In this document: positions 1 through 64,000 of the stretch, piece by piece | Numbering within the stretch: the stretch's first letter is position 1 | Layout of the letters: each line of letters opens with the position of its first letter | Assembly (NCBI GenBank): GCA_016793885.1 | Contig: JAEUHE010000117.1 | Coordinates: 1 to 64,000 of the forward strand | Origin: Verrucomicrobiales bacterium | GTDB lineage: Bacteria; Verrucomicrobiota; Verrucomicrobiia; Limisphaerales; UBA11320 | DNA: 64,000 bases | Direction: 5' to 3' | The notes under the pieces: model-generated | Databases searched by the model: none | The model's input: the letters and a program-made list of their open reading frames with translations, nothing else | What the model was told of the DNA's origin: nothing | Translations under genes and position numbers: made by a program

Positions 1-126
1 CACGCTATTGCGACGCTGAAACACCCCGCGCGCAAAATGGATCTGGTGGCGATAGCTCACCTGGATCGTGCGTTCTATGACCGTGTTCGGCATAGACTTA
101 GAATGCCTGGCCGAACCGCTCTTTGA
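1..126 (+). CDS. C-terminal tail of an unidentified protein (partial)
   Basis: Frame 1 is open from the first base and stops with TGA at 124-126, giving a 41-residue tail rich in Arg, His and Leu (it ends RMPGRTAL). The start lies outside the window. The tail carries no recognisable motif, and third-position GC is only moderate, so it could be a chance open frame. It is followed by a long repeat-rich stretch without genes. Confidence 0.4.
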   Translation, partial: HAIATLKHPARKMDLVAIAHLDRAFYDRVRHRLRMPGRTAL

Positions 127-315
127 CCAGCCTGGACTGAAAAGGGAGATCAGACTCCTGATCCCCCTGCGGACACACAGTCCCCCCAGCAATGGAATTG
201 CCGCTGACGAGAGGCAGCCCAGGGGAAGGATCCTAGTGACGATCGTGAAAGCTGTATAAATGCCCCCCTATTCCCTCGCTCACGTGCGTGTTGGAAAACC
301 GCTCCCCGAACGCAG

Positions 316-503
316 CACGACCAACTGAGTGAACGTACGTTGCGCCGATTGGTCGTGGGCGTGGGGGCATTGGTCGATATTAAATCTCCATCCATGGGAG
401 GTCGCTCGCCAAATCCGTTTCATCCGCCACCGGTCGCGGTCGAAAGCCGCTCCCGACACCACCACGACAAACCGGGCGAACGTACGTTCGGCGAGTTGGT
501 CGT
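316..503. repeat. Palindrome-bearing repeat, unit 1
   Basis: The unit has an imperfect palindrome at 316-357 (arms CACGACCA and TGGTCGTG, core AACGTACGTT), a spacer, then a conserved block starting ATCTCCATCC at about 384. A second palindrome at 464-503 has the same core. Each palindrome is preceded by a GCTCCC...CACGAC stretch. The whole arrangement recurs about 290 bp downstream, which points to a tandem duplication. The palindromes could be recombination or protein-binding sites, or ends of a small non-autonomous element. Function is unknown. Confidence 0.8.
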
Positions 504-607
504 TCAATCAAGGACCGAGAAACCCATATAATCTTCCTAAAGCAATATACTCAAATTACTTGTGACTTTTTGGAATGAAAACTCCTCTCCCCGACTTGTA
601 GCATTCA

Positions 608-792
608 ACGACCAATCGGCGCAACGTACGTTGAGCAGATTGGTCGCGAGAGGGGGGTGTTGGGTGAGACCGGATCTCCATCCATAGGAGGTCACCGGCT
701 AAATCCGTTTCATCCGCCACGGTCGTGGCCGAGAGCCGCTCCCGACACCACCACGACCAGCCGGGCGAACGTACGTTCGGCGAGTTGGTCAT
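608..792. repeat. Palindrome-bearing repeat, unit 2
   Basis: This is the second copy of the unit at 316-503, offset by 289-292 bp. Palindromes lie at 608-647 and 753-792, and the ATCTCCATCC block begins at 674. The palindrome at 608 matches the one at 316 best when reverse-complemented, so the asymmetric arms have flipped while the AACGTACGTT core stayed unchanged. Substitutions are scattered over the unit, so the duplication is not recent. Confidence 0.8.
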
Positions 793-1038
793 TGGGATGG
801 AAACAAAGAAAGAAAATCCCGCAGTCCCGAAGCAAATCCATCCGTCCTTTTCCCCTCCTCCTGATGGCGTAGATGGCAGGCGAGCCTCGCCTCACTCCCG
901 TCATCGCGGTTAAGGTAGGGCGAAACCCTTCGTCATCGCCAGATTGCTCGAAAGCCCTACCTCGAGGCACGATCCGACAGAAGGCAGTCAACCAATTGTC
1001 AATCGCTGGATCTGACCGCAACTCAGCCCATGACACGA

Positions 1039-1341
1039 CTAGAGCGAATTGCGCAGCCACAACGCTAAATGACCCACCAACACGCCCACAGAACTGGTTG
1101 TGAATAGCAGATCAGGCGGTCTCTGGCCTCTCAGGGATTTGGCGAAGAAGTAAATGCCTATTAATCCTAGTGATGGCCCAACAATTTGCATGACCGGATA
1201 GAGCAACTCAAAAGGGAATACCAAGCCAAACCCATAGGAATTGGGGACGATTACGACCGCAAGAAATGCGAGCCAACCCACGAGTATATGCAAGAACGCC
1301 ACCATAGTAGCTAATCGAATAATCTTCATCACGTGCAGCAT
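1039..1341 (-). CDS. Small hypothetical membrane protein
   Basis: A 100-residue frame with about three hydrophobic helices: residues 9-31 (LATMVAFLHILVG region), 45-67 (LLYPVMQIVGPSLGLIG region) and 80-95. It ends with a basic tail. An alternative start is Met5. It resembles the many small uncharacterised inner-membrane proteins of this lineage, but no family is recognised. Base composition is slightly AT-richer than in the housekeeping genes. It stands alone between the palindromic repeats and the DHPS-like gene, and no partner is visible. Confidence 0.55.
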   Translation of the reverse strand: MLHVMKIIRLATMVAFLHILVGWLAFLAVVIVPNSYGFGLVFPFELLYPVMQIVGPSLGLIGIYFFAKSLRGQRPPDLLFTTSSVGVLVGHLALWLRNSL

Positions 1342-1532
1342 TCCTTCATGAGTCTACAGCTGCTCAGGACCGGACGGAGTGGGGAACTTGAACTGGCTTA
1401 ACCTCTCAAAAATCTTACCAATATCAGAACTAAGAAATTGCTATTCCACAACAAGCTACCAGCCAAGGCAAGATCGTTGCGCACCGAATCTGAAACCTTT
1501 CGCTTCGCGAAGTTCTCGCTACAGTCCTCCCC

Positions 1533-2429
1533 ATGCTGTCCCTTGAGACACTCGCCCAACTAGCAACAGACTATCCCGACGCCCTCCGGGCGAAGGTCGC
1601 GGAATTTTCTCTTGGCCAGACTCACTTTGCGTTCAATCGCCAGCCAGCGGTGATGGGAGTGATCAATCTGTCCGCCGACTCCTGGTATCGAGAGAGTGTC
1701 TGTTTGACCGCCGAGGCTGCCATCCAACGCGGTCGAGTGCTCCAAGCCCAGGGCGCACAGATCGTGGACCTCGGTGCCGAATCAACCCTAGCGCACGCCA
1801 CCAGGGCGGATGAAGGGCTTCAGAACTCCAAGCTGCTGCCGGTGGTCAGGACACTCGCGAACGAGGGGCTGATTGTGTCGGTAGAAACCTATCTTCCCGA
1901 GGTCACCAAGGCTTGCCTGGACGCAGGAGCCAAGATCCTCAATCTGACCGGCGTGCGGCAGAGCGCGGAGATGTATCGCATGGTCGCCGACCACGACGCG
2001 GCGGTTATCATTTGCTTTGTCCAGGGCGCCCACGTCCGCGAGGTGACCGATCTTGAACTCGGCAAGGATCCCATCGGGGCGTTGCATGAGTTCTTCGCCC
2101 GGCAGATCGAACTGGCGGTCCAGCAAGGCGTGCGGAAACTGTTTATCGACCCGGGGCTGGGCTTTTACTACCGGAACCTGGGAGATAGCGCGGCTCGGGT
2201 GCGCCACCAGATGAACATCTTTCTGAACGCCTTTCGGCTTCGGACGTTGGGCTACCCTATCTGCAACGCGCTGCCCCACGCCTTCGAATTCTTCGGCGAT
2301 GAAGTTCGCTGCGCCGAACCCTACTTCGCGGTGCTCGCCGCCTTGGGTAAGACCGACCTTTTCCGCACCCACGAAGTCCCTCGGATCAAGGCGGTGCTGG
2401 ATACGATGGCTTGCTATCAGAGGCCCTGA
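1533..2429 (+). CDS. Dihydropteroate-synthase-like pterin-binding protein
   Basis: The 298-residue product has the TIM-barrel landmarks of the pterin-binding family in order: VMGVINLSADSW (about 40-51), IVDLGAESTLAHA (about 76-88), a VSVETYLPEVTKACLDAG strand-helix, IDPGLGF near 205 and the C-terminal FRTHEV near 280. True dihydropteroate synthase (folate pathway) joins p-aminobenzoate to a pterin pyrophosphate. Here several signature positions differ: GGEST reads GAEST, the Asp of the SVDT strand is Glu, the Lys after DPGIGF is absent, and no SRK motif precedes the end. The fold is clear but substrate and activity are not. It stands alone, with repeat-filled DNA downstream and no folate genes nearby. 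Confidence 0.8.
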   Translation: MLSLETLAQLATDYPDALRAKVAEFSLGQTHFAFNRQPAVMGVINLSADSWYRESVCLTAEAAIQRGRVLQAQGAQIVDLGAESTLAHATRADEGLQNSKLLPVVRTLANEGLIVSVETYLPEVTKACLDAGAKILNLTGVRQSAEMYRMVADHDAAVIICFVQGAHVREVTDLELGKDPIGALHEFFARQIELAVQQGVRKLFIDPGLGFYYRNLGDSAARVRHQMNIFLNAFRLRTLGYPICNALPHAFEFFGDEVRCAEPYFAVLAALGKTDLFRTHEVPRIKAVLDTMACYQRP

Positions 2430-2597
2430 GCAGCGACCGCTGGCCGATACGAGTAGGACCGCTTTGACGACGGATTTCTCGGATCACACGGATGGAAGAA
2501 AAATGGGGAAGCCGCGGCCGGGGCACCTGAGGTGTGAACAGGAGCGACAAGACAAGATGACCAATACGGGCGTTTCTCACCTTGGCGGCAGGGCCTT

Positions 2598-2850
2598 GAA
2601 CCCGCAGGGTTCAAAAAGATTAGCCGGGGGTGCTGGCACCCCCGGAACCATTAAAATTACGGAGCATCGCGCAGCGATGCCACCGGCTTCTCATGCTTGA
2701 ATCACCCCTACTCAAGGACCCCGATCCGTTGGTCGGTCCACTCGCCGACGGGTGGCACGCCTTTCAGGGTGCTGTAAAACAGGGGACCGACAGACCGGGG
2801 GTGTCGCTGCGCTCCACGCCCCGGCTAAGCTCTCAGAACCCTGTGGGTTC
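2598..2850. repeat. Inverted repeat pair (AACCC-AGGGTT / TAGCCGGGG)
   Basis: The left arm (about 2598-2640) reads GAACCCGCAGGGTTC, a short gap, then TAGCCGGGGG. The right arm (about 2811-2850) is the same two blocks in reverse complement, with a few mismatches. GGGGGTGCTGGCACCCCC at 2626-2643 is itself a strong hairpin. The arrangement resembles two facing copies of a short dispersed palindromic element. No coding capacity lies between the arms. Confidence 0.65.
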
Positions 2851-2924
2851 TCCGTAACGGATCCAGGAACTCACCCGACGAAGTGCGTGAGAAAGGTAGT
2901 GAAGCCGCGACGGACTCAGCGGCC

Positions 2925-3175
2925 TTATGCCGGGCTTTCAGCCCTGAATGGGAGGGGGATGTTTACCTGGGGTTTGTCACCCCAGGCTGTGATGGGACGC
3001 ACCGTTGGTGCTTAAGCCTAAAGGGCCTTCGACCCAATACCAAACCCAGCCTAGACATTCACTCGTGGTGTTAGGGTCAGCGGGCCACAGGCCCAGCACC
3101 ATTCCAGCCTGGGGTGACAACCCCAGGTTCCCTCAGCCCACACACGCTGAGGGCTGAAAGCCCGCACCATCAACG
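2925..3175. repeat. Inverted repeat pair (GGGCTTTCAGCCCT / CACCCCAGGCTG)
   Basis: The left arm (about 2930-3002) contains CGGGCTTTCAGCCCT and then GTCACCCCAGGCTG. The right arm (about 3105-3170) contains CAGCCTGGGGTGAC and then AGGGCTGAAAGCCCG, the reverse complement in mirrored order. The two arms face each other across about 100 bp. Elements built from the same two blocks recur often in verrucomicrobial intergenic DNA, by general recollection rather than by a search here. Confidence 0.65.
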
Positions 3176-3316
3176 GGGAATTGGCCGCTGAGCTCGACCT
3201 GAATCTCACCCACTTCTAACCGCGCCCTTCCGCGTTTCCACTCCTTAAGGCTCGCCGCGGCTCACTAACCTCCTATACACATCGGGCTTTCGGGTCTCCT
3301 CGGCCAGCCTGCTTTC

Positions 3317-3853
3317 TCACCCTTCACCAGGAAACGCGCGTGCGATTTCCAGGTAGTCTTTGTCTGCGACCAACGGACACCACATCGCATACTCACTGAA
3401 TGACAGGAAGGTTTTCGGCTTTCGCGCTTGTATCCAGAGTTCCCGAGAGATCACGAGTCCGGGCGGCGGCTTGTCATGTAGGAACTCGCCGCTGAGAATT
3501 TCAGGAACTGACAACTCATCAAAGACTTCCCAGCCAGCTTGAGCAAATCGGAAGCCCTGACAACCTGTCAGAAAATCATAGAAACGACGAAGAACCTCCA
3601 CTCGACACTCCATCCGTTCCAAGCGCCAGTTGGCGCATGGCAGGCTCATCCCCGGGGGCCGCACGTAGCAGCATGAGGAGTCATTCGCTGAGTGCGTGCC
3701 GATCTCCACGCAATCCGCGAACTCCAAGACGACCCCATTCAAGAGAGCCCACTCTTGCTGGCGGAAGATCTCAGCGAAGTGGGATGCCCCACTGCGATTG
3801 CTCCCAAAATCGATCATGAATCCAAAAACAACCATCGTTCGGCTCGAGCTCAT
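3317..3853 (-). CDS. Hypothetical protein of the RHS toxin island, possible immunity protein
   Basis: A soluble product of 178 residues when started at the ATG at 3853, which has a GAGG-like ribosome site about 14 bases upstream. The frame stays open to 3940, but those codons overlap the decayed gene upstream. It begins MSSSRTMVVFGFMIDFG and is rich in aromatic and acidic residues, with no signal peptide or membrane segment. No family is recognised. Its place downstream of the mini-RHS toxin and the first candidate immunity gene is where extra or cassette immunity genes are often found, so that role is a guess from context. Confidence 0.55.
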   Translation of the reverse strand: MSSSRTMVVFGFMIDFGSNRSGASHFAEIFRQQEWALLNGVVLEFADCVEIGTHSANDSSCCYVRPPGMSLPCANWRLERMECRVEVLRRFYDFLTGCQGFRFAQAGWEVFDELSVPEILSGEFLHDKPPPGLVISRELWIQARKPKTFLSFSEYAMWCPLVADKDYLEIARAFPGEG

Positions 3854-3882
3854 TGTTTCCAGACCTCGGAGATTGACTCGCG

Positions 3883-4246
3883 TCAACCGGGTCCTTCGCT
3901 CGCGCGCCGCTTGCACTCTGCTATAGCTTGCTCTATCCAAACACGAGACTTCTCGCTCGAAGTCGCCTCAAGCCATTGTTCAAGACCGCGCAAATTATCA
4001 GGCGTGGTCAGTTTTTCCACGCGAGCTTCACTTTCCTGTCCCTACAGGTCCAGGGAACGATCTCGTTGGTTGCCGTGACGTGAGCGGCACGTCGAACGGC
4101 TGCGGTGGCTCGATTGACATCAATCCATCCGATCAGCATTTCGTGGAATTTGTCTTTTTCGTCCATCCGATCAGTTCCTCAAGCAGGTAGGCAGTCACCC
4201 AGAAAATGTTGGCCTTATCGGCATCCCAAGGCTTAGAGGCAGCCGA
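3883..4246 (-). pseudogene. Decayed gene fragment between island genes
   Basis: Protein-like sequence runs through three frames. Directly after the stop of the upstream 108-residue gene, the same frame continues with KANIFWVTAYLLEELIGW (ending near 4160). A shifted frame from 4166 gives DKFHEMLIGWIDVNRAT and on to a stop near 4008. A third frame ends with TTPDNLRGLEQWLEATSSEK and stops at 3883. No single start joins them. This looks like one ancestral helical protein of roughly 110-120 residues broken by two frameshifts. It may be a relic immunity gene, or the lost C-terminal part of the upstream gene. Confidence 0.5.
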
Positions 4247-4573
4247 TCACCATGCTGGCTCCGACGTGATCGGAGGCAAACGAAAAGACACCTCCCCTTC
4301 AAAAAGCTGAACGTCCAGCGCTTCCACTCCTTGGCGCTCGCCCTCCCAGACTACCCGGAGACCAAATCCTCGAATCGTGTTCTTAAGTTTCTCCAAGAAG
4401 CAAAGCTCCTGCCGAGCGACTCGCCGCTCATGCTCCTCAAACACCAACCTAGCCGCAGATGGCATATCGACCAGTTCGCAACGGGCGACAACCGCCCCAT
4501 ACGAGTCACGGGCGTCTGTAAACCGGAACCAAATGGCTCCGGCGTCATCCACCACTGCACCTCGGGTTTTCAT
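4247..4573 (-). CDS. Candidate immunity protein for the mini-RHS toxin
   Basis: A 108-residue cytoplasmic protein starting at the ATG at 4573, 14 bases after the stop codon of the RHS gene. An upstream in-frame ATG at 4636 would overlap the toxin gene and is less likely. Acidic and mixed alpha/beta in appearance: it opens MKTRGAVVDDAGAIWFRF, contains a charged helix (VFEEHERRVARQELCFLEK), and ends PPITSEPAW. No family is recognised. The immunity role rests on position: in polymorphic toxin systems the gene directly 3' of the toxin domain usually encodes the cognate inhibitor. The frame remains readable past its stop (see the decayed fragment), so the protein may once have been longer. Confidence 0.65.
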   Translation of the reverse strand: MKTRGAVVDDAGAIWFRFTDARDSYGAVVARCELVDMPSAARLVFEEHERRVARQELCFLEKLKNTIRGFGLRVVWEGERQGVEALDVQLFEGEVSFRLPPITSEPAW

Positions 4574-4587
4574 AGTCGCACCAGGAA

Positions 4588-5937
4588 TCATGGAACAGCG
4601 TGGTCGGTGAAGACATCTGACAACACTCGTTGCCAAGCCGAATTCTGGAACGGAGTCGCCATTCGACTTTGATGATACAAGCGTCCGTGATTCGCCAGTG
4701 TGCCTGGTTTCGCGACCACGTCGAATCCAGCTGCTCTGACGCTCGAAATTTTTGCGCTACCCACGGTCTTTGACAATGCAATAGTCCGAGGAAAGGGAAA
4801 AGCCGTCCTAAACTGAAAGGCTGCTTCCTGCGGACTGCCACCAATCAACACCGAAAAACCTGGCGGATTCAGAGCGTCTTCAGCTGATGTTAATCCCATG
4901 TTTGATTTCCCTCCCATTCGATGAACCGTGAGATCACCCGGCGGTTCGCCATCCTCCTCGAGTGAGGGTGCCCGCTTAAAATTCAGAAACCGTGGCTGGG
5001 TTTCCAACACAGCATCCGTAACGAGCGCAATGTTTCCGCCGATTGTAGTTCCCAAAACCGCATAGGTTCCAATTCGGTAAAGGAGCGATCCCCTGACAGA
5101 GTGCGCGAATGTTGCCAAGGTTCCTCCACCAAGCGCCTGGGAGTTTTGGTAGATCGTCTGAATAGAGACCTGACCTGAAATCGTGAGGCTGGGGTCGTAC
5201 CCACTGGGATCCGTGTTGTTGACAGGATCGGCTAGAGCATAGCTGTATTTATGCAGCCCCGCCGGCAGTTCCCGCTGCCCCTCGTAGGAGTCCATCGTTC
5301 TGAAGCGGCCGACGTCAGGTTCATACTGCCGGGCGCGCAGGTCCTGCAGCCCGCTGGCTGGATCATAGAACTCGCCTGCATAACCTGCTGCTTCTCGATC
5401 CTCCTCGGCGACCGTTCGCGTTGGCTCCATTAGTGCGACCAAGGGGCTGCCGAAGGCATCATAGCCGCGGAGGTCCGCCAACGTCCCCCCATCCTTCACG
5501 TGCCCACGCACCGAGTGATGCCCGTCTACCAACGCATAGCTCACTCGATCCATCGCCGCTTCCGCGATCGGATGCAGCCCATGCAGGTAGCTACGATCCC
5601 CTTCCCCGTCTTCCCCTCGCTCTGCCACTCGCTGCGCATAACCACTTGGATGCTGCGGATCGATCAGGAAGCGGGTGAAATTCGTTCGCCATCGCTGCTC
5701 GACCTCGTCCCACTCGACAACTCGCTTCCCCACCCGCTGGCCATCAGCATCGTAGAGAAACGTTGTCAGTATGGATGGCGCCGCCAGAAGTTCGGCGGCG
5801 CCGACAGGGAATAGGCCCGGCAGTAGCAATAGAAGGGAGAGCAGCCAACGCCTCGAGGTCCGTAAGGAACGACCGCTCAAGCGCTGCTGGTGGGCCGATC
5901 CGCTCCTATTACGATTCACTCGTGTCATGTGAGACAT
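4588..5937 (-). CDS. Secreted mini-RHS protein with unassigned C-terminal toxin-like domain
   Basis: A 449-residue protein with four parts. Residues 1-30 are a basic N-region. About 31-53 is a hydrophobic signal segment (WLLSLLLLLPGLFPVG). About 60-245 is RHS sequence with one YD motif (YDADGQRVGKRV), a YLHGLHPIAE block, GYDAFGSPL and the core end GLQDLRARQYEPDVGRF...DPVNNTDPSG. About 250-449 is a unique C-terminus containing PPGFSVLIGGSPQEAAFQF and HGRLYHQ. RHS shells normally exceed 1000 residues and enclose the toxin, but here only the closing core remains behind a signal peptide. This is either a truncated orphan tip or a minimal delivery form. The toxin-like domain matches no family I can name, and no CDS for secretion machinery (VgrG, TcB) lies nearby. 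Confidence 0.75.
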   Translation of the reverse strand: MSHMTRVNRNRSGSAHQQRLSGRSLRTSRRWLLSLLLLLPGLFPVGAAELLAAPSILTTFLYDADGQRVGKRVVEWDEVEQRWRTNFTRFLIDPQHPSGYAQRVAERGEDGEGDRSYLHGLHPIAEAAMDRVSYALVDGHHSVRGHVKDGGTLADLRGYDAFGSPLVALMEPTRTVAEEDREAAGYAGEFYDPASGLQDLRARQYEPDVGRFRTMDSYEGQRELPAGLHKYSYALADPVNNTDPSGYDPSLTISGQVSIQTIYQNSQALGGGTLATFAHSVRGSLLYRIGTYAVLGTTIGGNIALVTDAVLETQPRFLNFKRAPSLEEDGEPPGDLTVHRMGGKSNMGLTSAEDALNPPGFSVLIGGSPQEAAFQFRTAFPFPRTIALSKTVGSAKISSVRAAGFDVVAKPGTLANHGRLYHQSRMATPFQNSAWQRVLSDVFTDHAVP

Positions 5938-6018
5938 CCTCGCATGAGCCTGCCAGTTCGCTCGGATCCAACAATCCCGTAAACTAGGGGATACCGTTGG
6001 ATTCGACCTTGGTTAGGC

Positions 6019-6072
6019 CCTAGTTCTAGTGAGGGGCTCGACGAGATCAGAACTCTAAACTCAATCGGACCA
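6019..6072 (+). repeat. Dispersed repeat B, copy 1
   Basis: It contains AGGGGCTCGACGAGATCAGAA and then AAACTCAATCGGACC. A similar segment at 45015-45068 has GGGCTCGAGTGG, ATCAGAACT and AAACCTCATCGGACC in the same order. At both sites it accompanies a copy of repeat A, but with a different relative orientation. Confidence 0.6.
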
Positions 6073-6230
6073 TAGGTCCCCTTTTTGGGAGAGGCAGTCC
6101 GGCTATGGCAACTTCGTTCGGTTTCGCGTGGTTGGCGTGTTTCGCGGGCCATCCATTCTCCGTTTTAGGTTGAGGGCGCACCCCGGGGAGGGAACTTTCG
6201 ACGTTGATGGCCCTGATGCGCTCCTCGCCG

Positions 6231-6290
6231 CGGCTCCTTCCACCCTTTCGAACGCCGAGCATTCATGGGCTCGACAGAGTCTCTCCCTAC
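6231..6290 (-). repeat. Dispersed repeat A, copy 1
   Basis: Read on the minus strand it gives GGTAGGGAGAGACTCTG, TCGAGCCCATGAATGC and GAAAGGGTGGAAGGAGCCG. The copy at 45110-45172 matches over the whole 60 bases with few changes. The copy at 60198-60248 matches the first 50. It is intergenic in all three places. Confidence 0.75.
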
Positions 6291-6334
6291 CAGCCCAAAA
6301 CCGTTTCAACTCGGGTGCCCTCCACCCGCATCTC

Positions 6335-7882
6335 TTACGGCTTAGGAGGGACGGAAACTGGCGGCGGACCACTCGGTGCCTTGTCAATGCTCAAGCCGAT
6401 GACGCGGTTAGTCACCCCGTAAATCATGTTGGTGTCCGGAACCTTGAACTGGTTCACCAAGTTCGTGACGGACTCGATTCCTAGGCGGGTCTTGAGGCGA
6501 GCTTGCAGCTCCGGATACAACCCGGTCTCGGGATCCAACAGTTCGCGCAATGCCTCCTTGCGCAACTCCTCGAAGTCCTGCAGGCGAACGCGCTCCGTGT
6601 AGCCAAAACGCTTCTGGAAGTCCTCGTAGATCACCCGCGCCAGCGTCTCGTAGCGCAGCGCCTCATTCATCTTCAAAATCGACATCTGCGAGAACGCGCT
6701 CTTGAGGAATCCCAGAATGATGGGCTTGATCCGCTGAACGTTCCCATCGTCGATGATCTCCTTAAGGCGGATCAGCGCATAGGGCTCCATCTCGGTTTGC
6801 TCCTCGGTGAAGTCGGGAAAACGCTGCCTCAGCTGCTGAAACCATTGCTCCGCTTCCGCGTTGCGATTGTTCACATACAGCTGGTAGACCACTTCGCGAA
6901 GAAAATTTCGATAGGCGACATCGATGCCGGTAACCCGCACGGTTTTCTCCTCCTTGATCATCTCGAGATAGCCCTGGTTGGCTACTGGGATCAGATCGAG
7001 ATCCGGAGCGGTTTGAGGTCGTCCATCCTTCGTGAAGTTGATGATCCGGCCCCGGAGAACCAGAGAGTGAAGGGACTGATAGATGAGCCGGCGAAGCGTC
7101 ACCAAGGTTTCACGGTTTCCAGGGTTCTCCGTGCAGTTTTTCAAACCCAGATATCCCCAGTAGATGGCGTGGGGATCAGGGAGCCGCCACTCCATCCGAC
7201 CATACTTGGATTCGACCTCAGCCATGAGGGCGGGATCGAGCTTGTACCGCTTGTAGAGCGATTCCGCGCGCTGTTTCAACTCATCCGAGTCCGGATTGAC
7301 CAGCATCGTGATATTGGTCGCGGCACCGCCCAAGGCGGTGTTCATCTCCGCATACCAGGCTCCTTTGTAGTAAAGATGCGCCTCGTCCAGGAAGTAGCCG
7401 ATCTTGTGCTGAAAAAACCAGCCCAGCTCGCGGTAGACGTCGGCCTCCGTGGGATTGTAACGAAGCCCTTCGTCCCGCAGCAGCTCCACTGCCCGCATGA
7501 CCCAGCGCCAACGGTCGGTGGGGGACGTGAACCGAACCGAAATGTTGTAGGCCATGTTCCAGGCCATGTGCGACCAAACCTGGGGAATCCGGGGCTCGAG
7601 CTTGGTAATCCAGTCCGACAGCTGAACCATCTCGAAGAACTTGCTCTGCTCCTGAAGCTGAGTCGCTCGGATCCACAGCGCATTCGCAATCAGACCACGA
7701 AAACTCCCCAGAGCCACGCTGGTGAACGCAAGCAGCGGAGGGGCATTTTCCAGGATGGCGGCCTGCTTCAACCCCATCACGGGATCGAGCCGCTGAACAT
7801 CCAGCGATCGCTGCAACAAACCGGACAAAGCCAGCAGCAGCACCGCCACCACCGTCAGGACTTGCTTGTAGATCCGATGCAT
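6335..7882 (-). CDS. Membrane-anchored helical protein, third component of ABC operon
   Basis: A 515-residue protein with one N-terminal membrane anchor (residues 8-26, VLTVVAVLLLALSGLL). A long helical, tetratricopeptide-like region follows, rich in Trp and Tyr (QVWSHMAWNMAYN near 100, ELGWFFQHKIGYF near 160, an IYWGYLGL stretch near 245). The C-terminus is Pro-rich. It starts 15 bases after the ABC permease, so it is the last gene of a three-gene operon. No enzyme motif is seen. The likely role is a periplasmic or membrane-associated partner of the transporter. Similar third genes occur with ABC-2 pairs in this phylum, by general recollection rather than a search. Confidence 0.8.
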   Translation of the reverse strand: MHRIYKQVLTVVAVLLLALSGLLQRSLDVQRLDPVMGLKQAAILENAPPLLAFTSVALGSFRGLIANALWIRATQLQEQSKFFEMVQLSDWITKLEPRIPQVWSHMAWNMAYNISVRFTSPTDRWRWVMRAVELLRDEGLRYNPTEADVYRELGWFFQHKIGYFLDEAHLYYKGAWYAEMNTALGGAATNITMLVNPDSDELKQRAESLYKRYKLDPALMAEVESKYGRMEWRLPDPHAIYWGYLGLKNCTENPGNRETLVTLRRLIYQSLHSLVLRGRIINFTKDGRPQTAPDLDLIPVANQGYLEMIKEEKTVRVTGIDVAYRNFLREVVYQLYVNNRNAEAEQWFQQLRQRFPDFTEEQTEMEPYALIRLKEIIDDGNVQRIKPIILGFLKSAFSQMSILKMNEALRYETLARVIYEDFQKRFGYTERVRLQDFEELRKEALRELLDPETGLYPELQARLKTRLGIESVTNLVNQFKVPDTNMIYGVTNRVIGLSIDKAPSGPPPVSVPPKP

Positions 7883-7897
7883 AACATTTCCACGCGG

Positions 7898-9277
7898 CTA
7901 GTGAGCCGATTGCGCCGTAGCCAACTCGCGCCGATTCAACAGCCAGATCCCCAGCACGGCGAAGAATCCGCCGGCCACCACCACGATCTGCAGCCATGCC
8001 GAAGCCAGCAGGATCCAGGTCACGCTGCGACCCGTGCTGAGCAAATCCACGGGCGAGGCCACATCAATCAACTTCACCACCGCCAGAATACCCTTGAAGA
8101 GAGGCAAGAACAAGGCGTCCAGGACCGGACGGACAGTTTGAAACTCGTCGGGTCGACCGCCGATCACCGTCTGGTTGCTGACCGAATCCGCCAACGTCCC
8201 GCTGGACATGATGACGACCAGCACGCTCAACGAGCAAAAGGCGGCCACCGGAAACGAGGTGATGCTGGCGGCAGCGAGCCCCAAGGCAGCGAGGAGCGCC
8301 AGCCAAGCGAGCAGAATGCCCAGGCCGCGGAAGAAATTGAAACCAAAGCTCCCGTCGCGATAGAGGATCTCGATGCCTTCATCCAGAGGAAACAGCAGGG
8401 TTACATCCTCCCGGCTTTGAAAAAAGACCAGGAGCCGCCCTTGCGAGTCCACCAGATTGCTGGGAATCCGAAACTCCTGAAAGGAATCCGAGGCAAGGCG
8501 CATCGGCGGTAGATCGCCCCGCTCGGTGGACCCCGGGGTGCTGAATTGCCAAACCCCGCCGTACAAACCGGCATCGTTGGTGGAGGCGGCGTAAAACTTG
8601 ACCCGAACGAACAGAGGCTGATCCCCTAGCTGCGTGGCTGGCAGTCCGAGATCGAATCGCCAGACGCGCGTGGAGCGCGGAGGAACAATCTGGGCGCCGG
8701 CGTAGACCTGCTCGGCAATCGTCTGCCAGGTTTGCGCCCGGTCCTCCGGCTGCATCGTGGCCACATTGGGCACCTGGTTGAAACGCGTCCGAATCTCCTC
8801 TTCCAGATTCAAAGGTTCGGGTTTGAACCCCGCCCTGGCCACCATCACTTCCTGACGAAGGATCTCCTGTTGAATCGGATGGAGTCTCGAGGCTCGCCAA
8901 TGGAGGAGGCTGTAGGTAGCCAAGCCGGCCACTCCCAGAAGCGCGGTGTTCAAGGCCAGGATTCCGAGCCATTTGCCCAGCCAGATCTGCCAGCGGCCAA
9001 CCGGCTTCACCGCCACCATCTGGATCTGGCACTCATCGACATCCCGAGCCAGGCTCCCGCAGGCCAGCCACACCGTCGCCAACCCGAGCAGAAAGCTGGT
9101 CACACTCAGGGTGTAGGTCAGCAGGATCTGCACAAATCCCCGCGCCGTGCCGTCGTCCTTCAAGATGAGCGGCAAACCCACCACCGCGCCGAGCAAGAGG
9201 ACGGCGAGCACCCAGAACAGCTTGAACCGAAAGGCTGACTTCCAGGTAAGGCGAGCGATGGCTAACAATGGTTTCAT
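7898..9277 (-). CDS. ABC-2 type transporter permease
   Basis: A 459-residue membrane subunit. A first helix lies at about 18-38 (FKLFWVLAVLLLGAVVG), with further helices at about 50-75 and 103-125. A large soluble insertion with beta-rich sequence spans about 145-310, and a C-terminal block of helices spans about 318-445. It ends with a short basic/polar tail. This layout fits ABC-2/NosY-type permeases with an extracytoplasmic domain between helices. It begins 6 bases after the stop of the ATPase gene and is followed by the helical anchor protein, so the three are co-transcribed. The substrate cannot be told from sequence. Confidence 0.85.
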   Translation of the reverse strand: MKPLLAIARLTWKSAFRFKLFWVLAVLLLGAVVGLPLILKDDGTARGFVQILLTYTLSVTSFLLGLATVWLACGSLARDVDECQIQMVAVKPVGRWQIWLGKWLGILALNTALLGVAGLATYSLLHWRASRLHPIQQEILRQEVMVARAGFKPEPLNLEEEIRTRFNQVPNVATMQPEDRAQTWQTIAEQVYAGAQIVPPRSTRVWRFDLGLPATQLGDQPLFVRVKFYAASTNDAGLYGGVWQFSTPGSTERGDLPPMRLASDSFQEFRIPSNLVDSQGRLLVFFQSREDVTLLFPLDEGIEILYRDGSFGFNFFRGLGILLAWLALLAALGLAAASITSFPVAAFCSLSVLVVIMSSGTLADSVSNQTVIGGRPDEFQTVRPVLDALFLPLFKGILAVVKLIDVASPVDLLSTGRSVTWILLASAWLQIVVVAGGFFAVLGIWLLNRRELATAQSAH

Positions 9278-9283
9278 GCGCGG

Positions 9284-10552
9284 CTAGGACTTGGGCTTGC
9301 GCAGCAGGTTGGCCAACTTCTCGTTGGCTTGCGCCACCGATTCCGGACTCGGGGCCGACGCGGCCGAGGGAGCCGGAGCAGCCGCCTCAGCCTCGGTCGG
9401 GGAAACGGAGGCTGTTGACGGGGAAGTCTTGGGAGCACCTTTGACCAAGGCGGATAGTTTTTCGTTGGGCACCGGAGCGGCCGGGGCCAGCGAGGGGGAC
9501 GCCGGATCGGCGGCCGTCGCGGGACTCGCCGCCACCAGCCGTTCCAGGACCTTGTTCGAGGAGGCTCCCCCCGACGCCTCATCCCCGCGAAGATAGGCTG
9601 CCACGCGGTTTCCGGACGTCGCCCCGGAAGTGGCCGACGCGGACTGACGCGCCCGTTCCACCACATCCAGAAAATAGCTCTCCAAATTCTGGGTGGGATT
9701 GTCGACCTTCACTTTGTCCGCCGCCGCCTCGCTGCGAATGATCTCCAGCACACGATCCAGGGTCGGCCGTGAGAGCACCGGAGTCGTGATGCGCAAGGAA
9801 TCCGGCCGAGCGAGGAGATCGTGGAGCGGACCCATGGCTTGAATGCGCCCCCCGTAGTAGATCACCACCCGGTCACAGACATCTTCAACATCCGCGAGCA
9901 AGTGGCTGGTCAGGATCACGGTCTTGCCACGGCGGGCCAACGCGACGATGACATCCTTGACCTCGCGACATCCGATCGGATCCAGTCCGGCGGTGGGTTC
10001 ATCCAGAATGATCAGGTCAGGATCGTTGATCAGCGCCTGGGCCAGCCCGATGCGTCGCTGCATGCCCTTGGAGAACTCCCCTACCGCGCGGGTATTCGCC
10101 TGGCTCAGGCCGACCATTTCGAGCAATTGGTCGGAACGGCGCGCCCGCTCCTTAGCCTCGATCTGAAAGAGCTGACCGAAGAAATCCAACGTCTCCTTCG
10201 AGTTGAGGAACCGGTATAGGTAGGATTCCTCCGGGAGGTAACCGATCTTGGACTTGGTCGCCACATGGCGGGGAGAATGACCAAAGATCTCAATATGACC
10301 CTTGGTCGGATTCAACAGCCCGAGCAGCATCTTGACCGTGGTCGACTTGCCCGAGCCATTGGGGCCCAGCAGGCCGAAGATTTCTCCGCGACGGATCTCG
10401 AAGTCCACATTGTCGACGGCCCGGGCCTTGGGCCGGCCCCAAAAGTCACTAAAGACCTTGGTCAGTCCGCGCACCGCGACAACAACTTCGTTCGCCGATC
10501 CAGGCGAACTGGAGGCGCCTGCCTCCGCTGGGTTAGATCCCAATGGGTTCAT
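9284..10552 (-). CDS. ABC transporter ATP-binding protein with Ala/Pro-rich tail
   Basis: A 422-residue ATPase of the ABC-2 (CcmA/NatA-like) class. Walker A is GPNGSGKST (about 59-67), the signature is FSKGMQRR (about 155), Walker B is LIILDEPTAGLDP (about 175-187), and the switch His is in LTSHLLADVED. The ATPase domain ends near residue 300. The remaining 120 residues are Ala/Pro/Ser-rich and disordered-looking, with three similar short helices: NKVLERL (333), NEKLSALVKG (363) and NEKLANLLRKPK (410). First gene of the three-gene operon; it is divergent from yebC across 250 bp. The tail is not needed for the ATPase and may be an interaction arm. Confidence 0.9.
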   Translation of the reverse strand: MNPLGSNPAEAGASSSPGSANEVVVAVRGLTKVFSDFWGRPKARAVDNVDFEIRRGEIFGLLGPNGSGKSTTVKMLLGLLNPTKGHIEIFGHSPRHVATKSKIGYLPEESYLYRFLNSKETLDFFGQLFQIEAKERARRSDQLLEMVGLSQANTRAVGEFSKGMQRRIGLAQALINDPDLIILDEPTAGLDPIGCREVKDVIVALARRGKTVILTSHLLADVEDVCDRVVIYYGGRIQAMGPLHDLLARPDSLRITTPVLSRPTLDRVLEIIRSEAAADKVKVDNPTQNLESYFLDVVERARQSASATSGATSGNRVAAYLRGDEASGGASSNKVLERLVAASPATAADPASPSLAPAAPVPNEKLSALVKGAPKTSPSTASVSPTEAEAAAPAPSAASAPSPESVAQANEKLANLLRKPKS

Positions 10553-10766
10553 AGCATTAGGTTTGATGGTTTAGACGCTACCAAGGACTGTTCGGCATGG
10601 TCACCTTAAAATATGCGTCCTTCCGCGCTTGACCTTGCCTTGGGGCCATGTAGGTATGGCCCTTTGCTAGTGTAATCCGAATGGAACCGGTCTGTCCCAT
10701 GAGCGACGACCGGTCCCGCCCGGCTAGCTGCACGTTGATATTAAGACGCACGTTTGAGAGATAGGC

Positions 10767-10798
10767 AAACGACTGGAAACGACCGGACCGTAAACGAC
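10767..10798 (+). repeat. Triple AAACGAC direct repeat upstream of yebC
   Basis: AAACGAC occurs at 10767, 10777 and 10792, the last one five bases before the yebC ATG at 10803. The first two are one helical turn apart. No Shine-Dalgarno-like GGAGG is seen in this leader. It may be a regulator site or chance. Confidence 0.35.
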
Positions 10799-10802
10799 CG
10801 AT

Positions 10803-11531
10803 ATGGCAGGACATAGTAGATGGGCGAAGGTTAAGCACTTCAAAGGCGGCATCGACGCCAAACGAGGCAAAATCTTCGCTAAACTCGGCAAAGAGATAAC
10901 CATCGCCACCAAATTGGGAGGCGCCGATCCCGGAATGAACCCGCGATTGCGCATGGTCCTGCTCAAATGCCGTGGGGCCAATATGCCCAACGACAATATA
11001 GACCGAGCCATCAAAAAAGCCACCGGGGCAGGCGAGACGGTGGTCTATGAGGACCTCACCTACGAGGTTTACGGCCCACACGGGGTAGCGATGCTCGTGG
11101 AACTGAGCACCGACAACCGGAACCGGACCGCCGCGGAGATCCGCAGCCTGCTGAGCAAGAATGGCGGTTCCATTGCCACCGCGGGCGCAGTAAGCCGCCT
11201 GTTTCATCGCAAAGGCCAGATCGTCGTCGCCAAGGAATCCATCGCTGAGGACCGTCTGATGGAACTCGCCCTGGAAGCCGGAGCCCAGGATTTCAAGACC
11301 GACGAACACGGGTATGAGATTATCACGGATCCAGGGCATTTCGAGGCGGTCCATAAACAAATCGACGCCCAAGGAATTAAATGCGAAGTCGCCGAGGTGA
11401 CCTCCCTTCCGGAGATCACTGTGCCGCTGGCCGACGACGCCGCGAAAGCGGCAGTAAACCGACTGATCGAGGTCATTGAGGACCACGACGACGTGAAGGA
11501 AGTCTACTCGAATGCCGAATTTTCCGATTGA
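10803..11531 (+). CDS. yebC: YebC/PmpR family regulatory or translation factor
   Basis: A 242-residue protein with the family's diagnostic opening MAGHSRWAKVKHFKGG and the blocks PRLRMVLLKCRGANMPNDNI and YEVYGPHGVAML. Length and motifs match the family throughout (usual length about 240-250). Members are cytoplasmic. They were first described as DNA-binding regulators; more recent work links some of them to relief of ribosome stalling at proline stretches. The start at 10803 is fixed by the conserved N-terminus. It is transcribed away from the ABC operon, and the MMPL exporter gene follows 99 bases downstream without an obvious strong terminator. Confidence 0.95.
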   Translation: MAGHSRWAKVKHFKGGIDAKRGKIFAKLGKEITIATKLGGADPGMNPRLRMVLLKCRGANMPNDNIDRAIKKATGAGETVVYEDLTYEVYGPHGVAMLVELSTDNRNRTAAEIRSLLSKNGGSIATAGAVSRLFHRKGQIVVAKESIAEDRLMELALEAGAQDFKTDEHGYEIITDPGHFEAVHKQIDAQGIKCEVAEVTSLPEITVPLADDAAKAAVNRLIEVIEDHDDVKEVYSNAEFSD

Positions 11532-11630
11532 AGATTCCAAGGGATTCCCTGCCCTGCACCCCGCAGGCCCGACCTCCCGATCGGGGGCCTTCGGTAAGAC
11601 CCACGCCGCCCGGCTCACCTAAGCCAGCGA

Positions 11631-14354
11631 ATGCCTGAATCTCCTTCACCCGTCAGCACGCGCTGCCTTCAATGGCTTTCCGATGCGATTTACTCGCATC
11701 GAAAGGCGTTCCTCTATCCACAGCTTCTGCTCACCGCCCTGTGCCTGTGGTACACCTACGAGAATCTGGAATTCAACACCAGCCGTGACTCCCTGGTCGG
11801 ATCCGACAAGGCCTACCACGAGCTGTTCCGCAAGTTTCGCCGCGAGTTTCCGGTTCAGGACGATCTGGTCGTGGTGGTGGAGAGTGAGAATCTCGAAAAA
11901 AACCGCCAGTTCGTCGAACGACTCGGAGCCTATCTGGAGGCGGAGACGAATCTCGTCACCGGCATCTTCTATCGCCACGACCTAACTATGATGGGGACGA
12001 AAGCGTTGCTCTTCGCTCCCACCAATGACCTTATATCGTTGGGCGATCAGCTGGAAGCGTTTGCCCCCTCGATCCAACAATTCGCCCAAGCCACCAACTT
12101 GGTGGCCCTCTTTGCCGAGGTCAACCGACAGTTCAGAACCGCGAAACGCGACAACGAGGAACAGGGGGAAAAACTGGTCCAAGCCATCCCGGCATTGAGC
12201 CGGATTGTGGCGCTGGCCACCGACAGCTTGCGCCGGGTAGGCACTCCACCTTCCCCAGGGGTGACGGCGCTCTTCGACGGAGGCAGTGACGCGCAGAAGA
12301 AGATGTACATCACCATGGCCGATGGCCATATCTTCCTGCTGGTCGCCAAGGCCAAATCGGACGAGATGACCGGGAAGGCCATCAACAAAATGCGACAGCT
12401 CATCGCCCGGACCCAAATCGAAGTTCCGGGCCTGAACGTCGGGCTCACCGGGGAACCGGTGCTGGAGGTGGACGAAATGCGCCAGTCGCAAGATGACAGC
12501 ACTCTGGCTACCATTGTCGCTCTCATCGCCGTCGCCTTGATCTTCATCTATGGCTATCATGAGACGGGACGGCCGCTCAAAGCCAATCTCTGCCTCCTGG
12601 TGGGACTGGCCTACAGCATCGGCTTCACCACCCTCGCAGTGGGTCACCTGAATATTCTGACCATCACCTTCTTCCCGATCCTGATCGGGCTGGCGATCGA
12701 CTTCGGCGTGCATCTCATCACTCGCTATGAGGAGGAGCTGCGGAAGGGGAAAAGCGAACGGGAAGCGATCGAGAAGGCCATCGTGAATACGGGCGTCGGA
12801 ATTTTCACCGGGGCGCTGACCACCGCAGGCGCCTTCTTCGCCATGGCGTTCACCAATTTTCAAGGCATCCGTGAGATGGGAATCATCTGCGGTGGAGGCA
12901 TGATCGTGAGCCTGATTCCCATGATGACGCTGCTGCCCGTCCTGCTGCTGCGCGGGACGCAGAATCAGATCGATCAGGAGAAAGGCGAGGTCCTGCAGAA
13001 GGAGGAGGCCGCGGGAGTGGATCGTCGCGCAAAACTAGAACAGCTCTGGCTTCGTCATCCCATCCCCGTGACGCTGCTCGTGGCCGCCATCACGGCCTGG
13101 TCCTGGCAGTCGCTCCAGCGCGTCCGGTTTGATTACAACCTCCTGAACATGCAGAGCGAGGGCCTGGCCGCAGTGGTCTATCAGGACAAGCTGATTCAAT
13201 CCTCCACCCGATCCGTGCTCTATGGGGCGGTCGTCGCCGATGATCGCGCCGAGGCCCTGCGTCTCCAGCAGGAGATTGAGAAACTGCCGAGCGTCGGCTC
13301 GGTGGACTCCCTCGTGCCCATGCTGGCGGAAAGCACCGAGCCCAAGATTCCGCTGATCCAGCGCGTGAAGCGACTGCTGGCCCCGATCCAGTTTTCACCC
13401 GCCGACGCGCGTCCGGTGGATCTCATGGCTCTCAACCAAACGCTGTTCGCCCTCCATGGCTATCTCACCCTGGCCATGGACCTGACCGTGAAGGAAAAGC
13501 CGGATCTCCACCAAACACTGAAAGTCCTCCGCAGCGAGATCGGAGATCTGCTGAACGAAATGCGGGCAGGAGAAAAAACCTGGGTGGCCGAGCGCCTGGC
13601 CAGATACCAGCAGGCGCTGTTGAATGACGTGCACCACATGCTGGGCCTGCTGAAGCAGCAATCGACCCAGCCAAATCTCAGCGAGCAAGACATCCCCCAG
13701 GAAATCCGGGAGCGCTTTGTGGGCGTCACCGGCAAATACCTGCTGCAGGTGTATCCCAAAAAGAACATCTGGGAGCGGGCCGCCCAGGAAGAATTCGTGG
13801 CCGAGCTGCGTGGGGTACTGCCCACGGTCACCGGGACACCGGTGCAGCTCCTGGAGTACACGACCCTGTTGAAGGACAGCTTCGTTGAGGCGGCGTACTA
13901 CTCCCTCGCCGCCATCTCGGTGCTGGTGCTGATCCATTTTCGTCGGATCAGCTGTCTCTTATTGGCGCTCGTCCCCGTTTTCTTGGGAGCGATTTGGATG
14001 GGTGGATTGATGGGATACTACGGGATTCCCTTCAACCCAGCCAATGTCATGACTCTGCCCCTCCTGGTGGGTATCGGGGTCACCAACGGCATCCACATAC
14101 TAAATCGCTATGCAGAAGAGAATAATCCAAGCATCTTGGCGCGAAGCACCGGTAAGGCCGTGCTGGTGTCCGGACTCACCACCATTGCCGGCTTCGGAAG
14201 CCTGATCCTCGCAAAACACCGAGGAATCGAGAGCTTGGGAACCATCATGTCCATCGGGGTCGCGACTTGTATGCTGGCGGGACTGACGTTCCTCCCGGCA
14301 CTGCTCAATCTGCTCGAGCGGATGGGCTGGTCGATAAGAAAAAACCCAGTGTGA
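11631..14354 (+). CDS. MMPL/RND superfamily exporter
   Basis: A 907-residue inner-membrane protein with the duplicated RND plan. Helix 1 lies at about 27-44, a periplasmic domain at about 45-285, and five helices at about 288-450 (including ILIGLAIDFGVHLITRYEEE and FTGALTTAGAFFAMAF). A second half has a helix near 478-495, a periplasmic domain, and helices at about 765-895 (LLVGIGVTNGIHILNRYAEE). Residues about 600-690 form a predicted coiled coil inserted in the second periplasmic domain. The layout is like HpnN-type hopanoid or lipid exporters, but no hopanoid genes are present. No membrane-fusion partner is adjacent, as usual for MMPL proteins. A lipid substrate is plausible, given the MCE operon that follows. 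Confidence 0.85.
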   Translation: MPESPSPVSTRCLQWLSDAIYSHRKAFLYPQLLLTALCLWYTYENLEFNTSRDSLVGSDKAYHELFRKFRREFPVQDDLVVVVESENLEKNRQFVERLGAYLEAETNLVTGIFYRHDLTMMGTKALLFAPTNDLISLGDQLEAFAPSIQQFAQATNLVALFAEVNRQFRTAKRDNEEQGEKLVQAIPALSRIVALATDSLRRVGTPPSPGVTALFDGGSDAQKKMYITMADGHIFLLVAKAKSDEMTGKAINKMRQLIARTQIEVPGLNVGLTGEPVLEVDEMRQSQDDSTLATIVALIAVALIFIYGYHETGRPLKANLCLLVGLAYSIGFTTLAVGHLNILTITFFPILIGLAIDFGVHLITRYEEELRKGKSEREAIEKAIVNTGVGIFTGALTTAGAFFAMAFTNFQGIREMGIICGGGMIVSLIPMMTLLPVLLLRGTQNQIDQEKGEVLQKEEAAGVDRRAKLEQLWLRHPIPVTLLVAAITAWSWQSLQRVRFDYNLLNMQSEGLAAVVYQDKLIQSSTRSVLYGAVVADDRAEALRLQQEIEKLPSVGSVDSLVPMLAESTEPKIPLIQRVKRLLAPIQFSPADARPVDLMALNQTLFALHGYLTLAMDLTVKEKPDLHQTLKVLRSEIGDLLNEMRAGEKTWVAERLARYQQALLNDVHHMLGLLKQQSTQPNLSEQDIPQEIRERFVGVTGKYLLQVYPKKNIWERAAQEEFVAELRGVLPTVTGTPVQLLEYTTLLKDSFVEAAYYSLAAISVLVLIHFRRISCLLLALVPVFLGAIWMGGLMGYYGIPFNPANVMTLPLLVGIGVTNGIHILNRYAEENNPSILARSTGKAVLVSGLTTIAGFGSLILAKHRGIESLGTIMSIGVATCMLAGLTFLPALLNLLERMGWSIRKNPV

Positions 14355-14550
14355 CAATGCACAGTCAACACTGGGTCGGGAGGAACCGAGGATAAAACCT
14401 CAATCGTGCAAATAAGTTATTGGAATGCCCTTGAAAGTCAATTGCCTTATTCAAATGGATGGGTTTAATCCCATTCGGATCCCCTTTATGCTTATCGGGG
14501 ATTCCAGAAACTCCCGGGCGGCCTTCCGGCCTCGTCTGGGCGACTCTTTC

Positions 14551-16062
14551 ATGTTCAGGCACTTGGCACAAATACTTGTCTTTGCATTACTTACATTCAT
14601 ACCGATCTCGCATCTTGTAACGGCATCGGGGCTTGATGATGGTCCGGACGTTGGACCGGCTTTTGACCGCTTCTCCCTGACGCTGGACGTGGGGGAGCGG
14701 GAGGAGTGGTTGGGGCCCTTGTATTTTGAGGAGCGCAAGGGAGAGACCAGTGGTTGGGGTATCCCGCCGTTCGTGACTTGGACCGAGGACGCCGGCACCG
14801 AGTCGGCCGAACTGGACATTTTGTACCCGGTTCTGACCTACGACCGGTTTGGCAGCGAGACCCGATGGCAGCTGTTCCAGTGGTTGAACTTTTCAGGAAA
14901 CCAAACGATGGAGGGCTCGGACAAGCGACGCTTCAATCTCTTCCCGTTCTACTTCCAACAGCGTTCCAAGGACCCAACCAACAACTACACCGCCTACTTC
15001 CCGTTTTACGGCACGTTCAAGAACCGCTTCTTCCGGGATGAGGTTCATTTTGTGATGCTTCCCCTCTATGTGCAGAGCAAGAAGCGCGGCGTAGTGACGG
15101 ACAACTACCTGTATCCCTTCTTCCATTGGCGGCAAGGTGCGGGGGTGCGCGGATGGCAGGCCTGGCCGCTGGTCGGCAGTGAGCACAAGCCGGTCACCCA
15201 ACGAACCAACATGTGGGACGAACTGGAGGAGATTCCCGGCCACGAAAAGTTCTTCTTCGCCTGGCCCTTTTTTCTCAAGGAGCGCGAACGGATCGGCACC
15301 ACCAATGAACTCCGGAGCCTGGTGCTGGCCCCACTGTTTAGCTCGGAAAGGTCCCCAATGCGCGATTCCTGGGCGTTTCCCTGGCCGATTGGTTTCCGGC
15401 GGACTATCGACCGCGAGAAGGGCTATCGAGAATGGGATGCCCCCTGGCCTTTCGTCGTCTTCGCCCGCGGGGAGGGCAAGCATACCGACCGGGTTTGGCC
15501 GTTGTTCAGTCGATCGCAATCACCCACCCTCCGTACCAGCTTCTACCTCTGGCCATTCTATCGCGGCAGCCACGTCGATGCCCCTCCGTTTGCGCGGGAT
15601 CACCATCGTTTCCTTATCTATGCGTTTTCGGACTTGCGCGAGCGGAACGTGGATACGGGCGAGGAGTTGCATCGCATGAACGCCTGGCCGCTCTTTACCT
15701 ACCGACGCGACTTTCAGGGCCGCCAACGGTTTCAGGCTCTGGCCCTCCTGGAACCCTTGCTCCCGACCAGCAAGAGCATCGAGAGAGATTACTCGCCCGT
15801 GTGGTCTCTCTGGCGATCGGAATCCAACCCTAAAACCGGAGCGCGGAGCGAGTCCTTGCTGTGGAACCTGTACCGTCGGGAAACCACCCCGACCCGCAAA
15901 AAATGCTCGCTCCTGTTCGGTCTCTTCCAGTATCAGACCGGCGCTGATGGTAAGCGAATGAAGCTATTTTACTGCCCGATAGGAAAATCCGGAACCGCGG
16001 TCCAGTCGGCCTCGAAGCCGGATGCGGGCTCCGGCCAACCGTCAACGCCCCCAGCCCCTTGA
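14551..16062 (+). CDS. Secreted aromatic 'WPF' repeat protein leading the MCE operon
   Basis: The start chosen is the ATG at 14551, which gives 503 residues and a signal peptide (HLAQILVFALLTFIPISHL); the frame is open back to 14425. The mature protein is a run of at least ten short units ending in a Trp/Tyr/Phe-Pro-Phe-like motif: LFPFYFQQR, YFPFYGTFK, YPFFHWRQG, WPFFLKERE, FPWPIGFRR, WPFVVFAR, VWPLFSRS, LWPFYRG, AWPLFTYRRD. The alternating aromatic pattern suggests a repeated beta structure, perhaps a barrel or propeller on the outer membrane. It ends 7 bases before the MlaE-like permease, so it is probably part of the lipid-transport operon. Function is unknown; outer-membrane partner is an inference. 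Confidence 0.75.
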   Translation: MFRHLAQILVFALLTFIPISHLVTASGLDDGPDVGPAFDRFSLTLDVGEREEWLGPLYFEERKGETSGWGIPPFVTWTEDAGTESAELDILYPVLTYDRFGSETRWQLFQWLNFSGNQTMEGSDKRRFNLFPFYFQQRSKDPTNNYTAYFPFYGTFKNRFFRDEVHFVMLPLYVQSKKRGVVTDNYLYPFFHWRQGAGVRGWQAWPLVGSEHKPVTQRTNMWDELEEIPGHEKFFFAWPFFLKERERIGTTNELRSLVLAPLFSSERSPMRDSWAFPWPIGFRRTIDREKGYREWDAPWPFVVFARGEGKHTDRVWPLFSRSQSPTLRTSFYLWPFYRGSHVDAPPFARDHHRFLIYAFSDLRERNVDTGEELHRMNAWPLFTYRRDFQGRQRFQALALLEPLLPTSKSIERDYSPVWSLWRSESNPKTGARSESLLWNLYRRETTPTRKKCSLLFGLFQYQTGADGKRMKLFYCPIGKSGTAVQSASKPDAGSGQPSTPPAP

Positions 16063-16069
16063 TCGACAC

Positions 16070-16819
16070 ATGTTTCAGAACATAGGCGAAATCATCCTGA
16101 TGCTGGGCCGGACCATCGCCGCCCTGCCCAACTCGTTCCGCCAGAGGCGTAAGATTCTCGAACAGCTCTTTGAGATCGGCAACTGCAGCCTGCTCATGGC
16201 GTGCGTGATTTCGCTGTTCATTGGCGGGGTCGTGGCGCTGCAAAGCGGGCCCGTTCTGGCCGAGCGTGGGTTGGCGTCGGCCTTGGGCGGTTTGGTGGGG
16301 ATCTCCCTGGCCAAAGAACTGAGCCCGGTCATGATGGCCGTCTTGATCGCCGGCCGAATCGGCTCGGCCATGGCGGCGGAGATCGGTTCGATGCAGGTCT
16401 ACCAGGAGATCGATGCGCTGCGCACCATGAACATCAATCCGATTCACTACCTGGTGCTGCCCCGGATGGTGGCCATCTGCATCGCCCTGCCTCTGCTGGT
16501 GCTCTTCTCCATGCTGGTGGGCTGGTTTGGCGGCGCGTTCGTCTCCGTGGTCAACCACCAGATTGGCATCACTTTTCAGACCTTCCTCGGAAACCTCAAG
16601 GATGTCGTCGACTTCAAGGACATCATGAATGGGTTGGTCAAGAGCCTCGTGTTCGCTTTTATGATCGGCACGGTCTCCTGCCACCAGGGACTCACCACCA
16701 TCGGCGGCCCGCGGGGCATCGGCCGCTCCGTGACCAAGGCCGTGGTCAACTCCATCGTGATGATTCTGATCGCGGATTACTACCTCACCCGCTTCCTGAT
16801 CACTTTCGACTATGACTGA
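16070..16819 (+). CDS. mlaE: MlaE-like ABC lipid transporter permease
   Basis: A 249-residue permease of the MlaE/YrbE family, which forms the inner-membrane core of MCE phospholipid transporters. Starting at ATG 16070 it has an N-terminal amphipathic helix, then membrane helices including SLLMACVISLFIGGVVALQ. The conserved family stretch reads KELSPVMMAVLIAGRIGSA (about 82-100), with EIDALRTMNINPIHYLVLPR following. The frame is open upstream to 16022, but that would overlap the preceding gene. It overlaps the ATPase gene by 8 bases, which indicates translational coupling. Confidence 0.92.
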   Translation: MFQNIGEIILMLGRTIAALPNSFRQRRKILEQLFEIGNCSLLMACVISLFIGGVVALQSGPVLAERGLASALGGLVGISLAKELSPVMMAVLIAGRIGSAMAAEIGSMQVYQEIDALRTMNINPIHYLVLPRMVAICIALPLLVLFSMLVGWFGGAFVSVVNHQIGITFQTFLGNLKDVVDFKDIMNGLVKSLVFAFMIGTVSCHQGLTTIGGPRGIGRSVTKAVVNSIVMILIADYYLTRFLITFDYD

Positions 16820-17573
16820 GCCGGCCACTCATAGCATCAATGTGAGCGTTCGCGGGCTCCGGAAGAGCTACCACGAGCAGCCGGTGCTCAAAGGCATCGA
16901 CCTCAGCGTGGAACGCGGCGAGATCTTCGTGATCATGGGCCCCAGCGGCAGCGGCAAAAGCGTCCTGCTCAAGCATATCATCGGCCTGGAAACTCCGGAC
17001 GAGGGGGAGATTTTGCTGGAAAACCAGTCCATCCTCCATACGGATGTCGCGCAGCGCTACCGGCTCGCGATGGTGTTTCAATCGGGAGCACTGCTGAGTT
17101 CATTGACCGTCGCCGAGAACGTCGGGCTCTACCTCGCCGAGCACCGGCTGAAGAAACCGGCGGAGATCGACAAGATTGTCACGGAGAAGCTCGAGTTCCT
17201 CGGGCTCAAGGGCGTCAAGAATAAGATGCCCTCGGAACTCTCCGGAGGGATGAAAAAGCGCGTGGCCATCGCCCGCGCGCTGGTGATCGATCCCCAACTC
17301 ATCCTCTACGATGAGCCCACCAGCGAGCTCGATCCGCTGATGACCATCACCATTGGGGAGGAGATCCTGGCTCTCCAAGAACGCATTCACGTGACCTCCC
17401 TAGTGGTTACCCACGACCGCGACCTCGCGTTCGGAGTGGCCGACCGCATGGCGATCATGTCCGAGGGCGAGATCCTGTTCGTCGGCACCCCTGCCGAAGT
17501 GCGCCGGAGCGATCATCCCTTTATCCGCAAATTCCTAACCGCTGACTTTAAGTTTCAACCAAAAGAAGACTGA
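16812..17573 (+). CDS. mlaF: MlaF-like ABC transporter ATPase
   Basis: A 253-residue ATPase. Walker A is GPSGSGKSV (about 44-52), the Q-loop region is MVFQSGALLSSLTV (the family's typical SGALF/L sequence), the signature is LSGGMKKRVAIARAL, and Walker B is LILYDEPTSELDP. The Ser-Glu pair replaces the more common Ser/Ala-Gly before LDP, a small family variation. It powers lipid movement through the MlaE permease, and MlaD would be the substrate-binding hexamer. Its gene overlaps mlaE and ends two bases before mlaD. Confidence 0.93.
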   Translation: MTEPATHSINVSVRGLRKSYHEQPVLKGIDLSVERGEIFVIMGPSGSGKSVLLKHIIGLETPDEGEILLENQSILHTDVAQRYRLAMVFQSGALLSSLTVAENVGLYLAEHRLKKPAEIDKIVTEKLEFLGLKGVKNKMPSELSGGMKKRVAIARALVIDPQLILYDEPTSELDPLMTITIGEEILALQERIHVTSLVVTHDRDLAFGVADRMAIMSEGEILFVGTPAEVRRSDHPFIRKFLTADFKFQPKED

Positions 17574-17575
17574 CC

Positions 17576-18553
17576 ATGAAAAACACACTGGAAACCCGGC
17601 TGGGGATTTTCTTTGCGTTCGCGCTGATCGCGGGCGTGATCATTCTCGAACTCATCGGCGCCGCCGACTTTTTCAAAAAGGGCTACCATATCCATGCAAG
17701 CTTCAAGAACGCCCAGGAGCTTCGCAAAGGCGATGCGGTCAAGATGGCGGGCGTCGAGGTGGGCAAGGTGGATTCCATCGATCTGACCAACGGCTTTGCG
17801 CGCGTCACGATGAAAATCACCCAGCCAGACGCCGAGATCAAAACCGACAGCAAGGCGGCCATCAAGTTCACCGGCCTCATGGGACAGAATTTCGTGTCCA
17901 TTGAGTTCGGCTCCCCGACCAACAGCCTGCGCGCCCAGGAAGGCTTTTCTCTCACCACTTACGAACAGGCCGACCTGAGCACTCTCATGGTTAAGCTGGA
18001 GAGCGTGGCGTCCGGAGTGGAGGGCCTTACCAAGAGCTTCAGCACCGAGAATATCAGCGGACTCCTGGGACCTCTCACCGACTTCATGAAGAACAACAAC
18101 GAGCGTCTCACCGCGATCCTGTCCAACTTCCGAACCGTATCCGATAACCTCGCGACCGGCAAAGGAACCCTGGGCAAGCTCATCAATGACGACTCGCTGT
18201 TCACCACCGCCATGAGCGCGGTCGGAAAACTCGATTCGACGATCGGCGACGTCAAACTGCTGATCAGCGACGCCCAAAAATCGGTGTCGAATCTGAATAG
18301 CGGGCAGGGAACGCTGGGATTGCTCATGAAGGATGAGGCGCTGTATCGCGAAACCACCACCGCCATGAGCAACCTCAAGGAGATCATGGAAAAGATCAAC
18401 CGGGGTCAAGGGTCGGTCGGCAAACTGGTGAACGACGAAAGCTTCTTTAAGAATATTAAGCTCACCTTGCAGAAAGTGGAAAAAGCCACCGAAGGCCTTG
18501 AAGATCAAGGGCCGCTGAGCGTCCTAGGCATTGCTGTCAACAAACTGTTCTAG
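17576..18553 (+). CDS. mlaD: MlaD-like MCE-domain lipid-binding protein
   Basis: A 325-residue protein with one N-terminal membrane helix (about 10-30, IFFAFALIAGVIILELIG). A single MCE domain spans about 38-125 (ELRKGDAVKMAGVEVGKV, then IKFTGLMGQNFVSIEFG). A long helical C-terminus carries three repeats of the form GTLGKLINDDSLF, GTLGLLMKDEALY and GSVGKLVNDESFF. E. coli MlaD is much shorter (about 183 residues), so this resembles the longer helical-tail MCE proteins that may form a periplasmic tube. Last gene of the operon; accA follows after 60 bases. No MlaC or MlaB is present in the cluster. Confidence 0.92.
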   Translation: MKNTLETRLGIFFAFALIAGVIILELIGAADFFKKGYHIHASFKNAQELRKGDAVKMAGVEVGKVDSIDLTNGFARVTMKITQPDAEIKTDSKAAIKFTGLMGQNFVSIEFGSPTNSLRAQEGFSLTTYEQADLSTLMVKLESVASGVEGLTKSFSTENISGLLGPLTDFMKNNNERLTAILSNFRTVSDNLATGKGTLGKLINDDSLFTTAMSAVGKLDSTIGDVKLLISDAQKSVSNLNSGQGTLGLLMKDEALYRETTTAMSNLKEIMEKINRGQGSVGKLVNDESFFKNIKLTLQKVEKATEGLEDQGPLSVLGIAVNKLF

Positions 18554-18613
18554 TCCAAGCTTTTCCCGGTTAGCGCTTTCCAAACCAACGGACGTTGGTA
18601 AACTACGCCCTCT

Positions 18614-19591
18614 ATGAAACATCAGCTGGATTTCGAGAAGCCGATCTTCGAGCTCCAACGGAAGCTCGAGGAGCTGAAGAAGCATCCGGAGACCCATTCC
18701 TTGGGAATCAGCTTCGAAGAAGAGATCCGCCAAATCGAGGCCAAGATCGTCGAGACCCGGAAGCAGATCTACTCCAACCTGACCCCTTGGCAACGTGTGC
18801 AGCTGGCGCGACATCCGCGACGCCCGTACACCATGGACTACCTCAAGACGGTCTTTTCCGACTTTCATGAGCTTCATGGGGACCGGCTTTACGCAGACGA
18901 CCAGGCCGTCGTCGGCGGGTTTGCCCGCTTGGGTGAGACCAAGGTCATGGTCATCGGCACGCAAAAAGGGCGGGACACCAAGGAAAACATCCGTAGAAAC
19001 TTTGGCTCCGCGCATCCCGAGGGCTACCGCAAGGCGCTTCGGCTCATGCGAATGGCGGATAAATTTGGATTGCCCATCATCAGCCTGATCGACACCGCCG
19101 GGGCTTACCCGGGCATCGGCGCTGAGGAGCGTCACATCGCCGAAGCCATCGCGGTGAATCTCCGCGAAATGATGCTCCTTCAGGTACCGATCATCGCGGT
19201 CGTCATCGGCGAAGGCGGATCGGGAGGCGCGCTGGGAATCGGAGTCGCCGAGCGGGTGCTGATTCTCGAAAATGCCTACTACTCGGTGATCAGTCCGGAA
19301 GGCTGCGCGGCCATCCTCTGGAAGGATCGGGCGGCGACGGCCAAAGCTGCCGCCGCGCTCCGCATCACAGCCAAGGATCTCCTGGAACTCGGGCTGGTCG
19401 ACGGCATCATCGCCGAGCCTCTGGGGGGCGCACACAACGACGCTGCGGGCACGGCAGAAACCATGAAGCATCACCTGACTAAAATCCTGGGTGAACTTCA
19501 GGCCCTGAGCATTCCCGATCGACTGCAACAGCGTTACGCCAAGTTCCGCGGCTTTGGCAAGGTCCTGGAGAAGCAACCCTCGGCCGCCTAA
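18614..19591 (+). CDS. accA: Acetyl-CoA carboxylase carboxyltransferase subunit alpha
   Basis: A 325-residue protein matching AccA throughout: N-terminal helical segment LDFEKPIFELQRKLEEL, then RHPRRPYTMDYL, the crotonase-fold core FHELHGDRLYADDQAV, and the active-site glycine stretches GAYPGIGAEERH and GEGGSGGALGIG. With the beta subunit it transfers carboxyl from biotin to acetyl-CoA, the first step of fatty-acid synthesis. Length equals the E. coli enzyme (about 319). accD is not nearby. The start follows directly after a short palindrome (ACCAACGGACGTTGGT), with a 60-base gap from mlaD. Confidence 0.97.
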   Translation: MKHQLDFEKPIFELQRKLEELKKHPETHSLGISFEEEIRQIEAKIVETRKQIYSNLTPWQRVQLARHPRRPYTMDYLKTVFSDFHELHGDRLYADDQAVVGGFARLGETKVMVIGTQKGRDTKENIRRNFGSAHPEGYRKALRLMRMADKFGLPIISLIDTAGAYPGIGAEERHIAEAIAVNLREMMLLQVPIIAVVIGEGGSGGALGIGVAERVLILENAYYSVISPEGCAAILWKDRAATAKAAAALRITAKDLLELGLVDGIIAEPLGGAHNDAAGTAETMKHHLTKILGELQALSIPDRLQQRYAKFRGFGKVLEKQPSAA

Positions 19592-19675
19592 CCCCAGGCT
19601 TCCACCCCGCCGGCGGACGAGCTCAAGCGCTCCAGGCCCCCGGTGGATCTGATGCCATCCAAGTTCCCTGCCATC

Positions 19676-20665
19676 ATGAACGATCCTGAGCGGTTGCCGC
19701 TCTATCCCCTGACCTTCACACCAATCCTGATGGAACGCGTGTGGGGCGGACGCAGTCTGGAGCGCCTCTTTGGAAAAGCACTTCCCGAAGGCAAGCTCAT
19801 TGGGGAATCGTGGGAAATCTCCGACCGCCCCGGAAGCGTGAGCACCATCGCCAATGGTCCGCTCGCCGGCACCGATCTCCATTGGCTCATGGCTCATCGG
19901 GCGGATGATCTGCTGGGTCCCAGCCGGGGAACCTGGACCCATTTCCCACTGCTGGTCAAAATTTTGGATGCCCAGGAGGTCCTGTCGCTTCAGGTGCATC
20001 CACCGGCGGCACAAGCCGCCGAACTCGGAGGCGAGCCCAAGACCGAGATGTGGTATGTGTATGAGGCGAAGCCGGGTGCGACGCTCCAGGCGGGACTCAA
20101 GCGCGGTGTCACCCGTGAGCTGTTCGAAAAGGCGCTGCAGGAAGGCAAAGCCGGGGACTGCGTGCACACCCACACGGTTCAAAAAGGAGACGCCATGTTT
20201 CTGCCCTCGGGCCGCGTGCATGCCATCGGGGCCGGAAATGTGATCTTCGAAGTGCAGCAGAACTCCGACACCACCTACCGCGTCTTCGATTGGAATCGCA
20301 CCGGGCTGGATGGCAGACCCCGGGAACTCCACATTCCCCAGTCCTTGCGGAGCATCAACTTCGAGGACTACGAACCGCTGCTGATCCGTCCTGAAGAAGT
20401 GGGCCAAGGCGCGTTCAAATTCCGCTATCTGGTCGATGATCCGCTGTTTCGAATCAACACCACACAGATCCGCCGCGGCGAGCGCTTTTATCTGCGCACC
20501 ACCGGAGCCCAGATCATCGGCCTGCTCGAAGGTCGCCTCACCATCAGCGCAGAAGGCCAGAGCATCGAACTCAAACCAGGCCAGTTCGCACTGCTGCCCG
20601 CCTCCCTCACTCGCACCTGCTTCAACGCCACCACCCGTTGCGAGTATCTCCAGGTCCAGTTCTAG
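19676..20665 (+). CDS. manA: Mannose-6-phosphate isomerase, class I type
   Basis: The product is 329 residues from the ATG at 19676; an upstream in-frame ATG at 19643 would add 11 unconserved residues. It is a zinc-dependent cupin with the family motifs ERVWGGRSLERLFGK, LSLQVHPP (metal-binding Gln and His), KTEMWYV (Glu) and LPSGRVHAIGAGNVIFEVQQ (His) with SDTTYRVFDWNR following. It interconverts mannose-6-phosphate and fructose-6-phosphate, feeding GDP-mannose or mannose use. The compact 330-residue size is that of the short bacterial (Bacillus ManA-like) form. It stands alone, convergent with the SGNH hydrolase gene. Confidence 0.92.
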   Translation: MNDPERLPLYPLTFTPILMERVWGGRSLERLFGKALPEGKLIGESWEISDRPGSVSTIANGPLAGTDLHWLMAHRADDLLGPSRGTWTHFPLLVKILDAQEVLSLQVHPPAAQAAELGGEPKTEMWYVYEAKPGATLQAGLKRGVTRELFEKALQEGKAGDCVHTHTVQKGDAMFLPSGRVHAIGAGNVIFEVQQNSDTTYRVFDWNRTGLDGRPRELHIPQSLRSINFEDYEPLLIRPEEVGQGAFKFRYLVDDPLFRINTTQIRRGERFYLRTTGAQIIGLLEGRLTISAEGQSIELKPGQFALLPASLTRTCFNATTRCEYLQVQF

Positions 20666-20683
20666 AGTTCGAGCACGATCCAG

Positions 20684-22303
20684 TTAGGGATTGGGAATCA
20701 GCCGATTGATTGTTTCAGCGATGAGCACGTTCGCCTCCCAGCGGAGATGAACCCGGTCTTCTAGATAGTAATTCAGATCAAAGGGATCTTGGAGCTGCGG
20801 GTGGCTCGCAATGTCGATCAGGACGTCGTAGTCAGCCGTTGCGGCTCGAATCAGTTCGTTCAACCGTTGCCGTCGCGGGGGCACCTGTGGCGTGGGCTCC
20901 CCATTGGGCAGGATGGTGAAGGCGACGATGGTGTAACCCGCATCGCGGGCCATTTTCCAATACCGCCGGAGATCCGCGAACGCCAGCTCTCCTGATCGTT
21001 CCTTGATCTCACGCGCGCCTCCCCAGATGAACAAATAGTTCTTGCCGGGCTGATTAGCAAAGGGAAGGACCTGCTGCTCATATTGGTTCAACATCTCAGG
21101 AATACCGTCCCCCCCCCGCGATACATTGCGCTTGTTGAACCTACCCTTCCAGTGAGGCTGCTCAAAGAGTGCTTCTCCCCAGGTCGGGATGAGGGACTCC
21201 TCGCTCAGACTGTCGCCTTCGATCATGACGTTGATGGCTGGCAGTCCTAGGCCCACTCCCAAGGTCGTGCGGTACAAGCGTCGCACCTGATCATAAAGCT
21301 GATCGGAAATCGGCACATCAAAGATCCCCACAAAACTGATCGTCCCAACAAACGGGAAGAAGTCGTCCAGACGTGCCCCGATGCGCCAGGTGGGATGCCC
21401 GTTCCAAACCGGCGGAAAGACCCCTTGATCCTTGAATCGCAGATCCATGTTGGCCTGGCAGGTCACTTCCTCGGGACTGAAGGTTGCGAGCGCCATCTGA
21501 GGGTCTCCGGTATTGCCTCGGACGAACGTTCGCCGTCCTCCATGGCCGTAGTTGGAGGGTGGCGTCACGCCATTGGTGGAATAATCAAAGAAAAGTTCCT
21601 TGGCGTTGGGCCCTTGCGAGACGCTGCCTCCCGCCAGCAGCGAAGGTCCCTGCAACCTAGACTCACTCCCAACGATCAGCCGAGTGGAAGTCTGATCGGA
21701 GTCAAAGACCGCCAGCAGACTGAACTCCGAAAGAAAACCGGGGGCGAACGGATTAGGAAAGGCGATGGAGCCATCGGCGTTGAACTGAATCCCGTTCGTC
21801 GTCCATCGAGGGATGCCTAAATGATTCCCCTGGATCTGCCCCCACGGTCCTTTCAAGGCGTGCACCAGGGACCCGGAGCCCGAATTCAAAGCCTGTTGAA
21901 GTGGAGCCATGTAGACCGTGTGCTCAAACAGACCCAAGACTTTCAATCCCTTCACCCAACGGCTCAAAGAACTGATGGCCAACGGGTCAGCAACTCCTGC
22001 CCGTGCGACGTAGCTCGAGGCATCCGAATCCAACGGAGCAAGTCGAAAGAATCGGCTCCGAGTGTTGGGCTCAAGGTCCACCAGAATGGAGCCGGAGCCT
22101 CCAGCCAAGCGACCCGAAAGGGGAGCATACGGCCCGGACGGCTGAGCGGCCGCTTCGAGCTGATAGGACTGCAGCTGATCCAGCTCCCAACTCAACCTCA
22201 GCTGGCCATCCGGCAGCAATTCCACTTCCGGAAAGGATTTCGCCCGGACGGCCAGCGATCCACTGAGCAGAACCCCCACGAGCAGGCAGATGAATGGCTT
22301 CAT
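20684..22303 (-). CDS. Secreted SGNH/GDSL-type hydrolase with LamG-like region
   Basis: A 539-residue protein with a signal peptide (ICLLVGVLLSGSLAVRA), a short beta-rich domain (about 25-90), a concanavalin/LamG-like middle (about 150-340) and a C-terminal SGNH domain (about 350-539). Block I reads IEGDSLSEES (nucleophile Ser), block III reads IWGGAREI, and block V reads LEDRVHLRW with the Asp and His. In block III the usual GxND is replaced by GGAR, so the oxyanion Asn is not at its normal place. It probably cleaves an ester, for example on a polysaccharide, outside the cell. No carbohydrate-active neighbours are present to suggest a substrate. Confidence 0.75.
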   Translation of the reverse strand: MKPFICLLVGVLLSGSLAVRAKSFPEVELLPDGQLRLSWELDQLQSYQLEAAAQPSGPYAPLSGRLAGGSGSILVDLEPNTRSRFFRLAPLDSDASSYVARAGVADPLAISSLSRWVKGLKVLGLFEHTVYMAPLQQALNSGSGSLVHALKGPWGQIQGNHLGIPRWTTNGIQFNADGSIAFPNPFAPGFLSEFSLLAVFDSDQTSTRLIVGSESRLQGPSLLAGGSVSQGPNAKELFFDYSTNGVTPPSNYGHGGRRTFVRGNTGDPQMALATFSPEEVTCQANMDLRFKDQGVFPPVWNGHPTWRIGARLDDFFPFVGTISFVGIFDVPISDQLYDQVRRLYRTTLGVGLGLPAINVMIEGDSLSEESLIPTWGEALFEQPHWKGRFNKRNVSRGGDGIPEMLNQYEQQVLPFANQPGKNYLFIWGGAREIKERSGELAFADLRRYWKMARDAGYTIVAFTILPNGEPTPQVPPRRQRLNELIRAATADYDVLIDIASHPQLQDPFDLNYYLEDRVHLRWEANVLIAETINRLIPNP

Positions 22304-22484
22304 ATCAAAAAGAGTGAGCGCCCCCCCGGAGCATTCGGTCCGCGAGAGACCGAGGGTGAACCTTCCTTTAGGTTGTTACGGCTATACTGAGAAGCTAACC
22401 GTTCCGAACAGAAACGCAAGCGCGACAGCGCGCGCGCCGTTGGAACGGGCGTGAGACAGAGGTCCTCCGCACCCAATCGGCCGC

Positions 22485-22823
22485 TTAGGGAGCCTGTAAC
22501 TCACTCCAGGCCCTGCGCCAGATCGTGCCATCATGATAGGCAGGGGGAACGGTCAGAAGGAAACGACCCACGCCATAAAAGAACAAGAAGCCTACACAAA
22601 GCCCCATGATCCAGGCGATGGATGAACCAATTCCCGACCAGGCGGAGAAGGAGGACCTCCTCACCGGCCGGGCTTTGGCCAAGCACTCAGCGCACACCAT
22701 CCGCTGGTCATGCTCCGTGATGCATTCCCGACAGAAAAATCGTCGACACTCCGGACAACGCGCCACCGCCTCCCGGAGACCATGATGGTAACACCGCTGG
22801 TGGATGAGGGCGGAAACAGCCAT
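22485..22823 (-). CDS. B-box-like zinc-binding small membrane protein
   Basis: A 112-residue protein. Residues 10-50 hold a cysteine/histidine array, C-Y-H-H, CPECRRFFCREC, H, CAEC, which resembles a B-box zinc finger binding two zinc ions. A membrane segment follows at about 65-90 (GSSIAWIMGLCVGFLFFYGVG). It is the last gene of a four-gene minus-strand operon whose other members also carry zinc ribbons and membrane helices, and starts 7 bases after the preceding stop. Known bacterial B-box proteins with membrane tails are uncharacterised, and no enzyme domain is present. Confidence 0.75.
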   Translation of the reverse strand: MAVSALIHQRCYHHGLREAVARCPECRRFFCRECITEHDQRMVCAECLAKARPVRRSSFSAWSGIGSSIAWIMGLCVGFLFFYGVGRFLLTVPPAYHDGTIWRRAWSELQAP

Positions 22824-22830
22824 GATGGTT

Positions 22831-23409
22831 CTATGCGGATGGAGGTGTCGGCTCCCCCGACGGCGCGGCCCAAGATGAACTGGGCCTGGCGTCAGATGCG
22901 AGATCCGCGGCTGTGGAGGTGGAGTCAGATGCCGGGTCAGACGGGGGCACGGCCTGGGCTCTCTGGATCAGGGGGAGCAGCTGCTCCACACATCGGCGTG
23001 AGGCGGCGAGCCGGCTGAAGGCCTTGACCTGGTGAAGCTGAACGCGAGTTTTGAGGGAGACCGAGCAGGTGGGGCCTCGGAGAATGTTGAAGAGGAGTGA
23101 GATCAGAAGCGCCACACCCAGCACCCCAAAGATCACGAGCCCGCCGCTGCCCAGCGCCCAGGCAAGCATCAAGAACGAGGTTCCAAAAAATCCCAATCCC
23201 AGGCTCATCAACCCTCCTGAGATCGTCCTCCGAATCACAATTGCCTCGATGTCCGCCAACAGAATGCGGCGATAGCGCTCCTCAAAGCCCGAGCAGTCCA
23301 CGAGGAGCAGGTGGTCCGCGGCCAAATATACCCGACTAAACCTAAGCCATCCCAGACGTGGGGTTCGCAACCGGCTGTAGGAAGGCGAAGGCGAAGGGGG
23401 GACGTTCAT
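22831..23409 (-). CDS. Membrane protein with PH-like region
   Basis: A 192-residue protein. The N-terminal 60 residues have a beta-rich pattern (RFSRVYLAADHLLLVDC, YRRILLADIEAIVIRRT) resembling bacterial PH-like domains. Two membrane helices lie at about 67-108 (LGLGFFGTSFLMLAWALG and GLVIFGVLGVALLISLLF), followed by another beta segment and a Ser/Ala/Pro-rich tail. Its ATG overlaps the stop of the gene before it by four bases (ATGA type), so translation is coupled. No family name can be assigned with confidence. It lies between two zinc-ribbon membrane proteins. Confidence 0.7.
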   Translation of the reverse strand: MNVPPSPSPSYSRLRTPRLGWLRFSRVYLAADHLLLVDCSGFEERYRRILLADIEAIVIRRTISGGLMSLGLGFFGTSFLMLAWALGSGGLVIFGVLGVALLISLLFNILRGPTCSVSLKTRVQLHQVKAFSRLAASRRCVEQLLPLIQRAQAVPPSDPASDSTSTAADLASDARPSSSWAAPSGEPTPPSA

Positions 23410-23972
23410 CGGAACAGTTCCAGAAGTCCTAGGGCCAGTAAGATGACCTCCAACAGGAACAGCACCAGCGCCACCACCGCTCGTCGTTTCCGCCCCTCAG
23501 GGACCAGGCTGCGGGCGGGACCGAATGAGCGGATGGCGAAGTAGAGCCCCACCGGGACCGTAAACAGCAGGGCTGGATAGAGCAGCAGAGGCACAGTGGC
23601 CAAGACCAGAGCCGCTCGATCCGGAATAAATCTCCGGTGCGCCAAAATGTCGAGCTGCTGCCGATTTCGGCCCGACTCCAAGCACGACGGACAGAGATGC
23701 CGACCTTGGATCTCGAGGTCGCAGAGGGAACACAGGAATCGGCCGCACAAATCGCAGGGGCAGTGGGCCTTGCTCTCCGGATGAAAAAAGCAGCTGCCCT
23801 CCGAAGCATCGATTCGTCGCTCAGGCCCCTCCCGTCCGGGCGGAGAACTGGCGAGTGCGGGCAAAGTCAGAACCTCCAACGAGGCATTGCAGCCACCACA
23901 GACCATCGGGGTGAGGCTCCCCGGAGCGGGGCCTTCCAGAATCGCGGAGCACTTGGGGCAAGCCAATTCCAC
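23406..23972 (-). CDS. Zinc-ribbon/B-box membrane protein
   Basis: The product is 188 residues if it starts at the GTG at 23972; the frame is open to 24071, but the longer form would overlap the upstream gene. It has an N-terminal zinc ribbon (CPKC, then CGGC 20 residues on), a B-box-like cluster (CFFHPE, CPCDLCGRFLCSLCD, CPSC), and two membrane helices near the C-terminus (LVLATVPLLLYPALLFTVPVG and VVALVLFLLEVILLALGLL). It belongs with the GYF-domain membrane protein upstream and the small B-box protein downstream. The start codon is uncertain because no good ribosome site precedes any candidate. Confidence 0.7.
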   Translation of the reverse strand: MELACPKCSAILEGPAPGSLTPMVCGGCNASLEVLTLPALASSPPGREGPERRIDASEGSCFFHPESKAHCPCDLCGRFLCSLCDLEIQGRHLCPSCLESGRNRQQLDILAHRRFIPDRAALVLATVPLLLYPALLFTVPVGLYFAIRSFGPARSLVPEGRKRRAVVALVLFLLEVILLALGLLELFR

Positions 23973-23994
23973 AGCGGCGCAGGAGGACGGCAAG

Positions 23995-25119
23995 CTACAC
24001 GGGCGGAACCCGGCTGCCGCACAGTTCCTCGTAGGCGGCGGCCCACATTCCCAGCGCCACCGGAATCGCAACCACCAAGCCCAGGCATATTGCCAACACC
24101 CCGCCGAGGAGCAGTACCATGCTCAGCAGCCCCATCAACAGGAGGACCGGGATATTCTGATTCACGATGCGACGACTCACGTTGAGGGAGTCCAAAACCC
24201 CGTATCCACGATCCATCATGAGCGGGACGGCGAAAAACATGGCCAGGTTGAGATAGATGCTGAGCACCACCAGAATCAGGGAGAGGGCAACCACCATGAC
24301 GAGCTGCACGCCCGCCGGAGCCACCCCCCCATTCGACTGGAAGAGGAAAAACAGAAACCCGGCGAAGGGTCCAACTGCCACGGCGGCCACAACGATCTGC
24401 ACCAGCCCCAACAGGACTAAGGGAAGCCATCGCTTGGTGAATCCCGAAAACACCTCTTCAAACGACACCGTCTCCCCACGAAGGGCTTTCAAGAACAAGC
24501 TCCAAACTCCTCCCATCAGCGGAGTATTTACCAAGAGACCAATGCAGAACGAGAGAATGGGGATGGCACCCCCAGCCATCATGAGGAACGTGACGATGGC
24601 AACAGATCCGATAGCCAGCAGTGGCTCCGCCTTGAGAAACCCCCAACTCCGAGTCAAGCACGCCATCACGTCCAACCGCTCCACCCGGGCCCCGGAACTC
24701 CGCACCAGCTGGTCGGGGTCCATTGGCATTGAGCCGGACGCAGCGACCGAAGAAGCAACCCCCTCCTGCATCCGCTGAAGGACAACCGGTTTGCACAAGG
24801 CGCAGACCGAACGCCCTCCCAAGGCAACCAGCTGATCCGGCGGGAAAGGCTGGCGACATTCCGAACACGCGACCCGGCCATCGGCCGAGGCAACCGGGGG
24901 AATCTCGGGAGGGGGTGGAGAAACCGGAACTCCCGGCCCCACAGGTCGCCAATCCGGCATACCCGCCACCCAGACCTGCTGATACGCTTGCCATTCGGCA
25001 AGTCCTTCGCGCCACACCAAAGTGGTCGGCAGAATGGTCTTAGCCCCTACCAGCCGAGCCAATTCCGCATCGTCCACCGGCCCCTGCTGCTGTCCGTCCT
25101 TTGCGTAGTACCAGTTCAT
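23995..25119 (-). CDS. GYF_2-domain membrane protein with zinc ribbon
   Basis: A 374-residue protein from the ATG at 25119, which places the conserved MNWYYAKDGQQQGPV at the N-terminus; an ATG at 25146 is also in frame. Residues 1-60 form a GYF_2 domain, a likely peptide-binding module. A zinc ribbon (CSECRQPF, then CALCKP) sits at about 85-112. About six membrane helices span 165-365, with the loop SRRIVNQNIPVLLLMGLL typical of stress-related multi-helix membrane proteins of the DUF975/YciC kind. First gene of the four-gene operon, divergent from the TlpA-like gene. Function is unknown. Confidence 0.8.
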   Translation of the reverse strand: MNWYYAKDGQQQGPVDDAELARLVGAKTILPTTLVWREGLAEWQAYQQVWVAGMPDWRPVGPGVPVSPPPPEIPPVASADGRVACSECRQPFPPDQLVALGGRSVCALCKPVVLQRMQEGVASSVAASGSMPMDPDQLVRSSGARVERLDVMACLTRSWGFLKAEPLLAIGSVAIVTFLMMAGGAIPILSFCIGLLVNTPLMGGVWSLFLKALRGETVSFEEVFSGFTKRWLPLVLLGLVQIVVAAVAVGPFAGFLFFLFQSNGGVAPAGVQLVMVVALSLILVVLSIYLNLAMFFAVPLMMDRGYGVLDSLNVSRRIVNQNIPVLLLMGLLSMVLLLGGVLAICLGLVVAIPVALGMWAAAYEELCGSRVPPV

Positions 25120-25281
25120 GTGTGCAATCAAGGAATCGGCCCCCACGGCGCCGTCTTAAGCCCTTCAGGAGGGCAGCATGGTGAATTTCCCGTTCGGGGC
25201 AACTCTTTTGTCGCACACCCCGGTGGCGAGCCGGCCAGCTTTGCCTTGTCATCAACGCTTGGATTCACTAGACAATTGCCC

Positions 25282-26409
25282 ATGAACTGTATTGGCAGCT
25301 CTCGCACTTTTCTCGGCATTGTTCAAAGCAGTCTCTGCTTGGCCTGGATCATGAGCCTGCTCCTCGGCGGTCTCAACGCGGCGGAAACCCCGGCAGGAGT
25401 CTCCAAGGAAGCAGAGGCTCTGTGGCAGCAGATTGAATCGCTCAAGCGAACCAACGCCACTCCGCCCACGGCCATCATCCGCACCAACCGCGAAGCCTAT
25501 ACGCAATGGAGGCTCGAGCGCGCCAGCAACTCCGTGGCCTTGGCTGATCTCCAGCAACGCTTCTACAGCACATTCCCAGGCGACTCGAGGGCCACCAGCG
25601 CGAAGCGCGGGGAACTCGACTCCCTGCGCAATGCCAGGTCGGCCGGCCTCTCCAACGCCGTGTCCCGACTCGAGAAGGCCGAACAAGGTTTCCTCATGGA
25701 TACCAACTCTACGATGGATGAGCGCTTCCGCATCCGACGAGGCATGCTGGATCGCAAATTAGCCCAGATCGGAACCGCAAACCGCAAGGACTATGCGGCG
25801 GCGGTTCGCGAGGGGACTAAGGAACTCATGAAGGAATTCCCCACCAAGCAGGAGCAACTCCAACAGGGTTTGCTGCGCGCCGTGGAGCAGGTCGGAAGCG
25901 TCGATGGCCTGTCCATCGCGCGCGAGGTGCTCAACTCCAGCACCGGCCGGGTCAAGCAAGCCAGCGAAGCCTTGGTCACCCGCCTTGACCGTCTGGGCAA
26001 ACCTTTGGAACTTACTCTCACCAACATTTCCGGCGGCACATTCTCCACCACCGCCCTGAAGGGCAAAGTGATCCTCATCGATTTCGGAGCCACTTGGTCA
26101 GGGGCCTGGAAACGCGAGCTGCCCGGCTTGAAGAAGGCCTACGAGGAGTTCCATGACCAAGGACTCGAGATCTTCGGCATCAGCCTGGACAATGACCCCA
26201 AGAAAATTGAGGACTTCGCCAAGGCCGAAAAACTCCCCTGGGGCTTTTTCTGCGACGGCAAGGCCTATCGCAGCGAGGTGATCCTGAAGCTGAATGCCGG
26301 CAACATCCCCAGCCGCTGGCTGATCGATCGCAAAGGCACTGTTCGCGAGCTGAATGCCCGAGGCGATCTGGCCCGACTCGTGGCAGAGCTGATCGCCGAA
26401 AAACCCTAG
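25282..26409 (+). CDS. TlpA/peroxiredoxin-like thioredoxin-fold protein without catalytic cysteines
   Basis: A 375-residue protein starting at ATG 25282, with a signal peptide (SLCLAWIMSLLLGGLNAA), a long helical region (about 40-225) and a C-terminal thioredoxin-like domain (about 235-375). The domain has the TlpA landmarks: GGTFSTTALKGKVILIDFG, then LKKAYEEFHDQGLEIFGIS, and NIPSRWLIDRKGTV with the cis-Pro region. The active site that normally reads WC-x-x-C is ATWSGAW here, so both redox cysteines are gone. It should not act as a disulfide reductase and is more likely a binding or structural protein in the periplasm. It stands alone, divergent from the GYF gene. Confidence 0.82.
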   Translation: MNCIGSSRTFLGIVQSSLCLAWIMSLLLGGLNAAETPAGVSKEAEALWQQIESLKRTNATPPTAIIRTNREAYTQWRLERASNSVALADLQQRFYSTFPGDSRATSAKRGELDSLRNARSAGLSNAVSRLEKAEQGFLMDTNSTMDERFRIRRGMLDRKLAQIGTANRKDYAAAVREGTKELMKEFPTKQEQLQQGLLRAVEQVGSVDGLSIAREVLNSSTGRVKQASEALVTRLDRLGKPLELTLTNISGGTFSTTALKGKVILIDFGATWSGAWKRELPGLKKAYEEFHDQGLEIFGISLDNDPKKIEDFAKAEKLPWGFFCDGKAYRSEVILKLNAGNIPSRWLIDRKGTVRELNARGDLARLVAELIAEKP

Positions 26410-26416
26410 CAGCCCG

Positions 26417-27895
26417 CTAGATATTCCGATACCAGCCGAGCCGTTGCGGGTTCAGGTTAATGTTGATCTGCTTGGTTTCCAAATAGGCATCGAGGCCGAA
26501 GGTGCCCAGCTCGCGGCCATGGCCAGACTGCTTGTAACCACCCCAGGGAGCCTCGTTGAACGTAGGATGATAGGTATTGAGCCAGGTGACCCCCGCCCGG
26601 AGCTTCTGCAACACTCTTAACCCCTTGGCCACATCGCGGGTGAACACTCCGCCTGCCAGCCCAAAAGGAGTGCCATTGGCCAAACTCACCGCCTCCGCCT
26701 CATCCTCGAACAGCTGCACCACCAGGACCGGACCAAAGATCTCCTCCTGAACGAGACGCATCGAGGGTCGGGTGCGCACAAAGATCGTGGGTGCCATAAA
26801 GTTTCCGGTGGCAAAGCTCCCCTCCGTGAGCCGCTGCCCGCCGCACAGCACCTCGGCGCCCTCCCGTTTTCCCAACTCAACATAACCCATCACGCGGTCC
26901 AAATGCGCGCGCGTGATCAACGGTCCCATCTCCGTATCGGGATCCATTCCATCTCCCACCACGATGCGACAGCTTGCCTCGGCGAGGGTCGGTAGAAATC
27001 GATCCGCCAGGGATCGCTGCACCAGCAACCGCGAACCGGCGCTACAAACCTCGCCCTGACCCGCAAAAATCCCGAACAAGGCATACTCGAGCGCAACATC
27101 GATATCGGCATCGGCGAAGATGATGTTGGGGCTCTTGCCACCCAGTTCCAAACTCACCTTCTTCAGGTTTCCTGCGGCGGAAGTCAGGATCTTGCGTCCC
27201 GTCGCCGTGCCTCCGGTGAACGCGATCTTGTCCACTTCCGGATGCGCAGCCAGGGCTTCGCCCACGATGGGTCCCGCCCCCAGCAGCAGCTGAACCGATC
27301 CGGGCGGAAATCCCACACCCGCGATGATCTCAAACAAAGCCATCGCCGTGAGGGGAGTTGCCTCGGCCGCCTTTAGAATGCAGCAGTTCCCCGCCGCCAA
27401 GCCGGGCGCGAGCTTCCAAGCCGCCATCAGCAAGGGGTAATTCCACGGGATGATTTGAGCACACACCCCAATCGGCTCCCGCACCACCATGGAGGTGATA
27501 TTAGGATCGGGAACTTCATACGTCTGTCCGAGTGGCTTCGTAACCAAGCCGGCGTAGTAGCGAAAGCAGGCCACCGCATCCGCCACATCGCAGCGGGACT
27601 CGCGGAGCGGTTTGCCGTTGTTCAGGGTTTCCAGCCGCGCCAACTCCTCGGCCTGCCCTTCCATGGCGTCGGCCAGCTTGAACAGGAGCGCCGCGCGCTC
27701 CTGGGCTCGCATACGCGGCCAGGGCCCCTCGTCGAACGCCTTCCGTGCGATGCGAACAGCCCGATCCACGTCCTCTGCCGACGCCTCCGCAACCGCTTCC
27801 AGCACCCGGTTGTTCGCGGGATTGGAAACATCCCGGCTCCCCCCCGCATCCGGCGCCTGCCACTCTCCTCCGATGAACAGATTCCCTAGTTTCAT
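26417..27895 (-). CDS. Aldehyde dehydrogenase, betaine/aminobutyraldehyde type
   Basis: A 492-residue NAD(P)-dependent aldehyde dehydrogenase. It shows the cofactor stretch IIPWNYPLLMAAWKLAP, the general-base Glu in LELGGKSPN, and the catalytic Cys in GQGEVCSAGSRL. The C-terminal WLNTYHPTFNEAPWGGYKQSG block is typical of betaine-aldehyde and gamma-aminobutyraldehyde dehydrogenases. Full length and intact. It is the third gene of a minus-strand set with another aldehyde dehydrogenase and a saccharopine-dehydrogenase-like enzyme, facing away from an aminotransferase. A role in oxidising 4-aminobutyraldehyde from putrescine, or a similar amino aldehyde, fits the setting. Confidence 0.88.
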   Translation of the reverse strand: MKLGNLFIGGEWQAPDAGGSRDVSNPANNRVLEAVAEASAEDVDRAVRIARKAFDEGPWPRMRAQERAALLFKLADAMEGQAEELARLETLNNGKPLRESRCDVADAVACFRYYAGLVTKPLGQTYEVPDPNITSMVVREPIGVCAQIIPWNYPLLMAAWKLAPGLAAGNCCILKAAEATPLTAMALFEIIAGVGFPPGSVQLLLGAGPIVGEALAAHPEVDKIAFTGGTATGRKILTSAAGNLKKVSLELGGKSPNIIFADADIDVALEYALFGIFAGQGEVCSAGSRLLVQRSLADRFLPTLAEASCRIVVGDGMDPDTEMGPLITRAHLDRVMGYVELGKREGAEVLCGGQRLTEGSFATGNFMAPTIFVRTRPSMRLVQEEIFGPVLVVQLFEDEAEAVSLANGTPFGLAGGVFTRDVAKGLRVLQKLRAGVTWLNTYHPTFNEAPWGGYKQSGHGRELGTFGLDAYLETKQININLNPQRLGWYRNI

Positions 27896-27920
27896 AGTGT
27901 CCCTTCAGTCTCCTCCACCC

Positions 27921-29381
27921 TCATGAATGCCGAATGATCATCGAACGAATCTCGGTCATCTCCTCCATGGCATAGCGGACGCCCTCGCGTCCGAATCCAC
28001 TGGCCTTGATGCCCCCGTAAGGCATGTTTTCAACGCGAAACGTGGGCACATTATTGATCAGCACCCCCCCGACCTCCAGGGTCTCGAACGCCTGAAATGC
28101 CCGCGTTAAGTCCCGGGTAAAGAGCCCCGCCTGCAACCCAAAACGCGAATCGTTCACCCGCGCGAGCGCGTCTTCAAAACGGTCATAGACCTGCAGGTTG
28201 ACGACCGGCGCAAAGGCTTCCTGGGAGCAGATCGGCATCGCGTCGCTCACCTCCTCCAGAATTGTTGGATTCAGAAACAACCCTTGAGCGGTCCCACCCG
28301 CGATCACTCGGGCGCCCCCCTCCACCGCCCCTCGAATCAGGTCCAGCGCGCGAGTTACCGCCTGACTGTCGATCATTGGGCCCACGACGGTCCGCCGGTC
28401 CTGCGGATCCCCCACCACCACCGCGCGCGCGACATGGTCGAGCAACCGCTGCCGGAACTGGGCGTAAATCGGCCGATGCACCAGAATCCTCTGGACGCTG
28501 ATGCAGGACTGTCCCGCATTGGAAAACGCACCGCTGGCAATGGCGGGGATGCCAAAGTCCAGGTCCGCATCCTCATGAACCACCACCGCGGCGTTCCCAC
28601 CCAGTTCCAAGGTCACCTTCTGTCGCCCCGAACGCTCCTTGATCTTCCATCCCACCTCGGGACTGCCCGTGAAGGAGGTCATGGCCACCCGCGGATCTCC
28701 TACCAAATGTCCGGCATCCTCGTTGGAGCAGGTCACGATGTTGACCTGCCCTGGCGGCACGCCGGCCGCGCCGAGAATCTCCGCGAGCATCCACGCGGTG
28801 AGGGGAGTTTTGGGTGCCGGCTTGAGGATGAGGGCGTTCCCCGTCGCCAGGCAGGGCGCGAGTTTGTGCGCCACCAGATTCAGTGGGAAATTGAAGGGTG
28901 AGATCCCATAGACGATTCCCACCGGGAATCGCCGAGCCCAGCCCTGATGACCTTTTCCAGAGCCAAAGGCCTCCATGCTCAGCACCTCGCCCGCAACGCG
29001 TCGAGCCTCCTCCGCCGCAACGGTGAAGGTGTGGACGGCGCGCTTCACCTCGGCCTCCGCCAGGGTCACGGGCTTTCCAGACTCTGCCACGATCAGACGG
29101 GAGAGCTCGGCCTGCCGGCGTTCCACCGCTTCCGCGATCCGCAGAAGCAGTTCGGCTCGCTCATACGGCGGGGCTCGGCGGGACACGGCGAAGGCTCGCT
29201 GCGCAGCCGCCACCGCCAAGTCCAGGTGGACCCGAGTGCCCATCGCGCTGAGGCCCACCGGCTCGCCGGTTGCAGGATTTAGAACAGCCACCTGCTGCGG
29301 GGGCGATATCCACTCGCCGCCGATCCAGAGACCGGCGGCAGGCTTGAGACTGGAGGCATCGGATTCCATTCCCGGAGTCAA
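27921..29381 (-). CDS. Aldehyde dehydrogenase, lactaldehyde/GAPN-like
   Basis: A 486-residue aldehyde dehydrogenase with the cofactor stretch YGISPFNFPLNLVAHKLAP, general base in LELGGNAAVVV and catalytic Cys in NAGQSCISVQR. The NFPLNL and GQSCISVQR motifs group it with lactaldehyde, succinate-semialdehyde and phosphorylating-independent glyceraldehyde-3-phosphate dehydrogenase-like members rather than with the betaine type next to it. It begins 10 bases after the saccharopine-dehydrogenase-like gene and ends 25 bases before the second aldehyde dehydrogenase, so the three form one operon. Candidate substrates are aminoadipate semialdehyde or succinate semialdehyde. Confidence 0.87.
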   Translation of the reverse strand: MTPGMESDASSLKPAAGLWIGGEWISPPQQVAVLNPATGEPVGLSAMGTRVHLDLAVAAAQRAFAVSRRAPPYERAELLLRIAEAVERRQAELSRLIVAESGKPVTLAEAEVKRAVHTFTVAAEEARRVAGEVLSMEAFGSGKGHQGWARRFPVGIVYGISPFNFPLNLVAHKLAPCLATGNALILKPAPKTPLTAWMLAEILGAAGVPPGQVNIVTCSNEDAGHLVGDPRVAMTSFTGSPEVGWKIKERSGRQKVTLELGGNAAVVVHEDADLDFGIPAIASGAFSNAGQSCISVQRILVHRPIYAQFRQRLLDHVARAVVVGDPQDRRTVVGPMIDSQAVTRALDLIRGAVEGGARVIAGGTAQGLFLNPTILEEVSDAMPICSQEAFAPVVNLQVYDRFEDALARVNDSRFGLQAGLFTRDLTRAFQAFETLEVGGVLINNVPTFRVENMPYGGIKASGFGREGVRYAMEEMTEIRSMIIRHS

Positions 29382-29391
29382 CGCGGAGATC

Positions 29392-30618
29392 CTACATTCT
29401 CTCGACCTCCCGCTTCTCTACAAAAATCGGCAGGCCTTCCTTCGTAAAATTATCCATGAAAGGCTCCGGATCAATGGCCTCGGGCATCATCACCCCTCGC
29501 TCCTTCAGCTTGCCTGTCACGATCAGCTTGGCGGCCAGCGCCGGCGGGATGCCGGTCTGCACCTCGGTGAGCGAATAGCCATAACGCTCAAAGGTCTCCC
29601 GATGGCTATCCATGGTGTAGACGAAATACTCCACGCGTTTCCGGTCCTTCGTGCCCGAAACTTCCGTTCCGACGCATGAATAGCCATCCACAGTGGCGCC
29701 CAACTGTGCGGGCTTGGGCAAGTTCGCCGTCGCCACGCGCACCGGCGCCACCTCCACACCGTCCACCTTCACCTTCTTCCACGTATCCAAATTGAGCAGA
29801 GCCAGTGATTTGGCCAGATGATAAACTTTGTCCGAGAGGGTGTATTTGAAGACGGAGTACTGCACGCCCTTTTCCACAAACGGGGGATAGGTTCCCAAGC
29901 TCACCCCTTCCTCATGGGCCACAGCGTAAGTCTTCATCAGGCCGATCGGCTCCGGGAACCGCACCCAATCCACCTCGGTTTCCAGCGGTTTGCCGGTCGC
30001 CACCCGACCGTCCTTCACATAGTACGGCACCGCTCCCAGCTCTTCGAACAGGGTTTCCGGGTTAAAGAGAACGGCGAATCGATAACCCTTGACCTCGGCG
30101 TTGTCAGCATCGAGCACCCGAATGCTGGACGCTGTGTCCAGCCGGTCCATGGCCCAGCGGGCAAAGACATTGACCGCGCCCGGATCCATTCCCATGCACA
30201 GCAGGCCCAACAAACCCTTGTCCAGGAATGGATGGTTAAAGCGCTCGATCTCAGCCTCGAAGGAGTTCTTTCCGGGGCGCTTCACCCCAGGAGGGGAATA
30301 GATGTCCGCAGCCAGATCGATGTAGTGAGACCCTGCCTGGGCACAGGCCTCCAGCACCGAATGATTCACGAAGCATGGGCAGGCGTTGAGAGTGATTTCG
30401 ATCTTGCGCTCCTTCATGAACTGCACCAGGGAGCTGGTATCCATGGCGTTCACCTGCTGAACCTCAAAGCGGCTCTTCTTGGTCTGCTCATGAAGCCGCT
30501 GAGCGAAGGTCGTATCGATGTCGCCCAAGATAATGCGATCGAAACAGTCGTAGTCATGCAACTTCTGGCCGATTACCGACCCCACACCGCCGATGCCCAT
30601 CACCATTGCGTTTGCCAT
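29392..30618 (-). CDS. Saccharopine-dehydrogenase-family oxidoreductase
   Basis: A 408-residue protein with an N-terminal Rossmann fold (MVMGIGGVGSVIGQKL, then IILGDIDTTFA with the Asp expected for the NAD ribose) and the family stretch ITLNACPCFVNHSVLEACAQ, followed by GSHYIDLAAD. Size and layout match both saccharopine dehydrogenases (lysine pathways) and carboxynorspermidine/carboxyspermidine dehydrogenases (polyamine synthesis). Neither can be excluded by eye. First gene of the operon with two aldehyde dehydrogenases. A class III aminotransferase starts 311 bases away on the other strand. Confidence 0.82.
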   Translation of the reverse strand: MANAMVMGIGGVGSVIGQKLHDYDCFDRIILGDIDTTFAQRLHEQTKKSRFEVQQVNAMDTSSLVQFMKERKIEITLNACPCFVNHSVLEACAQAGSHYIDLAADIYSPPGVKRPGKNSFEAEIERFNHPFLDKGLLGLLCMGMDPGAVNVFARWAMDRLDTASSIRVLDADNAEVKGYRFAVLFNPETLFEELGAVPYYVKDGRVATGKPLETEVDWVRFPEPIGLMKTYAVAHEEGVSLGTYPPFVEKGVQYSVFKYTLSDKVYHLAKSLALLNLDTWKKVKVDGVEVAPVRVATANLPKPAQLGATVDGYSCVGTEVSGTKDRKRVEYFVYTMDSHRETFERYGYSLTEVQTGIPPALAAKLIVTGKLKERGVMMPEAIDPEPFMDNFTKEGLPIFVEKREVERM

Positions 30619-30929
30619 AACTCGCCTTTCGCCATTGTTCCTCTAGCCAGCGGCTTCCCTCGCCCTGACTTGCCCCTAATCTAGGGCATAGACACGCCGA
30701 GCGCAAAGGGCCACTGGCCAAATCTGGGTTATAATCGACAAAAAATTGGACTGCTCCAGGCGGGCGGTTCCAACCCCTTCGGAGGGAAGGCCCAGGCAAC
30801 AGAGCACCGGAGGATGCGCACGCTCAAACAGGGAGTGAGGGGTGTCTAGAAACAGGACGACCGGAACGCTAACCCCGGCGGAAGGAGTCCTGTGAGTTGG
30901 CAAACGGCCAAGGTGTGCTTCATTAGGGT
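30619..30929. promoter_or_regulatory. Shared upstream region of the divergent amine/lysine genes
   Basis: The 311 bases between two divergent start codons must hold both promoters. Several short frames cross it without coding character. TTGGACTGCTCC at 30747 and AAGGAGTCCTGT at 30881 are imperfect mirror partners, but no firm -35/-10 pair or operator could be defined. Confidence 0.4.
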
Positions 30930-32279
30930 ATGGGAAACGTGGCCTTCCAGGAGCTTCAGGCGCGGGACAAGGAACATCATCTGCACCCGTTTACAAACCA
31001 TGCCGAAATGCATGCCATGGGGACGGAAGTGATCACCCACGCCGAGGGGTGCTACCTGTTCGATGCCCGCGGACGAAGGCTCCTGGATGGTCTGGCCGGC
31101 CTCTGGTGCGTCAATGTGGGCTATGGCCGGGAAGAAATCGTCGCTGCGGTCCAAGAGCAGATGAGGAAGCTGCCCTACTACTGCTCCTTCTTCAACTCCA
31201 CCACCGAGCCGGCGATCGAGCTGGCAGATAAGCTGGCCAAATTAGCGCCCGGCCGGCTCAAATACACCCAGTTCTGCTGCTCCGGGTCGGAGGCCAACGA
31301 GACGGCGATGAAGATGATCCGCGCCTGGAACAAGTGGCGCGGACGCCCCCAGAAAACGAAGCTGCTCTCGAGAAGCTTTTCCTATCACGGCGTGACGCTC
31401 GGAGCCACCAGCCTGACCGGGTTGCCCAGCACCACGGTTCCCTTCGACCTTCCCCTGCCCGGCTTTATCCAAGTCCCAGGGCCTCACCACTACGCGGCGC
31501 AAACCGAGCTTGATCCCGTCGGCTACGGCGAATGGTGTGTGTCGGAAACCGCGCGGATCATCGAACGTGAGGGAGCCGAAACCATCGCCGCGCTGTTCAT
31601 CGAACCTGTTCAGGGCGCCGGCGGAGTGATACTCCCGCCGCCCGGCTACCTGGCCTCCTTGCGTCATTTGTGCCGGGAGAAGGACATCCTGTTCGTGGCT
31701 GACGAGGTGATCACCGGCTTCGGCCGCTTGGGAGAATGGTTCGGCAGCCGGCTGTGGAATCTAGATCCCGACCTCATGACCCTGGCCAAGGGCATCACGA
31801 GCGGGTACCTGCCTCTCGGCGCGACCATGGTGAGCCAGGAAATTGGGGAAGACCTCATTCGCGCGGGCTACTTCGCTCACGGATACACTTACAGCGGCCA
31901 CCCGACAACCGCCGCCGCAGCGATCGCCAATCTCAACCTCCTGGAGAGGGACCAACTGATCCCCCGAGTGCATCAGGAAATCGGCCCCTACTTTCAAGCC
32001 AAGCTCCGGGAGATGGGGGACCATCCGGCAGTGTCGGAGGCCCGTGGAATGGGGCTGATCGGCGCGCTGGAGTTGGTGCCGTCGGGGGCGAAAGCGGCCC
32101 TGAAACCAGACTCCGCTTTAGGGGCGAAGGCCGCCAAGCTCGCCCGCGAAGAAGGGGTCATCGTTCGCGGAATCCGCGATCTCATAGCCCTGTCCCCACC
32201 CTTCGTGATCCAACATCGTCAGGTGGATGAACTTTTCGACGGCGTCCGACGCGCTCTCGATCGGCTGGTTTCCAGTTAA
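30930..32279 (+). CDS. Class III aminotransferase, putrescine/omega-amino acid type
   Basis: A 449-residue PLP enzyme. The N-terminal HHLHPFTNHAEM and LLDGLAGLWCVNVGYGR blocks are typical of omega-amino-acid/pyruvate and SpuC-like putrescine/pyruvate aminotransferases. Also seen are CSGSEANETAMKM (phosphate binding), the VADEVITGFGRLG stretch with the ring-binding Asp, and the PLP lysine in LAKGITSGYLPLGA. It would move the terminal amine of a diamine or omega-amino acid to pyruvate, giving an aldehyde for the dehydrogenases encoded divergently. The stop TAA (32277-32279) interlocks with the stop of the convergent signalling gene within TTAA. Confidence 0.88.
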   Translation: MGNVAFQELQARDKEHHLHPFTNHAEMHAMGTEVITHAEGCYLFDARGRRLLDGLAGLWCVNVGYGREEIVAAVQEQMRKLPYYCSFFNSTTEPAIELADKLAKLAPGRLKYTQFCCSGSEANETAMKMIRAWNKWRGRPQKTKLLSRSFSYHGVTLGATSLTGLPSTTVPFDLPLPGFIQVPGPHHYAAQTELDPVGYGEWCVSETARIIEREGAETIAALFIEPVQGAGGVILPPPGYLASLRHLCREKDILFVADEVITGFGRLGEWFGSRLWNLDPDLMTLAKGITSGYLPLGATMVSQEIGEDLIRAGYFAHGYTYSGHPTTAAAAIANLNLLERDQLIPRVHQEIGPYFQAKLREMGDHPAVSEARGMGLIGALELVPSGAKAALKPDSALGAKAAKLAREEGVIVRGIRDLIALSPPFVIQHRQVDELFDGVRRALDRLVSS

Positions 32280-33709
32280 GGAGCCTTGCGCGACACGGGC
32301 TTGTCCCGGCTGGGAATCCAAAGTCGCAGCGTCGTCCCCTTGCCTGGAGCACCTTGGAGAATAAAGTCTCCACCGAAGCGGAGAATCTGTTCCTTCACAC
32401 CGGACAAGCGAAAGGTCCTGGGGTCCGCTAGTTGCCCCTCGGTAAGGTTCGGCCCGTTGTCTTCAATCTCCATTACCAAGCGGCCCGACTCCCGGGTCAG
32501 ACGCACCTGAATGGCGGTGGCGCTGCCCTGGATGGCCACATTGCTGAGGGCCTGCTCCAGAATCGGGCAGAGCCGAGTCGCCGGACTTTCTTCGCTGGCG
32601 CTGTCACGGATCTGAGAGAACACCGTGCACTGAATGCCCGTTCGCTGCTCAAACTCTTTCGCTTGGCTGCGCATAGCCTCCACTGGCCCCAGCCGCACGG
32701 CTCGGCGCCCTCGCTCCTCCCCGGATTTTAGCTTGGCTACGGCCCCGCCAATGTCGCCCAACTCCGACTCCAGAACCCGGCACTCCTCCAAATCCACAGT
32801 CCTCCCGGATCCCAGTTCGGCCACGCGACGCTTCAGCTGGGCAATTGACTTGGCCAACTCGTCGGCCGCCTCATCGCGCTGACGGAGCAGCTGGGCATGC
32901 GAGGACTGGTACCGGGCCGCGAGCGATTTCCACTGTTCACAGGCGCTGCGCAGGCTCTCCTCCGCCCGACGCCGAGCCGTGGTGTCCCGGATCACCAGCA
33001 GATGGCACGCACCGATGCAATCAGGAGTGATCGAGAATTCCAAATCGCCCACCTCCCCGTCCGACTTCAAAAACTGCACCGAACCTTCCAGCAGCCCGTC
33101 CTTGCACCACCGCTGCCAGCGAACGTTCCAATCATCCCCATCGACGAACATCTGGTGAACCGCCTTGCCTTTGATCTGCTGCAGGGAGCGCCCCAGCAAA
33201 TTGGCCGCCGCCGTGTTCGCCGCCAGGCATCGAGCCTGGTCGTCTACCAGCAGCATGGCTTCCAGGGCATGATCGAAGACCGACCCGTAGCCGCGGGAAC
33301 TCACTCGCGAGACAGCCTCCAGCCGCTGCTTCTCGACAATATGCTGGATCACTCGCGCCAGCAGCGACGGCTCGATCTGTCCTTTGACCAGGACGTCCCG
33401 CGCCCCGGCGGCCACCGCATGCTGGCCGAGCGTCGGGTCGTCAACTCCCGTCATGATCACAATGGCAACCTGGGGCGCCGCCCGATGAAACCGCTCGAAG
33501 GTGGCGAGCCCCTGGCTGTCGGGAAGGTTGAGATCGAGCAGAATGAGGTCGATGCCTCCCCGAGCCAGGATCTCCAGCCCAGTGCCAAGACGCTCAGCAC
33601 ACATGAGATCGAATCGGTCATGAAGGTTGGCACAGAGGCCCTCACCTATCGCCCGGGCATGGGCGAGGTTGTCTTCTACCAGCAACACCTTGATCGGCTT
33701 GTTATGCAT
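32276..33709 (-). CDS. REC-PAS-ATPase signalling protein without a histidine box
   Basis: A 477-residue protein: receiver domain at about 8-125 (VLLVEDN acidic pair, phospho-Asp in LILLDLNLPD, Lys in VLVKGQ), PAS domain at about 140-255 (GYGSVFDHALEAMLLVDD), coiled coil at about 265-335, and a GHKL ATPase-like domain at about 385-470 (ALSNVAIQGSA N-box, EIEDNGPNL G1, APGKGTTLRLWIP). No HisKA or HisKA_3 histidine box is visible before the ATPase domain. It may be a degenerate kinase or an atypical one. It is the last gene after the HPt and zinc-motif regulator genes, with a 28-base gap. Confidence 0.8.
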   Translation of the reverse strand: MHNKPIKVLLVEDNLAHARAIGEGLCANLHDRFDLMCAERLGTGLEILARGGIDLILLDLNLPDSQGLATFERFHRAAPQVAIVIMTGVDDPTLGQHAVAAGARDVLVKGQIEPSLLARVIQHIVEKQRLEAVSRVSSRGYGSVFDHALEAMLLVDDQARCLAANTAAANLLGRSLQQIKGKAVHQMFVDGDDWNVRWQRWCKDGLLEGSVQFLKSDGEVGDLEFSITPDCIGACHLLVIRDTTARRRAEESLRSACEQWKSLAARYQSSHAQLLRQRDEAADELAKSIAQLKRRVAELGSGRTVDLEECRVLESELGDIGGAVAKLKSGEERGRRAVRLGPVEAMRSQAKEFEQRTGIQCTVFSQIRDSASEESPATRLCPILEQALSNVAIQGSATAIQVRLTRESGRLVMEIEDNGPNLTEGQLADPRTFRLSGVKEQILRFGGDFILQGAPGKGTTLRLWIPSRDKPVSRKAP

Positions 33710-33737
33710 CGAATCGTTTGCGTAAACTGTGTGTGGG

Positions 33738-34340
33738 TTACGTACCCTTCAAAATCTCTTGTCGCACGCGGCTGACACACTCCGGGCAGACGCTATGGCT
33801 AAACCGGACATCGGCGTGGCTCACGATGTAGCTCTCCACCTGATGCCAATAATTCCGGTCATCCCGGATCTTTTTGCAATACGAGCAAATGGGCAATAGC
33901 CCCTGAAGCTGCTTCTCGCGCACGATGGCGGCCTCCAACTGGGTGACTCGCTCCGCCAATTGGTGTTGGAGCTCAACGATCCGCAACCCGACCTGGATCC
34001 GCGCTCGCAGCTCATCCTGATTGAAGGGCTTGGTGATGTAGTCATCCGCGCCGGCCTCCAATCCGCTGACGATGTCTTCTTTCTCCCCTTTGGAGGTCAA
34101 CAGGATCAGGTACTTGGAACTCAGGGGGGTTGTTTTGCGCAGTTGACGGCATACTTCAACGCCGGTTAACCCGGGCATCAACCAGTCCAAAATCGCCACC
34201 TGAGGGCTATCCGGCTCCTGCAGAGTCTTCAAGGCGTCGGAACCACACTCGGCCACGACAATCTGATGCCCCCAACGCTTGAGAACCCTCTCCAGCAGCC
34301 AACGCGATGTCACATCGTCCTCAGCAACCAGGATCTTCAC
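33738..34340 (-). CDS. Response regulator with C-terminal zinc-ribbon-like motif
   Basis: A 200-residue protein. The receiver domain at about 1-120 has ILVAEDDVTS, phospho-Asp in VAILDWLMPGLTG, Thr in LILLTSKG and Lys in DYITKPFN. A short coiled coil (about 120-148) leads to a C-terminal module with CSYCKKIRDD and, 30 residues on, CPEC. That module is common after receiver, GAF or PAS domains and may bind metal; its role is not established. No DNA-binding domain is present. The start overlaps the HPt gene stop by four bases. Confidence 0.88.
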   Translation of the reverse strand: MKILVAEDDVTSRWLLERVLKRWGHQIVVAECGSDALKTLQEPDSPQVAILDWLMPGLTGVEVCRQLRKTTPLSSKYLILLTSKGEKEDIVSGLEAGADDYITKPFNQDELRARIQVGLRIVELQHQLAERVTQLEAAIVREKQLQGLLPICSYCKKIRDDRNYWHQVESYIVSHADVRFSHSVCPECVSRVRQEILKGT

Positions 34341-34738
34341 GCGACCTCCCTTTCCCGGACCAAGCGCAGGGCGTCAGCCAGTCGGGTGATCTCCTGATCC
34401 AACGGGGCGACCAGCGCCAACCCGCCATCTAAATCGCCCCCCTTGCAAATTTGCTCCAACTGGAGGGCAAGATCGGTCGCCCGAGCTGCCACAAAGTTGC
34501 CGGCTGCCCCTTTCAGGGTATGGGCTGCCCGCTGCAATCGAACACTGTCGCGCGCTTCGGCAGCCGCATGCAGTTCCTTCAACCCGCCGAGGTGGTCCTC
34601 CAGAAAGATATCGATGATTTCTCTCAGCAGGTCGGCATCTCCGTCCATGCGCTCCAAGGCGATGGCCAGGTTCATAATGACAGGCGGCGGATCCTTCGGA
34701 CCCGTTACCTTCGCCGATTCACTCGTATTTGGAGCCAT
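34337..34738 (-). CDS. Histidine phosphotransfer (HPt) domain protein
   Basis: A 133-residue protein from the ATG at 34738 (an in-frame ATG at 34771 is also possible). The HPt four-helix bundle holds the phospho-His in AAHTLKGAAGNF, preceded by DLLREIIDIFLEDH. Such proteins carry phosphate between receivers. Its gene is first in a three-gene operon with two receiver-containing proteins, so the set could make a closed relay, although no complete kinase is encoded here. Confidence 0.88.
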   Translation of the reverse strand: MAPNTSESAKVTGPKDPPPVIMNLAIALERMDGDADLLREIIDIFLEDHLGGLKELHAAAEARDSVRLQRAAHTLKGAAGNFVAARATDLALQLEQICKGGDLDGGLALVAPLDQEITRLADALRLVREREVA

Positions 34739-35262
34739 GTAATTGCGACGCGGCGCAACTCTTTGGTCCACCGTCTGGTGGTCAAGGCCGATCCGCTCGG
34801 TTTAGGAAGCAAGTGTCGTTCCCACTTAAGTCGTTGAGGAATAATCGGTCGACCGGCAAAAAACTATAGGGAGAAACCTCAGGCAGGTAGAGCATGCGGC
34901 CTGGCCCGGTCCTTGCCTCCCAGGGAACGAGGTCTGGCAAACTCCTCCGGTAACGGGCAAATTTACCCTCCCCGGAGGGCCGTGGGAGGCGAGCATGGGG
35001 GTAAGGAGCTCCTGCTTCAGCAGATTAGGCGCGCGAACTCGCTTCGTGGCTGCATCCGCCTTCAGCCCAATCCATGCAGTCGTTCAGCACGCGTTTGCTT
35101 GATCCTTTTGCGAAATCCTTCGTTGTTCGTCGCTTACGTATTTCGCTCAATACGCTCGCTCCTCACGCCTCGGTTTTCGCAAAAACCTGCTGCGCAACCG
35201 CATGCCGCCCTACTGCATGGATTGGGCTGAAGGCGGAACTCCGTACGGAGCAAGAGCCTACT
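34739..35262. other. Intergenic stretch with a hairpin-ended element
   Basis: Upstream of the HPt operon, with no gene seen. It contains the inverted-repeat element described separately. The promoter of the HPt operon should lie between 34740 and about 34900; no clear hexamers were found. Confidence 0.55.
35056..35236. repeat. Candidate miniature element with 26-bp perfect terminal inverted repeats
   Basis: Positions 35056-35081 (starting TCCGCCTTCAGCCC) and 35211-35236 (ending GGGCTGAAGGCGGA) are exact reverse complements over 26 bases. Inside, CCTTTTGCGAAAT (near 35103) faces GTTTTCGCAAAAA (near 35172), which extends the symmetry. The 181-bp unit has no coding capacity. No target-site duplication is obvious next to the ends. 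It may be a MITE-like element or a large RNA hairpin. Confidence 0.7.
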
Positions 35263-36831
35263 CTACTCCAGCGGGATACGATAGCACGCGGCCTCCGTTT
35301 CGTTGCGAACGAAGAGTAAATCCCCCGCAAGAGCGGGCGGGTTCCAGCACTTGCCCTGCAGCGGTTGAAAGAGCGTCAGTAGGGTTGCTTGCTTCGGAGA
35401 AATCTCGAAAAGCAGCACCCGACCATCCTCGGCGGTCACCAGCAGTCGCCCCCCTACCAACAAGACCTGGCCATGCCCATAGCGGCCTTCCTTCCAAGCA
35501 AGCTCTCCGGTTGCCAAATCGAGGCACGCCAGCATGCCGTCATCCAAACCGTAGGCAAATCCATCTCGGGCGACCGGATTGCTGAACTTGGATCGGAACC
35601 GGGTGGTCTTCCACAGTTCATGGGCCTTCCAGGTGTCATTGGTGCGCTGAACCTGAATCAACCCGCTGCCCGTGCCATAGCCACTGGAGATGAGCAATCG
35701 ATCGTTCTCCAATCGAATCGGCACGGCTACATGGGGATGGTTCTTCTTCCAGGGATAGGTCCACAGCACGGCTCCGTTGGTCGGAGAATGGCTGGAGACA
35801 TGTTCATCGTTAAAAATCACCACTTGCTCCTCACCGGCGAACCGAGCAAAGACGGCCGCGCTATAACCTGGACTCGCCTTACCACCGCCCCACAGAAAAG
35901 TTCCATCGCCCAGCGCATACGCCACCAACGAACGATCTTTCCGTCCCCCGACGCTGACGACCACCCGGCCATCGCCCACCAGAGGTGCGCTGGTAAACCC
36001 CCACTCAGGAAGCCCCGCCGAAAACTCATCCTTCACCTGGTGCTGCCAGACCAGCTTGCCGGTCGTCAGCTCCAGGCAATTCAGCCAGCCCGTGGCTCCA
36101 AACGTCACCACCCGATCCCCCACGATGGTGGGCGTCGCCCGCGGTCCTTCCCCCGCCAAAGGATTCTGGTAACGAGCCACATCTCGCCGTTGCCAGCGCC
36201 GCTCGCCCGTGACGGAGTGGAAAGCTGTCACGCATTCGTCTTCGCCCACCTGCTCCTGGGTGATGGCCCAGTCACCTTGAACGGCAAAACCACTCCATGC
36301 TCCCCCCACCGGCTGACGCCAGAGCAAGACCGGCGGCCGGGACACCCAATTGGTCGCCAACCGAAGCTCAGGTAACATCGCGTCACGAGTGGGACCGAGA
36401 AATTGAGGAAAGCTGCGCGGGGTCTCCTGCTGAACGGGAGCAACGACCGCGGACGCGGGCAGGCCCGGAACCTGGGTCAACGGCTTGTTCGGCCGGTTCC
36501 ATCGCCAGGTGAATTGCGGAACCAGATCGCCGGAGAATCCCTGAAAACGAAACACCATCGCCGCCAGCACAACCAGGCCGAGCACGCCGCCCAAGATGCG
36601 AAAACGCCTCCGCCAGGGAAGACGCGAGAACAACAAGAGCCAGAGCAGGAGGGCCGCCAAAGTGGCCAGCACAGCCCCAGCGCTGCGCAGATTTCGCGCC
36701 TGAAACGCCCTCTCCGCATCCAACTGGAACACCACCACCACTACGGCACCTATCAATAAGATCAGGCCGGCAAGCCACCAGCGAGGGGCACGAGGTGCCG
36801 GGAGCGAAGTCGGGGGATGGTCAGAGTTCAT
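35263..36831 (-). CDS. Membrane-anchored PQQ-like beta-propeller protein
   Basis: The product is 522 residues from the ATG at 36831; an ATG at 36879 would overlap the divergent MFS leader. Three membrane helices lie in the first 115 residues (WWLAGLILLIGAVVVVVF, then VLATLAALLLWLLLF, then GGVLGLVVLAAMVF). A propeller with PQQ/BamB-type blades follows (FHSVTGERRWQRRDVAR, LELTTGKLVWQHQ, LDLATGELAWKEGRYG). PVC genomes carry many such proteins with a FLGPTRDA-like entry motif, here FPQFLGPTRDAML. No PQQ-dehydrogenase active-site motif is evident. It probably has a binding or scaffold role outside the inner membrane. Confidence 0.82.
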   Translation of the reverse strand: MNSDHPPTSLPAPRAPRWWLAGLILLIGAVVVVVFQLDAERAFQARNLRSAGAVLATLAALLLWLLLFSRLPWRRRFRILGGVLGLVVLAAMVFRFQGFSGDLVPQFTWRWNRPNKPLTQVPGLPASAVVAPVQQETPRSFPQFLGPTRDAMLPELRLATNWVSRPPVLLWRQPVGGAWSGFAVQGDWAITQEQVGEDECVTAFHSVTGERRWQRRDVARYQNPLAGEGPRATPTIVGDRVVTFGATGWLNCLELTTGKLVWQHQVKDEFSAGLPEWGFTSAPLVGDGRVVVSVGGRKDRSLVAYALGDGTFLWGGGKASPGYSAAVFARFAGEEQVVIFNDEHVSSHSPTNGAVLWTYPWKKNHPHVAVPIRLENDRLLISSGYGTGSGLIQVQRTNDTWKAHELWKTTRFRSKFSNPVARDGFAYGLDDGMLACLDLATGELAWKEGRYGHGQVLLVGGRLLVTAEDGRVLLFEISPKQATLLTLFQPLQGKCWNPPALAGDLLFVRNETEAACYRIPLE

Positions 36832-36937
36832 GCGTTTCAGTTCAGCCGGACCAACCTGCCTGAAGCCCAACCCGAGCACAATTCAGAAGCGAAAACAGGA
36901 CTTCCTAAATTGCGGCGGGCAGCTAGCGTCCAGACCT

Positions 36938-38254
36938 ATGCATTCCCCGCCCCAGAAGACTTGGTACGCCCTGGCGGTTCTCTTTTTGTTGAACGCATTG
37001 AACTTCTACGACCGCCAGATCCTCGGGGCACTGACTGAACCCATTCGCAAAGAACTCTCCCTGAGCGACACTCAGATCGGTTTGCTCAGCACCGCGTTCA
37101 CCCTGGTGTATGCGGCGGTCGGCATGCCACTGGGTCGACTCGCCGACACCCACCCCCGCAACCGCATCCTCGCCATCGGGGTGGCTGCCTGGAGTCTGCT
37201 TACCGCCGCCTCCGGGCTCATCCGCGATTACTCGTCGCTGTTCATCACCCGCCTGGGTGTGGGCATCGGGGAAGCCAGCTGCGCTCCGGCAGCCAATTCG
37301 CTGATCGGCGATCTGTTCCCTCCTCACCAACGAGCCCGCGCGCTCTCGATCTTCATGCTCGGCCTGCCCGTCGGATTGTTTCTTTGCTATTGGTTGAGCG
37401 GAAAGATGGCGAGCGCGTACGGCTGGCGCGCCGCCTTCTTTCTAGCGGCCGCGCCGGGCCTGGTTGTGGCCGTTCTCGCTTGGACCATCCGTGAACCGCT
37501 CCGCGGCGCGAGCGAAGGAACCGGTCAGCCAGCACGCCAACGACCCGGATCCCCCTGGCGAGTCGTGCTGGGAATTCCCACCCTGTGGTGGATCATTCTT
37601 TCTGGCGCTCTGCACAATTTTAACATGTATGCCGTCAACGCCTTCACGGTGGCTTTCCTCGCCCGCTACCACCGGGTGAGTTTGCCCGATGCCACCTGGA
37701 TCACTGCTTGGATCTTGGGAGCGGTGGGCGTTATCGGGTTACTGGCGGGCGGCTGGGCTTCGGATCGGGCCAGCCGAACCAGCAAGGAAGGCCGCCTTCG
37801 ACTCACCGCCATTGCGATGCTGGCAGCCGCACCCTGCGTGTATCTGTCGCTCCGGCAGCCGTCGGGCTCGGTGGCAGCCTTCGCTCTACTGATGGGAATG
37901 GGATCACTGCTGATGTTCGTCTACTACTCCTGTGTCTATCCTGCGATTCAAGAGGTGGTGGAGCCTGGGCTGAGGGGCACGGCGATGGCTGTCTACTTCT
38001 TTGCCATGTATGTGCTAGGCGCCAGCCTGGGTCCCGTGGCGACTGGAGCGTTGAGCGATCACTTCGCCAAACGCGCTATGCTCCAAGCCGGTGCAGACGT
38101 CGTCACCGAACCCTTCAAAGCGGCGGGCCTGCACACCGCGATGCATCTCATCCCCATCCTCTGCCTGCTGCTGGGCCTGGTGCTCTACGCCGCATCGCGC
38201 ACCGTGAAAGCGGACATGGAAAAGCTAAACGCCTGGATGCGCGGGAATTCGTGA
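36938..38254 (+). CDS. Major facilitator superfamily transporter, Spinster-like
   Basis: The product is 438 residues from ATG 36938; the frame is open upstream to 36830, but those residues are not hydrophobic or conserved. It has twelve predicted helices, beginning WYALAVLFLLNALNFYDRQI. The MFS loop 2-3 signature appears as GMPLGRLADTHPRNR, and the DRQ in helix 1 is typical of the Spinster/sugar-phosphate-related bacterial group. Substrate is unknown. Its promoter is shared with the propeller gene across about 106 bases. Confidence 0.85.
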   Translation: MHSPPQKTWYALAVLFLLNALNFYDRQILGALTEPIRKELSLSDTQIGLLSTAFTLVYAAVGMPLGRLADTHPRNRILAIGVAAWSLLTAASGLIRDYSSLFITRLGVGIGEASCAPAANSLIGDLFPPHQRARALSIFMLGLPVGLFLCYWLSGKMASAYGWRAAFFLAAAPGLVVAVLAWTIREPLRGASEGTGQPARQRPGSPWRVVLGIPTLWWIILSGALHNFNMYAVNAFTVAFLARYHRVSLPDATWITAWILGAVGVIGLLAGGWASDRASRTSKEGRLRLTAIAMLAAAPCVYLSLRQPSGSVAAFALLMGMGSLLMFVYYSCVYPAIQEVVEPGLRGTAMAVYFFAMYVLGASLGPVATGALSDHFAKRAMLQAGADVVTEPFKAAGLHTAMHLIPILCLLLGLVLYAASRTVKADMEKLNAWMRGNS

Positions 38255-38523
38255 TCACTCACCAACGTTTTCCCCGGCCGTGATGGAAAAGGGCCCAAGT
38301 TTTAAAACGCAAAGGACGCAAAGGACGCGATGAGGAACCCGAGGAAGGACAAATACAGAATGCTTCTTTCCCCTGCAGACATAGCGTCCTTCGCGATTCA
38401 ACAGTCCTCGGAGTGGTTCCCGAAATCCGTCTTACAGCCTCTGTCAGTTCCCCGACCAAGAGGCTTTGTGAGCTTCGTGCCTTTGTGAGAAAAAATCGGG
38501 TTCCTTCGCCCTATCCCCGTGTC

Positions 38524-39648
38524 TCACGCATCCATCTTGCGATAACGCCGCGCCCAAGGTGCGAGGCGTCCATAAACCAGCCGAAGCAATGGGTTCACCC
38601 AATAGACTCGCGGCTGCGGCAACAGTTGCGGCTTTCCACCCATACGAAGGATGAACGCGTAGCGGCTGGCCAACTGATCCTCGGTTTGGATCTCCTGACT
38701 CAACACGGCGCGGGCGATTTGCGGCTCCATCCCGACAAAATCAACCAAGGTCGCCCCCACCGACCGAGCCCAAACCGCACCTTCGTGCGCCAGCATGGCA
38801 TTGGGATGCTTGTCCCCGTGAAGATCATTCCACCCCTTCTTCCACTGGGTCATGCGCTGGCCAAACCGCATCGATAACAAGCCGGCCGTCACCTGCCCCT
38901 CGCACTCCGCAAAGGTCAGTCGCCCCAACCCACGCTCGGCGAACGGCCGCCACAATTGAGCGAGCGCTTCGGGCGTGGCGGGTGCGGGACGGGTGTTCTG
39001 ACGTCGGCAAGTCGCGCACATCAATTCGAAAAACAGGGGCAATTCCGATTCACCCCCTTCGCGGATGACCACCCCCCGCTTACCCGCTTGGCGAATGTGC
39101 TTTCGCGTGCTGCGTGAAATCAGCTCTTCCCATCCCGGGTTGCCCACATCGATGCAGCAGGTTGCGGTGATCAGCTTCGCCACCGCGTTGAGCGCGAACC
39201 CCTGCTGAAGCAGCAAAGGGTCAAAGTGACCGGCAAAATCAGGTAGCTGCAGCACGATGCCGCGGATACCGCGCAGCTTCGCCAATCCTTGGGTCGCCTG
39301 GATGAGCAAGTTCATCAACCCCTCATCATCCCGATCCACCACGGGCCCTTTGCTGACGTAGGCCATCGCGCCGAAACGGGTGGAGCGGACGAGAAGCTGC
39401 ACGCCTCCCCGAATCAGATCTCCCTGCCGAACCACAATGCGGAGCGGTCGCCAACCCTCATGCCTCTTCACACCCACCCAGATGGAGGATTGTTGGAAAT
39501 GCCCGTGAGGTGTGGCTTGAAGAAACGCGTCCCAGTCGCGATCGCTTTCTTCGTCCGAGACCCGAAAGTCGAACGGTTTAGCCGAATCCCGGTGCGTCAG
39601 CGGACGAAGCCGGGTTGCAAGCGTTATCTGAGCGTCGTTGGTTGTCAT
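38524..39648 (-). CDS. FemAB/GNAT-like acyltransferase
   Basis: A 374-residue protein with two GNAT-like halves as in FemAB proteins: WDAFLQATPHGHFQQSS near the N-terminus, the ISRSTRKHIRQAGKRGVVIREG stretch (typical FemAB basic helix) near 185-205, and the C-terminal QWKKGWNDLHGDKHPNAML. FemAB-related enzymes transfer amino acids or acyl groups to cell-wall or exopolysaccharide precursors, and one subgroup is tied to exosortase/PEP-CTERM loci. No exosortase is in the window, but a PEP-CTERM remnant occurs at 60.4-60.7 kb. The 269-base gap before it contains only AAGGACGC-type short repeats. Confidence 0.75.
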   Translation of the reverse strand: MTTNDAQITLATRLRPLTHRDSAKPFDFRVSDEESDRDWDAFLQATPHGHFQQSSIWVGVKRHEGWRPLRIVVRQGDLIRGGVQLLVRSTRFGAMAYVSKGPVVDRDDEGLMNLLIQATQGLAKLRGIRGIVLQLPDFAGHFDPLLLQQGFALNAVAKLITATCCIDVGNPGWEELISRSTRKHIRQAGKRGVVIREGGESELPLFFELMCATCRRQNTRPAPATPEALAQLWRPFAERGLGRLTFAECEGQVTAGLLSMRFGQRMTQWKKGWNDLHGDKHPNAMLAHEGAVWARSVGATLVDFVGMEPQIARAVLSQEIQTEDQLASRYAFILRMGGKPQLLPQPRVYWVNPLLRLVYGRLAPWARRYRKMDA

Positions 39649-39909
39649 CAGTTGAGCTGGCCGTGAAAGACCCCGGGGGGCTCACGACGCCACGGCGGCC
39701 CATTCAAAGGCCAGCTGAAAGGCATCCCCAGCGGGAGCCTTCCACGCAGGGAGTATCGGCCATCCCCGACGGAGATGAAGCCCGCCTCGTTGAACGACAA
39801 GTGGAGAGGGATGCAGGGCAAAAATGGATGATTGCGTCGACGGCCCATCTTGTTTCTAATCTTCGCGTCACTTTGCCCCGAGTTTGGGGCTAAAACAAAC
39901 GATTTACCT

Positions 39910-41064
39910 ATGGATTTAACACGCACGGCCTACGGCACCTGGAGCGGCGGACGGTTTATGCATTTCGGAGATGAACTGCCGGAAGATCGCTTCATCCACG
40001 TCATCCAGCACGCTTACAAAAGCGGCGTTCGCACCTTCATGACCGCCGATGTCTATGGGAACGGGGCGGCGGATGAGATGCTGGGACGTGCGCTGAAAGG
40101 GATTCCCCGGGACACTTATTGCCTGGTCGGCGCGATCGGCCATGACTTTTATACCGGAAAGCGCGACGGCTCCAAAGGCTTCCCGCGCTTCACCCATCCC
40201 CAACTCCGTCAGCCAGCGGCCTATTACGACTATGTGCGCATGGCGACCGAAAAGTCGTTGACCCGCTGCGGGGCCGACAGATTCGACTGCCTGCTCCTGC
40301 ACAACCCGGACTCGACGGGTTACTCCAGCGATGCGGTCTGGAAGGCGATGAGCCGTTTGCAGGACGACCAGCTCACCGACCGACTCGGCATCGCTCCCGG
40401 GCCAGCCAATGGCTTCACCTTGGACATCATCCTTTGTCTGGAACGCTTCGGCCCTCTCCTGGATTGGGCCATGATCATCCTCAATCCGCTCGAGCCCTGG
40501 CCGGGCACGCTCTGCCTGCCCGCGGCAGTGAAGCACGACGTGAAGATCATCACCCGCGTGGTGGACTACGGTGGCCTGTTCCATGACGATGTCAAACCGG
40601 GGCACAAATTCGGCTACGGCGATCATCGCACCTTCCGGCCGGCGGGCTGGATCGAGGCGGGCAATGAGAAGCTCGAGAAAATGCGCTCAGTGGCGCAGAA
40701 GCATGGCCTGACCATGCTGCAGCTCGCCTCCATCTGGAATCTGTCGCAGAAGCCGGTGGAAAGCGTGATTCCCACCTTCATCCAGGAGACAGATCCGCAG
40801 AGCAAATCCATCGAGGCCAAAGTGTCCGAGCTGGCGAATCTACCGCAGATCACCCTCTCCGAAGCGGAGTCCCAATTGATCGCCGAGGTCGGTAACAACA
40901 AGGGTTGCATGGCGCTGAAAGGCGCCAATCGATCCCACTCAGGCGAACCCGAGGCGGATCATTGGGGAGTCTCACCGGATCTGGATGGCGTAGGGAAGCG
41001 CTGGGGCATCAACCCGGACACCGATCTGGTCTGCACCCACGTGACCCCCGCCAAGGCTACCTGA
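39910..41064 (+). CDS. Aldo/keto-reductase-family protein
   Basis: The product is 384 residues from the ATG at 39910. The TIM-barrel family is shown by GVRTFMTADVYGNGAADEMLGRAL (Asp and Tyr of the tetrad), DRFDCLLLHNPD (His) and the C-terminal QKPVESVIPTFIQ strand. The usual TK.G strand that carries the catalytic Lys reads LVGAIGHD here, so the Lys is not where expected. It may use another residue or may have lost reductase activity. It is followed by the GTG start of an ECF sigma factor 99 bases on; a link between the two is unproven. Confidence 0.8.
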   Translation: MDLTRTAYGTWSGGRFMHFGDELPEDRFIHVIQHAYKSGVRTFMTADVYGNGAADEMLGRALKGIPRDTYCLVGAIGHDFYTGKRDGSKGFPRFTHPQLRQPAAYYDYVRMATEKSLTRCGADRFDCLLLHNPDSTGYSSDAVWKAMSRLQDDQLTDRLGIAPGPANGFTLDIILCLERFGPLLDWAMIILNPLEPWPGTLCLPAAVKHDVKIITRVVDYGGLFHDDVKPGHKFGYGDHRTFRPAGWIEAGNEKLEKMRSVAQKHGLTMLQLASIWNLSQKPVESVIPTFIQETDPQSKSIEAKVSELANLPQITLSEAESQLIAEVGNNKGCMALKGANRSHSGEPEADHWGVSPDLDGVGKRWGINPDTDLVCTHVTPAKAT

Positions 41065-41163
41065 TCGGGGTGCTCTACCGACACGACGGATCTGCGGCCA
41101 GTCGTCGGGCCGAGTGTCCGACACCTCCTGGATGAGCCACCCAAGATAAAAACCACACGCGCC

Positions 41164-41799
41164 GTGGAAACGAAGCCAGAGGAAGCCGACCCAGCCGGCT
41201 CACCGTCGCCTCTCTCCGATCCAGAGCGCTGGGTCGATGAGCATGGGGACTACCTGTTCAAGTTCGCACTGGCCCGGCTGCGCGACGCAACGAAGGCGGA
41301 GGACCTGGTCCAGGAGACATTTCTTGCCGCGCTGAAGGGCGGACAGCACTTCGCTGGTCGCAGCGCCGAAAAGAGTTGGTTGATCGGAATCCTGAAGCAT
41401 AAGATTCAGGATCACTACCGCAAAGCCAGCCGCCTGACCTCTTTTACCGACCTGGAGTTTTATTCCGACGAGGAGGGGGACCGATTCATCCCTGAGGGTT
41501 TGTTCCAAGGAGGATGGATTCATGACGCTGGCCGGGAGCTGGGGCCCATGGAGTGGTCGTCAGATCCGGGCGCGAGCCTCGACAGCGCCGTGTTTTGGAA
41601 AACCTTTCACGACTGCTCAAGCAAAATGCCCAAGACTATCGCCGCCGTTTTTATGATGCGCGAGGTGGATGGCATCGAGAGTCGGGACATCTGCCAGACG
41701 CTCGACATTTCCGAGAGCAATCTCTGGGTGATGCTGCATCGTGCCCGCATGGCGCTGCGACGCTGCCTGGAGACCAACTGGTTTGGCAAGCCGGGCTGA
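41164..41799 (+). CDS. ECF-type RNA polymerase sigma factor
   Basis: A 211-residue sigma factor beginning with GTG at 41164. Region 2 reads DYLFKFALARLRDATKAEDLVQE and SWLIGILKHKIQDHYRK. Region 4 is a helix-turn-helix around EVDGIESRDICQTLDISESN. A Trp/Asp-rich linker (about 95-140) separates them. The next gene encodes a small zinc-finger protein likely to be its anti-sigma factor, then come YHS and DoxX genes that may be its targets. This order is known for ECF groups paired with short zf-HC2 proteins. Confidence 0.9.
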   Translation: METKPEEADPAGSPSPLSDPERWVDEHGDYLFKFALARLRDATKAEDLVQETFLAALKGGQHFAGRSAEKSWLIGILKHKIQDHYRKASRLTSFTDLEFYSDEEGDRFIPEGLFQGGWIHDAGRELGPMEWSSDPGASLDSAVFWKTFHDCSSKMPKTIAAVFMMREVDGIESRDICQTLDISESNLWVMLHRARMALRRCLETNWFGKPG

Positions 41800-42036
41800 A
41801 ATGAAGCTCCACGAGCCATTGATGCCCCGATGGGCCGCCTGGGGCTGGAATATCACCCCCATCGGCACTGAGATGTCACGCTTGCCCTCGCTGGCCACCG
41901 AGCAGCCGACGCAACGCCCTGGAACCTGGCAGTGTAAGGTCCCGAGGATCTCCGACGACTTACCTGTTACCGCTCAACTTCGCGAGCCATCGGGGACGCA
42001 CCCAGATGTCTACGGGCGGCAGAAGGCATAGTTATC

Positions 42037-42345
42037 ATGGAACGACTCAAAACCTGGCTCAGCAACCTGCAGGATGGGCTGCGCTCGCTCTCTCCCCATT
42101 GCCAGGAGGCCGTCCGACTTCAATCAAAGTCGCTGGATCAAGCCCTTACCCTCGGGCAGCGACTCGGGCTACGCATCCATCTGATCCTGTGTAAATGGTG
42201 CCGGCGCTACGCCCAACAGATTCGATTCCTGCGCCAAGCAGCTCACGACCATCAAGACCGACTGACCGAGGCTTCGACGCACTCACTCACCGCCGAAGCG
42301 CGCGCCCGCATCAAGCGATCCCTGGCCGACGACAACCACTCCTGA
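42037..42345 (+). CDS. Small zinc-finger protein, candidate anti-sigma factor
   Basis: A 102-residue soluble protein. The pattern HCQEAVRLQSKSLDQ...GLRIHLILCKWCRRYAQQI has His/Cys spacing like the zinc-binding anti-sigma domain (H-x-C early, then HLxxCxxC), as in ChrR/RsrA-like short proteins. No membrane helix follows, so it would be a cytoplasmic inhibitor. It lies 237 bases downstream of the sigma gene; the gap has no gene. The redox-sensing possibility comes from the family and is not shown by the sequence. Confidence 0.75.
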   Translation: MERLKTWLSNLQDGLRSLSPHCQEAVRLQSKSLDQALTLGQRLGLRIHLILCKWCRRYAQQIRFLRQAAHDHQDRLTEASTHSLTAEARARIKRSLADDNHS

Positions 42346-42520
42346 CCGCTTTCGTGATGAACCCCGGGCGACACCCCGGCAACTCATCTCCCCTCTCCCC
42401 CACGCCAGAACGAGGAAGTATTCCTCTGTAAGGTTCCCGTCCGGCTTACGACTCATGATTACCAGGCCAGCGTGTTGATGCTGAAAGCATCCGCGATCCC
42501 GGCCTGGCAGCATCCAGCGA

Positions 42521-43144
42521 ATGAATCAACGAATGAACCGCATCAACCTCCACCCTCCCGTTCTAGTTACTCTTCTGGCCTCAGGCCTCATGACCGCTGT
42601 CACCTTCGCCGCCGCACCGGCAACCTCATCGGTCGAGCCACCCGCGAATGGCCGACTCTTTAACCTCTCCGACGCGAAGGACCGATACGTCAACCACGTC
42701 TCCAAAGAACAGTTCGAAGCCGAATTCAGGAAGTTGCGGGATGATCCCGGCGCGATTCAGCATTACAACCTCGGCCCGGACAAAGTAGCGATCAGCGGCT
42801 ATGACCCGGTTGCCTATTTCACGCAAAGCAAGGCGCTTAAGGGCCGCAAGGAGCTCAGCGCAAGCCATCGGGGCGTCACGTATCACTTTGCTTCCGAGCA
42901 GAACCGGAGCACGTTCGCCAGTTCCCCCGAAAAATTCGTGCCGACCTACGGCGGTTGGTGCGCCACCGCGATGGCCAAAGGCGAGAAAGTCGAGATCGAT
43001 CCCACCAACTTTAAGGTCACCAATGGTCGGTTGTTCTTATTCTTCCGGGCGTTCTACGCCAACGCCATCAAGGACTGGAACAAGGACGAACCCGGCCAAA
43101 CCGTCAAGGCCGACGCGAACTGGAAGAAAATCGCTGGTGAATAG
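42521..43144 (+). CDS. Secreted YHS-domain protein
   Basis: A 207-residue protein with a signal peptide (VLVTLLASGLMTAVTFAAA). The YHS-like domain at about 75-160 has ISGYDPVAYFTQSKALKG, YHFASEQNRSTFASSPEKFVP and YGGWCATAMAKG. YHS domains often bind metals or haem-related ligands. An alternative start is Met5 at 42533. It is followed 19 bases on by a DoxX-family gene, so the two are probably co-transcribed and may belong to the ECF regulon upstream. Confidence 0.85.
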   Translation: MNQRMNRINLHPPVLVTLLASGLMTAVTFAAAPATSSVEPPANGRLFNLSDAKDRYVNHVSKEQFEAEFRKLRDDPGAIQHYNLGPDKVAISGYDPVAYFTQSKALKGRKELSASHRGVTYHFASEQNRSTFASSPEKFVPTYGGWCATAMAKGEKVEIDPTNFKVTNGRLFLFFRAFYANAIKDWNKDEPGQTVKADANWKKIAGE

Positions 43145-43163
43145 CGAACCCATCAACCTACCT

Positions 43164-43607
43164 ATGAAGAACCGTCCATCCCAAACCATCGCGAGCTGGA
43201 TTCTGCAGCTCATCGCCGCCGTGATCCTGGCACAGACTCTCTTCTTCAAATTCAGCGGGGCTGAAGAATCAAAATTCATCTTCACGACGCTCGGCGTCGA
43301 ACCGTGGGGCCGAATCGCCTCCGCCTGGATCGAACTTCTCGCCGTCGTCCTCCTGCTCATCCCACGCACCGTCGCAACCGGTGCGCTTCTGGCGCTTGGC
43401 GTGATGACCGGAGCCATCGGTTCCCATCTCACCAAGCTCGGGATTGTGGTCAAGGACGACGGCGGGCTGCTCTTCGGACTCGCCCTGACGGTGTTTGTCT
43501 GCAGCGCCGCGTTGGTAATGATGCGCCGTCGGGAGTTTCCCCTGGTGGGCGGGTTCCTCTCAGCGCGTGATGAAGTCAGCGATGCGCCCCCGACCCGCCA
43601 GGCTTAG
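43164..43607 (+). CDS. DoxX-family membrane protein
   Basis: A 147-residue protein from the ATG at 43164. Four membrane helices: about 8-28 (IASWILQLIAAVILAQTLFF), 48-68 (RIASAWIELLAVVLLLIP), 70-92 (VATGALLALGVMTGAIGSH) and 100-118. The FKFSGAEESKFIFTTLGVEPWGR loop is typical of the DoxX subgroup found beside ECF sigma factors. DoxX proteins are linked to quinone or thiol redox stress. It lies directly after the YHS gene. Confidence 0.85.
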   Translation: MKNRPSQTIASWILQLIAAVILAQTLFFKFSGAEESKFIFTTLGVEPWGRIASAWIELLAVVLLLIPRTVATGALLALGVMTGAIGSHLTKLGIVVKDDGGLLFGLALTVFVCSAALVMMRRREFPLVGGFLSARDEVSDAPPTRQA

Positions 43608-43767
43608 GGCGCACCACCGGTAGCCCTCCACCGCCCGCCGCCCTCCTAAGCGGGGGCCGGCGGTCTTCAGCCGCAGGGAATCACTCCCCTGACTCCACCG
43701 CCTCACACTTCGTGCTTGGCTGATCATCGCTTTGGCAGTATGCCTCGGTGGAAATCTACAGCCGCAC

Positions 43768-44943
43768 ATGATCACTGACACGCCATCGACCATAAGCCCG
43801 GGTTACTCGGTCGTGCCGAAGCGGTCCGCTGAGGGGGATGACCTTGGCGAGTTGCTCGAGGTCTCGATGGGCCCCCACCATCCTTCCACCCACGGCGTCT
43901 TCCGCATGGACGTGGTGCTCGATGGTGAAACCATCGTCAAGCTGAAGCCCGTTTTCGGGTATCTGCACCGGAATCACGAGAAGATCGCGGAGAACACGAC
44001 GTATTTGGCTTCGATGCCCTACACGGATCGGCTGGACTATTTTTGCTCGCTCACCAACAACTGGGCTTACGCGTTGGCGGTCGAGAAATTGGCGGGACTG
44101 CAGGTCCCGGATCGGGCGGAATACATCCGGGTGATCACCGCCGAACTCACTCGCCTCATCAATCACACCTGTGTCACCGGGTTCTTGCTCATGGATATGG
44201 GCGCGTTGGGCACCCCGCTGATGTATGCCTTCCGGGAGCGGGAGAAGATTCTCGATCTGTTCGAAGCTCTCACCGGCGCCCGCATGATGTGCAACTACAT
44301 GCGCTTCGGTGGGTGTCGGGTGGACCTGCCGGTGGGTTGGCTGGAGGCCGCGAAAAAGGTCGTCGACGAATACCCCCGTTTTCTCGACGAGTTTGAAAAC
44401 CTGCTCACCACGAATGAGATCCTCATGGCCCGGACTCAAGGCGTAGGGGTGTTAAAGCCCGAACTCGCCGTGGATGCCAGCATCACGGGCCCGGTGTTGC
44501 GCGCCAGCGGGGTGAACTATGATCTGCGCAAAGTGGATCGCTATGGAATCTACAGCCGCTTCGATTTCAAGATTCCCCTGGGCGATCACGGCGATGTTTA
44601 CGACCGGTACATGATCCGCACCCTGGAAATGCGGGAGTCGATCAATATTTTGGAGCGAGCTCTCCAGGAGATTCCCGATGGCCCCATCATCGATCCCAAG
44701 GCCAAGCTGCGCGGGTTCCGCCCCAAGCCCGGTGAGGCTTATGGCCGCATCGAGTCACCCAAGGGCGAACTCGGGTTCTATCTGATCAGCGACGGGAGTC
44801 CGAACCCCTATCGATATCGCGTTCGCCCGCCCAGTCTGATCAACCTCACCGCCCTCGAAGACATGTGTCTCGGCCAAAAGATCGCCGACGCCGTCGTGAT
44901 CTTGGGCAGCATCGACATCGTCCTCGGGGAGGTTGATCGCTAG
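43768..44943 (+). CDS. nuoD: NADH-quinone oxidoreductase subunit D, orphan
   Basis: The product is 391 residues from the ATG at 43768; an in-frame ATG at 43732 is possible. Complex I 49-kDa subunit: [47 protein letters not shown], and the C-terminal [10 protein letters not shown] all match. It lies in the peripheral arm and lines the quinone site. No other nuo gene is within the window, which is unusual because nuoA-N normally form one operon. The protein looks intact. Either this is a second, isolated copy or the complex I genes are split in this genome. Confidence 0.93.
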
Positions 44944-45014
44944 CAGCAAACGAGGGCCACCAAGCGCTCGTCACCCCTGGGCTCTCCACGACACAGCCCT
45001 TTCCCGTTCGACCA

Positions 45015-45068
45015 CCTAGGGCCTATCAGGGCTCGAGTGGAAATCAGAACTATAAACCTCATCGGACC
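45015..45068 (+). repeat. Dispersed repeat B, copy 2
   Basis: It matches 6019-6072 in the order GGGCTCGA, ATCAGAACT and ATCGGACC, with several differences between. It sits about 40 bases upstream of repeat A copy 2 in the same orientation. Confidence 0.6.
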
Positions 45069-45109
45069 GCTTCGCGGTCAATTCTCGCCCTACCCGCTAT
45101 CGTCACGAC

Positions 45110-45172
45110 GGTAGGGAGAGACTCTGTCGAGCCCGTGAATGCCCAAGGTTTGAAAGGGTTGAAGGAGCCGCG
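45110..45172 (+). repeat. Dispersed repeat A, copy 2
   Basis: It begins GGTAGGGAGAGACTCTGTC and ends TTGAAGGAGCCGCGG. It aligns with the reverse complement of 6231-6290 over its whole length and with 60198-60248 in its first two thirds. Confidence 0.75.
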
Positions 45173-45309
45173 GCAATGCACGCTGGTGGGTAATCCACAT
45201 TGCGAGGCCCCCTCCATAGACCCCTCCGGCTCGCGATCCAAGCTTTCTGCTACCCCTCCGGCGAAAAGTGCTTTAGTCTTCCCCCTTATTGCTGCCCGAC
45301 AGCAAAGCT

Positions 45310-47103
45310 ATGTCGAACGAACCGAATCATCCGTCCCCCGAATCCGCTCCCGCGGCGCATCACCATTTTATCCATCAGATCATCGCTGAGCACCAGCAGA
45401 CCGGACAGTACGGCGGCCGGGTCGGCACCCGCTTTCCTCCCGAGCCGAATGGTTATCTTCATATTGGCCATGCCAAGTCGATCTGCCTCAACTTCGGCCT
45501 GGCACGAGAATTTAAAGGCACCTGCAATCTCCGCATGGACGACACTAACCCCACCCGCGAGGATGTGGAGTATGTGGAGTCGATCCAGCAGGATGTGGCC
45601 TGGCTAATCGGAGGCTGGGCGGATCAGTTCCTCGCTCTGAAGAAAAGCGGAGACCAGAGCGGCACCGGGGTGCTGGCCAAGGACCAGGCAGGAGTCAAGC
45701 TGGAACCTTTCTACGCCTCCGACTACTTTGATCAGATCTACGCGTTCGCCGTCGAGTTGATCAAACGGGGCAAAGCCTACATTTGCGACCTGAGCCCGGA
45801 GGACACCGAGAAATATCGCGGCTCCCCCGATCGCCCCGGCCAAAACAGCCCCTTCCGCGAACGCTCCATCGAGGAGAATCTCAATCTATTCGAGCGCATG
45901 CGCGCCGGTGAGTTCCCCGACGGAACCCGAACTCTGCGCGCGATCATCGATATGTCCTCGCCGAACATCTGGCTGAGGGATCCCGTGCTCTACCGTATCC
46001 GCCATGCGGAACACCATCAGACCGGGAAGAAATGGTGCATCTACCCGATGTACGACTTCGCCCACTGCCTGAGCGACTACATCGAAGGCATCACTCACTC
46101 CATCTGCACCCTGGAATTCGAAGTCCACCGTCCCCTTTACGATTGGATTCTCGAACAGCTGCAACTCCCACGCACGCTCCCTAAACAGTACGAATTCGCC
46201 CGTTTGAACCTGGGCTACACCGTCATGAGCAAGCGCAAGCTCCTGCAATTGGTGCAGGATCGCGTGGTGACGGGTTGGGATGATCCTCGGATGCCGACGA
46301 TTTCCGGGCTGCGCCGCCGGGGCTACACACCGGAGTCCCTGCGTCGCTTTTGCGAGATGATCGGGATCACCAAGTTCAACGGCATCACCGACCCCTCCGT
46401 CCTGGAGTTCGCCATCCGCGAAGACCTGAACAAGCGAGCCATTCGGGCGATGGCTGTGCTCCGGCCTCTGAAAGTGACCATCGAGAACTATCCCGAAGGT
46501 CAGGTGGAGTGGTTGGAGGCGGTGAACAACCCCGAGGATGCCTCGGCCGGAACCCGCAAGATCCCCTTCTCCAAGACCATCTACATCGAGCAGGAGGATT
46601 TCATGGAGCACCCCGCCAAGAAATTCTTCCGGCTCTACCCGGGCAATGAAGTCCGCCTGCGCTATGCTTACATTCTGATGTGCGTGGGGGTCGTGAAGGA
46701 CGCCGCCGGGAAGGTGGTCGAACTGCGCTGCACCATCGATCCCACCTCAAAGGCCGGCGACGTCACCGCCGGCCGGAAGGTCAAAGCGACGATTCATTGG
46801 GCCTCCGCCGCCCATGCCTACCGAGCCGAGGTGCGGCTCTACGACCGTCTCTTCTCCGTGGAGCAACCCGACGGACAGCACGGCAAGGACTTCAAAGGTT
46901 TTCTGAATCCGGCGTCCCTTGAAGTATTGACCGACTGCCAGCTCGAACCCTCGCTCCGGGAGGCCAAGCCGGGAACCCCCATTCAGTTTGAACGGCTGGG
47001 ATACTTCTGTGCCGACGTGAAAGATTCGCAACCGGGGGCTCCCGTGTTCAACCGAACCGTGCCCATGAAAGATAACTGGGCAAAAGAGCTGAAGAAGGGC
47101 TAG
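45310..47103 (+). CDS. glnS: Glutaminyl-tRNA synthetase
   Basis: The product is 597 residues from the ATG at 45310. Class I synthetase motifs: [15 protein letters not shown] (HIGH), the glutamine/glutamate-type [14 protein letters not shown], and VMSKRKL in place of KMSKS, as in GlnRS. Two C-terminal beta-barrel anticodon domains follow (from about residue 340, including [17 protein letters not shown]). It charges tRNA-Gln with glutamine, so this organism need not rely only on the amidotransferase route. Length is slightly above E. coli GlnRS (554 residues). It stands alone after a repeat-containing gap. Confidence 0.95.
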
Positions 47104-47139
47104 GATCCCTCAAAATCACCGTCCATCTGCGTGCCCTGC

Positions 47140-49575
47140 ATGAATACCTCTGCGCCTGACCGAAATCGATTGTATCCGGAAGTGTTCAGGGCACGCTCGG
47201 CCCGAGCTGTCTGGCAGTCCCTCTTGCTCCCGCTCCTGCTGGCGGCGGGAGGATCGACCAGCACCGCGGCGGATCCCACCCCCAACCGTGTTCAGCCACC
47301 ACCTGTTCCCGCCTCGACCGGAATAAGGTCCGAACTGGCGGATCAGGGGCCGGTGTTTTTCGGGACGATTCGCAATCGGCTCTGGGAGGAAAACACCACC
47401 ATGAAAGGCATCGTGGTGAAGCTGGGAACCAACGACACCGACTATGTCTGTTATGACGAAGATCTCCTTCGGGTGTCCCTGCTCTGGACGGGTGCCTTCC
47501 TGAATTTCCCAAACCGAGGACGAGAGCAGATCCAGCATCCACAGCCAGCCGAGGTCGCTGGTGTGGTCCGCTTCGGCTCACGCCCGATCCCCGGATGGTC
47601 CAAAGGGGGAAGCTTCGAGGATCCTCGTCCCGAACGACGCGGTCCCCTGCCCCGCGATTGGGCCAAGTACCAAGGGGTTTCCCTGCACGGCAATCAGGTC
47701 GTGCTGCGCTACTCAGTCGGGGACGCGGCGGTGCTCGAACTCCCCGGCTTAGAATCCACCGCAGAGGCCTCGGGATTCACCCGCACCCTGGAACTGGGGC
47801 CCACGAAAGAGGCGCTGGCAATCCTGCTCGCCACCTCGGAGTCGGCAAGCCCTCTCAAGGCGGGGATCAGCTCGATTCGTGCGGCTAGCCCCGAAGCTCT
47901 CCGCTCCAACGCCCCGCCCGCCGCAGCGTCCGGCGATCTGGCGGCCATCCTGTATGCCTCCGGCGAGGAACTCAGCGCCTTCAAAATGGTGGCCGGTCCC
48001 GCAGGTGCCACGTTGAGGATCGATCCCGGCAATCGAATTGTTTTGGTTCTTCCTCCCTCGACCACCCCCACGCTGGTCAAAGTGCTTCAGTGGACGGGAT
48101 CGCGCGCCAGCTGGAAAAACTTTGCCGACCTGGTTGCCAAATCACCGGCGCCTATCGAAGTTAAGCCGCTCACCCGCCCCGGCCCGGCCCGCTGGAACCG
48201 AACCCTCCAGCAGACGGGCTACGCGGGGACTAACCGAGGCCCCTTCCAAATCGACCTTATCACCGAACCCAGAGAGAACCCTTGGAACCTCAAGTATTTT
48301 TTCAGCGCGGTGGACTTCTTTAAGGATGGCAGTGCAGCGGTCTCGTCGTTCCATGGCGATGTCTGGCTGGTGAGAGGACTCGATCGCACCCTCCAGAAGA
48401 TTCAATGGAAACGCTTCGCGACCGGACTCTTCCAACCGCTCGGACTGAAGATAGTGGACGAGACGGTGTACGTGACCTGTCGTGACGCCCTGGTCCGACT
48501 GCAAGATCTCAACCAGGATGGAGAAGCGGACTTCTACGAGAACTTTAACAATGATACCGTGGTCACTCCCAACTACCACGAGTTCGCTCTCGACCTGGAT
48601 ACGGATTCCGCCGGCAATTTTTATTTCGCCAAAGGCGCCCCCTGGCCGCCCGATGTCAAATCACCGCATCAGGGAACCATGATGAAGGTCAGCAAGGACG
48701 GGAACCGCTTGGAGGTCATCGGCACCGGGCTCCGCGCTCCGAACGGCGTCAGTGTGAGTCCCAAGGACGAGATTTTCTTTAGCGACAACGAGGGAAATTA
48801 CATCCCCACCAGCAAGATCAGCCTGATCCGACCCGGGAATCTGTTTTATGGGATGCTCCCCACCGCCCACCGCCCGCCCCCTTCCGAATTCGAGCCTCCG
48901 ATCTGCTGGCTGCCAAAAACCATCGACAATTCTAGCGGCGGCATGGTGTGGGTGACCGGGGGCAAGTGGGGTCCGTTGGAGGGAAGCATGCTCTTCCTGT
49001 CCTATGGACGGGCGTCGCTCTTTTCCGTGATGCAGGAAACCGTGAACGGGCGAGTCCAGGCCGGCGTGGCGCCGTTTCCGTTTCGCTTTCCAGCCGGTGT
49101 GATGCGCGCACGCTTCAATCCAGTCGATGGCCAACTGTATCTCGTAGGCCTGCGAGGTTGGCAGACCAGCGGGGCTCGCGATGGCGGCTTCTTTCGCATG
49201 CGCTACACCGGCGAGCCTCTGCATTGGCCGCTTCAGTTCCACGCTAAGAAGAACGGACTGGAATTGGAATTCAGTCTGCCGGTGACCCCAGAAAGCGCCA
49301 AAGACCCGGCCAACTGGGCGTTGGAGCGTTGGAACTATGTGTGGTCTCCCGATTATGGGTCACCCGAAGTCACCACCGCGGAATCCCGGCAGAAGGGACA
49401 TGACAAGGTGGACGTGGCGGAAATCAGCCTCACAGGCGATGGAAAAAAGGTTTTTCTGAAGATCCCCGGAATGAAACCGGCCATGCAGATGCGCGTGCGA
49501 TTCAAACTGGCGGACATCGATGGCAATGCCATCAGCCGAGATCTGTATTTGACACTGCACAACCTTGCTGACTAA
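47140..49575 (+). CDS. Secreted DUF6797-like propeller protein
   Basis: The product is 811 residues from ATG 47140 (a GTG at 47131 is also in frame). It has a signal peptide (LLLPLLLAAGGSTSTAA). The N-terminal half has the pattern KGIVVKLGTNDTDYVCYDEDLLRVSLLWTG, seen in large PVC secreted proteins with heme- or sugar-dehydrogenase-like parts. The middle (about 380-690) is a glucose/sorbosone-dehydrogenase-like propeller (LNQDGEADFYENFNNDT, GLRAPNGVSVSPKDEIFFSDNEGN). A beta-rich C-terminus ends DLYLTLHNLAD. There is no CxxCH haem site. A periplasmic or surface role in polymer use is usual for the family, but the substrate is unknown. A smaller secreted protein follows 15 bases on. Confidence 0.75.
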   Translation: MNTSAPDRNRLYPEVFRARSARAVWQSLLLPLLLAAGGSTSTAADPTPNRVQPPPVPASTGIRSELADQGPVFFGTIRNRLWEENTTMKGIVVKLGTNDTDYVCYDEDLLRVSLLWTGAFLNFPNRGREQIQHPQPAEVAGVVRFGSRPIPGWSKGGSFEDPRPERRGPLPRDWAKYQGVSLHGNQVVLRYSVGDAAVLELPGLESTAEASGFTRTLELGPTKEALAILLATSESASPLKAGISSIRAASPEALRSNAPPAAASGDLAAILYASGEELSAFKMVAGPAGATLRIDPGNRIVLVLPPSTTPTLVKVLQWTGSRASWKNFADLVAKSPAPIEVKPLTRPGPARWNRTLQQTGYAGTNRGPFQIDLITEPRENPWNLKYFFSAVDFFKDGSAAVSSFHGDVWLVRGLDRTLQKIQWKRFATGLFQPLGLKIVDETVYVTCRDALVRLQDLNQDGEADFYENFNNDTVVTPNYHEFALDLDTDSAGNFYFAKGAPWPPDVKSPHQGTMMKVSKDGNRLEVIGTGLRAPNGVSVSPKDEIFFSDNEGNYIPTSKISLIRPGNLFYGMLPTAHRPPPSEFEPPICWLPKTIDNSSGGMVWVTGGKWGPLEGSMLFLSYGRASLFSVMQETVNGRVQAGVAPFPFRFPAGVMRARFNPVDGQLYLVGLRGWQTSGARDGGFFRMRYTGEPLHWPLQFHAKKNGLELEFSLPVTPESAKDPANWALERWNYVWSPDYGSPEVTTAESRQKGHDKVDVAEISLTGDGKKVFLKIPGMKPAMQMRVRFKLADIDGNAISRDLYLTLHNLAD

Positions 49576-49590
49576 GGAAAAGAAACGAGT

Positions 49591-50418
49591 ATGATGCATC
49601 CCATGCGAACGGTATTTTTTGTGTGTCTTGGGCTGATGACCGGACTTGGGTTTATGGCGACCGCGGCGACTCGTGACGCTGCCGCAAAACCTTGGCTGAT
49701 ACCCCCGCACATCCTGGAGTTTACCGGACCCGTGATCAAACTGTTTGGCACCAACTTGTCGTTCGGAGCCAAGGTTTCGATCATCGAATCGAAGGCGGCC
49801 AAAGGAACTAAGCCTTCCGGCGGTGTGCTGCTCTGCCGCGACGGAAACACCATCTTCGAGCCGGATGCCGCTCCCATCAAGGCGGCTCGCGGTAGTAAAA
49901 AGGATCAGGAAGGCGACTTCGGCCTGCTGGTGGTGACCCTGGCTGACCGGGGCCTGACCTATGTCGTGAGTGAAGGTGTCTCCGGATACACGGAGATTCC
50001 TATGTCCCGCGAGGCCACCGGCCGATGCGCGCTGGATTCCAAGGAACTAGGACGTGAACGAGTCCAAGGATATGACTGTGTGAAGAGCATGGTCGCCATC
50101 GTGCCCGAAGTCGGTGAAGGACAAGTCTTCCTGGTGTGGACTGCACCCAAACTGCGGAACTTTCCGGTCAAGATCGAGCGTCTCAAAGGCGGAGCCAATT
50201 TTTCCATCTCCTTCTCCGACATTAGGTTCGAACGCCCGCAAGACAGTCTGTTCGCATCACCTCAAGGCTACAAACGCTACGAAAGCCTCAATGCCATGAC
50301 GGAGGAAATGACCCGCCGGGTCTGGAATGTAATGCGCCGACCGGATCCTTCCCTGGCTTTCCCGCCGGACACCACCCGCCCGGCACTAAATTCGGGTTCC
50401 CGCCAGTCCGGATACTGA
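49591..50418 (+). CDS. Secreted DUF4412-like hypothetical protein
   Basis: A 275-residue protein with a signal peptide (VFFVCLGLMTGLGFMATAA). The C-terminal half shows the pattern GYDCVKSMVAIVPEVGEG...VWTAPKLRNFPVKIERLKG, then FERPQDSLFASPQGYKRYES, which is like DUF4412/LolA-type periplasmic proteins. A purine-rich ribosome site (AAGGAAAAGAAA) precedes the start. It is 15 bases from the propeller gene, so the two are probably co-transcribed. Function is unknown; a lipoprotein or lipid carrier fold is one possibility. Confidence 0.7.
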   Translation: MMHPMRTVFFVCLGLMTGLGFMATAATRDAAAKPWLIPPHILEFTGPVIKLFGTNLSFGAKVSIIESKAAKGTKPSGGVLLCRDGNTIFEPDAAPIKAARGSKKDQEGDFGLLVVTLADRGLTYVVSEGVSGYTEIPMSREATGRCALDSKELGRERVQGYDCVKSMVAIVPEVGEGQVFLVWTAPKLRNFPVKIERLKGGANFSISFSDIRFERPQDSLFASPQGYKRYESLNAMTEEMTRRVWNVMRRPDPSLAFPPDTTRPALNSGSRQSGY

Positions 50419-50553
50419 TACCCTCCGGACTCGGGGCTGTCCGAAATGTGTGGCAACAAACTGCCATCGTTTATGGATTGAACTTTTTTCCCGAGCTGGC
50501 ATGCTGCGCGGCTCCTGTCGTGAGGACAGGACTAATTCGAACGTCGGTTTTTT

Positions 50554-52389
50554 ATGCAGCACATCCGCAACATCGCCATTATCGCACACGTCGACCACGG
50601 TAAAACCACACTGGTTGACTGCCTTCTTAAGCAATCCGGCACCTACCGGGCCAACCAGGCAGAAACGCATGTGGAACGCCTGATGGACTCGATGGATCTC
50701 GAGCGCGAGAAGGGCATCACGATCCGAGCCAAGAACGCGGCCTTCAAGTACAAGAATTATCACATCAACATCGTCGACACTCCGGGACACGCCGACTTCG
50801 GCGGCGAGGTGGAGCGGATCATGAACATGATCGACGGGGTGTTGCTGGTGGTGGACGCCACGGACGGCCCTCAAGCCCAGACTCGATTTGTGCTGCGCAA
50901 AGCTCTGGAAGCCGGTGCGAAGCCGATCGTGGTCATCAACAAGATCGACCGGGAGAATTCCAATCCCAAGAAGGTGCTGGATTTGGTGTTCGAACTGTTC
51001 ATGAGTTTGAACGCGACGGATGAGCAGTTGGACTTTCCTTATATCTACGCCAGCGCCAAGCAAGGTTTCGCGAAGGTGGAACTGGACCATGTGACCGGCA
51101 CGATGGAGCCACTCTTTGACGCCATCGTCAAACACATCCCCCCGCCCCGAGCGTTTGCCGGAGAAGGTTTCCAACTTCTCGTGGCTAACCTCGACTACAG
51201 CGACTACCTGGGCCGGATCGCTTTCGGCAAGATCCATACCGGCAAAGTCGCGTTGGGCGACCCCGCCATCTGCATCCATGGAAATGGCAACAAGACCAAG
51301 GGGAAGATCACCGCGATCTACCATTTCGAAGGAATGAAGCGGATCGAGATCAAGGAAGCCCATGCCGGAGATATCGTGGGATTGACTGGATTCGAAGACG
51401 TGTTCATTGGCGAGACGTTGTGCGACTCCGACCTGCGCCAACCCCTGGGTTACAAGCCCGTAGATCCGCCTACGATCCAGATGGAGTTCGCCGTGAATGA
51501 CGGTCCGTTGGCCGGCACTGAAGGCAAGCTCGTCACCGCCCGCCATATCTGGGAACGGCTCGTGAAGGAGACCCGGACGAACGTGGCCCTCCGCATCAAG
51601 CAGACGAGCGACCCGAAGGTATTTGATGTCGCCGGCCGCGGTGAAATGCAGATCGCGATCCTGGTCGAGCAGATGCGACGCGAAGGTTATGAAGTCCTGG
51701 TCAGCCGTCCCGAGGTGCTTTACCGAAAAGCTGCCGACGGCTCGTTCCTGGAGCCGATCGAGCGCCTGTTCCTCGAAATTCCTCAAACCGCCATGGGCGG
51801 TGTCATGGAGAACCTGGCCTCCCGCAAAGCGGAGATCACCAACATGAGCCATCACGGCGAGGACGTCAGCATCGAGGCCTTCATCCCCACTCGCGGGCTG
51901 ATCGGCTTTGAGACCGACCTCGTCAACCTGACTCGCGGTATGGGGGTGATGAGCCATCTGTTCCATGAGTATGGACCGGATCGAGGCGAGATCGCAGCGC
52001 GCAAGAATGGGTCCCTCGTCTCCATGGAATCGGGCGAGGCGACCGCCTACGCTCTGAACATGGTCCAGGAGCGCGGCCGGCTCATGATCGAGCCCGGCGA
52101 CAAGATCTATGTCGGACAGATCGTCGGCGAGAATGCCCGGGAAAACGACATCCCGGTAAACCCCTGCAAAGCCAAAGCGCTGACCAATATGCGATCCCAG
52201 GGCGATGGCAAGGGCATTCAATTGAACGCTCCGCTGAAGCTCAGCTTGGAAAGAGCGTTGGAATACATTGGATCGGACGAATACGTGGAAGCCACGCCCG
52301 AGAGCCTTCGCCTACGCAAGAAGCTTCTCGATGAGAATCTGCGGAAGCGCGCCGGTCAGAGCCGAGTGATGCGAGTCGTGGAAAGCTAA
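50554..52389 (+). CDS. typA: Ribosome-associated GTPase TypA/BipA
   Basis: A 611-residue translational GTPase. G1 is AHVDHGKTT (about 11-19), G2/switch I is [15 protein letters not shown]3 is [16 protein letters not shown]4 is NKIDREN, and the EF-G-like domains III and V are followed by the TypA-specific C-terminal domain. It acts on the ribosome under stress and cold and helps 50S assembly. The length equals E. coli BipA. A strong intrinsic terminator follows. Confidence 0.97.
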
Positions 52390-52423
52390 GCCAAGCCGCC
52401 TAAAACAACGGCACTTGAAATTC

Positions 52424-52459
52424 AAAACGCCTCAGGACGCGATGTCCTGAGGCGTTTTT
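52424..52459 (+). terminator. Intrinsic terminator after typA
   Basis: A perfect 12-bp stem, ACGCCTCAGGAC pairing with GTCCTGAGGCGT around a five-base loop, is followed by TTTTTG. AAAA precedes it, so it can work in both directions and may also end the convergent nucleotidyltransferase/ptsI transcript. Confidence 0.92.
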
Positions 52460-52507
52460 GTTGATCGGAAGATGGGACCAAGAGCCTGCCGGACCAGACA
52501 GTCCGAT

Positions 52508-53263
52508 CTAGGGTTTACCCATCTTGGCAAAGATCTGATTGGCCTCCTCCAGGGTTTCCTTGGAGCCAATATCAAACCACAGGCCCGGAACCTTCCAGGT
52601 AAAGACCGGAGTCCGGGGGCATAGCCACTGGATCAAACGCCCGGGCTGATCCGGGTTGTTCCCTTCCTGGATGTACTGCCGGATCTGCGGAAGTGTCGCC
52701 TTGGGATAATAATAAAGAGCGATGCCAATCAAACTCGTCGCGGGATCGGTGGGCTTTTCCACAAAGCTCTTCAGCACCCCGTTGGCATCCAAGTCGACCA
52801 CCCCATATTTCTTGGCCGCCTCCAGGCTCTGCACATCAAAAATGCCCAGGATGGGGGCGTTTCGCTCGCGGCAAACACGACCGAAATCGGTGAGATCTTG
52901 GGAGAATAAATTGTCGCCCGCGATCACCATGATGTCGTCGTCCACCTTCTCCTGCGTCAGAACATAATGCAGATCTCCAATCGCCCCCAGCCGGTTGTCC
53001 TCGGAGGTCGAGCCATCGTTGACCACCTTGATGACGGCACTACCCCGGGTTCCCTGGTTCTGAGCCGCCCAGGCCTCGAAGTGCGGGGTGAACTTGGCGT
53101 TGGTCACCACGTAGATGTGGTCAATCTTTCCCGCCGGACACAGACGATCCAGCACATGGTCGATCATGGGCTTACCAGCCACCGGGAGAAGCGGCTTGGG
53201 CTGGTTGAGTGTCAGCGGATAGAGCCGAGTGGCATAGCCGGCGGCAAGGACGATGATTTTCAA
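52508..53263 (-). CDS. Sugar-phosphate nucleotidyltransferase
   Basis: A 251-residue enzyme of the glucose-1-phosphate thymidylyl/mannose-1-phosphate guanylyltransferase fold. Nucleotide-binding signature: VLAAGYATRLYPLTLNQPKPLLP (Gly-x-x-x-Arg and the Lys after QP), GDNLF (metal Asp), and FVEKPTDP (Lys). It activates a sugar phosphate to an NDP-sugar for polysaccharide or cell-wall synthesis. Short length fits the simple RmlA-like class, but the exact sugar cannot be told. It starts 12 bases after the ptsI stop and is probably co-transcribed with it. Confidence 0.85.
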   Translation of the reverse strand: MKIIVLAAGYATRLYPLTLNQPKPLLPVAGKPMIDHVLDRLCPAGKIDHIYVVTNAKFTPHFEAWAAQNQGTRGSAVIKVVNDGSTSEDNRLGAIGDLHYVLTQEKVDDDIMVIAGDNLFSQDLTDFGRVCRERNAPILGIFDVQSLEAAKKYGVVDLDANGVLKSFVEKPTDPATSLIGIALYYYPKATLPQIRQYIQEGNNPDQPGRLIQWLCPRTPVFTWKVPGLWFDIGSKETLEEANQIFAKMGKP

Positions 53264-53275
53264 GTGGACTAGAGG

Positions 53276-55060
53276 CTAGTTTTTGTCGTTTTGGAACAAT
53301 GTGGGCGCGACCTTGCGAGCGTAGCTGCGGGACCGCTCCAGGATCTCGGCGCCTGACTCGCTCGCCAAAGCGCTCTCCGCGAGCGCAATGGCCTCGCTCA
53401 TCTTAATCTGGCGAATCAGAAACTTAATCGCCGGAACCAGAGGGGGCGCGACGCTGAACTCAGCGACACCCAAACCTAGAATCAGAGGGGTCAGCTGGGG
53501 ATCACTGGCCATCTCCCCGCAGATGCCTGTCCAGATTCCGTGCTTCTTGCCCGCGTCCACCGTCGTCTTGATGAGGCGCACGATGGCAGGATGGGTCGGC
53601 TCGTAGAGATGAGCAATCTTCTCGTTCAGCCGGTCCACCGCCAAGGAATATTGGATCAGGTCGTTCGTGCCCAAACTGAAGAACTTCGCCCGCTTGGCCA
53701 AGGACTCAGCTGCCAGCGCCGCAGAAGGAATCTCGATCATGGCGCCAATCTCCATGTCCTCATTGAAGGCAACGCCCTCAGAGCGCAGCTCCTGCTTGAC
53801 CTCCTCCACCAACGCATTGGCCTGGTTGAGTTCGTCCAAACCGGAAATCATGGGATACATCATCTTGACGTTTCCATGCACCGAGGAACGGATAATGGCC
53901 CGCAGCTGGGCTCGAAAGATCTCCCTCTCCTGCAAACAAAACCGGATGGCTCGCCAGCCCAGGAACGGGTTCATCTCCTGCGGCACCGCCAAATGGGAGA
54001 GGATTTTGTCGCCGCCTAAATCCAAGGTGCGGATAATGACCGGGCACGGATTCAGCGATCGGGCCACCTCGTCATACGAGGCAAACTGCTGCTCCTCGGT
54101 GGGAGGGGTCTCTTGGTTGATAAACAAATACTCCGTTCGAAACAACCCAACCCCCTCCGCCCCATTGGCTTTTACCGCCTCGATGTCCTCCGCGCGCTCG
54201 ATGTTCGCCGACAACACCACGCGAACCCCGTCCCGGGTCACCGCCGGCTGATCGCGAACCTCACGGAGCCTGTCCTCTAAACTCACCTGCCGTTTGACGA
54301 TCTGACCATACTCGAACAGAGTCTGGTCCGTCGGATTCAAAATCACTAACCCGTTGTAACCATCGAGCAGGATCTCCTGCCCATTCCGTAGGTCTTGGCT
54401 GATGGTCTGCAGCCCAACCACCGCCGGAATTCGATGGGACCGAGCCATGATGGCCGTGTGAGAGGTCCGACTGCCGGCATCGGTCGCAAATCCCAGAACC
54501 TTCTTCTTGTCCAGCATGGCGGTCTGGGAAGGGGTGAGATCGTGGCTGATGATGATGCACGGCTCGGTCAGACTCTCGAGCACCGCTGGCTGCCGCCGAC
54601 CCAACAAATTGTTCAGAATGCGTGAGGACACATCTCGCATATCCGCCGCCCGCTCCCGCAGATACTCATCCTCGCTCTCACTCAGCGTGGTGGCATACTT
54701 TTCCGCAAACTGATGAAACGCAAATTCCGCGTTCATCTTTTGCTGCTGAATCCTGCGGGTTACTTCTTCAATCAACGTAGGATCTTCCAGAACAAGAAGA
54801 TGCGCATCAAAAATACTCGCATCCTTAACCCCAAGAGTTTGGGTCACCTGACGCTGAACCTCCAAGATCTCCTTGCGAGTATCGGCCAATCCCTGCTCCA
54901 ACCGCTTCACCTCGGCGTCCAATTCCTCGTCAGGAATGGTGTAGTGAGTGATGGAATCCTCCTTGGGGTTCACCAAAACGAGAGTACGCCCCCGGCAGAC
55001 CCCGGCTGAAACCGGGATCCCCCGGAAGATCCGTTCCGCCTTCTTCCGCGACGCTGGCAC
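53276..55060 (-). CDS. ptsI: PTS enzyme I (phosphoenolpyruvate-protein phosphotransferase)
   Basis: A 594-residue protein with the N-terminal HPr-interacting/phospho-His domain (phospho-His in SRTSHTAIMARS, about 190-200) and the C-terminal PEP-binding TIM barrel (GLFRTEYLFINQE near 305, LGTNDLIQYSLAVDR near 455, GEMASDPQ near 500). It transfers phosphate from PEP to HPr. No ptsH, hprK or sugar-specific enzyme II is nearby, so it may serve a regulatory PTS. Divergent from purA; co-directional with the nucleotidyltransferase. Confidence 0.94.
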   Translation of the reverse strand: MPASRKKAERIFRGIPVSAGVCRGRTLVLVNPKEDSITHYTIPDEELDAEVKRLEQGLADTRKEILEVQRQVTQTLGVKDASIFDAHLLVLEDPTLIEEVTRRIQQQKMNAEFAFHQFAEKYATTLSESEDEYLRERAADMRDVSSRILNNLLGRRQPAVLESLTEPCIIISHDLTPSQTAMLDKKKVLGFATDAGSRTSHTAIMARSHRIPAVVGLQTISQDLRNGQEILLDGYNGLVILNPTDQTLFEYGQIVKRQVSLEDRLREVRDQPAVTRDGVRVVLSANIERAEDIEAVKANGAEGVGLFRTEYLFINQETPPTEEQQFASYDEVARSLNPCPVIIRTLDLGGDKILSHLAVPQEMNPFLGWRAIRFCLQEREIFRAQLRAIIRSSVHGNVKMMYPMISGLDELNQANALVEEVKQELRSEGVAFNEDMEIGAMIEIPSAALAAESLAKRAKFFSLGTNDLIQYSLAVDRLNEKIAHLYEPTHPAIVRLIKTTVDAGKKHGIWTGICGEMASDPQLTPLILGLGVAEFSVAPPLVPAIKFLIRQIKMSEAIALAESALASESGAEILERSRSYARKVAPTLFQNDKN

Positions 55061-55114
55061 GGAAAACTCTTACCTGCCCCGGAGGCACTTGGGAAGACAA
55101 GAATCGTTCCGCGA

Positions 55115-55195
55115 TTGACACCCAGCCGGGAGATACTTAGCGTCCGACCGTAAATACCGAGCGGACGCCCCGAATTTACACTTCGGGGATTTTTT
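55115..55195 (+). promoter_or_regulatory. purA leader with -35-like box and terminator-like hairpin
   Basis: TTGACA at 55115-55120 is a perfect -35 box; a -10 partner is weak. A hairpin at 55140-55168 (GCGTCCG with CGGACGC) is followed directly by a second at 55168-55188 (CCCCGAA with TTCGGGG) and six T residues. The second is a textbook terminator shape, but no upstream gene runs into it because ptsI is divergent. It ends 22 bases before the purA ATG, which suggests transcription attenuation of purA. No known purine riboswitch consensus was recognised. Confidence 0.6.
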
Positions 55196-55217
55196 GTTTT
55201 CCCAGTTCGAGATCATT

Positions 55218-56486
55218 ATGGCTAACACGATTTTGGTAGGCGCCCAATGGGGCGATGAAGGCAAAGGCAAGATCATTGACGTCCTCACCGAACAGGCGGA
55301 CATCGTGGTCCGTTCCCAGGGCGGTAATAATGCGGGGCATACGGTCTACCTGGGGCCAAAAAAATATGTGCTGCACCTGGTTCCCTCGGGAATCCTGCGC
55401 AAGCGCAAGGTGTGCGTCATCGGCAATGGCGTCGTGATCGATCCCATCAACCTGGTTCAGGAGCTCGACGGACTCGAGAAACTCGGGATCAAGATGGGAC
55501 GCAACCTGCTGATCAGCGAGACCGCCCATCTGGTCTTTCCCTACCACCGTGAGCTGGATGCCCAGCGCGAGGTGACCAAAGGAAAGAACAAGATCGGCAC
55601 CACCAAACGGGGCATCGGTCCGGCCTACGGGGATAAGGCAGCCCGCACCGGCCTGCGAATGATCGACCTTACCAAACCGGAGCAGTTTGCCGAGAAGCTC
55701 AAGCTGAAGATCAAAGAAAACAACGAGATTTTGAAGGCGTTTGGAGCCAAACCGCTGCAGTACAAACAGATTTTAAAGGACTATCTCGCGGCGGGAAAAC
55801 GCCTGACGCCTTTCGTGGCCAATACCGTGGTTTATCTCCACGAGGCCTGCCGCGCCAACAAGAACATCCTCTTCGAAGGCGCCCAAGGCACGTTCCTGGA
55901 TATCGATCACGGGACCTACCCCTACGTCACCTCCTCCAACACGACGGCGGGCGGAGCGTGCACCGGGTCAGGGGTGCCCCCGCATCGAATGGACAGTGTC
56001 ATCGGCGTGATGAAGGCCTACACGACGCGTGTCGGCGAGGGACCTTTTCCGACCGAGAACGCCGAACTCTCTGATTTCTTGCATGGGTTGGGACGCGAGT
56101 TCGGTGCCACCACGGGCCGGGCTCGCCGGTGCGGATGGTTCGATGCGGTGGCGACCCGCCATGCCGCCATGGTCAATGGCATCGACGACCTGGCCGTGAC
56201 CAATGTCGATGGCCTCGACACTCTCGATGTAGTTCGTGTGTGCGTCGGATATCGCCACGCAGGGAAGCGCTATGACTACGTTCCGGCCGATGCCGAGGTC
56301 CTGGGTCAGTGCCAGCCCGACTACGTCGAATTTCCCGGATGGAAGACTGACACGAGCAAGGCCCGCCGCTGGAAGGATCTGCCCGGAAAAGCCCGCGCTT
56401 ACCTGGACGCCATCGCCCAGTTGACCGAAGCCCGATTGGCGATTGTCTCGGTAGGGCCGGCGCGCGATCAAACTTTGTTCCTCTGA
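55218..56486 (+). CDS. purA: Adenylosuccinate synthetase
   Basis: The product is 422 residues from the ATG at 55218. Motifs are full: VGAQWGDEGKGKIIDVLTE (GTP loop and catalytic Asp), GGNNAGHTVY (catalytic His), GPAYGDKAARTGLR, and FEGAQGTFLDIDHGTYPYVT. It condenses IMP and aspartate with GTP, the first committed step to AMP. Standard length. Possible attenuation is noted in the leader entry. Confidence 0.96.
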   Translation: MANTILVGAQWGDEGKGKIIDVLTEQADIVVRSQGGNNAGHTVYLGPKKYVLHLVPSGILRKRKVCVIGNGVVIDPINLVQELDGLEKLGIKMGRNLLISETAHLVFPYHRELDAQREVTKGKNKIGTTKRGIGPAYGDKAARTGLRMIDLTKPEQFAEKLKLKIKENNEILKAFGAKPLQYKQILKDYLAAGKRLTPFVANTVVYLHEACRANKNILFEGAQGTFLDIDHGTYPYVTSSNTTAGGACTGSGVPPHRMDSVIGVMKAYTTRVGEGPFPTENAELSDFLHGLGREFGATTGRARRCGWFDAVATRHAAMVNGIDDLAVTNVDGLDTLDVVRVCVGYRHAGKRYDYVPADAEVLGQCQPDYVEFPGWKTDTSKARRWKDLPGKARAYLDAIAQLTEARLAIVSVGPARDQTLFL

Positions 56487-56569
56487 GACCAGTTCGGTAT
56501 TGATAATTCCCTGCTTACCAGTCAGTTTAGGAGTCAGGCAATCCAAAGACTCGCCTCCAGACTGGTAGC

Positions 56570-57058
56570 ATGAGCGCGCGAAGAGCCATCGAGATTCTTC
56601 TCGTGGAAGATAACCCGGGGGATGTGCGTCTCGCCCGGGAGGCTTTCTACGATGCAGCTGTCCCCCATCGGTTTCATTGGGTGCAGGACGGCGTCGAAGC
56701 CCTTGCATTCCTCCGGCGAGAAGGTCGGCACGAGCAAGCACCCATCCCCGACCTTGTTCTACTGGATCTGAAGCTTCCGCGCAAAGGTGGTCAAGAACTG
56801 CTCGCCGAGCTGCGTAAGAACCAGGAATTTGATCATCTCCCCATCTTCATCCTGACCAGCGCATTCGCTGAGGATCCCGTGCATCAGGTTGCTGTCCAGC
56901 AAGCCACGGTGTTCCTGACCAAGCCCATGGGGATCGACGGATACATCCGCATGGCCCGATCCATCGGCGACCGCTGGCAGACCTTGGCACCTGGGCCGGT
57001 CACGGCCGGTTCGGAAGTCTGGCGAGGACTCGCACCGACTGCTTCGCGCAATGACTGA
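56570..57058 (+). CDS. Single-domain response regulator (Rcp1-like)
   Basis: A 162-residue receiver protein: LLVEDNPGDV acidic pair, phospho-Asp in LVLLDLKLPRKGG, Thr in IFILTSAF and Lys in VFLTKPMG. The EDNPGD and LPRKGG motifs are those of Rcp1-type regulators that pair with phytochrome-like kinases. It has no output domain. Its end overlaps the following histidine kinase gene by eight bases, so they are a coupled pair. Confidence 0.92.
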   Translation: MSARRAIEILLVEDNPGDVRLAREAFYDAAVPHRFHWVQDGVEALAFLRREGRHEQAPIPDLVLLDLKLPRKGGQELLAELRKNQEFDHLPIFILTSAFAEDPVHQVAVQQATVFLTKPMGIDGYIRMARSIGDRWQTLAPGPVTAGSEVWRGLAPTASRND

Positions 57059-58988
57059 AAGCACTCCCCGCAGCTCTCCGTCCAACGCCTCCTCGTCGGG
57101 TGCTCCCGACGAGAACCGTCCTCCTCTCCTCCAACGCCTGCGAACTCGGTTGCTCCTGCTCGTCGCCCTGGCCGTAGCGCCCATGTTGGGCCTGGTGCTA
57201 TTCACAGCCTGGGATCAACGAAACCAGGCCCACGAGGAGGTGCGAAGCGAGGCCCTCCGACTCACGCGCATTGCGATCAAACTCCAAGAACAGCATCTGG
57301 AGGCCGCCCGCCAACTCCTTTCCACCCTGGCTCAAATGGGCCGCTGGAGATCAGCCACCAACCCGGCCGCCACCTCATTGCTCTTTGGACAGCTCATGCA
57401 GTTGCACCCGGTCTACACCACCATCGGGGCCGTCGATGCGGAGGGGAATGTGATTGCCAGCGGTTCCGCCCTTGCCGAAGGTGAGGCCAAGGTGACCAGC
57501 AAACTCTGGTTCCAGCGTGTCCGCCAGTTGCGGACGTTCGCAGTCGGCGACTACAGCGTCGCGAATCCCCACCGAAAACTCACCGTCAATCTGGCCTACC
57601 CCATCCTGGAAAGGACCAACCAGATGTTCCTCGGGGCGGTTTACGCGGCACTCGACTTCTCCTGGATTGGCACCTTGGCCCTGGAATCCAAACTGCCAGA
57701 AAACTCAACCATCGCCGTGCTCGACAACACCTGGCGAGTGGTTGGTCAGTTTTCCTCATCGGACCGTGGAAGCGGTTCCCAAGGGCAAGGACTCCCGTTA
57801 AGCAGCATGGATTGGCGGTTCCGCGCCGGGGAAACCACGTTTGAACAGAAGGACTCGGACGGAGTGCCGAGGCTGTACTGCATCAACGCGCTGATCGGCG
57901 ATGAGGCGGATCCCGAGCTGCGGGTGGCCGTAGGAATTCCTTCAAAAGCAGCGTTCGAGGGCACTCGCCGAGCGCTGGCGATGAATCTGGGTGTGCTCGG
58001 CGGAGTGACTCTGCTGACCGGACTCTTGGCCTGGTTCGGGGCCGAGGGCTTCATCCTGCGCGGCATCCATCCGCTGCTCAAGGTGGCGCGTGAACTCCAC
58101 CGGGGAAATCTGTCGGCCCGCAGCGGCATGCCTCACTCCGGAGGGGAACTCAACCAACTGGCCGCTGCCTTCGATGAGATGGCGGTCAGCCTCGAGCAAC
58201 GCGTGGCCGAACGTCAGCGCGCCGAAGCACGGCTAAAATCGCTCAACGAAGACTTGGAACGCAAGGTCAGCGAGCGAACTCACGAGCTGCAACGCTCCAA
58301 CAAGGAACTCGAAGAGTTCGCGTATGCGGCGTCTCATGATTTGCAGGAGCCGCTCCGAATGATCACCGGCCACCTCCAGTTGCTCGAGCGGCGCTACAAA
58401 GGAAAACTGGATCAGAACGCCGATGACTTCATCCACTTCGCCGTCGATGGAGCCAAGCGGATGGATCAGCTCATCGTCGATCTGCTCACCTACAGCCGCG
58501 TAGGAACCCACGGCCAGGCGCTGGTGGCGGTCGACCTCAACACGGTGGTGGCCCGCGCCCGCGAGAACCTCGCCCTGCGCATCGAGGAAAACAAGGCCTC
58601 CATCCAAACCGAGCGGCTCCCCCGTGTTCTCGGCGACCCGTTGCAGCTCACGCTCGTCTTCCAAAACCTACTCAGCAACGGCATCAAGTTTCACGGGAAT
58701 CGCGCGCCCCAGATCGAGATCAACTGCGTTCCCGCCCTCGAGCATCCCGACCAGTTCTGGATGGTCATTGTCAAAGATCATGGCATTGGCATCGAACCCA
58801 AATACTTCGATCGCCTCTTCCAACTCTTCCAGCGCCTGCACACCCGCGAGGAGTATCCCGGCACCGGCATCGGCCTCGCCATCTGCAAACGCGTGGTGGA
58901 GCGTCACGGCGGAAAAATCTGGATCGAATCAACTCCCGGCGAAGGCACCACGTTCTTCTTCACCCTCCGCCGATGTGCGGCGGCCTAG
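57051..58988 (+). CDS. Sensor histidine kinase with extracytoplasmic sensor and HAMP domain
   Basis: A 645-residue protein: helix 1 at about 25-48 (RLRTRLLLLVALAVAPMLGL), a Cache-like sensor region at about 50-300, helix 2 at about 305-328, HAMP at about 330-385, a coiled coil, HisKA with the phospho-His in AYAASHDLQEPLRMI (about 420-440), N-box FQNLLSNGIKFHG, G1 VKDHGIGIEPKYF and G2 YPGTGIGLAICKRV. The SHDLQEPLR box is typical of phytochrome-type kinases, although no chromophore domain is present. It passes phosphate to the receiver protein encoded before it. Confidence 0.92.
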   Translation: MTESTPRSSPSNASSSGAPDENRPPLLQRLRTRLLLLVALAVAPMLGLVLFTAWDQRNQAHEEVRSEALRLTRIAIKLQEQHLEAARQLLSTLAQMGRWRSATNPAATSLLFGQLMQLHPVYTTIGAVDAEGNVIASGSALAEGEAKVTSKLWFQRVRQLRTFAVGDYSVANPHRKLTVNLAYPILERTNQMFLGAVYAALDFSWIGTLALESKLPENSTIAVLDNTWRVVGQFSSSDRGSGSQGQGLPLSSMDWRFRAGETTFEQKDSDGVPRLYCINALIGDEADPELRVAVGIPSKAAFEGTRRALAMNLGVLGGVTLLTGLLAWFGAEGFILRGIHPLLKVARELHRGNLSARSGMPHSGGELNQLAAAFDEMAVSLEQRVAERQRAEARLKSLNEDLERKVSERTHELQRSNKELEEFAYAASHDLQEPLRMITGHLQLLERRYKGKLDQNADDFIHFAVDGAKRMDQLIVDLLTYSRVGTHGQALVAVDLNTVVARARENLALRIEENKASIQTERLPRVLGDPLQLTLVFQNLLSNGIKFHGNRAPQIEINCVPALEHPDQFWMVIVKDHGIGIEPKYFDRLFQLFQRLHTREEYPGTGIGLAICKRVVERHGGKIWIESTPGEGTTFFFTLRRCAAA

Positions 58989-59045
58989 GGAAAGCAGGCA
59001 TCCAGGTTTGACGCGGCGTGAGCCGAACGCGATGGTGGCCGTGGC

Positions 59046-59612
59046 ATGCCATTGGAAAGGCTAACGCGGGATCGGTTGATCGAAGCCCTGAATCTGCTGG
59101 GGACACTCGCAGAGCAGGAAGACGTAACACTGGAACTGTGCATTGATGGCGGTGGTGCCATGATGCTCGCCTACAGCGCTCGGGAAGCCACCAAGGACTT
59201 GGATGTTCTCGCGAAACCGAGCACCACGGCCCTCCGTTTGTCGGGCATCGTCGCTCAGCGGCTGGGTTTGGATGAAGGGTGGCTCAACAGCGATGTGAGC
59301 CAGTTCGTTTCCATCGATGGAACCTATGCGCCCTTGGAAATTGAGGGCTTGGAGGCTGCCGCCCGAAAGCGACTGAAAATCACCCGCCCCTCCGCCAGCT
59401 ACCTGCTAGCCATGAAGTGCCTGGCCGCTAGATCTGCCCTGCCCGGTTACGCGGGAGACGTGGGAGATATCCGGTTTCTCATCCGCAAGATGGGCATTCG
59501 GTCGCTGGACCAGGTCGAGGAGCACCTGCAGCGATTCTATCCTCAAGAGGCGCGCTCGCCAAAGGTTCAGGAGTTCATTCGTGGGATTTTGGAGGAGGGT
59601 TTACCGGAATGA
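59046..59612 (+). CDS. Nucleotidyltransferase-fold protein, DUF6036-like
   Basis: A 188-residue protein. LCIDGGGAMMLAYSAREATKDLDVL (about 30-54) has the GG...DhD pattern of minimal nucleotidyltransferases; later KCLAARSALPGYAGDVGDIRFLIRKMG has the helical layout seen in AbiEii/DUF6036 proteins. These are toxin or NTase components in two-gene systems. Its last codon overlaps the next gene (ATGA), a common arrangement in toxin-antitoxin pairs. No antitoxin with DNA-binding features is encoded before it. Confidence 0.75.
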   Translation: MPLERLTRDRLIEALNLLGTLAEQEDVTLELCIDGGGAMMLAYSAREATKDLDVLAKPSTTALRLSGIVAQRLGLDEGWLNSDVSQFVSIDGTYAPLEIEGLEAAARKRLKITRPSASYLLAMKCLAARSALPGYAGDVGDIRFLIRKMGIRSLDQVEEHLQRFYPQEARSPKVQEFIRGILEEGLPE

Positions 59613-60019
59613 GTGGCGAAACCGGCCATCGACCCTCATCGCTGCAGGAGGTGGCCGAGTGGACCGCCCGTTGGGATGCGTTCGGTCTTCATCTCAAGGA
59701 TTTCCTCCATGTGTTCGAGAAGGCTCGCCGCGAAGGGCGTCCACTTCGAGACCTGCTCGTTGCACCGCCCAGAAATCTGGCGGCAGAATTCACCGGTGGA
59801 GATATTTGTGACGCGTTCCTAGCGGCGACGGCGGATTACCTGTCGAGGAAGAACGGGTTCCCTCCGCCTGCCTGGGCCCTTTGCGAGAACTTGGTGCTAG
59901 ACCAGCCATGGTTTTCGGAAACCTATCCCGCGGTCCGAATGCGGCTCCTACGCGACACTCCATCGGCGTTCAAAGATAAGAACCTGTTCGTCTTCGAGTC
60001 CGCCCTTCAAGTCGCCTAG
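59609..60019 (+). CDS. Partner of the nucleotidyltransferase-like protein
   Basis: A 136-residue soluble, mostly helical protein beginning SLQEVAEWTARWDAFGLHLKDFLHVFEKARREG. No known domain is recognised. It starts four bases within the end of the DUF6036-like gene and is therefore translated with it. It could be the antitoxin of a two-gene system or a subunit. The rest of the gene shows normal coding composition. The family is not named because no motif is diagnostic. Confidence 0.7.
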   Translation: MSGETGHRPSSLQEVAEWTARWDAFGLHLKDFLHVFEKARREGRPLRDLLVAPPRNLAAEFTGGDICDAFLAATADYLSRKNGFPPPAWALCENLVLDQPWFSETYPAVRMRLLRDTPSAFKDKNLFVFESALQVA

Positions 60020-60197
60020 CAGCCTGCCGGACCTGTCCCCACCCCACGTGAGTCCGGCTGTGGAGTCCTTCTGTGCTGAGCTATCCCTTAGGAATCGTCG
60101 CGAAAGGCTGCTAGATATTCGGTCTAATGGTTTCTGCGTGGATGCGGAAGCGGGAGCGATTGATTCCGGGAGAGGCTTGAAAGGGCAACGTCACCAA

Positions 60198-60248
60198 GGT
60201 AGGGAGGGACTCTGCTCGAGCCCATGAATGCCCAGGGTTTAGGAGGAT
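60198..60248 (+). repeat. Dispersed repeat A, copy 3
   Basis: It begins GGTAGGGAGGGACTCTG and continues CTCGAGCCCATGAATGCCC. It matches the 45110 and 6231 copies over about 45 bases and then diverges. Confidence 0.7.
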
Positions 60249-60379
60249 AAATGGCCCGTGAACCATTCCGGTTTCTGGGATAAAAAGCCAAACCGAAAAC
60301 ACAAATGCATCCCGTCCCCTTGGGGTGTTCTCCGTGTGATCTGTGTGCTCCGTGGGCAACAACTCGGATCTTGAAATCT

Positions 60380-60697
60380 TCAGCTCGGCCCAAATTCAAA
60401 CCGAGGGGTTCGATGATTGTTCTCACGTCCATTGTCAGAACTAAGAGATCTGCTCTTTGGAGAGCGAACGGCGAGCGTGGCTGCCAAGGCGAACCCCAGG
60501 AACACTGCAATGTTAGGCTCTGGAACCACGTAGAGTCCGAGGCTCTCTAGCGCTTCTGGTCTACATCCAAGGGGCAGTCCACGTAAACGTCCTTCTGCGT
60601 CCAGCCCTGACAGTTCATAATTGGTAATCAGACGAGATGTGGCTCTAGGGACCGTGTCATCAGCAAGTTGATGAACCACGGATTTCTCGGATGACAC
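60380..60697 (-). pseudogene. Remnant of a PEP-CTERM secreted protein
   Basis: The 105-codon frame contains VVPEPNIAVFLGFALAA near residues 57-73 and a following basic stretch (RSPKSRS), the tripartite PEP-CTERM sorting signal: VPEP, a hydrophobic segment, then basic residues. Such signals sit at the very end of proteins, but here 21 residues of unrelated sequence follow and no signal peptide or globular domain precedes. It is probably a decayed 3' end of a secreted protein gene. Confidence 0.55.
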
Positions 60698-60938
60698 GGA
60701 TAGCGAACTAGATCCCCGAGCCGGTGGTCAATGATGATTTTTGGGACGAATGTTCCCGCAGTGCGGCTCCTCAATCTGGCTCCATCCGTGGGATCCGAGA
60801 AATCCGTGGTCACAACTGCCGTTTTGAGATTCATCTCTGTTTGTAGGCCGTCCTTTGCCAACCGCTAGCTCAGGCGACTGCTGCCACCACCAGCAACTCA
60901 ATCGAGGTGAACGCGGAGGAACCTGGCACCGCGGGGCA

Positions 60939-61694
60939 CTATCGCTCAAGCGTGGTGAGCAGATGTCGAACCTCGCTCTCCATTTCGTCCGGGCTGGCGA
61001 CGGTTTTAGCGATCTCCACATACATCAGCTCGCGACATTTTTCCCGCATGCGATGCACTGCCACCGCCACCGCATTCGTGGACATCCCCAGCTTGGCAGC
61101 CGGTTCAGCATAGTCACGGAACCCCGTATCATCGGTGAGGAACGCCTTGAGCACGTCAAACTGCTCGACCTTCTTGGAGCGGACGAACTCTTCACGCAGC
61201 TCCTTGAGAACCTGGTCATAGAGCGTCAAAAACCACTGCCGAGTGAACAGTTTCTCGGGCGACATCTCGATCGCCGGTTCATTCTGGAATCGTGTTTCCG
61301 CATCCTCGTCGTCCAAGGAGATGATCACCTGGCCTCCCCCACGCTTTTGAGCGTTCGCCCGCTTGCGCTGATCGAGCAGGAAGTGATCCAGAGCCGCGAG
61401 GAGGAATGACCGAAACTTTCCTTTGGTGCGATCCGCCGAGCCGAGGTAGTTCTCGCGCAGAATGCGCTGAAAAAAATCTTGGGTCAGGTCCTGGGCTTGG
61501 TCCGCATCAAAACCCCGCCGACGCACATGCGCGTACAACGGATACCAGTAGCTGCGACAGAGCTTCTCGAGCGCTGCTTCCGCTTGGGCAGGATTCCCCT
61601 GGCGGGCCATCTGCAGATTCGTCCAGGAGGTGGCGCTGAATTGAGCCCAGCGATCTCGGTCGAACCCAGGTGATTGGTCGCTTGTGTCAGGCAT
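60939..61694 (-). CDS. ECF-like RNA polymerase sigma factor, second type
   Basis: A 251-residue protein with sigma region 2 (SYWYPLYAHVRRRGFDADQAQDLTQDFF, then GKFRSFLLAALDHFLLDQ) and region 4 (DYAEPAAKLGMSTNAVAVAVHRMREKC). The DQAQDLTQDFF box is typical of the expanded ECF groups of Planctomycetes and Verrucomicrobia. It is unrelated in detail to the factor at 41.2 kb. It sits alone with no anti-sigma gene near, so it may be controlled by phosphorylation or by transcription. Confidence 0.85.
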   Translation of the reverse strand: MPDTSDQSPGFDRDRWAQFSATSWTNLQMARQGNPAQAEAALEKLCRSYWYPLYAHVRRRGFDADQAQDLTQDFFQRILRENYLGSADRTKGKFRSFLLAALDHFLLDQRKRANAQKRGGGQVIISLDDEDAETRFQNEPAIEMSPEKLFTRQWFLTLYDQVLKELREEFVRSKKVEQFDVLKAFLTDDTGFRDYAEPAAKLGMSTNAVAVAVHRMREKCRELMYVEIAKTVASPDEMESEVRHLLTTLER

Positions 61695-61770
61695 GGTTGG
61701 CTGTTTCTCTGAGCATCATTGAACTCGCTAAGGCCCAGGCTGGCGAGCAGAAACTAACCCCAGAAAGGGG

Positions 61771-62490
61771 TCAGCTTTCACAAAACCGTCGGAACATCTC
61801 CGGTTCCGGGGCGGTAAATGCCCATTCGCGTCCCAGACAGAAAGCGCGCAATTCACGGGCGTGCAGAGCGTGGTTGGGCAGAATCAGCTGGCGTCGCTGA
61901 TCTTCGGTCAACCGACCCTCCACGAACGCCAGATAGAGCTGCTCATCCGGACCATAGATCTTGTCCCCCACGATAGGAAATCCCAGGTGCGCCAGATGAA
62001 TGCGGATCTGATGCTTACGACCCGACCTGGGTTGCACGGTGAGACGCGCAAAGGGCCGTCCCTCCCGCTCAAAACGCTCCTCAACCCGATACTCGGTCGT
62101 GGAGAGCGCCCCGTCGGGTCGCACACAATCCTTGATGGCGACCGCACTAGCGAGATCCTTACCAAGGGGCGCGTCGATCACGCCTTCATTCGTTAACGGA
62201 TGTCCATGGACCAACGCGGAGTAGATCTTCTGAACCGCGCCCGTTTCCCACGCCTGCCGCCAGGCCCGCGCTACTTCTAACTGCTTGCCCACCAAGACCA
62301 CACCGCTGGTTTCCCGATCTAGCCGGTTGATCAGGTGTTGCTCCGCAGACTCCCCCAGATACAAGCGAACCCGGCTGACCAAACTGGAATAAACGTCCCC
62401 TTTCGTGGGATGGCAGACAAGATCCGCCGGTTTATCGATCACCAGCAAGCCGTCGTCTTCATGGAGAATATCGAACAGGGACGTCACCAA
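61771..62490 (-). CDS. RluA-family pseudouridine synthase
   Basis: A 239-residue enzyme lacking an S4 domain, starting directly at the catalytic domain (FDILHEDDGLLVIDKPADLVCHP). The catalytic Asp is in INRLDRETSGVVL; the KIYSALVHG and RSGRKHQIRIHLAHLGFPIVGD motifs are present. It makes pseudouridine in rRNA or tRNA; the exact site cannot be told. Standalone gene between sigma and membrane-protein genes. Confidence 0.9.
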   Translation of the reverse strand: MVTSLFDILHEDDGLLVIDKPADLVCHPTKGDVYSSLVSRVRLYLGESAEQHLINRLDRETSGVVLVGKQLEVARAWRQAWETGAVQKIYSALVHGHPLTNEGVIDAPLGKDLASAVAIKDCVRPDGALSTTEYRVEERFEREGRPFARLTVQPRSGRKHQIRIHLAHLGFPIVGDKIYGPDEQLYLAFVEGRLTEDQRRQLILPNHALHARELRAFCLGREWAFTAPEPEMFRRFCES

Positions 62491-62584
62491 ACCTCAGTTT
62501 CAAGGGGGATCGCCTTCAGGTCCACCTCGTTTTTGCGTCGAGAGGCTGCCTCCGCGAAAAGTGCCCTCTAGAGCTTGTCACCGA

Positions 62585-63262
62585 ATGTCTTCTTGCTATC
62601 ATGCTCCCGTGAAACCGACGCCCAACATCTGGCTACCTGCCCTGCTGATGGTGGTGTTCGTACTCACGCGGTGGCCGGGGCTCATGCCCAATAACTTCAG
62701 CGCCGCTTACGCGCTTTTGTTCTGTGCCGGGGTCTACTTCCCCGCCCGCTTGGCCTGGTGGTTACCTCTGTCTGCCATGGCGTTGGCCGATATCGCCCTC
62801 GCCGTCTACTACTGGAATGCGCATGGCATTGCCCCGCAGGGGTATCAGCTGATGAACTATGTCGTTTACCTGGGTCTTATTGGACTAGGTCGGCTGTTCC
62901 GTCCGTCCCACAGCTGGACCCGTCTGCTCGGTGGCGGGATTGTGGGCGCGCTGCTCTTCTACCTGCTCACGAACACGGCCTCCTGGTTTTTCAATCCGTT
63001 TCGCAATCCGGAATACACCCTCGATTGGGCCGGATGGCTGAGAGCCCTCACCCAGGGCACGGCCGGACACCCTCCCACCTGGGAGTTTCTGCGCAATACC
63101 CTCCTCAGCGGAGGCCTCTTCACGGGACTGTTCGTAGGAGCCATGAAAGGGGCCGATCAGATGGAGTCCGCGGTCGAAAAAGCATTGGCCGAGGCGCAGG
63201 TGGACGATGCGGAGGAGCCTACCGCGGAACCGAGACCCGAGGCAGAAGAGACCCGGGCGTGA
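62585..63262 (+). CDS. DUF6580-like membrane protein
   Basis: A 225-residue protein from ATG 62585, or 217 from the GTG at 62609, which brings the hydrophobic IWLPALLMVVFVLTRWPGL to the N-terminus. It has about five helices, with the loop RWPGLMPNNFSAAYALLFCAG typical of DUF6580 (possibly an ECF-transporter S-like or vitamin-related membrane protein). The tail is acidic. The stop overlaps the GTG of the phosphodiesterase gene (GTGA), so they are translationally coupled. Confidence 0.75.
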   Translation: MSSCYHAPVKPTPNIWLPALLMVVFVLTRWPGLMPNNFSAAYALLFCAGVYFPARLAWWLPLSAMALADIALAVYYWNAHGIAPQGYQLMNYVVYLGLIGLGRLFRPSHSWTRLLGGGIVGALLFYLLTNTASWFFNPFRNPEYTLDWAGWLRALTQGTAGHPPTWEFLRNTLLSGGLFTGLFVGAMKGADQMESAVEKALAEAQVDDAEEPTAEPRPEAEETRA

Positions 63263-63720
63263 AAATCGGGCTGATCTCGGACACCCACGGCTATTTCGAT
63301 CCGCGCATCCCCGAACTCTTCGAAGGGGTTGAACGCATCCTGCACGCCGGCGACATCGGAAGTCACGCCATCATCAATGCGCTGGAGGAGATCGCTCCGG
63401 TCACTGCTGTTCTCGGAAATACGGATGGGGTGCTGAACGTCCGCGAAAGCGAAGTGCTTCGCTGGAATGGGAACGTCTTCCTCATTCGTCATATCGTGGA
63501 CGTGCGCTCGATCGAAGGGGAGCTGAAAGATCAACTGCAGCGTGTCGATCCGCGTTTTGTGATCTTCGGACACACCCACAAGCCGCTCTGCGAAGAGATT
63601 GAAGGCCGCTGGTTCCTGAATCCGGGCTATGCCGGACGTCAGCGGTTCAATCTCCCCCGCTCCGTGGCGATCCTGGAATGCACGGGGAACAACTCCACGA
63701 CCCGATTTTTTGCGCTCTAG
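63259..63720 (+). CDS. YfcE/MJ0936-type metallophosphoesterase
   Basis: A 153-residue protein with a GTG start at 63259. The metal-binding set of the calcineurin-like family is complete: ISDTHGYFD, HAGDIGSHA, LGNTDGV, and IFGHTHKPL; LNPGYAGRQRFN ends the fold. It hydrolyses a phosphodiester, the substrate being unknown. It overlaps the DUF6580-like gene by four bases. Confidence 0.88.
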   Translation: MKIGLISDTHGYFDPRIPELFEGVERILHAGDIGSHAIINALEEIAPVTAVLGNTDGVLNVRESEVLRWNGNVFLIRHIVDVRSIEGELKDQLQRVDPRFVIFGHTHKPLCEEIEGRWFLNPGYAGRQRFNLPRSVAILECTGNNSTTRFFAL

Positions 63721-63794
63721 CAGCCTGTCCAACACCTCCGGAAGTCCCTGACATTCCATTTGAGATCAGACGGGAGGCCGATTAGAGTCACGCA

Positions 63795-64000
63795 ATGAAG
63801 CAACTCTTTGTCCGTCGACTCGGGAACGGGTGGATCCAAGGTTCCGTCTTGGCCCTGTGGCTGGTTCTCGGTGCGTTCTGCGCCGAGGCGGCGGAGAAGT
63901 CCAAGCCGTCCAAAGCGGTTCCTACCGCCGCCTCCATCCTCGATGAGGCCCAAACGGCGTATGCGAAGAAGGACGTGAGCCAGGCGATGAACCTCATCAA
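63795..64000 (+). CDS. N-terminal part of a secreted protein (runs off the window)
   Basis: The ATG at 63795 is followed by a signal peptide (SVLALWLVLGAFCAEAAE) and then a Lys/Ala-rich region and a helix (ASILDEAQTAYAKKDVSQAM), perhaps the first tetratricopeptide-like repeat. The frame is open to the end of the window, so length and function are unknown. The gap before it (63721-63794) shows nothing of note. Confidence 0.7.
   Translation, partial: MKQLFVRRLGNGWIQGSVLALWLVLGAFCAEAAEKSKPSKAVPTAASILDEAQTAYAKKDVSQAMNLI

What the first reader, a model, noticed from the sequence alone, without database searches (positions are those of the whole stretch)
3317..5937. Compact mini-RHS toxin island with an unassigned toxin domain and candidate immunity genes
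Seen: a 449-residue protein has a signal peptide, only the closing part of an RHS core, and about 200 unique C-terminal residues, with a 108-residue gene 14 bases downstream and a further small gene beyond. Known: RHS polymorphic toxins are usually very long shells with a variable C-terminal toxin and an adjacent immunity gene. Inference: this is a secreted miniature or orphan tip with a new toxin-immunity pair. The lack of a shell and of VgrG or Tc genes makes delivery an open question.
Basis: partly seen in the sequence, partly recalled or inferred. Interest (0 to 1): 0.65.

Follow-up and report, generated by a model that had tools for sequence, protein, structure and literature searches.

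The report
Secreted shell-less RHS toxin–immunity cassette
This locus encodes a small, probably exported protein that keeps only the last ~190 residues of an RHS toxin shell joined to a toxin-like tip of no known family, with its probable antidote gene directly behind; seven genomes in all carry similar mini-RHS genes, mostly with other tips, so it is a recurring small weapon design and not a broken gene.

Summary
Window 4588-5937(-) encodes 449 residues: a hydrophobic leader, the last ~190 residues of an RHS core ending at DPSG, then a C-terminus with no database match.

It is not a broken long RHS gene. The genome has four other mini-RHS genes of this subfamily, and similar ones occur in all four other genomes of the genus and in two more distant ones. 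Tips differ, and related tips have related downstream genes. Two siblings carry recognised toxin domains: an LHH nuclease followed by a SUKH immunity gene, and an RNase A domain.

The window gene is a mosaic: its front resembles a paralogue on another contig, while tip plus neighbour resemble a pair in another family (67% and 61% identity, purifying selection). The second small gene is homologous to the two genes behind that paralogue's different tip, so it is probably an orphan immunity gene.

Most likely a Sec-exported, shell-less RHS polymorphic toxin with a new toxin/immunity family. Toxin activity and delivery remain unknown: structure prediction failed and no T6SS sheath was found.

The parts
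4588..5937 (-). Mini-RHS protein, 449 aa (whole gene)
   Evidence: ORF; TIGR03696; paralogues and relatives of the same build
5788..5937 (-). Probable signal peptide region (residues 1-50)
   Evidence: Hydrophobic stretch followed by AA; hydropathy only; the exact start codon is uncertain
5200..5775 (-). RHS remnant: last shell strands and C-terminal plug (residues 55-246), ending at DPSG
   Evidence: TIGR03696 residues 159-246; alignment to solved Rhs/TcC shells up to the cleavage site
4591..5187 (-). Exchangeable C-terminus (residues 251-449): helical linker plus candidate toxin domain
   Evidence: 67% identical over the whole tip to G021, unlike every other sibling tip
4591..4950 (-). Candidate toxin domain (about residues 330-449), new family
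   Evidence: 74% identical to G021; no family match
4247..4591 (-). Probable cognate immunity gene, 114 aa (108 aa from ATG 4573)
   Evidence: 4-bp overlap with the toxin stop; 61% identical to the gene behind the G021 tip; purifying selection
3317..3853 (-). Probable orphan immunity gene, 178 aa
   Evidence: Homologous to both genes behind the C236 mini-RHS, which has a different tip (E 2.8e-20 and 2.7e-10)
5938..6029 (-). 5' leader shared with the C236 paralogue
   Evidence: 92 bp at 79% identity

Best explanation
The locus is a compact polymorphic toxin-immunity cassette. The protein is exported by the Sec route, keeps only the last strands and the C-terminal plug of an RHS shell, and carries an exchangeable ~200-residue C-terminus whose last ~110 residues are a toxin domain of a new family. 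The overlapping gene behind it encodes the cognate immunity protein. The gene further down is an orphan immunity gene for another tip. Tips and their immunity genes are swapped together at the conserved end of the RHS core. Shown: architecture, recurrence, mosaic structure, co-segregation, selection. Inferred: export, toxicity, immunity, possible self-cleavage at DPSG. Unknown: the target of the toxin, and how it crosses the outer membrane and enters a neighbour.
For: Five genes of this build in the genome, others in all four other genomes of the genus and in G021 and G052; a hydrophobic leader in each intact copy. Siblings carry an LHH nuclease (PF14411, 9.8e-11) followed by a SUKH gene (PF14567, 5.3e-15), and an RNase A CdiA-CT domain (PF18431, 4.9e-11). 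Most mini-RHS genes have a small ORF starting close to the stop. Tip families and downstream-gene families group alike in two independent sets. Mosaic gene: C236-like to about residue 220-240, G021-like from about 181-200 on; GC 0.61 before and 0.53 after the junction. Codon-position pattern of purifying selection on tip and neighbour.
Against: No toxin fold could be assigned: AlphaFold pLDDT 44 and 40, no family. The tip is known from only two genomes. The first DPxGL motif is degenerate (DSYEG) and the residue after the second is Y, not L. No delivery machine found: no T6SS sheath. Not every mini-RHS has a convincing downstream gene (L087, L078).
Confidence: 0.77

Rival explanations
1. A degraded or displaced RHS tip: the 3' end of a lost full-length RHS gene, kept by chance or as a spare tip for recombination, neither exported nor delivered.
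For: Short RHS remnant plus tip plus small gene resembles the leaderless tip array on contig C89 of the same genome.
Against: Own leader and shared 5' flank; same build and similar length across five genomes of the genus; purifying selection; no RHS coding upstream.
Confidence: 0.1
2. An intracellular toxin-antitoxin module: tip and neighbour act inside the producing cell, as proposed for orphan RHS elements of Salmonella (abstract of PMC7043789).
For: Tight toxin-immunity coupling with a 4-bp overlap.
Against: Hydrophobic leader in all intact siblings points out of the cytoplasm.
Confidence: 0.06
3. A secreted non-toxic protein (enzyme or surface protein) whose RHS remnant is only a scaffold, with a chaperone or inhibitor gene downstream.
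For: No toxin fold could be assigned to this tip.
Against: Siblings on the same chassis carry recognised nuclease/RNase toxin domains and a SUKH immunity gene; tips are swapped together with their neighbours.
Confidence: 0.07

Closest known systems
RHS polymorphic toxins (T6SS Rhs1, RhsA, Tse5; TcC)
   Same: C-terminal plug core with the second DPxG motif and its Asp (D243; catalytic position by PMC8636562), variable C-terminus behind it, immunity gene behind that; the retained part aligns to the last ~180 residues of solved shells
   Different: About 100 residues of strands in place of a closed shell, no PAAR/VgrG-type N-terminus, no T6SS sheath in the genome, a hydrophobic leader, first DPxGL motif degenerate
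Orphan (displaced) RHS tips
   Same: Short RHS remnant plus toxin plus immunity gene, as on contig C89 here
   Different: Has a leader and its own 5' flank, stands alone, and the same build recurs across genomes
MafB toxins and other Sec/T2SS-type polymorphic toxins of Zhang et al. 2012 (PMC3482391)
   Same: Leader, constant N-terminal part, exchangeable toxin tip, immunity gene downstream
   Different: The constant part is an RHS remnant, not MafB-N; no MafA partner seen
WapA-type RHS toxins of Gram-positives
   Same: Exported RHS protein with a variable toxin tip and immunity gene (own knowledge; abstract of PMC12704120)
   Different: WapA is a long protein with a full RHS part (own knowledge); this one is not

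Membership tests
RHS polymorphic toxin | Rhs_assc_core domain directly before the variable C-terminus | tested here: met
   TIGR03696 residues 159-246, E=1.6e-15
RHS polymorphic toxin | Polymorphic C-terminus exchanged together with the downstream gene | tested here: met
   Mosaic gene and co-segregating families
RHS polymorphic toxin | YD-repeat shell that encloses the toxin | tested here: not met
   Only ~100 residues of strands precede the core; no RHS coding upstream
RHS polymorphic toxin | Aspartyl self-cleavage motifs, two DPxGL about 17 residues apart | tested here: inconclusive
   D216 and D243-P-x-G invariant in 13 mini-RHS, but the first motif is DSYEG, the Asp spacing is 27 instead of 22, and the L after the second is Y
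RHS polymorphic toxin | C-terminus is toxic and neutralised by the neighbour | not testable with these tools
   Needs expression experiments
T6SS Rhs effector | PAAR/VgrG-type N-terminus and a T6SS in the genome | tested here: not met
   Leader in place of PAAR; T6SS_VipA absent while the E. coli control rang
Displaced orphan RHS tip | No export signal; lies behind a full-length RHS gene | tested here: not met
   Leader present; no RHS coding upstream
MafB toxin | MafB-N (DUF1020) domain after the signal peptide | tested here: not met
   No such Pfam match
Sec-exported polymorphic toxin | N-terminal signal peptide | tested here: inconclusive
   Hydropathy only; present in all intact mini-RHS examined

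The most novel reading that the evidence does not exclude
A distinct, genus-wide class of shell-less, Sec-exported RHS toxins in which the C-terminal plug alone serves as chassis and perhaps self-cleaving release module for exchangeable toxins, so that the closed RHS cocoon is dispensable; with a wholly new toxin and immunity family in this locus.
Probability: 0.35. Interest if true: 0.65.

Novelty: new variant of a known kind. Interest (0 to 1): 0.5.

Why it matters
Current models give the RHS shell the job of enclosing the toxin until delivery. A recurring class that drops the shell but keeps the plug and a leader asks what the plug does alone and how an unshielded toxin gets out and into a rival. 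The chassis is under 250 residues and tips swap naturally, so this is directly testable. The locus also offers a toxin and an immunity family with no match in Pfam or NCBIfam.

Tried and rejected
Tip searches in plasmids, phages and IMG/VR: plasmid hits were DNA methyltransferase matches at E 0.5-0.8, the others none. Weak hits of the tip profile in the order were other reading frames or unrelated proteins and were rejected as noise; the G048 and G137 hits at E 0.003-0.006 lay among unrelated genes. AlphaFold of the tip (2 sequences) and of the whole protein (13 sequences) gave pLDDT 44 and 40; fold search with the tip model gave only chance matches, with the whole model weak matches to Rhs/teneurin shells. 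A relation of this tip to the C236 tip, which looks ART-like by eye, was tested by profile comparison and not supported; with so few sequences that test has little power. ART-like, NTase-like and peptidase-like labels for other sibling tips are by eye only. Contractile delivery: no T6SS sheath; one weak lone sheath-like gene on C225 with no cluster evident around it. Tc components were not searched. A conserved genomic position: the neighbouring operon gene (6335-7882) is conserved in the genus, but no mini-RHS lies beside it in G001-G004. The orphan-immunity family has only four members in 320 genomes, one of them stand-alone in G158.

Full report
Observation. The minus-strand ORF 4588-5937 encodes 449 residues. 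Residues 159-246 match Rhs_assc_core; the C-terminal ~200 residues match no family.

What remains of RHS. A profile of eight mini-RHS cores aligns to residues 1115-1289 of the Rhs family protein in 7q97 and 1974-2156 of TcdB2-TccC3, that is the last strands of the shell and the C-terminal plug up to the cleavage site. In Rhs1 the shell is residues 420-1262, the plug 1263-1357, and the catalytic Asp lies in the second DPLGL (PMC8636562). Here the corresponding Asp (D243) and D216 are invariant in 13 mini-RHS; the first motif is degenerate (DSYEG).

Not a fragment. The own genome holds five genes of this subfamily, on contigs C117, C236, C224, C152 and C197, further short RHS ORFs on C60 and many large RHS genes, and a separate array of leaderless tips on C89. 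Genes of the same build occur in G001-G004, G021 and G052; the G004 copy has a stop inside. Each intact copy has a hydrophobic leader. No RHS coding precedes the window gene.

Toxin-immunity logic. Sibling C-termini include an LHH nuclease with a SUKH gene behind it and an RNase A CdiA-CT domain cut by a contig end. All-against-all comparison of 12 tips and 11 downstream proteins gives two tip families (C117/G021; G003 C17a and C17b with G002 C375) and the same two groupings among the downstream proteins, plus the link of 3317-3853 to a C236 downstream gene. G021 has tip and neighbour adjacent, behind a leader and only ~50 residues of RHS.

Recombination. Block identities show the window gene to be C236-like up to about residue 220-240 and G021-like from about 181-200 onward, the overlap being the conserved end of the core. 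The 92 bp upstream are 79% identical to the C236 flank. GC is 0.611 before and 0.53 after the junction. Codon-position identities indicate purifying selection on tip and neighbour.

Second small gene. 3317-3853 matches the two genes behind the C236 mini-RHS (E 2.8e-20 and 2.7e-10). C236 has a different tip, so this is most simply an orphan immunity gene left by an earlier tip or kept against rivals.

Mechanism. Export by Sec: inferred from the leaders. Self-cleavage: possible, motif partly kept. Toxicity and immunity: inferred from co-segregation and from siblings. Target: unknown. Delivery: unknown; no T6SS sheath, and no contractile-system cluster evident around the one weak sheath-like gene. 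Structure prediction failed for lack of relatives.

Placing. The nearest described category is the Sec/T2SS-exported polymorphic toxins of Zhang et al. 2012 (PMC3482391), and within it MafB, which has another constant domain. Searches for mini, short, small, truncated or orphan Rhs listed orphan tips and T6SS effectors but, judged by titles and abstracts, no exported shell-less class; the library is partial. I call it a new variant of a known kind.

Noticed in passing
L009:5270-5659 (contig C152, own genome): The small gene behind the C152 mini-RHS contains a stretch resembling RNA polymerase beta subunit domain 6 (PF00562, E=7.6e-6, above cut-off). The paired tip has an EEIQHGLDR motif.
   Followed up: no
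L056 (contig C89, own genome), 953-5877: Tandem array of at least four short leaderless RHS tips with small genes between them, in the same genome as the leader-bearing mini-RHS.
   Followed up: partly
window 2747; L007 4584, 7586, 7832; L008 8982; L012 13471; L097 5015: Interspersed intergenic repeat containing GAYGGGTGGCACGCCTTTCAGGG; it lies near three of the five mini-RHS loci, on both sides of the C236 one.
   Followed up: partly
L058:7023-8684 (contig C60, own genome): Mini-RHS of another subfamily with a leader and an RNase A-like toxin, cut by the contig end.
   Followed up: partly
L097:5330-6913 (contig C225, own genome): Lone phage-sheath-like protein (PF04984, E=3.7e-4, below cut-off) with no contractile-system cluster evident around it.
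   Followed up: partly
window 150-1100: Repeated short peptides (ERTFGELVV, AERTFARLVV) in several frames and strands suggest another interspersed repeat near the start of the window.
   Followed up: no

Follow-up and report, generated by a model that had tools for sequence, protein, structure and literature searches.

An exported repeat protein encoded with mlaEFD is a candidate outer-membrane-side partner of a variant MCE transporter in Verrucomicrobiota

In Escherichia coli, the MlaFEDB-MlaC-MlaA system has the permease MlaE, the ATPase MlaF and the MCE-domain protein MlaD encoded within one operon. In chloroplasts, the MCE ABC transporter TGD1/2/3 has a barrel partner in the outer envelope, TGD4. 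E. coli PqiABC joins a periplasm-spanning MCE protein to a separately encoded envelope partner, the outer-membrane lipoprotein PqiC (PMC10897342). The minimal MlaEFD system of Veillonella parvula has an elongated helical MlaD that carries its own ten-strand outer-membrane barrel, and the operon is without MlaA and MlaC (PMC10665443). This C-terminal barrel of MlaD is reported to be completely absent in PVC bacteria, in which, according to the same study, unidentified proteins may help (PMC10665443, 2023).

We analyzed a stretch of 64,000 nucleotides (the window) in which mlaE, mlaF and mlaD are preceded by a gene for an exported protein rich in Trp-Pro-Phe repeats, here called WPF (Table 1). 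The gene products are those of an MlaEFD-type MCE ABC transporter: an MlaE permease, an adjacent ABC ATPase and an MCE-domain MlaD, whose N-terminus is hydrophobic as judged by eye, consistent with a membrane anchor. The reading frames of mlaE and mlaF overlap. A preliminary description had placed a secreted Trp-Pro-Phe repeat protein 7 bases before mlaE, and the coordinates bear this out, since the WPF stop codon ends at 16062 and the ATG of mlaE is at 16070. Its order of mlaE, mlaF and a long-tailed mlaD likewise held, with Pfam matches to the three genes and three repeats in the MlaD tail starting at residues 195, 243 and 277. It had also reported that MlaC and MlaB were missing. We found neither mlaC nor a gene for MlaB (STAS) within the operon, and a search with PF05494, in which the E. 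coli control was matched, gave no MlaC in the window's genome (95.7% complete). There is no MlaA gene within the operon either; the single MlaA domain in this genome is on another contig, in a stand-alone protein of 652 aa. PF03886 (PqiC/ABC_trans_aux) had no match in the genome.

Table 1. Features of the WPF-mlaEFD region and its neighbors (coordinates are positions in the window).
Feature	Coordinates	Strand	Evidence or remarks
HpnN-like RND/MMPL lipid transporter, upstream of WPF	11631..14354	+	TIGR03480, 583 bits (cut-off 752)
WPF gene	14551..16062	+	503 aa, exported; hairpin repeats of ~20 residues with W-P-[LF]-[YF] turns; family without known relative
WPF N-terminal signal-like hydrophobic helix	14551..14625	+	helix 2-24 in predicted models
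mlaE, MCE-type ABC permease	16070..16819	+	PF02405, E 4.8e-73; TIGR00056 above cut-off
mlaF-like ABC ATPase	16812..17573	+	PF00005, E 5.9e-35; NCBIfam MlaF model matched under cut-off
mlaD, MCE domain and long helical tail	17576..18553	+	325 aa; PF02470 at residues 35-112, E 3.1e-20
MlaD tail repeats, three GxG[TS]xGxLxxDexLF	18158..18448	+	residues 195-209, 243-257, 277-291
MlaD C-terminal tip (EDQGPLSVLGIAVNKLF)	18500..18550	+	WPF-system signature, from family comparison
accA	18614..19591	+	after mlaD

The open reading frame of WPF has an alternative earlier start at 14425. We took 14551 as the start because it results in a signal-like N-terminus. The gene set in Table 1 extends beyond the coordinates of the preliminary description because a conserved HpnN-like gene lies directly upstream. 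In the window's order this gene precedes WPF at 18 of the 20 loci examined, and the linkage was observed only in that order. It suggests that a second lipid route may be co-regulated with the operon there.

Compared to E. coli Mla, the WPF operon is without MlaA, its genome is without a match to MlaC, and the WPF gene comes first. The MlaD of the window also has a hydrophobic tip and is longer than the E. coli protein (183 aa). The WPF operon shares with V. parvula the minimal MlaEFD, the elongated MlaD and the lack of MlaA and MlaC, but its MlaD ends in a hydrophobic peptide and not in a barrel, and a separate WPF protein is present. The arrangement is like that of PqiABC and of TGD1/2/3-TGD4 in that an MCE system is accompanied by a separately encoded protein; TGD4 is a barrel, whereas WPF is predicted to form a ribbon of short strands. 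MlaEFD itself, and the trans-envelope MlaD from Veillonella, are already known. An exported WPF-like protein beside MCE genes, the exchange of WPF for mlaC-mlaA and the signature at the tip of MlaD are undescribed in the open-licence PMC literature searched.

WPF is present in one copy in the window's own genome. The preliminary description had counted about ten Trp/Tyr-Pro-Phe units. There are indeed ten strict [WYF]P[FLWY] motifs, compared to 1.66 expected from shuffles of the protein's own composition (0 of 5000 shuffles attained ten). The repeat itself is more extensive, each unit being a hairpin about 20 residues long with an invariant proline. A hydrophobic run close to the N-terminus was found in 119 of 126 WPF homologues. 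A lipobox-like motif was found in 19 of the 126 (roughly 15%); most homologues do not have one. Searches with the single sequence found no relative in Pfam, NCBIfam, PHROGs or PDB sequences, and a profile of 44 family members found none in the PDB. When all 44 members were scanned against Pfam there was no match, including to MlaA (PF04333) and PqiC/ABC_trans_aux (PF03886). WPF appears to represent a protein family not described before, and the fold predicted for it is unusual.

A single search with the WPF protein showed that 157 of the 388 phylum genomes have a homologue, as do 88 of the 97 in the window's order. We examined 80 WPF loci in context. In 66 of these the next gene downstream, in the same orientation, is mlaE, and in a further two the downstream mlaE was cut by the contig end. 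Setting aside two loci that end at a contig end leaves 78 informative loci, in 68 of which WPF is immediately upstream of mlaEFD. The median gap between WPF and mlaE was 1 nt across dozens of families, and many of the genes overlap by 4 nt. All 20 loci examined from the window's order had the order WPF-mlaE-mlaF. In a second, named set (records titled Verrucomicrobia, Kiritimatiellae or Lentisphaerae, mainly the latter two types, and partially overlapping the first set), mlaE was downstream of WPF in 43 of the 43 loci with enough contig. The coupling of WPF to MlaEFD is therefore well supported. In the main family, homologues are not scattered away from mlaEFD, and the ten unlinked loci among the 78 are nearly all in genomes with a tipped MlaD. 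Distant homologues of 600-1000 aa stand alone, apart from mlaEFD, in some genomes, and at least two of these long proteins have a lipobox-like N-terminus. Because these relatives stand alone, the WPF fold is wider than the Mla system.

Genomes of the phylum often have two or three copies of MlaE; in the window's genome there are three mlaE/mlaD loci. None of the non-WPF mlaE paralogue loci that we read in context had a WPF homologue, which indicates that WPF is tied to one particular MCE system and not to MCE genes generally. One type of non-WPF locus has an extended MlaE of about 380 aa. In at least one such locus the downstream gene is lipoprotein-like and resembles ABC_trans_aux/PqiC, with a PF03886 match (E 1.5e-5) just below the cut-off. 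WPF differs from PqiC in having no PF03886 match, and the PF03886-like gene of the phylum adjoins a different mlaE paralogue.

The distribution of WPF was compared with that of MlaA. Of the same 388 genomes, 153 had MlaA (PF04333), and the two occurred together in 18, compared to 62 expected (Fisher p 4e-22). The avoidance was also found in coarser units (p 4e-17 by genus and 1e-7 by family). These counts are shaped by ancestry and are not independent, so that the fairest test is the permutation of WPF within families (p 3.5e-4), which rests largely on one family, f6. In f6, MlaA was present in 1 of 26 genomes with WPF and in 9 of 10 genomes without it. We read the WPF-minus operons of f6 and of two further families (f3 and f21) in full, and found the order mlaE-mlaF-mlaD-mlaC-mlaA; the MlaD of these operons has about 150-180 aa. 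MlaC in the mlaC-mlaA operons was confirmed with PF05494 (E 1e-27 to 9e-46). One genome of another family (G101, f40) has both kinds of operon, the WPF type and, as its second operon, mlaE-mlaF-mlaD-mlaC-mlaA with a short MlaD. The 18 genomes with both WPF and MlaA include the window's own.

The MlaD proteins of WPF operons have a distinctive end. In the window, the tail that follows the MCE domain has about 200 residues and three repeats, and its helicity is deduced from the sequence. Only about 35 residues lie beyond the third repeat, the final 17 of which are the tip. This is too few for a multi-strand barrel at the C-terminus of MlaD. A tip was present at the very C-terminus of all 64 complete WPF-linked MlaD proteins, the last residue being F in 53 and L in 11. 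The mean hydropathy of their last 14 residues was +1.37, compared to -0.76 for the 26 residues before. Most families share the consensus RETSPITTFSSIFFGAF, and the class to which the window belongs has a DQGPITAVGVAANALF-like one; the proline of the tip is conserved in the family alignment. The tip was not found in any of 26 MlaD proteins from non-WPF loci, which included both short canonical and other long forms.

The tip and WPF also go together when their genes are apart. Genomes with an unlinked WPF usually have a tipped MlaD elsewhere; in G090, an exception, the WPF homologue is weak and MlaD with a tip is lacking. Among genomes that had a tipped MlaD and were negative in the single-sequence search, a sensitive search found a divergent WPF directly upstream in six and elsewhere in the genome in four more, one of these being cut at a contig end. 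The sensitive search found no WPF in three genomes with a tipped MlaD (G086, G130 and G133), at least two of which have it at a contig break. One genome (G301) had neither the tip nor WPF. These data bear on the idea that WPF has no link with the transporter, being some other envelope protein whose place beside mlaEFD was passively inherited. The distant long forms and the roughly ten main-family loci away from mla genes speak for such an origin. However, linkage was kept across dozens of families, WPF and the tipped MlaD co-occur even where the genes are separated, and WPF and MlaA exclude each other, making passive inheritance highly improbable.

We used AlphaFold2 to predict the structures of the window's WPF (pLDDT 83, pTM 0.70) and of a homologue from Kiritimatiellia (pLDDT 93.2, pTM 0.82). 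In both models the signal helix leads into about 44 strands. Most of these have 5-8 residues, and a strand together with its turn takes up about 10. WPF is thus predicted to be a single long antiparallel beta ribbon, a meander with one aromatic edge. The best structural matches were free-standing antiparallel sheets, with VIA Z for the two models of 11.6 and 9.4 (CPAP TCP10/G-box), 9.8 and 7.0 (OspA) and 11.0 and 7.9 (ApoB100 belt); MORN was also matched. Because coverage was partial and the rmsd was mostly 7-10 Å, we take these matches to indicate a type of sheet and not a relative of WPF. The three proteins share the extended antiparallel meander with WPF but have no sequence similarity to it, and a common topology is not proof of a common function. 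A beta-propeller, one of the folds that the preliminary description had raised, is not supported: the top Foldseek rows are WD40/YWTD chains with E about 1e-5, but with TM about 0.1 and rmsd >20 Å.

The conserved repeat prolines are in turns on the same side of the ribbon, preceded by F, A, L or W and followed by L, F or Y. Positions -4 to +2 of these WP turns are 66-99% hydrophobic, the proline itself excepted, and D, E, R and G abound in the remaining turns. Mapping the alignment onto the predicted strands gives a ribbon with a hydrophobic edge opposite a polar or charged one; the hydrophobicity of the edge is deduced from the alignment and the secondary structure.

A second fold raised in the preliminary description was an outer-membrane beta-barrel. 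In this case WPF would be a conventional channel, a barrel provided in trans where Veillonella MlaD has one as its own C-terminal part. WPF is all-beta, exported and rich in aromatic residues, there are weak alignments to the walls of porins and LptD (VIA Z 5-8; for the LptD rows, Z 5-7 and rmsd 7-26 Å), and TGD4 is a precedent for an MCE system that has a barrel as its partner. However, the strands of 5-8 residues, with few longer, are too short to span a membrane, for which about 9 or more are needed, and so the barrel is unsupported. In addition, the hydrophobicity of WPF is on one edge and does not alternate along long strands, and the closest folds are free-standing sheets. Coevolution, for which the data are weak (150 sequences, Meff 91), indicated pairing of neighboring strands and gave no signal of closure between the first and last strands. 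A barrel channel is therefore distinctly improbable.

Free-standing beta sheets such as CPAP TCP10/G-box and MORN are known for protein-protein contact. WPF could accordingly help to assemble the MlaD tails in the periplasm, or act as their scaffold or regulator, and not itself handle lipid, for example organizing the bundle of tails or contacting other envelope layers. Single C-terminal strands of some MlaD proteins that lack a barrel were modelled as forming a six-strand mini-barrel (PMC10665443), and the MlaD tips of WPF operons could build their own; by analogy, the tip would be suited to forming a mini-barrel or to docking on WPF. Against a scaffold are the strongly hydrophobic conserved edge and the fact that WPF is swapped for exactly mlaC and mlaA, the lipid-handling genes of the outer-membrane side. 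A role limited to the tails seems rather unlikely.

On balance, WPF is probably a dedicated partner, on the periplasmic or outer-membrane side, of a variant MCE transporter, WPF-MlaEFD, in which it replaces MlaC and MlaA. Support for WPF as the partner of MlaEFD comes from the conserved gene order, the exclusion of MlaA, the swap within one family and the WPF-specific tip of MlaD. The core proposal of the preliminary description, that WPF serves MlaEFD in place of MlaA-MlaC with the MlaD tail as a bridge, is thus strongly supported, apart from the barrel. We infer the following arrangement. MlaE and MlaF form the inner-membrane ABC pump, and MlaD contributes the lipid-handling MCE domain and the tail. 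Six tails, if MlaD is a hexamer by analogy with other MCE proteins, would span the periplasm and end in the hydrophobic tips, which may dock on WPF or insert beside it at the inner face of the outer membrane. The aromatic edge would anchor WPF at the outer membrane, as would a lipid anchor in the members that have a lipobox-like motif, and WPF would contact lipids, passing them to the MlaD conduit or receiving them from it. The lack of a lipobox in most homologues and a fold without transmembrane strands count against an outer-membrane partner. Further points against this reading are the three genomes with a tipped MlaD and no WPF, the converse case of G090, the 18 genomes with both WPF and MlaA, the long stand-alone relatives, and the share of ancestry in the distributions of MlaA and WPF. 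It is possible, though we hold this more tentatively than the partnership, that WPF and the hydrophobic tips of MlaD make up a continuous path for lipids between the membranes that is independent of an MlaC shuttle, of MlaA and of a transmembrane barrel.

MCE transporters are widespread. For bacteria that have neither MlaA and MlaC nor a barrel on MlaD, the WPF family, together with the short tip of MlaD, is a specific candidate for the link to the outer membrane. In many Verrucomicrobia-type bacteria WPF is found in place of MlaC and MlaA, pointing to a different connection between the pump and the outer membrane. The presence of both alternatives within one family, an MlaC-MlaA shuttle or WPF with a long MlaD, is a natural experiment on the design of lipid transport.

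We examined the genes flanking WPF, the gene for the exported Trp-Pro-Phe repeat protein, and the MCE lipid-transporter genes mlaEFD. The HpnN-like gene upstream was kept in 18 of the 20 loci of the window's order, and no link between such a gene and WPF-mlaEFD was seen at the loci examined outside this order. Conservation of the adjacency of mlaD and accA was not seen outside the window at the loci examined in context.

The window's genome and another member of its order carry a second, paralogous mlaEFD (loci L166 and L183), followed by a membrane-protein-like gene. The product of this 3' gene is an uncharacterised protein of 335-345 aa that, judged by eye from its sequence, looks PIN/TRAM (YacL)-like. 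Loci L178 and L214 also hold a gene resembling it. The MlaA-domain protein of the window's genome has a C-terminal part of ~390 aa with a weak likeness to alpha/beta hydrolases (PF12697, E 7e-4), and open frames of similar kind, 600-850 aa long and surrounding an MlaA domain, are common across the phylum.

Four WPF-like proteins of 800-990 aa are encoded in isolation, away from mla genes; those of L306 and L307 have a lipobox-like N-terminus. These long stand-alone proteins belong to a wider WPF superfamily.

Coordinates of the features discussed
Feature	Locus	Coordinates	Remarks
HpnN-like RND transporter	window	11631-14354	directly 5' of WPF-mlaEFD
accA (acetyl-CoA carboxylase alpha)	window	18614-19591	PF03255; 3' of mlaD, same strand
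MlaA domain fused to C-terminal region	L206	5133-7091	own genome, contig C231
Long WPF-like protein	L306	3050-5449	
Long WPF-like protein	L307	3561-6056	
Long WPF-like protein	L308	4397-7198	
Long WPF-like protein	L309	4207-7188	

In two loci of family f27 (L081 and L092), a WPF gene not beside mla genes directly follows a gene that by eye appears glmM-like (phosphoglucosamine mutase). This arrangement is a different yet repeated neighbourhood.
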